From Ignavibacteriales bacterium (lineage in GTDB: Bacteria > Bacteroidota > Ignavibacteria > T3Sed10-11): 8,168 bases of DNA. Where the stretch lies: contig PWJF01000368.1 in assembly GCA_003560935.1 (NCBI GenBank), positions 1-8,168 on the forward strand, given 5' to 3'. Under the pieces are notes generated by a model. The model made no database searches, had not been told where the DNA came from, and saw only the letters and a program-made list of their open reading frames with translations. This document shows positions 1-8,168 of the stretch, piece after piece. A program made the position numbers and the translations under genes. Positions within the stretch are counted from its first letter, which is position 1; each line of letters opens with the position of its first letter.

Positions 1-2
1 GT

Positions 3-2654
3 GTCGTCAGCGAAGATACCGGAGAACCCATTCCCGGAGCGAACGTGCTTATTGAAGGAACCACTACGGGTGCCGCTGCGGATATGGACGGCAGGTTTTC
101 TATTTTAAATGTACGTCCCGGTACCTACACAGTCCGCGCTTCGGCGATCGGATACCAGACCGTCGTCATGCAGGAAGTCCGCGTGAGTATCGATCTCACC
201 ACCGATGTAAAGTTTGTACTTCCGGAAACGGTGCTTGAACTCGGCGAGGAGGTGGTTGTTATCGCCGAACGCCCGATCGTTCAACGTGATTTAACTGCAA
301 CAACGGCGGTTGTTACCGGCGATCTTATTCAAGCGCTGCCGGTTACGGAATTCACACAGGTACTCGAGTTGCAAGCCGGATGGGTAAACGGACACTTGCG
401 CGGCGGTCGATCCGGTGAGGTTGCATACTGGATTGACGGTATGCCGGTGACAGACGTCTTTGACGGAAGTCTGGTGGTGGAAGTTAACCGCGAATCGATC
501 GAGGAAATGCAGCTTATAAGCGGCGCCTTCAATGCGGAATTTGGTCAGGCAATGTCGGGCGTTGTGAACATCGTCACTCGCGATGGTTCTAACACATTCC
601 GGGGAAATATGACAACATACACCGGTGATTATACCCTTGGCAACGACGGCATATTTAGGGGACCTTCAAGATACCAACCTACCAACATACAAAATTTTGA
701 AGGTAATCTCAGCGGGCCGATAGTGAGGGATAGATTATTTTTCGATGTAAACCTTCGATATATTCATTTCGGTGGTTGGTTGTACGGCCGTAGAATTTTT
801 ACTCCCGCGAATATAACCGATAATCAGCCGGTAAGAGTTGAAGATTGGTCTATATCGGTAAATCCGGATGAAGGGCTTGGCGACAGTACATGGGTATCGA
901 TGAATCCTTCGGAAAAAACTTACGGACAATTGAAGTTTACCTACCGTGTCAGTCCGTCGCTTCGCTTGAGTTACAACTTCATTTATGATCATGTGTGGTT
1001 CCGACAATTCGATTTTATGAATCTGTACAATCCCGATGGCGACCTTGACCGTTTCACGCTCGGGTATACTCAGATGTTTAATCTGAATCACACATTGAGC
1101 AGCAGGACGTACTATACTGTAGGTGTTTCGCATTTCTTGAAGGATTACGAGCATTACGCATTTGAAGATCCTCGTGATACTATGCACGTTCATCCGAGAT
1201 TGTTCAATCAGCAGCCGCCGTTCAGTTTTCGAACCGGCGGGGTTAACCTGCACCGGTTTAACAGAAATACCGAAACCATAGTCGGTAAGTTTGATGTAAC
1301 GAGTCAAATTACACGCTCGCATCAGATTAAAACCGGCATTGAAGTACGTTATCACAATTTATTTTTCCGCGACCTGACGCTTCGTCCCACCGACGAACAT
1401 CTAAACCGCGATCCCCGTGCCGACGGAAACCCATTCATCGAAACAGTTGATCCTCCACAGGAATCCTTCATGTTCGATGAATACCGGCGTAATCCACTGG
1501 AGTTATCCTGGTATATACAGGATAAGATGGAATTTGACAATATGGTCGTGAATGTCGGCGTCAGGATGGATTATTTTGTGCCCGATGGAGTAATCCTCGC
1601 CGATCCATCAGATCCGAATATTTATGACCCGCTCCGGCAGGAGAATCAGGAACTGTCTCTGGGAGAACGACGCCGGATTTGGTATCGGGACGCATCGAAC
1701 AAATTTCAAATTAGCCCGCGTCTCGGTGTGGCGTTTCCGATCACCGACCGCGGCAAGATTCATTTTTCATACGGCCACTTCTTTCAAATTCCGAACTTTA
1801 ATCTGCTTTATCAGAATCCGGAGTTTAAAATCGGCGCCGGTACCGGCAACGTCGGACTGGTCGGGAATTCCGATCTCAAACCCGAACAGACAATAAGCGG
1901 CGAGATCGGTGTACAGCAGCAATTCACCGATAATATCGGTGTGGAATTAACCGGATATTTTCGTGACATCCGGAATCTTACCGGTACGAGAGCAGACGAA
2001 ATTACGCTCTTTGGCGGTGCAGGTAAATACAGTCAATTTAAAAACTCAGACTTCGGCTTCATTCGCGGAATCATTTTGCGTTTTGAGAAACGCTTTACCG
2101 ATGGATGGGCGGCGACCGCGGATTATACGTATCAGGTTGCAAAAGGGAATGCATCTGATCCTGCAGCCACACGTAACTTTATTATCGGAGGTGTTGAACC
2201 GGAAGAACAGTTGATTCCTCTCGATTGGGATCAGACGCACACGTTCAATGCAACGGCGACGTATGCTTCACCCCAGGATTGGGGAGGAAGTGTCATTATC
2301 CGGTATGGGAGCGGCTTACCGTATACTCCGCGACAAACACAGAACATTGCGAGATTGCTTATTAATTCCGAACGTCGCCCCACATATTTCGATGTCGACG
2401 TTAATCTATATAAAGATTTTCAATTTGACTTTATGAGGTTATCGGTATGGTCGAGGATCATCAATGTTTTCAATATCCGGAATCAAGTCAACGTGTATGA
2501 TGACTCGGGGCGCGCCGATTACACTATAGATGAAGTCAATATACTACGCTCAAATCCTCCCGAGCGGGTCAATACAGTCGAGGAGTATTTCCGGAATCCG
2601 ACTTTTTATAATGAGCCAAGAAGAATCGAAATTGGATTGTCTATTTATTATTAA
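3..2654 (+). CDS. TonB-dependent receptor with N-terminal carboxypeptidase-regulatory-like domain (5'-partial)
   Basis: Outer-membrane beta-barrel receptor, expected to import an unidentified ligand using TonB/proton-motive force. The frame is open to the left edge (codons from base 3: VVSEDTGEPIPGANV...). The GTG at 45 is therefore an internal valine, and the signal peptide and any TonB box lie outside the window. Of 883 visible residues, about 1-74 form a CarboxypepD_reg-like beta-sandwich (TGEPIPGANV, then ADMDGRF, PGTYTVRASAIGYQ). Residues ~85-195 form the plug (VVVIAERPIVQRDLTA, ALPV, RGGRSGEVAYWIDGMPV, FNAEFGQAMSGVVNIVTRDG). The rest is a barrel with typical strands (HFSYGHFFQIPNF near 585; NSDLKPEQT at 622). 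It ends GLSIYY, the terminal aromatic expected of BAM-assembled barrels. No cysteine is seen. The stop is TAA. The next gene starts 24 bases downstream, suggesting an operon. Substrate cannot be inferred; no SusD-like gene is adjacent in the window. Confidence 0.94.
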   Translation, partial: VVSEDTGEPIPGANVLIEGTTTGAAADMDGRFSILNVRPGTYTVRASAIGYQTVVMQEVRVSIDLTTDVKFVLPETVLELGEEVVVIAERPIVQRDLTATTAVVTGDLIQALPVTEFTQVLELQAGWVNGHLRGGRSGEVAYWIDGMPVTDVFDGSLVVEVNRESIEEMQLISGAFNAEFGQAMSGVVNIVTRDGSNTFRGNMTTYTGDYTLGNDGIFRGPSRYQPTNIQNFEGNLSGPIVRDRLFFDVNLRYIHFGGWLYGRRIFTPANITDNQPVRVEDWSISVNPDEGLGDSTWVSMNPSEKTYGQLKFTYRVSPSLRLSYNFIYDHVWFRQFDFMNLYNPDGDLDRFTLGYTQMFNLNHTLSSRTYYTVGVSHFLKDYEHYAFEDPRDTMHVHPRLFNQQPPFSFRTGGVNLHRFNRNTETIVGKFDVTSQITRSHQIKTGIEVRYHNLFFRDLTLRPTDEHLNRDPRADGNPFIETVDPPQESFMFDEYRRNPLELSWYIQDKMEFDNMVVNVGVRMDYFVPDGVILADPSDPNIYDPLRQENQELSLGERRRIWYRDASNKFQISPRLGVAFPITDRGKIHFSYGHFFQIPNFNLLYQNPEFKIGAGTGNVGLVGNSDLKPEQTISGEIGVQQQFTDNIGVELTGYFRDIRNLTGTRADEITLFGGAGKYSQFKNSDFGFIRGIILRFEKRFTDGWAATADYTYQVAKGNASDPAATRNFIIGGVEPEEQLIPLDWDQTHTFNATATYASPQDWGGSVIIRYGSGLPYTPRQTQNIARLLINSERRPTYFDVDVNLYKDFQFDFMRLSVWSRIINVFNIRNQVNVYDDSGRADYTIDEVNILRSNPPERVNTVEEYFRNPTFYNEPRRIEIGLSIYY

Positions 2655-2664
2655 GCTATAAAGC

Positions 2665-2674
2665 GAGGTTAGGA
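2665..2674 (+). promoter_or_regulatory. Ribosome binding site of the large secreted protein
   Basis: GAGG at 2665-2668 (10 bases before the ATG at 2679), followed by AGGA at 2671-2674 (4 bases before it). Either can serve as Shine-Dalgarno. It lies in the 24-base gap after the receptor stop codon, and no terminator is visible there, consistent with co-transcription. Confidence 0.6.
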
Positions 2675-2678
2675 TACT

Positions 2679-5600
2679 ATGAGAAAGCGCATTCTTGCAT
2701 CTCTCGTAATTGCATTCACGATTTTCTCTGCAGAAGATTTAATACTCTATGCACAATCGCAAGTCGACGGTACTCAGGCAGACAGAACACAGCGCAGAGT
2801 CGGAATCCATCGGGGTAACCAGGTTCGTACCGTGTTTGGAAACTGGGGTGTTATAGGCCAACCGCACGATCAGGGACCGATGGCTGCATGGAGGAGTGAC
2901 GGGGATGGATATGTAGGAGACATAAGTCCCATGATTGGTGCTGAGGTCTATATCGAACGGAAAGATTCGGATGGAAATCCGGTGCTGGATAATAACGGAA
3001 ACGTTATTATCGATACGGTTAACCACGTAGTTGTGACACCTGCTTTCCGTCCCGGCAGTGCGATACCCGGCGAAGGGGAAGAAGGTAGGGCATGGACATT
3101 TGAGCCGGTGCGAGGATTCTTCAATCCTGCGCTCGATGAACCCGGAAAAGGTATTGCAATGAACCATCAACCGGAGACCTGGCCTGATTACTGGCCGGAT
3201 CGCCCGGATTATGTGGACTCTCTCGGAAATGTCGTTTGGAATGGATATTTCGGCCCGGGTGACAGTCGTGCAGACCAGGAGAGCTATTACTGGATAAGTG
3301 ACCATAACGATAGGGAATTGTTCCGCGATCCGCCTGCGGGAAGAGGCTTTCGTCCGGATAGTACCCGATTGAACAGGGGAGGACTGGGATTTGATGTAGC
3401 CATACGCGGCATGCAGTGGTCGAATATTCTTGCCGAAGATAATATCTTCTGGTTATATGATATCCATAATTCAAGTACAACAAATTATCGAAGAACGGTA
3501 TTCGGAATCCTCGTCGGCATGTGGGTTGGCGGTGGAGGCGGTGTCCAGGGTGAATGGGAGGACAATGTATCTTTCTTTGACGTCGAGGAAGATATTACGT
3601 ATGCATGGAAGTTTAACTTCCGTGAGCCAACGCGAAACCCACGCTGGGTCGGGCCGGTTGGAATCGTCGGTGTCGCATTTCTTGAGAGCCCCGGTAATCC
3701 TTTTGATGGTATTGATAATGACGGTGATGTCCAAAGAGCAGATACACCGCGTTTTCGTGCGGATGATTTCGGTCCAGCACCTCACAGATTGTTTAGAAGG
3801 ACAATTAATTTCAACCCCGACAGATATAATCCGAATAATGATGGGTGCGAGTTTGTTGGTCCGAATCCTCGATTCCCAGATAATTTTGTTGTGTTGATAA
3901 ACGATACAACTCTGTATTTCAGGATGTCCGATGAACCTATTCAGGTATACGATCGAACATTAGTTTGTCTTGATAAACTTGCGTATGAACAAGGGAAAAC
4001 TGTCGACGATACATTGACAGTTGTTTCATTAGGGATAGAATATAAACTCTGGAATGGAAAGGTACTCGTTGAGAAGAACAATACCGGTATCGATGAGAAT
4101 CTAAATGGGTTGATCGATGAAAACTACTTTCTCCACTATGAGCAAATCAGGCGGAATCAACAGGGGCAGATTCTCTTCCGCATTACACGCCCGCTTGCCT
4201 ATAAAAACTATTTTACCGGTGCAGGAGTAGACGATCCCCTCATCGATGAAAGGCGCGACGACGGTGTCGATAATTACTTCGGCGTCGATACGGACCCCCG
4301 TGAATCGGATCAGATCGGTTTAACGAGCTTTGAGTACTTTTCTCCTGCCGATCTCATCGATATGACAGATAAGCAAGACCTTTGGGCGAGGATGTCGCCC
4401 GGATTCTTCGATGTACCGGATATGTTCCGCTTTGACCCGAACACCGGTGAGAACATTCCGTTGCGGGGTGAGGACGGTAATTATGTATATGCATCCGGAT
4501 ATTTCCCTCTCGGCGCCCGTTCAAGTCAGCGTATGAGCGTTGCGCTTGTGTACGGTCAGGATTTCGATCAATTGTTCCACAATAAAAATACCGTTCAGGA
4601 TATCTACGACGCATCGTATCAGTTTCCCCAGCCGCCGATTAAACCCACGCTTCAAGCTATTCCCGGCGACGGCGAGGTTATCCTTATCTGGGACGATGTG
4701 GCTGAATCGTCATATAACCAGGTGTTGGAGTTATTCTACCCCGATGATCCGGAGCGTGCATATGATTTTCAGGGTTATAAACTGTATAAATCCAAGGATC
4801 CCGACTTCAGGGATATTCGAACTATAACCGACGGGCGCGGTAATCCCCGGTTTTATAGACCCCTTGTTCAGTACGATAAAATTAATGGTATTACAGGTTT
4901 CTTCGATGCAAATCCGGTATTAAATGAACGTCTTGGCGGGGCACAATTCTGGTTGGGCGATGATACCGGCTTACAGCATCGTTATGTTGATACCGATGTT
5001 AAAAACGGTGTAACGTACTACTATGCACTTGTCGCATACAATCACGGTTCTGAGGAGTTCGATGTATTTCCATCCGAGAATACAAGATTTATTTTCCGTA
5101 CGGTCACCGGTGAAGTAGTTACAGATCGCAACACCGTCGTTGTAGTGCCGAATGCTCCATCGGCTGGTTATGTACCTCCCGAAGGCGCCGGAAAAATTGA
5201 ACATGTGGAAGGACCTGCGACGGGTGAAGTATACTCTGTCGTAATCAATCCGCGTGAAGTGAAGGATAACCATACCTACCGTGTTGAGTTCACCGATACG
5301 ACGTTATCCCGTTTAACAGAATCGTACCGGGTAATCGACATCACCGATCAGTTGGCGCCGGATACACTGCTTTCGAATGCTCGAACGTTCATCGGAGAAA
5401 CTGCCTTTTTCGACGGTTTACAGTTGTCATTCAACAACAATTGGGAGGTCAGGTATCTTAGCGCTAATTCGGGGTGGAGTGACGATCAGAGTTTCCCGCA
5501 CTTTACGTATAATCTGGCGATAGTTGAGATGGTAGATATATTCGGGCAAACAGTACGCGGTGTTCGAAATCCGGCGGATTACGAGATTGAATTCTTCGAT

Positions 5601-6044
5601 GAAGTTGTCGATACCTCAATTGATTACCCCTCGCTCGGAGTTGTTGCAGAACCGCTGTATTTTAAAATCAGAAATATTATCGACGGAACTGAACCTGACG
5701 TACTCTACTTTTCTTTTAAAGCCGATGAGTTTCGACAAACGACCATCGCACTTATGGAGGAATTTGACGGGGAGCCGAGGTTAACATGGGTTATCGATTT
5801 TCGTTTGACCAACAAGCCCGATTTTGAATATCCGGGCAGCGGAAATAAACTTATGATAAGAACAAGCAAGCCGTTCTCATCGCGCGATGCCTTTGAATTT
5901 TCGACGAAAGCGGAATTCTATGATGACAATCTGGCAAAAGAGAATCTCGATAATATCCGGGTGGTGCCGAACCCGTATGTTGCAGCGGCATCGTGGGAGC
6001 AACCGCTGCCGCCGGGAGTGATCAGCGGACGGGGAGAACGGTAG
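2679..6044 (+). CDS. Large exported protein with fibronectin-III-like module, C-terminal sorting domain cut by in-frame TAG
   Basis: 1121 residues as read to the first stop; enzymatic function unknown. Residues 1-26 are a signal peptide (MRKRILASLVIAFTIFS..., cleavage probably after LYA). The N-terminal part (RRVGIHRGNQVRTVFGNWG, then GYVGDISPMIGAEV) looks like a recurrent family of large FCB-group exported proteins; that recognition is from memory. A Gly-rich stretch lies near 281-290 (MWVGGGGGV). Asp-rich loops resembling calcium-binding repeats occur at ~345 (GIDNDGD), 470 (GIDENLNGLIDEN) and ~525-540 (DDGVDNYFGVDTD). A fibronectin-III-like module spans ~651-790 (GEVILIWDD, FQGYKLYKS, GVTYYYALVAYNHG). 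The only cysteines seen are Cys390 and Cys430. The start of a Por/FlgD-like C-terminal domain appears at ~1088 (NIRVVPNPYVAAASWE, then GVISGRGER), then TAG at 6042. Homology resumes in the same frame, so the intact gene would be 2679-6266. Likely co-transcribed with the upstream receptor. The start is supported by the SD and the signal peptide. Confidence 0.9.
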   Translation: MRKRILASLVIAFTIFSAEDLILYAQSQVDGTQADRTQRRVGIHRGNQVRTVFGNWGVIGQPHDQGPMAAWRSDGDGYVGDISPMIGAEVYIERKDSDGNPVLDNNGNVIIDTVNHVVVTPAFRPGSAIPGEGEEGRAWTFEPVRGFFNPALDEPGKGIAMNHQPETWPDYWPDRPDYVDSLGNVVWNGYFGPGDSRADQESYYWISDHNDRELFRDPPAGRGFRPDSTRLNRGGLGFDVAIRGMQWSNILAEDNIFWLYDIHNSSTTNYRRTVFGILVGMWVGGGGGVQGEWEDNVSFFDVEEDITYAWKFNFREPTRNPRWVGPVGIVGVAFLESPGNPFDGIDNDGDVQRADTPRFRADDFGPAPHRLFRRTINFNPDRYNPNNDGCEFVGPNPRFPDNFVVLINDTTLYFRMSDEPIQVYDRTLVCLDKLAYEQGKTVDDTLTVVSLGIEYKLWNGKVLVEKNNTGIDENLNGLIDENYFLHYEQIRRNQQGQILFRITRPLAYKNYFTGAGVDDPLIDERRDDGVDNYFGVDTDPRESDQIGLTSFEYFSPADLIDMTDKQDLWARMSPGFFDVPDMFRFDPNTGENIPLRGEDGNYVYASGYFPLGARSSQRMSVALVYGQDFDQLFHNKNTVQDIYDASYQFPQPPIKPTLQAIPGDGEVILIWDDVAESSYNQVLELFYPDDPERAYDFQGYKLYKSKDPDFRDIRTITDGRGNPRFYRPLVQYDKINGITGFFDANPVLNERLGGAQFWLGDDTGLQHRYVDTDVKNGVTYYYALVAYNHGSEEFDVFPSENTRFIFRTVTGEVVTDRNTVVVVPNAPSAGYVPPEGAGKIEHVEGPATGEVYSVVINPREVKDNHTYRVEFTDTTLSRLTESYRVIDITDQLAPDTLLSNARTFIGETAFFDGLQLSFNNNWEVRYLSANSGWSDDQSFPHFTYNLAIVEMVDIFGQTVRGVRNPADYEIEFFDEVVDTSIDYPSLGVVAEPLYFKIRNIIDGTEPDVLYFSFKADEFRQTTIALMEEFDGEPRLTWVIDFRLTNKPDFEYPGSGNKLMIRTSKPFSSRDAFEFSTKAEFYDDNLAKENLDNIRVVPNPYVAAASWEQPLPPGVISGRGER

Positions 6045-6266
6045 ATTGATTTTATTAATGTCCCGAAAGATGCAACAATCGATATCTTTACCTCCCGGGG
6101 TGCGCACGTCATCTCCCTGCGTCATGAAGGCGGATTAACAGACGGTACCGTATCCTGGAATCTGCGAACGAAAGAAAACCTCGACATTGCGTTCGGAGTT
6201 TATTTTTATGTTGTCGATGCACCGGGAATCGGACAGAAATTCGGAAGGATAGCAATTATCAAATAG
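6045..6266 (+). pseudogene. Severed C-terminal sorting-domain remainder of the upstream protein (in frame after TAG)
   Basis: 73 codons in the same frame as the upstream gene, immediately after the TAG at 6042-6044, ending at TAG 6264-6266. The translation begins IDFINVPKDATIDIFTSRG, continues through WNLRTKENLDIAFGVYFYVV, and ends GQKFGRIAIIK. This is the typical second part of a Por-secretion-tail/FlgD-like Ig domain: x-F-x-x-(V/L)-P, (I/V)-x-(I/V)-(F/Y)-T-x-x-G, W-x-L, GVYFY, then a terminal (I/L)-(I/L)-K. The first part (VPNPY) lies upstream of the stop. No in-frame ATG or GTG with a Shine-Dalgarno exists near 6045 (the ATG at 6058 is out of frame), so independent translation is unlikely. 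It is best read as the disconnected 3' end of one gene, through mutation, base-call error or rare readthrough. Confidence 0.85.
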
Positions 6267-6357
6267 TTATTAGTTATCGGTTATTTGTTAATGGGAGTGT
6301 TTGCAAAAATATTTAAGTGGGCAGGCACCATTAACCAATAACAATTAACGATTAACT
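6265..6357. repeat. Inverted repeat made of four heptamers per arm
   Basis: Left arm 6265-6292 reads as four consecutive 7-bp units: AGTTATT, AGTTATC, GGTTATT, TGTTAAT. Right arm 6330-6357 reads as four inverted units: ATTAACC, AATAACA, ATTAACG, ATTAACT. Aligned without gaps, 6265-6294 against 6328-6357 gives 24 complementary pairs of 30, with a perfect inner 8 bp (GTTAATGG/CCATTAAC). The 33-base spacer 6295-6327 is not repetitive. The left edge overlaps the last two bases of the TAG at 6264-6266. The loop is long and there is no T-tract, so it does not look like an ordinary intrinsic terminator. A small non-autonomous repeat or an mRNA-stabilising hairpin are alternatives. Confidence 0.75.
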
Positions 6358-6377
6358 CTCAATTAGTCTTAACATGT

Positions 6378-6381
6378 GAGA
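6378..6381 (+). promoter_or_regulatory. Weak ribosome binding site that sets the start of the PorV-like gene
   Basis: GAGA lies 6 bases before the ATG at 6388. The alternative in-frame GTG at 6376 has no purine-rich SD upstream, and using it would add MRND in front of a signal peptide that already looks complete. ATG 6388 is therefore preferred. Confidence 0.5.
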
Positions 6382-6387
6382 AACGAT

Positions 6388-7407
6388 ATGAAATTACAAA
6401 AGTTTTGTTTCATTATCCTGGCCTTTGCATTACTAATGACTACGAATAGTTATTCGCAGTCGAAAGTCGGAACGACCGCTGCACAGTTCCTGGGAATTAG
6501 TGTCGGTGCACGGGCAACCGCCCTTGGCGGCGCCTTCGGTGCGGTTGCCGAAGATGCAACCGCCCTGTATTGGAATCCCGCCGGGATGTCAAGAACGGGC
6601 CTGTCGGAAGTGTATATATCGCACACCGAGTGGCTTGTCGAGACCGACTTCAATTGGGCGGGACTGGTTATCGCACTGGATCGAAACAATGCTATAGGAG
6701 TACACTTCACCCAATTAAATTACGGCGAAGATATTGTGACCACAATCGAAGACCCTATGGGAACCGGCGACCGCTGGTCGGCTATGGATATTGCCGCGGG
6801 AATTTCGTATTCGCGTAATCTTACCGACTTCTTTTCGATAGGCGGATCGGTAAAGTATATCAATCAGAGAATATGGACTGAAAGCGCGTCGGCATTCGCA
6901 ATCGATATCGGGCTTCTCTTCATTACCGGATTTAATGACATGAAGCTCGGTGTTTCAATTTCGAACTTCGGGACGGAAATGAAGATGGACGGTAAAAACC
7001 TAAGCATTATTCACGACATGGATTCGGATTCCTTCGGAACAAATGATAAAATACCCGGAAGATTGGAAACCGATAGATTTGTGTTGCCACTCTTATTCCG
7101 GGTAGGTCTCTCAATGGATGTTTTACGAACAGAACAAAACCGGATTCTTATCAGCACGGAAGCTTCATACCCGAATGATCAGGATCCCTTTATGAGTACG
7201 GGCATCGAATATACATGGAACGATCTGTTATCGATACGTGGTGGATATCGTTCATTATTTATGCCCGATCCGGTCGAAACATGGACGTTTGGCGGAGGAA
7301 TAAAATTAAATCTTTCCGGTACCGTAGCTGCCCGTGTCGATTATGTCTATCAGGATTTTGGTGTGTTTTCCAATGTTCAATCAATTGCAGTCGGATTAAA
7401 TTTTTAA
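6388..7407 (+). CDS. PorV/PorQ-family outer-membrane beta-barrel protein
   Basis: 339 residues from ATG 6388. Residues 1-23 are a signal peptide (MKLQKFCFIILAFALLM..., cleavage near SYS|QS). The mature protein opens with the family's hallmark segment at about 29-67: TTAAQFLGISVGARATALGG, AFGAVAEDATALYWNPAGM. Repeated amphipathic strands follow, and the protein ends VQSIAVGLNF, a terminal Phe typical of BAM substrates. Length and pattern match the FadL-like barrels grouped as PorV/PorQ (older UPF0164). In Bacteroidetes, PorV is the outer-membrane shuttle of the type IX secretion system, binding C-terminal domains of cargo. Many paralogues exist in FCB genomes, so assignment to PorV itself rather than a cargo-dedicated paralogue is not possible here. 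Placement next to a protein with a Por-like tail fits a cognate role (inference). The only cysteine (Cys7) is in the signal peptide and is not a lipobox. The stop is TAA. Confidence 0.92.
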   Translation: MKLQKFCFIILAFALLMTTNSYSQSKVGTTAAQFLGISVGARATALGGAFGAVAEDATALYWNPAGMSRTGLSEVYISHTEWLVETDFNWAGLVIALDRNNAIGVHFTQLNYGEDIVTTIEDPMGTGDRWSAMDIAAGISYSRNLTDFFSIGGSVKYINQRIWTESASAFAIDIGLLFITGFNDMKLGVSISNFGTEMKMDGKNLSIIHDMDSDSFGTNDKIPGRLETDRFVLPLLFRVGLSMDVLRTEQNRILISTEASYPNDQDPFMSTGIEYTWNDLLSIRGGYRSLFMPDPVETWTFGGGIKLNLSGTVAARVDYVYQDFGVFSNVQSIAVGLNF

Positions 7408-7436
7408 CCGTTAAAGTAAACCGATTTTACTAATCG

Positions 7437-7446
7437 AAAGGAGGTG
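7437..7446 (+). promoter_or_regulatory. Orphan consensus Shine-Dalgarno (AAAGGAGGTG)
   Basis: This is the strongest SD match in the window, yet no gene starts after it. The nearest possible start, TTG at 7460 (13 bases away), gives only 11 codons (TTG TAT AAC TTT GTG ...) ending at TAG 7493-7495. A perfect TATAAT hexamer follows at 7452-7457, but without a convincing -35. It may be the relic of the leader of the next gene, separated by insertion of the repeat at 7495-7562, or the start of a leader peptide. Its function is unproven. Confidence 0.4.
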
Positions 7447-7471
7447 GATCTTATAATATTTGTATAACTTT

Positions 7472-7499
7472 GTGTCTACTTCAATAAGTATATAGACAC
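7472..7499 (+). other. Small hairpin GTGTCTA/TAGACAC
   Basis: Perfect 7-bp inverted repeat: GTGTCTA at 7472-7478 and TAGACAC at 7493-7499, with a 14-base loop. The right half overlaps the left arm of the larger inverted repeat at 7495-7562, so the two structures could not form in the same RNA molecule at once. There is no T-tract, so it is not a terminator. Confidence 0.4.
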
Positions 7500-7562
7500 T
7501 GATTTCACGGATTATGTATATTATACAACTTATTTGAAACTTTAATCCGTGTCATCCGTGGC
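7495..7562. repeat. Inverted repeat of 9-bp units (consensus near ATCCGTGTC) with central palindrome
   Basis: The right arm contains tandem nonamers ATCCGTGTC (7545-7553) and ATCCGTGGC (7554-7562). The left arm carries their inverted relatives GACACTGAT (7495-7503) and TTCACGGAT (7504-7512). Aligned, 7497-7514 against 7543-7560 pairs at 15 of 18 positions, including 9 consecutive bp. The 28-base core holds a perfect odd palindrome, TGTATA-T-TATACA (7515-7527). From memory, very similar inverted ATCCGTG/ATCTGTG repeats are scattered between genes in many environmental bacterial genomes; I cannot confirm this here. It looks like a miniature non-coding repeat rather than a regulator of one gene. 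Confidence 0.65.
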
Positions 7563-7629
7563 ACAAGTCACTTTTTCGGAGTAGTCTCAACTTTTAATTT
7601 AATAAACAATTATTTCCAGAAATAAAAAT

Positions 7630-7633
7630 GGAG
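7630..7633 (+). promoter_or_regulatory. Ribosome binding site of the last gene
   Basis: GGAG ends 8 bases before the ATG at 7642, in an A/T-rich leader. It supports that start, which also begins an evident signal peptide. Confidence 0.6.
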
Positions 7634-7641
7634 ATTTTATT

Positions 7642-8168
7642 ATGAAAACGATCACAATGGTACTTCTTGTAGTTGCATTGATACTTACCAGTGCTCCTGC
7701 TTTAGTTGCGCAGGATATGGTCGATGTCACTTTCCGGGCAAATACCGCAGCATGGAGGGATACTCTCGGCGCTGATGGTCTGGTACAAATTCGTGGTACA
7801 ATTGCAAGTGACAGCGATAACCCAAACGAGCTTTCACCGGGGGTCATTATTGACTGGAATGCCAATACCACAATGTATCTTACCAATACTGAAGGTGATT
7901 ACTGGGAGGGAACATTCCAAATACCTGCCGGGACTAAGTTGGTATACAAATTTTTTACAAATGCTCAACACGACACGGTTGCCCCGGGTGATGCCTGGGA
8001 ACATGAAGGATGGGAGTTTGATATCGCAGGCGGATACGGTGATGATGGCGAGAGTGCGGGCGGCAACCGTCTACTCGATCTCACCGGTGTTGATGCCGAT
8101 ACGGTACTCCCGTTACAATTTGTCAATGGCATCGGCGGTAACGCACTGGAGCAATATCAAAAACCCTA
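7642..8168 (+). CDS. Secreted protein with N-terminal starch-binding/E-set-like beta-sandwich (3'-partial)
   Basis: 175 codons are visible and the frame stays open to the right edge. Residues 1-23 are a signal peptide (MKTITMVLLVVALILTSAPA, cleavage probably LVA|QD). From residue ~27 the pattern is VTFRANTAAW, DGLVQIRGTI, VIIDWNANTTMYLTN, GDYWEGTFQIPAGTKLVYKF, WEHEGWEFD, GGNRLLDLTG, VLPLQFVNG. A strand with an x-x-(V/I)-R-G turn, a W-bearing loop, W-(x)2-T-(F/V)-x-(I/V)-P-A-G-T, then Y-K-F and a later N-R, resembles the CBM20/CBM48-type and related E-set domains. Those bind glycans in amylases, but this version is also common as a generic N-terminal module of exported FCB proteins. The C-terminus is unseen, so a sorting tail or catalytic domain cannot be judged. 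The 234-base gap and repeats upstream suggest its own transcription unit. A sugar-binding role is inference. Confidence 0.85.
   Translation, partial: MKTITMVLLVVALILTSAPALVAQDMVDVTFRANTAAWRDTLGADGLVQIRGTIASDSDNPNELSPGVIIDWNANTTMYLTNTEGDYWEGTFQIPAGTKLVYKFFTNAQHDTVAPGDAWEHEGWEFDIAGGYGDDGESAGGNRLLDLTGVDADTVLPLQFVNGIGGNALEQYQKP

Follow-up and report, generated by a model that had tools for sequence, protein, structure and literature searches.

Why does the long reading frame that opens at position 2679 close at a TAG and then run on, in the same frame, for another 73 codons? The window, by which we mean the whole stretch of 8,168 nucleotides that was analysed, is the entire contig C252 of an Ignavibacteriales draft genome (2,949,799 bases in 574 contigs, 79.1% complete). 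Reading its open frames on the forward strand, we find an ATG at 2679 and 1121 residues, with an N-terminus that by eye resembles a signal peptide, up to the TAG at 6042-6044; past it the frame stays open over 6045-6263 until a second TAG (6264-6266) closes it, just as the initial annotation had described. Its statement that one codon is hit and no frameshift is present also stands, since the alignment with the frame of a same-genus relative (L002) passes straight through the site. We think it likely that this TAG, which interrupts a single 1195-codon frame, stems from one wrong base in the draft assembly and is not a working amber codon; it is very probably no functional amber, and most likely not what the organism carries at this site. 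The argument draws on the following features of the window:

3-2654, forward strand: TonB-dependent receptor-like gene (PF00593, 91.7 bits), its 5' end cut by the contig edge and its frame open from base 3
2679-6044, forward strand: body of the large protein, of a family without description; 1121 codons plus TAG
5934-6263, forward strand: region modelled as a C-terminal domain, residues 1086-1195 (predicted fold, modelled with lysine in place of the stop)
6042-6044, forward strand: in-frame TAG at codon 1122, where the nearest homologues have lysine (from the frame, the homologue alignment and a profile search)
6045-6266, forward strand: 73-codon continuation in the same frame, closing at TAG 6264-6266, with no in-frame ATG, GTG or TTG
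6376-7407, forward strand: PorV/PorQ-family outer-membrane protein gene (NF033709, 197.6 bits against a cut-off of 90; PF19572, 32.1 bits against 27)

The interrupted gene has the TonB-dependent receptor-like gene as its upstream neighbor and the PorV/PorQ-family gene as its downstream one. The 1121-residue body retrieves 1778 proteins at E <= 0.001 from the protein collection, a large family without description, while Pfam returns nothing for it at E 0.1. The PorV-family gene is followed at 7642-8166 by an open frame with a signal-peptide-like start that runs off the contig end.

The Stop Falls within a Single Conserved Gene

The initial annotation expected a basic residue at codon 1122 and proposed aligning homologues there. 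In that alignment the position is lysine in all 13 nearest database homologues, and the same-frame C-termini of these 13 proteins correspond to the 73-codon tail. The nearest relative, from a same-genus genome at 82-86% identity, carries lysine at the site and reads straight through without a stop. A tail alignment took 25 loci, one of which is the window itself (L001) and three of which (L003, L011 and L013) gave no tail match; the remaining 21 relatives all have a sense codon at the site (11 Lys, 6 Arg, 2 Glu, 1 Leu and 1 Phe). A profile of the tail has matches in every one of the 119 genomes that represent the class, and among the 150 tail matches listed, from 62 genomes, only that of the window holds a stop; in this search the window's tail, flagged with "1 TAG", scores as an intact one would. 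The continuation is therefore not random sequence, since it lines up with the tails of 21 relatives and the C-termini of 13 homologues and scores like an intact tail.

Could the tail instead be a separate gene that starts past the stop? Apart from the stop itself, nothing points to such an arrangement: there is no ATG, GTG or TTG among the 73 codons of the tail, and the aligned homologues have one uninterrupted protein. We accordingly rejected a separate tail gene, to which we assign next to no probability, and the initial reading of a single gene is upheld. We looked for a second copy of the interrupted gene in the protein collection (one search there spanned proteins of ~192 to 612 residues, and the lists give the best 120) and in the species genomes, a set that may leave out the window's own genome; among the matches listed were only the window's own copy and relatives at no more than 80-82% identity.

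Relative to the same-genus homologue, the nonsynonymous difference is 0.060 in the tail, compared with 0.109 over 625 codons of the body and 0.096 over the 73 codons before the stop, with synonymous differences near saturation (0.72-0.84). As judged from these substitution values, the tail appears undecayed, without relaxed constraint.

The Tail Resembles a Type IX Secretion Domain

Modelling of residues 1086-1195 predicts a domain of seven strands, in which the stop occupies the first residue of strand 2. The predicted fold matches the C-terminal domains of type IX secretion, an Ig-like beta-sandwich of the T9SS kind, and is like those of PorZ (5m11), mirolase (8qb1) and RemA (8gl6), as well as PorU (6za2) and RgpB (5ag8 and 7pq4). 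Curated sorting-domain profiles place the window below their cut-offs (CHU_C, 17.8 bits against 27), and a 288-residue slice of the protein has no family at E 0.01. At E <= 0.1, CHU_C is matched by 13 of 18 relatives' domains and Por_Secre_tail by 11 of 18; the window is not in the Por_Secre_tail set. The translocon is represented in the organism's own genome by a SprA_N match (E 1.7e-53), together with the PorV/PorQ-family gene at 6376-7407. The suggestion that this is an export-type sorting tail thus gains support from a model that resembles type IX C-terminal domains and from the adjoining PorV-family gene, and the full-length protein is predicted to cross the outer membrane via type IX secretion by means of its C-terminal domain.

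Lone Stops Occur in Other Conserved Genes of the Assembly

The initial annotation also called for a search for other in-frame TAGs in conserved genes. We surveyed 140 of the 574 contigs (900,862 bases); 18 of them are all N, and the readable sequence, window included, comes to 862,433 bases. A strict candidate was defined as same-frame open stretches split by one stop, both coding-like and with no competing frame. There are 59 such candidates including the window, and the other 58 were scanned against Pfam. A domain runs across the stop in three of them (L136, L106 and L151), and each of these stops is TAA. For the other 55, no Pfam stretch is reported across the stop: many carry different domains before and after it, some have a domain in just one of the two parts, and L194, which contains two stops, has no Pfam family. 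By themselves, codon scores are thus too permissive to identify split genes.

A looser scan yielded ten more candidates, L119 among them. At L195, PF10712 runs across a TGA in a frame antisense to a dnaK-like gene, and this case was set aside. Seven of the remaining eight have no family match, and L190 has a domain before the stop only. The Pfam census is a floor, because only the best stretch is shown for each candidate and L119 was revealed by homologues rather than by Pfam. The search for further TAGs thus returned one in 862,433 bases, at L119, plus three TAA, so that the homology-supported lone stops in the sample number five with the window's own, two TAG and three TAA. Those outside the window are:

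L106:3940-3942, contig C211: TAA inside malate dehydrogenase; a Pfam domain and a solved structure align across the stop
L151:387-389, contig C77, reverse strand: TAA inside a serine palmitoyltransferase-like gene; a Pfam domain and a solved structure align across the stop
L136:1320-1322, contig C241: TAA inside a DUF4175 domain; the Pfam domain runs across the stop
L119:2972-2974, contig C224, reverse strand: early TAG in a Por_Secre_tail protein, at residue 110 of 731; from homologues

Ldh_1_C has a single match in this assembly, the malate dehydrogenase that bears the stop; in five congeners all nine Ldh_1_C matches are intact. At L119, all eight homologues have glutamate at the site of the TAG. 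The protein collection also holds an intact 731-residue version of the L119 product, identical at 728 of 731 positions and represented by three member sequences, whose longest contig measures 56,900 bases versus 9,801 for that of L119; the intact copy therefore does not come from the L119 contig of this assembly. It departs from seven other homologues at two further residues, where the L119 gene of the present assembly does not. These extra differences indicate that near-identical assemblies of the organism disagree at single positions, and they make strain variation possible too.

A random substitution in these genes would create a stop with a probability of 0.042, with expected shares of 0.41 for TAA, 0.37 for TAG and 0.23 for TGA; the observed counts (three TAA, two TAG) show no clear deviation from these shares. 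Five stops imply ~120 changed bases in 862,433, or ~1.4e-4 per base, which is a floor since the census misses cases and which we judge plausible for a draft metagenome assembly. In whole-genome searches by family, lone stops were found in none of 32 ABC transporter, 21 TonB barrel and 45 response-regulator matches, and in one of ten aminotransferase-fold matches, the L151 gene.

Recoding and Readthrough

An in-frame TAG followed by conserved coding sequence is the likeness that the window bears to stop-codon reassignment and amber suppression. RF1, however, is present in the genome (530.4 bits against a cut-off of 423.25, without an inner stop), and TAG is a normal terminator: of the 583 open stretches in the sampled contigs that reach 250 codons or more, 428 have a terminal stop, which is TAA in 226, TGA in 136 and TAG in 66. 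The window frame itself ends in TAG (6264-6266), and the one PylS match, at 33.1 bits, lies far under its cut-off of 178.15. For a reassignment of TAG to an amino acid, the two TAG cases are the only argument; RF1, the use of TAG as a usual terminator, the second TAG of the same frame and the weak PylS match led us to reject it. The recoded TAG listed among the initial options is contradicted on these grounds, and its probability is close to nil.

A leaky amber would act differently, with partial readthrough giving an exported, tailed form and a retained, untailed one. Such a switch would be in keeping with a tail that is conserved and open past the stop, and the sole other TAG case, L119, is also a sorting-tail gene. 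It is opposed by the other 149 listed tails, none of which holds a stop, and by the tRNA complement: no CUA anticodon occurs in 27 tRNA matches from an assembly that is 79% complete (ARAGORN named 25 of the 27, and the two edge fragments, read by eye, have GAC and GCU in the anticodon loop). The suppressor tRNA that the initial annotation proposed to look for was thus absent from these matches. Lone stops are moreover not confined to TAG, three of the five being TAA in unrelated genes, and the L119 stop is no tail switch, since at residue 110 of 731 it removes nearly the whole protein, of which an intact near-identical copy exists. The present case differs from stop-codon reassignment and amber suppression in that RF1 is present, TAG terminates, a CUA tRNA was not found and TAG specificity is lacking. 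Regulated readthrough has no conserved arrangement, candidate tRNA or TAG specificity behind it, and we consider a leaky amber very improbable. A broader version, in which the organism tolerates scattered UAA and UAG, including in malate dehydrogenase, via appreciable UAR readthrough and the amber sets the ratio of exported to retained protein, is very improbable.

Assembly Error or Recent Nonsense Mutation

The initial annotation had described the lesion as recent, artificial or tolerated. Within that range an error or a recent nonsense mutation is retained, and recoding and regulated readthrough are not. If the sampled population truly carries a recent nonsense mutation here, the protein would lack six of the seven predicted strands of its C-terminal domain and would likely stay periplasmic or be degraded. 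The undecayed tail is what a very recent lesion would predict, some of the lone-stop genes, the window's included, may be dispensable, and the near-identical copy of the L119 gene shows that small differences do occur between the assemblies of near relatives. On the other hand, with malate dehydrogenase found just once in the assembly, a stop inside it is unlikely to be tolerated, and several simultaneous nonsense alleles need more assumptions than scattered wrong bases. A recent nonsense allele accounts for the window stop alone, whereas scattered wrong bases account for all five, and the genome-wide pattern of lone stops thus favors error; we regard a true nonsense allele as possible, though on balance unlikely.

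The assembly-error explanation is supported by the similar lesions in four other conserved genes of the assembly, including the one malate dehydrogenase found, and all five stops could go back to a single shared cause, wrong bases scattered through a fragmented draft genome. The window's lesion is like the single-base errors of draft metagenomes in that one codon is affected, there is no decay and other genes, a core enzyme among them, are hit as well; our literature search found no papers on assembly errors or premature stops in genomes assembled from metagenomes. Some observations count against error. Lone stops are uncommon in the large family searches (0/32, 0/21 and 0/45), the differences of the intact L119 copy would also fit strain variation, and the two genes with a TAG each have a type IX-type C-terminal domain, a pattern that random error need not produce; with two cases, this may be chance.

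If the TAG is an assembly error, the product of the gene in the living organism would be a normal full-length protein that carries a predicted type IX sorting domain, and lone stops of this kind need a genome-wide census and a core-gene check before recoding or readthrough is invoked. If, conversely, both the window TAG and the malate dehydrogenase stop were true, one would have to ask in earnest whether this lineage reads through stop codons generally, which would be surprising.
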